Below are positions 1 through 10,350 of a stretch of DNA of 10,350 nt, piece after piece. The notes beneath the pieces were generated by a model. It was given only the letters and a program-made list of their open reading frames with translations, made no database searches and was not told where the DNA came from. The stretch spans positions 1 through 10,350 of the forward strand of contig JAGCPM010000188.1 in NCBI GenBank assembly GCA_017965685.1. The letters run 5' to 3'. Both the position numbers and the translations under genes were made by a program. Source of the DNA: Kiritimatiellia bacterium (GTDB lineage Bacteria; Verrucomicrobiota; Kiritimatiellia; RFP12; UBA1067). How positions within the stretch are numbered: the first letter of the stretch is position 1; the number at the start of each line of letters is the position of its first letter.

Positions 1-6
1 GACATT

Positions 7-49
7 TTCGACTTCCGCACGGGAACGCCTCCGCGTTCCCGAAGCCGAA
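7..49. repeat. Imperfect hairpin with perfect GC-rich core
   Basis: The core is a perfect 8-bp inverted repeat, GGGAACGC (21-28) and GCGTTCCC (33-40), closing a CTCC loop. An outer arm TTCGACTTC (7-15) pairs with GAAGCCGAA (41-49) with one mismatch, leaving a 5-nt bulge on the left. On the plus strand it is followed by TTTT, so it could be a weak terminator for a gene to the left of the window; a small dispersed palindrome is the alternative. Nothing in the window decides between them. The rest of positions 1-161 shows no credible gene. Confidence 0.45.
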
Positions 50-121
50 TTTTCACTTAACGCAAAATGGAAATCTTCACTTCACCCTTTGTTTACAGGG
101 TTGCTAACGTTTTCATGCCCG

Positions 122-159
122 AAAAAATGGGGAACCTCCAACCTCCGCTCCCTGTTCCC
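122..159 (-). terminator. Probable Rho-independent terminator of the sirtuin gene
   Basis: Read on the minus strand just after the sirtuin stop codon, GGGAAC (159-154) can pair with GTTCCC (135-130), followed by CA and a run of six T (127-122). The position, 3 nt after the stop, and the T-run fit an intrinsic terminator. The 6-bp stem is short and the 18-nt loop is large, so the call is moderate. The plus strand here also shows small tandem repeats (AACCTCC twice, CCCTGTT twice). Confidence 0.5.
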
Positions 160-161
160 TG

Positions 162-905
162 TTACCTGATATCAAGAATAGCGTCCGCGAAGACGGTGAG
201 ATTGTCTAGGCGGGCTGCGGCATACGCATCGAGCGAGGTGTGCTGGCCGTTGACGATGAACAGTTCCGCTCCATTTCTCAACGCAAGGGATGGAAGCCCG
301 GCCGCCGGATAGACGGTGAGCGAAGTTCCGAGGACGAGAAAGACGTCCGAATTCGCGGCTAGGTCGTGCGCGGCGGACCACGCCGCTTCCGGCAAGGATT
401 CGCCGAAGAAGGTGATATCCGGCTTGTACGCGCCTCCGCAGGCGGGGCAGCGCGGCACGAAGGAATCGTCTTGTCCATCCAGCATGGCGCATATCCCGGC
501 GAACGTTTCCTTCCTGCCGCAGCGCCGGCAATGGTGCAGAAGCGGCGAGCCGTGAACCTCGTACACGCGCGAAGAGCCGGCCTTCTGGTGGAGCATGTCT
601 ATGTTCTGGGTGGCGATTCCGGCGATGAGTCCCAGATCTTCAAGATGCTTCAGAGCCTTGTGGACGGGGCCTGGCGCGAAGCCCTTGAGTCCGTAGACGA
701 GCGAGCGGCATCCGCGATAGTAGACGGAGGGGTCGCGGTCGAACCAGTCGATGTCGAATATTCTTTCGGCGTCTGGCTGGCGGTAGAGTCCTTGAGGTCC
801 CCTGAACTCGGGAATCCCGCAGAGGGTGGATACTCCGGCGCCGGTTAGGACGCCGAGCGACTTTGCGCCTTTGACGGCGGCAATGAGATTTTCCATATTG
901 TCCAT
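162..905 (-). CDS. Sir2-family NAD-dependent protein deacylase (sirtuin)
   Basis: Sirtuins remove acyl groups from protein lysines, consuming NAD+ and releasing nicotinamide and O-acyl-ADP-ribose; they act in the cytosol. From the ATG at 905 the protein is 247 residues, a usual bacterial length. Visible motifs are GAGVS (22-26) and GIPEFR (30-35) of the NAD pocket, TQNID (99-103), the catalytic histidine in VHGS (His118), and a zinc knuckle of two CxxC pairs (Cys126/129 and Cys153/156), followed by GTSLTVYPAAGLP. An in-frame ATG at 935 would add ten residues, but it lies upstream of the TATACT -10 element, so I chose 905; ATG 896 is a further option. No Shine-Dalgarno precedes 905, which fits a leaderless message. 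The gene stands alone, divergent from the GH16 gene. Substrate and acyl preference cannot be read from sequence. Confidence 0.93.
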   Translation of the reverse strand: MDNMENLIAAVKGAKSLGVLTGAGVSTLCGIPEFRGPQGLYRQPDAERIFDIDWFDRDPSVYYRGCRSLVYGLKGFAPGPVHKALKHLEDLGLIAGIATQNIDMLHQKAGSSRVYEVHGSPLLHHCRRCGRKETFAGICAMLDGQDDSFVPRCPACGGAYKPDITFFGESLPEAAWSAAHDLAANSDVFLVLGTSLTVYPAAGLPSLALRNGAELFIVNGQHTSLDAYAAARLDNLTVFADAILDIR

Positions 906-911
906 AGTAAG

Positions 912-940
912 AGTATACCACAACATTCGCCGCAACGCAA
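912..940 (-). promoter_or_regulatory. Sirtuin promoter, extended -10, very close to ATG
   Basis: On the minus strand TTGCGT (940-935) is followed after 17 nt by TATACT (917-912), preceded by TGG, which makes an extended -10 (TGnTATACT). Only six bases separate the -10 from the ATG at 905, so transcription should start at or next to the A of that ATG. The -10 matches those of the other three promoters in the window; the -35 is weaker. Confidence 0.6.
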
Positions 941-959
941 TAGTGAATACAGACTAAAG

Positions 960-986
960 GCAACACCCCAAAACCCAAGGTGTTGC
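960..986. repeat. Perfect 8-bp inverted repeat between divergent promoters
   Basis: GCAACACC (960-967) and GGTGTTGC (979-986) are exact reverse complements around an 11-nt A/C-rich centre. The element lies about 20 nt beyond the sirtuin -35 and about 45 nt before the GH16 -35. No T-run follows on either strand, so a terminator is unlikely; an operator for one or both divergent genes, or an RNA hairpin, are the alternatives. The repeat is seen directly; a role is inferred. Confidence 0.5.
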
Positions 987-1031
987 ATTTACTATGTCAA
1001 ACGACTCCTCTAAGCGGATGTGGCGCCGCAG

Positions 1032-1061
1032 TTGCGCGAGGGAGGGGATTTTTGGTATACT
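1032..1061 (+). promoter_or_regulatory. GH16-MFS promoter, extended -10
   Basis: TTGCGC (1032-1037), an 18-nt spacer and TATACT (1056-1061) preceded by TGG form an extended -10 promoter like the others here. It would start transcription near 1068, leaving a leader of about 33 nt that contains AAAGGAG (1083-1089) before the GTG start at 1101. The -35 is a weak match. Confidence 0.6.
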
Positions 1062-1100
1062 AGACGCGCAAATCAAACAGCGAAAGGAGCAAGGGGGAAA

Positions 1101-1970
1101 GTGGTATTCCAAGCCGCGATACTGGCTTTCGCCATTGGCGGGCGCGAACTCGTGCCCGTATGGGCGGACGAATTTGAGGGCGACAGGCTCGACGAGACGA
1201 AGTGGAGCTACCGGACGAATTTCTGGGGCAAGGAGGCGACATGGTTTGCGCGTCCGGAAGACGGCGCGGTGGTCGTGTCAAACGGATGTGCGCATCTGAG
1301 AATCGTGAAGACCTCTGATGGCGGCTACCGCTCGCCTCAGCTCCAGACCGGCGGCGCGCTGTGGGACGAACTCTCGCCTAAATCCGGGCACGGGGTTGTG
1401 TGGCCCTTCAACGAGCGCGAGATGCCGAAGTTCGCCTTCCGCTATGGCTATTGCGAGTGCCGCGCGAAGCTACAGTCGCACAAGGGCTGGTGGAGCGCGT
1501 TCTGGCTGCAGGCTTTCGCGAACGGCGCGACGCTCGATCCGCGACGCTCGGGGGTCGAGTGCGATATCATGGAATCGTTCGAGCCAGGCCGCCATATCGT
1601 CCATGCCTTCCACTACAACGGATGCGGCAAGGAGTACAGAAAGTTCAACGCCCAGCGCGCACCGTACACGCCAGGCCCCGAAAGCGCCTGGAAGAAGTCG
1701 TATCCGATATCGCTCGGAGAATTCCACACGTTCGGGCTTCTTTGGGAACCGGACGGCTACACGGTATTCGTCGACGGCGTGCAGAGCGGCCACAAGGTCG
1801 GGCGGGGAGAGGGCGAAGCGGTATCCGAGACCGAAGAGTTCATACTCGTTTCGACCGAACTCATGGGCTATCGCAGGGATGGTCAACCCGACCCTGAAGT
1901 CGCCAATGCCTACGAGGCTGGCGACGAGTTCGTGGTGGATTACGTAAGGGTATACGGATTCAGCGAATGA
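1101..1970 (+). CDS. Glycoside hydrolase family 16 (laminarinase-like beta-glucanase)
   Basis: GH16 enzymes cleave internal beta-1,3 or beta-1,4 bonds in glucans or galactans with retention of configuration. The catalytic signature ExDxxE is present as ECDIME: Glu153 nucleophile, Asp155, Glu158 acid/base. The extra residue before the second Glu is the beta-bulge form typical of laminarinases. Other family landmarks are the early VWADEFEG, the stretch GYCECRAK, and WWSAFWLQ before the active site. The protein is 289 residues, a bare catalytic domain. I start it at GTG 1101 because AAAGGAG (1083-1089) precedes it and the promoter lies downstream of the ATG at 1020. The N-terminus has only a short hydrophobic run (about residues 2-13) with no basic n-region, so secretion is uncertain. 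It overlaps the MFS gene by 4 nt (ATGA). Laminarin/beta-1,3-glucan is the likeliest substrate, but other GH16 subfamilies are possible. Confidence 0.87.
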   Translation: MVFQAAILAFAIGGRELVPVWADEFEGDRLDETKWSYRTNFWGKEATWFARPEDGAVVVSNGCAHLRIVKTSDGGYRSPQLQTGGALWDELSPKSGHGVVWPFNEREMPKFAFRYGYCECRAKLQSHKGWWSAFWLQAFANGATLDPRRSGVECDIMESFEPGRHIVHAFHYNGCGKEYRKFNAQRAPYTPGPESAWKKSYPISLGEFHTFGLLWEPDGYTVFVDGVQSGHKVGRGEGEAVSETEEFILVSTELMGYRRDGQPDPEVANAYEAGDEFVVDYVRVYGFSE

Positions 1971-3193
1971 GCGGCGCGTACAGATGGGCGCTTCTGGCGC
2001 TTTTGGGGTGCGCCTACTATTTCCACCAGGCGGACAGGGCGCTTTTCGGGCTTCTGACCGAGCCTATCCAAAATGAGCTTGGCCTCACGGCCTCGCAAAT
2101 CGGCTGGATAAATACGGCGCTCAGCTGGACGATCGCAGTAGTGACGCCGATTGCCGGATTCGTCGGCAACAGGCTGGACAGAAAATGGGTGATAACGCTT
2201 TCGCTCTTCTTCTGGTCGCTAGCGACGGTGGGAATGGGGTTTGCGTCATCCTTTTTGGCGGTTATCCTCTTGAGGTCGCTCGCGACCGGCGGAGGGGAGA
2301 GCTTTTACGGGCCTTCCTCGATGGCGATGCTCGCCCGGCACCACGAAAAGACGCGCTCGGTAGCGTTCTCGATACACCAGGCCGCGCTCTATCTGGGGCT
2401 CATGACGTGCGGACTTCTTGCGGCGTGGGCGCTGGGAGCGTTCGGCTCGTGGCGCAACGTGTTCATCTTCTTCGGCGCTTGCGGAATGGCGCTTGCGGCC
2501 GTTTTCGTCTTTGTGCTCAAGCCGGACAGACCGGAGAGAAAATGCGCAGAGGCGGAAGGCGAAAAACCTTCGTTCAAGGATTCTCTCAAGGCGTATTTCC
2601 TGAACAGACACGCGCTGTTGGCTTCATCGGGGTTCGTGGCGATAGTCTTCGTCAACAACTCGTATCTCTTCTGGGCGCCGAAATACGTGGTGCAGAAATA
2701 CTCAGTGGGCGTGGCGGAGGCAGGCAAGAGCGTGTTTCTCTACCACCACCTTCTCGCATTCGCGGCGATACTTCTGGGCGGGGTCGCGACGGACCGCTTC
2801 GTGCGGCGGATGCCGCGCTTCAGGCTGTTTTTCCAGTCTGCAGCGCTCGTCTGCGGCGCACCGGCTATAGCGGCGCTCGCCTTTGCGCCATCCTACGAGG
2901 CGTTCCTTGTCGCGTCGGCGGCCTACGGCCTCTTCAGAGGCGCGTTCGAGGTCAACACGCACGCGAGCGTGTTCGACGTGGTTCCCGCCGCGTTCAGAAG
3001 TTCGACGGTCGGCTACATGCTCCTTATGGCGTTTTTCGTGGGCGGGCTTTTCTCAGGCTGGGCGATGGGCTCGCTCTTCGACCGGTTCGGGATGCACGGC
3101 TTTGAGATAGGGGTCCTTTTTATGGCGGCGAGCTATCTCGTGGCCGCCGCACTAACGCTCTTTTCCGCGTTGACGCGCAAAGGCGCGATTTGA
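1967..3193 (+). CDS. Major facilitator superfamily transporter
   Basis: This is a 408-residue polytopic inner-membrane protein, the usual size for a 12-helix MFS carrier. It shows an Asp-Arg pair in helix 1 (Asp23-Arg24), the helix 2-3 loop signature GFVGNRLDRK (64-73), and a helix 4 motif with Arg103 and GGGE (108-111) followed by FYGPSS. This pattern resembles the organic anion (ACS-type) and spinster-like branches. A charged loop near residues 185-205 separates the two six-helix halves. The start overlaps the GH16 stop codon as ATGA and has no clear Shine-Dalgarno, so translation is probably coupled to GH16. Co-expression suggests uptake of a product of the hydrolase or of a compound met in the same niche, but the substrate cannot be predicted. 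The end of the gene carries the gatB promoter, and its TGA stop forms part of the extended -10. Confidence 0.88.
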   Translation: MSGAYRWALLALLGCAYYFHQADRALFGLLTEPIQNELGLTASQIGWINTALSWTIAVVTPIAGFVGNRLDRKWVITLSLFFWSLATVGMGFASSFLAVILLRSLATGGGESFYGPSSMAMLARHHEKTRSVAFSIHQAALYLGLMTCGLLAAWALGAFGSWRNVFIFFGACGMALAAVFVFVLKPDRPERKCAEAEGEKPSFKDSLKAYFLNRHALLASSGFVAIVFVNNSYLFWAPKYVVQKYSVGVAEAGKSVFLYHHLLAFAAILLGGVATDRFVRRMPRFRLFFQSAALVCGAPAIAALAFAPSYEAFLVASAAYGLFRGAFEVNTHASVFDVVPAAFRSSTVGYMLLMAFFVGGLFSGWAMGSLFDRFGMHGFEIGVLFMAASYLVAAALTLFSALTRKGAI

Positions 3194-3199
3194 TATACT
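3170..3199 (+). promoter_or_regulatory. gatB promoter embedded in the MFS gene
   Basis: TTGACG (3170-3175), an 18-nt spacer and TATACT (3194-3199) form a strong promoter. The extended -10 TGA is the MFS stop codon (3191-3193). The ATG of gatB at 3207 is only seven bases past the -10, so the message should be leaderless or nearly so; no Shine-Dalgarno is present. The -35 sequence and spacing are identical to those of the argG promoter. Confidence 0.72.
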
Positions 3200-3206
3200 A
3201 CCAGTT

Positions 3207-5045
3207 ATGCATTTCGAGAATACAATAGGGCTGGAGACGCACGTCCAGCTCAAGACGGCCACAAAGATGTTCTGCTCGTGCCTGCTGAAAACCGGTTGCG
3301 AGCCGAATACGAACATCTGCCCCGTATGCCTGGGCTATCCGGGCGCGCTGCCGGTGATGAACCGCGAAGCGATAAAGCTGACCGTGATGAGCGGAATAAT
3401 GCTAGGCTGTCGCATCAACCGCCACGCCACTTTCGACCGGAAGAACTACTTCTATCCCGACATGGCGAAGGACTACCAGATATCGGAGAACGAAAGTCCG
3501 CTATGCATAGGCGGCGGAGTGGAGATAACGCTCGCCGACGGGACGAAGAAGACGATACGGATAAACCACATCCACCTCGAGGAGGACGCGGCGAAGATTA
3601 ACCACTACGCGGCGACTTCGGGAATCGACTTCAACCGGGGCGGCACGCCGTTGATGGAGATCGTCTCGGAACCAGATATGGCTTCAGCAGACGAGGCGAT
3701 AGCGTATTTGACTGCGCTCAAGGAGATGCTGGTGTACGCTGGGGTGAGCGACTGCAACCTCGAAGAAGGCAACATGCGCTCCGACGTCAACATCTCGATA
3801 CGCCCGGCCGGCGAGACGAAACTCGGCACGAAGGTCGAGATAAAGAACATGAACAGTTTCTCGGCGATCCATGCCGCGCTCGAGTACGAGGCGCGCCGTC
3901 AGAGGGAGTGCGTTGCGAAATCATTGCCGATAGTGCAGGAGACGCGCAGGTGGGACGGAGAGGCTCTAGAGACCGCCTCCATGCGCTCGAAGGAAAATGC
4001 GCACGACTACCGCTACTTTCCCGAGCCGGACCTCGTCCCCGTCGAGCTTTCGGAAGAGCAGATCGAAGAGTGGGCAAAACTCCTGCCAGAGAAGCCGGAG
4101 GCGCGGCGCGCGAGGATGATGGAGGAATACGGAATCGCGCAGTACGACGCGGAGGTCCTTTCGCAACACAAGGCGAACGCGGACTATTTCGAGGCGGCGG
4201 CGAAGGGCCTCGATCACAAGACGGCGAAGACGCTCTGCAACCTTTTTATGAGCGACGTGATGGCGCTCGTGAACGAGACGGGCAAGGGCGTGGAGGAGTG
4301 CGCCATGACGCCTAATGCACTGAGGTTGCTCGTCGAAATGTCGGCGAAGGGAACGATAAACGGTCCTACGGTGAAAGAACTTCTGCCGGAGCTTTTCGAA
4401 AAAGGCGGCGATCCGGAAGCAATCGTGAAGGAGCGCGGACTCGGCGCCGTGAGCGACACGTCGCAGCTTGAGGCTTTCGTAGATCAGGCGATAGAAGCCA
4501 ACCCGAAGAGCGTGGCCGATTTCAAGGCCGGGAAGAAGGCGGCGGCCGGGTTCTTCGTAGGGCAGGTGATGAAGCTTTCGAAGGGCAAGGCAGACCCCAA
4601 GATAGTGGGCGCCCTTGTCGCGAAGAAACTCGCCGCGCTTTCGCTCGCGCTGGCCGTGATACTGGGAATCGCGGGCTGCAACACCTTCACCAGGAGCCAG
4701 CTCGACGCGTACATCGACGACGACGCCTACATCATCAAGGTCGAATACGGCAATTGTTCGCGTCCGCACAAGTACATACTGGTATCTCCGATGAACGGCA
4801 AGGAGATAGAGTGCCAGACCACGATGATGGCGCGCGTCACGCTGCCCGACGGGCGCAAGTTCGAAGGGTACTACGGACAAAACGAATTCTCGTACGGGAC
4901 GATGTACACCAGCGCGAACGGCAAGTGGAAGTATTTCACGACAGGCATCGAAAGCTCCGTATTCGAGTACGACAAGCGGGTTAACGACCACAAGCTCGTA
5001 TACCACGGCAAGCTCTGCCCGAGGGCTCTGGAAGAAGACGAATGA
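3207..5045 (+). CDS. gatB: GatB amidotransferase subunit with lipoprotein-like C-terminal extension
   Basis: GatB is the kinase/tRNA-binding subunit of GatCAB, which converts Glu-tRNA(Gln) and/or Asp-tRNA(Asn) to the correct amide forms in the cytosol. The start MHFENTIGLETHVQL is diagnostic; zinc-type cysteines are Cys23, Cys25, Cys38 and Cys41, the last two in CPVCLGYPGALPV. NYFYPDMAKDYQIS and the GatB/YqeY tail domain (about 325-478) follow. Family members end near residue 475-480, as here at VAKKLAAL, but this frame continues to 612. Residues 473-490 read as a lipoprotein signal (KK, hydrophobic core SLALAVILG, lipobox IAGC with Cys491), then about 120 residues I do not recognise. Either this is a true fusion or a second gene starts inside gatB in the same frame. 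No gatA or gatC lies in the window. The gene overlaps trmJ by 4 nt. Confidence 0.93.
   Translation: MHFENTIGLETHVQLKTATKMFCSCLLKTGCEPNTNICPVCLGYPGALPVMNREAIKLTVMSGIMLGCRINRHATFDRKNYFYPDMAKDYQISENESPLCIGGGVEITLADGTKKTIRINHIHLEEDAAKINHYAATSGIDFNRGGTPLMEIVSEPDMASADEAIAYLTALKEMLVYAGVSDCNLEEGNMRSDVNISIRPAGETKLGTKVEIKNMNSFSAIHAALEYEARRQRECVAKSLPIVQETRRWDGEALETASMRSKENAHDYRYFPEPDLVPVELSEEQIEEWAKLLPEKPEARRARMMEEYGIAQYDAEVLSQHKANADYFEAAAKGLDHKTAKTLCNLFMSDVMALVNETGKGVEECAMTPNALRLLVEMSAKGTINGPTVKELLPELFEKGGDPEAIVKERGLGAVSDTSQLEAFVDQAIEANPKSVADFKAGKKAAAGFFVGQVMKLSKGKADPKIVGALVAKKLAALSLALAVILGIAGCNTFTRSQLDAYIDDDAYIIKVEYGNCSRPHKYILVSPMNGKEIECQTTMMARVTLPDGRKFEGYYGQNEFSYGTMYTSANGKWKYFTTGIESSVFEYDKRVNDHKLVYHGKLCPRALEEDE
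4605..5045 (+). other. Lipoprotein-like segment in frame with gatB; possible internal gene
   Basis: If translated separately, this would be a small lipoprotein. An in-frame GTG at 4605 would give a signal peptide of 24 residues with Lys-Lys, a hydrophobic core and lipobox IAGC ahead of the lipidated Cys (codon 4677-4679). An in-frame ATG at 4569, with AGGGCAGG just upstream, is an alternative giving a longer n-region. The mature part is about 122 residues, rich in Tyr, Lys and charged residues, with stretches such as VTLPDGRKFEGYYG, and looks beta-rich and globular; I recognise no family. There is no stop codon between the GatB tail and this segment, so the GatB C-terminus and the signal peptide share codons. 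Which product or products exist cannot be settled from sequence. Confidence 0.6.
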
Positions 5046-5797
5046 GCGCCGCGCTTGACAACATCAGAGTGGTGCTCGTCGGCACTCTCTATGCCGGCAA
5101 CGTCGGTTCCGCCGCGCGAGCGATGGCGAATATGGGCATACGGCATCTCAGACTGGCCGCGTCGAACCTGCAAAGCGACTGGAGCGAAGCGGAGAAGATG
5201 GCCGTGCATGCGGGGGATGTCCTTGAAACGCGCGAGGAGTTCGCAACATTCGAGGAAGCCGTCGCGGATTGCGTGGCGGTGGTCGGCACCACCGCGCGCC
5301 AGGGATTATACCGTCAGCACGTCAAGGCGCCGAGGGATGTCGCGAAGGAAATCCTCTCGCTTGCCGAAACCGGCAAGGTCTCGCTCGTGTTCGGGCGCGA
5401 GGACAAGGGGCTTCTCAACGAAGAGGTCGCGCAATGCACGCACCTCATAAGAATTCCCGTCGACAAGGGCTACACATCGATCAATCTCGCGCAGGCGGTG
5501 CTCGTGACGTGCTACGAGTTTTTCGTCAACGCCGGCGAGTACGAGATGCCGCGCGAGAAGGCGCCGCCCGCAGCGCAGGCGCAGAAGATGCAACTCATGA
5601 AAAACTGGGCCGAGATGCTGATCGGCATAGGGTTCATGACGGAAGAGCAAACCGACCATTTCATGCAGGGCTTCCACCGCGTGTTCTCGCGCGGAGTGTT
5701 CACTAAGGACGATGCGGCGCTTCTTCTCGGCGTGGCAAGGCAGACTCTCTGGGCGGTGAAGCATGGCGGCGCCGTCGCGAAGGAGGTCTCGAAATGA
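5042..5797 (+). CDS. trmJ: TrmJ-like SPOUT RNA 2'-O-methyltransferase
   Basis: TrmJ-type enzymes use S-adenosylmethionine to methylate the ribose of nucleotide 32 in the tRNA anticodon loop. The SPOUT trefoil-knot motifs are clear: motif 1 GNVGSAARAMANMG (19-32) with Asn20 and Arg26, motif 2 FGREDKGLLNEE (117-128), and motif 3 IPVDKGYTSINLAQAV (138-153). GTTAR (82-86) between them is also typical. The length of 251 residues and the C-terminal extension past the knot (about 165-251) match TrmJ rather than the shorter TrmL. The start overlaps the gatB stop as ATGA, suggesting translational coupling in a gatB-trmJ-ubiA operon. Two of the three products act on tRNA. A related rRNA or tRNA position cannot be excluded as the target. 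Confidence 0.88.
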   Translation: MSAALDNIRVVLVGTLYAGNVGSAARAMANMGIRHLRLAASNLQSDWSEAEKMAVHAGDVLETREEFATFEEAVADCVAVVGTTARQGLYRQHVKAPRDVAKEILSLAETGKVSLVFGREDKGLLNEEVAQCTHLIRIPVDKGYTSINLAQAVLVTCYEFFVNAGEYEMPREKAPPAAQAQKMQLMKNWAEMLIGIGFMTEEQTDHFMQGFHRVFSRGVFTKDDAALLLGVARQTLWAVKHGGAVAKEVSK

Positions 5798-6675
5798 TGC
5801 GGCTTCTGAGGCTGGAGCATTCCATTAAGAATATCCTCGTCGCGCTGCCGGCGTTTTTCCTCGGAGTCCTTTTTGAGCAGGAGACGTTCCTTTCCGCTAC
5901 GATTGCATTCATTTCGTTCACGCTCGTCTCCAGTGCCGTGTACGCCGTAAACGACATATTCGACAGGGAAGAGGACGCGAAGCATCCGCTCAAGCGGCTC
6001 CGCCCGATAGCGAGCGGGGCTTTCGGGGTGAAGGCGGCCGTCATCCTCGCGGCAGTCCTTTCGGCGGCGGGAATCGCGATGTCGCTTTTCGCGCACTCGC
6101 CGCTGTGGGCGTTCGTGGCGATAGCGGCGTACCTCGCGGTGAACGTGGCGTATTCGGCGGGGCTGAAGGACGTTCCTTTGATCGACATCTTCATACTCGC
6201 CTCCGGATTCGTGTTCAGGATATTCTACGGCGGGTTCTTCTGCGGGATACAGATAACGTCGTGGATGTTCCTGGCGGTCTTTTCCGGCGCGCTCTACTTC
6301 GCGGCGGGGAAGAGGCGGTGCGAACTCGCGAAGTACGGACCCGAGGCCGGATCGCGCAGCGTGCTGAGGCATTACACGAAGCCGTTCCTGGCGGCGCACT
6401 ACTATATGTTCTGCGCGCTCACGATACTCTTCTACTGCCTCTGGACGATTACCCGCACGGACCAGAAGGCTGTCGGCAAGCTGGCGTTCACGATTCCGTT
6501 TTTGATATTCATTCTTGCCCGCTACAATCTTCTTGTGGAGACGGGCCGGAACGAAGGGGATCCGGTAAACGTTCTTCTGCACGACAAGTGGCTGGTAATG
6601 GGCGCGATCGGGTTCGTTGCGGTCAACTTCGTTGTGCTCTACTTCGGGGCGTACCTTCCGCGCGTGACGTACTGA
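5794..6675 (+). CDS. UbiA-family prenyltransferase, decaprenyl-phosphate phosphoribosyltransferase-like
   Basis: UbiA enzymes are integral membrane proteins that transfer or accept polyprenyl groups using two Asp-rich motifs and Mg2+. Here the first is NDIFDREED (53-61), followed by HPLKRLRPIASG (64-75); the second region is YSAGLKDVPLID (120-131). The IKNILVALPAFF start (11-22) and the HPxKxxRPIASG stretch resemble the group that moves phosphoribose from PRPP to decaprenyl phosphate, rather than 4-hydroxybenzoate or heme O enzymes. At 293 residues it has the usual size and about nine membrane helices. AAGGAGG (5780-5786) lies 7 nt before the ATG at 5794, the strongest ribosome binding site in the window; a second ATG follows at 5797. 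It overlaps trmJ by 4 nt. No DprE1/DprE2-like partner is present, so the exact lipid product is uncertain. Confidence 0.83.
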   Translation: MMRLLRLEHSIKNILVALPAFFLGVLFEQETFLSATIAFISFTLVSSAVYAVNDIFDREEDAKHPLKRLRPIASGAFGVKAAVILAAVLSAAGIAMSLFAHSPLWAFVAIAAYLAVNVAYSAGLKDVPLIDIFILASGFVFRIFYGGFFCGIQITSWMFLAVFSGALYFAAGKRRCELAKYGPEAGSRSVLRHYTKPFLAAHYYMFCALTILFYCLWTITRTDQKAVGKLAFTIPFLIFILARYNLLVETGRNEGDPVNVLLHDKWLVMGAIGFVAVNFVVLYFGAYLPRVTY

Positions 6676-6702
6676 GGCGTTCCGCGGCGGTCTTACATAG
6701 GG

Positions 6703-6726
6703 CGGATGATTTGACGGCTGCATCCG
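6703..6726. repeat. Inverted repeat bracketing the argG -35 box
   Basis: CGGATG (6703-6708) and CATCCG (6721-6726) are exact reverse complements separated by 12 nt, and the -35 TTGACG (6711-6716) lies in the centre. A protein bound here would block RNA polymerase, so an operator is conceivable. A 6-bp match can occur by chance, and it does not look like the classic AT-rich ARG box. Confidence 0.35.
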
Positions 6727-6740
6727 AATTATGATATACT
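6711..6740 (+). promoter_or_regulatory. argG promoter
   Basis: TTGACG (6711-6716), an 18-nt spacer and TATACT (6735-6740) preceded by TGA give an extended -10 promoter with the same -35 and spacing as that of gatB. Transcription would begin near 6747, leaving a leader of about 22 nt with AAAGGA (6755-6760), well placed for the ATG at 6770. It is the only promoter I can see for the genes from argG to the right edge. Confidence 0.72.
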
Positions 6741-6769
6741 ACCGTTTTTTCAAGAAAGGACGATAAAAG

Positions 6770-8005
6770 ATGAAACTTGAAGATCTCAAGGGCAAGACCG
6801 TAGGCGTGTGCGTATCTGGCGGTCTGGACTCGAAGACGATATGCTGCGTGCTGAAGGACGCCGGAGTGAACGTGAAGGCGTTCAGCGCGAACGTTGGGCA
6901 ACCCGATGAAAAGGACATAAACGACATAAAGAAGAAGATGGCACCGACCGGTGTTGAGACCACGATAGTCGATGTGACGAAGGAAATGGCGGACATCTGC
7001 TTCGAGACGGTGAAGTGCCAGGCGATGTACGACGGCGGCTACTGGAACTCGACCGGAATCGCACGCGCGGTGACTGTGAAGGCTCTTTTGCCGGCGATGA
7101 AGAAGGCTGGATGCGTGGCGCTCGTCCACGGCGCGACCGGCCGCGGCAACGACCAGATGCGCTTCGAGCGCTACACAAACGTTATCGATCCCAAGTTCGG
7201 CGTGTATGCACCGTGGCGCGACGAGGAGCTTCTCAAGAAGTTCCCTGGAAGGACGCAGATGGTCGCGTTCCTCGCCGGGAGGGGCATACAGGCTTTTGTC
7301 GGCACGAAGAAGAAATACTCGACCGACGGCAACCTCGCCGGGCTTTCGCACGAGGCGGAAGATCTCGAGTCGATGGAGACCTCTATGAGAATCGTGAAGC
7401 CGACGATGGGCGTTTGGCCGGACAAGGCCCCCAACAAGATCGAGAAGATAGTCCTCAAGTTCGAGAAGGGGCGTTGCGTGGCGGTGAACGGCAAGAAGAT
7501 GACGCCTTACGAGGTAATGCTCGAGGTCAACAAGATTGGCGGCAGGAACGGCATCGGCATGAAGCACGCGCTCGAAAACCGCATAATCGGCACGAAGTCG
7601 CGCGGAGTATACGAGGCGCCCGGGATGGAGGTTCTGAGCCAAGGCCTCAAGTTCATCTACGAGGGAATCATGGACCGCCGATCGACGCTTCTCTTCCAGC
7701 AGCTCTCGAAACTGGTGAGCGACCAGATATACGACGGAAGGTGGTTCGACCCCGCAACGCGCGCGGCGCGCGCGGCAATACAGGTTTGGGCCGACAAAGC
7801 TACTGCGGAAGTCACGCTCGGGCTCTACAAGGGCAACATCTTCTTCGAGTCGCTCAAGGGTCTCAAGGCTTCAATCTACAACGAGGCTGACAGTTCGATG
7901 GAGGCGTCAAACGGTTTGAATCCGCACAGCTCGCAGGGCTTCGCCGAGATACAGTCCGTCGAAGCCAAGATGCTCGCTAAGGCGGGGCAGATATGCGCTA
8001 AATGA
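6770..8005 (+). CDS. argG: Argininosuccinate synthase
   Basis: ArgG joins citrulline and aspartate using ATP to form argininosuccinate, the penultimate step of arginine synthesis, in the cytosol. The N-type ATP pyrophosphatase P-loop is SGGLDS (16-21). Other family signatures are ANVGQPDE (40-47), HGATGRGNDQMRFE (120-133), YSTDGNL (from 183), and the run GGRNGIGM, LENRII, KSRGVYEAPGM (257-286), then GRWFD and VTLGLYKGN. GQPDE, EAPGM and GRWFD resemble the E. coli-type subfamily, although at 411 residues it is shorter than the E. coli enzyme (447). AAAGGA lies 9 nt before the start. No argH or other arginine gene is nearby; the next gene, grpE, follows after a short gap with no visible terminator. 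Confidence 0.93.
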   Translation: MKLEDLKGKTVGVCVSGGLDSKTICCVLKDAGVNVKAFSANVGQPDEKDINDIKKKMAPTGVETTIVDVTKEMADICFETVKCQAMYDGGYWNSTGIARAVTVKALLPAMKKAGCVALVHGATGRGNDQMRFERYTNVIDPKFGVYAPWRDEELLKKFPGRTQMVAFLAGRGIQAFVGTKKKYSTDGNLAGLSHEAEDLESMETSMRIVKPTMGVWPDKAPNKIEKIVLKFEKGRCVAVNGKKMTPYEVMLEVNKIGGRNGIGMKHALENRIIGTKSRGVYEAPGMEVLSQGLKFIYEGIMDRRSTLLFQQLSKLVSDQIYDGRWFDPATRAARAAIQVWADKATAEVTLGLYKGNIFFESLKGLKASIYNEADSSMEASNGLNPHSSQGFAEIQSVEAKMLAKAGQICAK

Positions 8006-8027
8006 AGAATGAAACATGAAGAATGAA
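8002..8027 (+). repeat. Duplicated start region and possible 5-codon minicistron
   Basis: ATGAAGAATGAA occurs at 8002-8013 and again at 8016-8027. The first copy overlaps the argG stop as ATGA and encodes Met-Lys-Asn-Glu-Thr before a TGA at 8017-8019, which itself overlaps the grpE ATG (8016) as ATGA. The second copy is the grpE start (Met-Lys-Asn-Glu). A ribosome could thus pass from argG through a tiny ORF into grpE. The repeat is seen directly; translation of the minicistron is inference. Confidence 0.45.
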
Positions 8028-8579
8028 GAATTGAGAGAAGAAAAGGAGAAGGCCGAGTCGCAGGTCGAATCTGGAAAGCAAGAAGAGACGCCTGCCGAAA
8101 CGCCTGACGAGAAGTCAACCGAGACGCCTGCCGAAAGGCCCGAAAAGCCGGAGGAGCCGGACTGGAAGGACCTCTACGCGCGGCTGCTCGCCGACTTCGA
8201 CAACTTCAAGAAGCGCACGGCAAGGGAACGCGAGGACACGTATCGCTTCGCCGAGAGCGATGTGCTGGGCGACATGCTGCCGGTTGTGGACAACATGGCG
8301 CTCGCGATAGACAAGGCGGAGAACAAGGAGGATCCCTTCGTGCAGGGCGTGATGCTCGTGTACGATTCTCTCTTGAAGGCGCTCAAGGATCATGGCGCGG
8401 AGCCTTTCGATTCCGTGGGCGAGGTGCTCGACACGGCGAAGATGGAAGCCGTCGCGTCTCTCCCGAGCGAAACCGTGGAGGAAGGGAAGGTCTCCAACGA
8501 GGTCAAGCGCGGCTGGCTGCACAAGGGCAAGGTTCTGAGGGCGGCACAGGTCGTCGTAAGCGCGGGGAGGAAGGAGTAA
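8016..8579 (+). CDS. grpE: GrpE nucleotide exchange factor
   Basis: GrpE is the cytosolic dimer that releases ADP from DnaK. The protein has 187 residues, the normal length. Residues 1-48 are an acidic, Lys/Glu/Pro-rich disordered tail containing ETPAE twice (24-28 and 36-40). LLADFDNFKKR (57-67) is the family signature at the end of the long dimer helix. DMLPVVDNMALAID then begins the four-helix bundle, and the C-terminal beta domain carries EAVASLPSE, GKVSNEVKRGWLHKGKVLRAAQVVVS. I chose ATG 8016 because it overlaps the preceding mini-ORF as ATGA; no strong Shine-Dalgarno is visible. It lies 6 nt upstream of dnaJ, the usual partner, while dnaK is absent from the window. No CIRCE element or separate heat-shock promoter is seen, so expression may depend on the argG promoter. 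Confidence 0.93.
   Translation: MKNEELREEKEKAESQVESGKQEETPAETPDEKSTETPAERPEKPEEPDWKDLYARLLADFDNFKKRTAREREDTYRFAESDVLGDMLPVVDNMALAIDKAENKEDPFVQGVMLVYDSLLKALKDHGAEPFDSVGEVLDTAKMEAVASLPSETVEEGKVSNEVKRGWLHKGKVLRAAQVVVSAGRKE
8085..8136 (+). repeat. Direct repeat within grpE
   Basis: GAGACGCCTGCCGAAA occurs at 8085-8100 and 8121-8136, exactly 36 nt (12 codons) apart, so the reading frame is kept and the protein motif ETPAE is doubled. It probably reflects a small internal duplication in the disordered N-terminal tail of GrpE. Confidence 0.7.
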
Positions 8580-8585
8580 CGCCAA

Positions 8586-9785
8586 ATGGCTGACAAGCGC
8601 GACTACTATGAGGTTCTTGGCGTGCCGAAGACGGCGACCGAGGACGAGATCAAGAAGGCCTACCGCAAGCTTGCGATGAAATACCATCCGGACCGCAATC
8701 CGGGGGACAAGGCTGCGGAGGAGAAGTTCAAGGAGGCCGCAGAGGCGTATGAGGTTCTCCATGACGCGGAGAAACGCCAGAGGTACGACCAGTTCGGACA
8801 TCAGGGCGTGAATTTCGGTCCTGGTGGATTCGACTTCGGGCGCGATTTCTCGGGCTTCAATGACAGCGACCTCAACGACATACTCGGGCAGGTGCTGAGA
8901 GGAATGGCGGGCGGCGCTTTCGGCGGAGGGTTCTCCCGTTTCGGGTTCGGTTCGAGAGGCGGCGCGCAGAAGCGCGATCCCAATGCGCCCGAACGCGGCG
9001 ACGACATGACGTTCAGGCTCGACATTGATTTCGACGAAGCGGTTTTCGGCAGCGAAAGGACAATCGACATAACGCTTCCCGCGCAGTGCGAGGAATGCGG
9101 CGGGACCGGTGCCGCGAAGGGCACGAAGCGCACGACGTGCAAGACGTGCGGCGGCTCGGGCGCGGTTGTCGGCGGCAACGGGTGGTTCCAAGTGCGGCAA
9201 ACCTGCCCCAACTGTGGCGGCGAAGGTAGCGTCATAGAAAAGCCCTGCAAGACGTGCAGGGGAACAGGCCACGTGTCGAAGTTGCAGCACATCGCGCTTA
9301 AGATTCCGGCGGGAGTCGATACCGGTTCGCGCCTCAGAGTCACGGGCAAGGGCGCAGGCGGTTTGCGCGGAGGTCCGAACGGCGACCTCTATGTTTTGAT
9401 CGGAGTGAGGGAGAGTGACCTTTTCCAGCGCGACGGGCAGGACCTGTACCTTGAAGTGCCGGTGTCGCCCGTGACGGCGGCTTTGGGCGGCGAGGTGGAC
9501 GTTCCTACGCCGCAGGGAACAGGGAGCCTGAAGATACCCGAAGGCTGTCCAAACGGAAGGCTTTTCCGCCTGAGGGGCAAGGGACTGCCGGCGCTTCGCG
9601 GCGGCTACACAGGCGACCTGACGGTGAAGGTCGTAATCGAGACCCCGGCGAATCTCGACCGCAAACAGAAGGCGGCTCTTGAGGAATTCGGCAAAACCGT
9701 GACAGGCGGAACGTTCCCGGGACAGACATCTTTCGCGCAGAAGTCGAAGGTGTTCTTCGCGCACAAGGAGAAGTTGGAGAAATGA
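8586..9785 (+). CDS. dnaJ: DnaJ (Hsp40) co-chaperone
   Basis: DnaJ delivers unfolded clients to DnaK and stimulates its ATPase in the cytosol. The J domain (about 5-70) has the essential HPD at 34-36 in [10 protein letters not shown] Gly/Phe-rich linker (about 75-125) follows. The zinc region has all four CxxCxGxG repeats: CEECGGTG (168-175), CKTCGGSG (185-192), CPNCGGEG (207-214) and CKTCRGTG (221-228). The two C-terminal substrate-binding domains follow, including GLPALRGG and GDLTVKV. At 399 residues it is slightly longer than the usual 375-380, chiefly in the linker. AAGGAG (8571-8576) lies just before the ATG and overlaps the end of grpE. It is a class I DnaJ with nothing missing. A tRNA gene begins 7 nt after its stop. 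Confidence 0.96.
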
Positions 9786-9792
9786 CAAAGAC

Positions 9793-9876
9793 GCATCTGT
9801 GGTGGAATGGCAGACACGCTGGATTTAGGTTCCAGTGCCGCGAGGCGTGAGGGTTCGAGTCCCTCCAGATGCACCA
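9793..9876 (+). tRNA. tRNA-Leu (anticodon UAG)
   Basis: The 84-nt cloverleaf is complete. The acceptor stem is GCATCTG (9793-9799) with CAGATGC (9866-9872), discriminator A73 and an encoded CCA end (9874-9876). The anticodon stem CTGGA (9819-9823) and TCCAG (9831-9835) holds loop TTTAGGT with anticodon TAG at 9826-9828, reading CUN leucine codons. The long variable arm (9836-9848, GCC-GCGA-GGC) is the class II form expected of leucine tRNA. The T arm is GAGGG, TTCGAGT, CCCTC (9849-9865). It sits 7 nt after dnaJ and 13 nt before the citrate synthase start, with no promoter visible, so it may be processed from a longer transcript. Confidence 0.97.
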
Positions 9877-9889
9877 ACCGGAGATGGAG

Positions 9890-10350
9890 ATGACGGACGC
9901 AGAATGGCTTGAGGAATACGCGGAGAAAGTCCGCAGGGCGAACTTCATCGATCCCGCGCTATACCGCAAATATGGCGTGAAGAGGGGGCTAAGGAACGAT
10001 GACGGCACCGGCGTGCTGGTCGGGCTGACGACCATTGGCAACGTCCACGGCTATGTGACGAGCGAAGGCGAGCGCCAGCCTGTTCCAGGGGAACTCTTCT
10101 ACCGCGGAATCAATGTAAAGGACATAGTGGCCGCCGACAGGAAGGAAGGGCGCCTTGGCTACGAGGAGGTCGCGTATCTGATTTTGTTCGGCGAGCTTCC
10201 CACGGCGAAGCAGCTCGCCGAGTGGAAGCGGCGGCTCGGTTCGTACCGCAAGCTCTCCGACGGGTTCAAGGAAAACGCGATACTGAGGAATCCTTCGATA
10301 GACATAATGAACGCGCTTGCGAGGGCGGTGCTTTTCGCGATGGCGTTCGA
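9890..10350 (+). CDS. Citrate synthase, N-terminal part (cut by window edge)
   Basis: Citrate synthase condenses acetyl-CoA and oxaloacetate at the entry to the TCA cycle. Only the first 153 residues are present. They match the N-terminal domain of the citrate/2-methylcitrate synthase family: LRNDDGTGVLVGLTTIG (34-50), GELFYRGINVKDI (from 67) and GYEEVAYLILFGELP, then a segment ending PSIDIMNALARAVLF. The LRNDDGTGVL form is typical of clostridial-type enzymes rather than the proteobacterial hexameric GltA. Catalytic His and Asp residues lie beyond the edge, so activity and the choice between citrate and methylcitrate synthase cannot be judged. I start at ATG 9890 with GGAG (9880-9883) upstream; an in-frame ATG at 9884 is possible but overlaps that site. 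The gene follows the tRNA closely and may share its transcript. Confidence 0.87.
   Translation, partial: MTDAEWLEEYAEKVRRANFIDPALYRKYGVKRGLRNDDGTGVLVGLTTIGNVHGYVTSEGERQPVPGELFYRGINVKDIVAADRKEGRLGYEEVAYLILFGELPTAKQLAEWKRRLGSYRKLSDGFKENAILRNPSIDIMNALARAVLFAMAF

Follow-up and report, generated by a model that had tools for sequence, protein, structure and literature searches.

The window, that is the entire 10,350-nucleotide stretch of Kiritimatiellia DNA analyzed here, contains an open frame for a protein of 612 amino acids (3207-5045 on the forward strand, with an ATG start and a TGA stop at 5043-5045), which is a genuine fusion of gatB with the lipoprotein gene found next to it on the downstream side in most relatives. 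The best explanation for this architecture, to which we give a probability of about 0.6 on the basis of sequence comparisons and structure models, is that a single chain is made and that its internal lipoprotein signal would be cut by signal peptidase II before Cys491. The claim of the sequence-only reading that the GatB frame runs on in frame to a lipobox IAGC with Cys491, for a total of 612 residues, was confirmed, the C-terminal part being 122 residues long; likewise, the positions that it gave for two candidate internal starts (ATG 4569, codon 455; GTG 4605, codon 467) and for Cys491 (codon at 4677-4679) are exact (Table 1).

Table 1. Features of the gatB-lipoprotein fusion and its downstream neighbor in the window
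Feature	Position	Strand	Remarks
gatB-lipoprotein fusion ORF	3207..5045	+	612 codons plus TGA; same fusion in 13/61 genus genomes
GatB part, residues 1-476 (GatB_N and GatB_Yqey)	3207..4634	+	
ATG codon 455 (Met455)	4569..4571	+	also in unfused GatB
GTG codon 467, candidate internal start	4605..4607	+	absent from some fused genes
Last GatB helix, residues 464-486, predicted unbroken into the hydrophobic signal stretch	4596..4664	+	AlphaFold2 model of the fusion
GatB-tail Lys473-Lys474, at the place of the lipoprotein n-region	4623..4628	+	
h- and c-region of the internal signal, uncharged LAALSLALAVILGIAG (residues 475-490)	4629..4676	+	model pLDDT <50 at 483-491
Lipobox Cys491, where lipidation and a signal peptidase II cut (before Cys) are predicted	4677..4679	+	putative cleavage
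Mature lipoprotein domain, 122 residues, all-beta, MliC/PliC-like fold	4677..5042	+	model mean pLDDT 93.4
ATGA overlap, fusion stop/trmJ-like start	5042..5045	+	
TrmJ/YjtD-family RNA methyltransferase gene	5042..5797	+	TIGR00050 above cut-off

Profile searches with the fusion recovered the complete set of GatB models, namely TIGR00133 (540.5 bits against a cut-off of 314.8, residues 1-475), PF02934 (380.1) and PF02637 (155.1), with the Pfam and NCBIfam models stopping at residue 475/476. The N-terminal part thus scores as GatB over the whole family length, but the chain does not stop at the usual 475-480 and runs on to 612. It has the same whole domain set as the bacterial GatB of the GatCAB Asp-tRNA(Asn)/Glu-tRNA(Gln) amidotransferase, and is 36-46% identical to the best-ranked eleven bacterial GatB chains in a comparison with the PDB. 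Unlike ordinary GatB, however, it lacks a stop at 476-480, and its last helix is predicted to pass into a lipoprotein signal followed by an exported domain. The expectation that GatB normally ends near 475-480 was borne out, because the protein ends at most five residues beyond position 476 in all 80 comparison loci, a non-random set kept from 593 candidates in which four loci are at 79-88% identity and none is fused, and ends normally in 20/20 genes from other genera of the same family. The nearest named relatives in the comparison (L056-L059) are metagenome bins at this 79-88% identity, sampled in two cases from the rectum of a sheep and the abomasum of a goat.

The fusion is recurrent within the genus, being found in frame in 13 of the 61 genomes searched (G000, G002, G011, G017, G030, G058, G063, G065, G069, G070, G074, G078 and G083). 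The query was matched in 57 of the 61, and a gatB match was absent from the remaining four (G003, G025, G075 and G076), which are 71-85% complete. A locus-by-locus classification of 67 loci showed gatB and the tail as two adjacent genes at 38 loci in 37 genomes; this check, suggested by the sequence-only reading, thus recovered relatives that carry the tail as a separate downstream gene with its own start. In seven genomes gatB has no adjacent tail, which lies elsewhere in six of them and was found nowhere in the genome searched in the case of G024. One of the 37 genomes with adjacent genes, G031, shows both arrangements. Two gatB loci each are present in G031 (L013, L039, L040) and G026 (L011, L032), and since G006 has a gatB almost identical to the C90 copy of G031, the G031 and G026 bins may be mixed. 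In G032, G013 and G059 (L033, L034, L144) gatB appears as two match pieces, as if broken or bearing an insertion. An apparent further fusion in the search table, G015, was rejected on account of a TAA stop followed by a separate gene. Beyond the genus set, searches of 5.8 billion public proteins with three fused queries yielded 1, 8 and 8 clusters, that is 17, of 610-617 amino acids; these carry both GatB domains, and all 17 have a Lys/Arg-Lys-Leu end followed by a hydrophobic run and Gly-Cys. The idea that the ORF represents an ordinary GatB variant was rejected because the tail is a separate gene beside gatB in 37 genomes, and it is also contradicted by the tail being elsewhere in 6 of the 7 other genomes with an unfused gatB.

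At the junction the window shows, in order, Lys473-Lys474, sixteen uncharged residues and the lipobox IAGC with Cys491. A comparable arrangement of a last Lys, 15-18 uncharged residues and Gly-Cys is seen in 13/13 fused genes, and Gly-Cys occupies the lipobox in 58/58 tail loci of the genus. The strict lipobox consensus is [LVI][ASTVI][GAS]C. The window lipobox conforms to it, and it is matched by 4/13 fused as against 26/45 unfused tails (Fisher p 0.12, uncorrected for kinship), with Phe at -3 in 6/13 of the fused forms. Hence, the positively charged n-region, the hydrophobic stretch and the lipobox Cys of a lipoprotein signal are all in place, but its N-terminal position is not: the signal of the fusion is internal (residues 473-491), whereas at each of the 38 separate loci the signal follows an ORF start of its own. 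An AlphaFold2 model of the whole fusion (mean pLDDT 87.6, pTM 0.65) has both GatB and the barrel intact, with structure matches over about residues 1-478 and 495-604. Residues 483-491 form its only run of at least three residues with pLDDT <50, and this run coincides with the proposed cut. The signal peptidase II gene lspA was matched in 12/13 fused genomes, 11 of them over the cut-off, and the genome missing it is 64% complete; in the window's own genome the match is partial, at a contig edge.

The tail itself appears to be a usually single-copy lipoprotein of this bacterial family, with one match per fused genome in 13/13. Its model is an all-beta, eight-stranded barrel (mean pLDDT 93.4) with an MliC/PliC-like fold, assigned from VIA-align 2 matches whose list leaves other families possible. 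An alignment was made of 54 of the 58 tail loci, without two that run off contigs and two that repeat other rows; since the rows were cut at the first Cys, this residue is necessarily invariant in it. In Pfam scans PF09864 was not among the families matched by any of these 54 tails, for which only chance-level families were recovered, including Nm-ACP, a family of the same fold, for 2/54 with a best E of 0.084; in relatives from other genera PF09864 was passed by 2 of 8. Sequence searches of the PDB gave nothing credible with the tail profile (best E 0.03) and chance matches only with the protein of one relative. The key motifs given for MliC/PliC in PMC5507604 are SxSGAxY and YxxxTKG, and at these positions the window tail has the divergent FSYGTMY and WKYFTTG. 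The Ser of the first motif is kept in 14/54 and the Lys of the second in 1/54 of the genus tails, and in 5/12 and 8/12, respectively, of the relatives from other genera. Thus, the tail resembles the MliC/PliC lysozyme inhibitors (PF09864, COG3895) and the ACP-type inhibitors in predicted fold, but the genus tails differ from the MliC/PliC inhibitors in giving no PF09864 match and in mostly lacking their key residues. We describe it as a predicted divergent lipoprotein of the MliC/PliC fold and as at most a candidate lysozyme inhibitor. What was earlier described as about 120 residues of unrecognised sequence can now be named by its predicted fold as an MliC/PliC-like barrel. The portions of the open-licence PMC literature on Kiritimatiellae that combine them with rumen and lysozyme offered nothing to the point.

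A gene of the TrmJ/YjtD family regularly follows the lipoprotein gene, also where gatB is located elsewhere (6/9 loci outside the genus and 7/7 inside; window 5042-5797, L164-L169 and L172-L178). In the window, stop/start overlaps (5042-5045 and 5794-5797) link the fusion to the trmJ-like gene and this in turn to a gene for a UbiA-family prenyltransferase, the nearest NCBIfam name of which is decaprenyl-phosphate phosphoribosyltransferase, and further downstream a tRNA-Leu gene (9793-9876) comes immediately after dnaJ.

The fused protein seems to be the sole GatB of its host, since each fused genome has one GatB, the copy of G074 being split over two contigs. Its partner gatA was matched in 13/13 fused genomes, over the cut-off in 11, G000 among them. 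An asnS match over the cut-off was found in 0/13, the weaker matches present in all being probably related synthetases; in a control the same search was over the cut-off in 7/14 genomes. This implies that GatB should be needed for Asn-tRNA(Asn). With glnS over the cut-off in 12/13, the window's own incomplete genome being the exception, GatB would not be needed for Gln-tRNA in those genomes. Within the limits of incomplete bins, the fused GatB thus probably serves, as part of GatCAB, the formation of Asn-tRNA(Asn).

Comparison of coding sequences shows that GatB, junction and tail are all under purifying selection in the nine fused genomes tested: in 16 pairs covering 9 of the 13, dN/dS was 0.03-0.11 for GatB, 0.06-0.39 for the junction, where the value is noisy because of its shortness (34-37 codons), and 0.04-0.22 for the tail. 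These pairs come from the two larger fused clades with synonymous distances from 0.15 to above 2, some of them saturated, and gaps among them amount to one codon at most.

The separate gene pairs provide a clue regarding the route to fusion. When the earliest possible lipoprotein start is taken throughout, it precedes the gatB stop by one base (NTGA) at 30/38 separate loci and by four bases at 2/38, and it follows the stop at 6/38; in a few loci, such as G059, G073 and G080, translation may really begin at a later ATG. In the fused genes this overlap is gone and the Lys pair of the GatB tail (or Gln-Lys or Arg-Lys) occupies the place of the lipoprotein n-region; the pair is mostly present in unfused GatB too. 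Gene pairs with NTGA overlaps are described as translationally coupled in PMC6728339, and the unfused loci are like these in 30/38 cases, while in 13 genomes the pair became one frame. Hence, the ancestor would have been an overlapping, probably translationally coupled NTGA pair, and changes that removed the overlap together with the lipoprotein's own start and n-region would have brought both genes into one frame. The exact mutations can be proposed only in outline, a small deletion across the overlap being the likely fusing event. Of the earlier proposal that a recent deletion joined gatB to a neighboring lipoprotein gene through a shared Lys-Lys-Leu stretch, the in-frame joining at this stretch stands, but its recent date does not: the fused genes do not form a clade, and in two fused clades the fusion has been kept over large synonymous distances.

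That the fused genes form no single clade is shown by several analyses. A gatB DNA tree was computed without the junction from 53 rows, 12 of them fused; it omitted G032, G013, G060 and G059 (genes broken or cut), G074 (spread over contigs) and the G026:C153 fragment. On this tree 5 changes of the fused label are required, and well-supported branches force 4 of these. The same counts, 5 changes and 4 forced, were obtained on a tail protein tree (55 rows, 13 fused), from which G016, G071 and G077 were left out for showing no lipobox by the pattern used, although a simpler pattern locates one at all 58 loci, and in which the G029 row began at a wrong upstream Cys. In an AU test on an outgroup-rooted gatB set (55 rows, 12 fused), which like the counting of gains and losses also left out G071 for its long branch and odd composition, a single fused clade was rejected with an lnL difference of 190.6 and p 1.7e-12. 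Smaller unions, named after the tree had been seen, were rejected as well (G002 and G017 groups, p 0.004), those of the G002 group with G011 (p 0.03) and of G000 with G011 (p 0.02) weakly. By parsimony, the simplest history has four to six independent fusions, with 5 gains versus 15 losses on the rooted tree and 4-6 gains versus 9-16 losses on 200 bootstrap trees. These counts come from single-gene trees with low support in parts, on which a change may be a gain or a loss, and recombination at the 3' end of gatB could inflate them; G000 and G011 share a tail subtype, so that transfer of the fused 3' end between them is possible.

This asymmetry bears on the alternative of a single old fusion in the ancestor of the genus, repeatedly split again into overlapping genes. 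The two histories tie (13 each) when gains are weighted at three times the cost of losses, and at four times a fused ancestor becomes slightly cheaper (14 versus 15). Nevertheless, such a history calls for 9-16 losses in place of 4-6 gains, and every fission event would need to supply a new stop, start and n-region, arriving at an identical NTGA offset of one base in 30/38 loci. Moreover, the tail gene of other genera lies beside trmJ in 6/9 loci and never beside a gatB match, and the GatB end is normal in all 20 genes from those genera. We accordingly regard an old fusion as quite improbable. An assembly or base error in the window might be entertained in view of its fragmented, 65% complete source genome, but is refuted by the same architecture in 13 genomes and 17 public protein clusters, and its probability is negligible. 

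A further alternative retains two genes nested in the same frame, with ribosomes also initiating at Met455 (or at GTG 467 in the window) to make a separate lipoprotein with a long n-region, the long ORF being a by-product. Met455 is the sole start-like codon common to 13/13 fused genes in the region from codon 451 to the lipobox, and the resulting signal peptide in the window would be about 36 residues long; initiation there is possible. However, Met455 is an ATG in all 59 genus GatB loci read, and its anti-Shine-Dalgarno pairing shows a median of -2.5 kcal/mol whether the locus is fused (13), separate (38) or gatB-only (8), which is not stronger than the -3.0 kcal/mol of 935 other in-frame ATGs. 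This comparison is of low power because real gatB starts (55 loci, median -2.8 kcal/mol) are themselves no better than internal ATGs, which also makes starts hard to exclude by this means. The dedicated nested start of the sequence-only reading was thus not supported: GTG 4605 is not present in all fused genes, past Met455 no ATG, GTG or TTG occurs before the lipobox in G011, G058 and G074 (3/13), and ATG 4569 occurs equally in unfused GatB with the same median pairing, albeit in a weak test. There is no start codon specific to the fused genes, and nesting would still leave the loss of the gatB stop to be explained, so that we consider it improbable. In the other alternative the protein is uncleaved and bifunctional, the hydrophobic stretch being a signal anchor that keeps GatB joined to a periplasmic barrel and the transamidase permanently membrane-bound. 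Both the continuous helix 464-486 of the model and the irregular lipoboxes (4/13 strict) would be consistent with this; against it stand the retention of Gly-Cys in 13/13 fused genes and 17/17 public clusters, which would be needless for an anchor, and the lspA matches in 12/13 fused genomes. An uncleaved protein is thus unlikely, if a little less so than nested genes.

The preferred reading, a cleaved single chain, can be laid out as follows. The 612-residue chain would be translated whole and its GatB part would fold in the cytoplasm; the last GatB helix, with Lys473-Lys474 acting as the n-region of the internal signal, would enter the inner membrane N-in. Cys491 would then be lipidated and signal peptidase II would cut before it, freeing the MliC/PliC-fold lipoprotein for the envelope and leaving about 14 hydrophobic residues on GatB as a stub in the inner membrane. 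This stub implies that the transamidase may be membrane-tethered, unless it is trimmed later. In E. coli, a lipoprotein without Asp after the Cys goes to the outer membrane. None of the fused forms has Asp in this position; if the rule applies to them, they would be destined for the outer membrane, and release from GatB would thus be required. The fusion would fix the synthesis of GatB and the lipoprotein at 1:1. It is unusual for a Sec signal to be preceded by a large folded domain.

FbcH (cytochrome b/c1) of Bradyrhizobium japonicum is a known case in which one gene yields two proteins by way of an internal signal. In the flavivirus C-prM, as outlined in PMC7601889, a polyprotein is cut at an internal signal. 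By analogy, the fusion would likewise have an upstream and an exported protein in a single ORF, separable by signal peptidase, but it would differ from both in that its upstream partner is a soluble tRNA enzyme and in that the cutter would be signal peptidase II acting at a lipobox. Thus, GatB, the MliC-fold lipoprotein, the overlapping gene pair and the principle of one gene for two proteins are all of known kinds. In the open-licence PMC literature searched, mostly titles and abstract openings, no case was found of a GatB-lipoprotein fusion, an internal lipoprotein signal, a fusion of overlapping genes or a bacterial enzyme-lipoprotein polyprotein, nor of the repeated joining of a tRNA enzyme to a lipoprotein.

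Taken together, these observations could define a cellular polyprotein, a reading that we hold at even odds, in which a probably essential subunit of a cytosolic tRNA enzyme and an exported lipoprotein are resolved by signal peptidase II. It would have evolved several times (four to six by parsimony) in one genus from an overlapping pair, with an inner-membrane-tethered GatCAB as by-product and with Lys-Lys-Leu codons that double as the end of the enzyme and the start of the secretion signal. If this is true, cells can use an internal signal to put a soluble and probably essential enzyme of translation on the same chain as an envelope lipoprotein, and overlapping NTGA pairs can slide repeatedly into fusion when a protease can undo the join. 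The system would then offer a case for repeated gene fusion across the border between cytoplasm and envelope, for the action of signal peptidase II on internal signals and for membrane-bound transamidation, and it adds a predicted divergent MliC-fold lipoprotein, neighbor of a TrmJ-type methyltransferase gene, to the biology of gut Kiritimatiellae.
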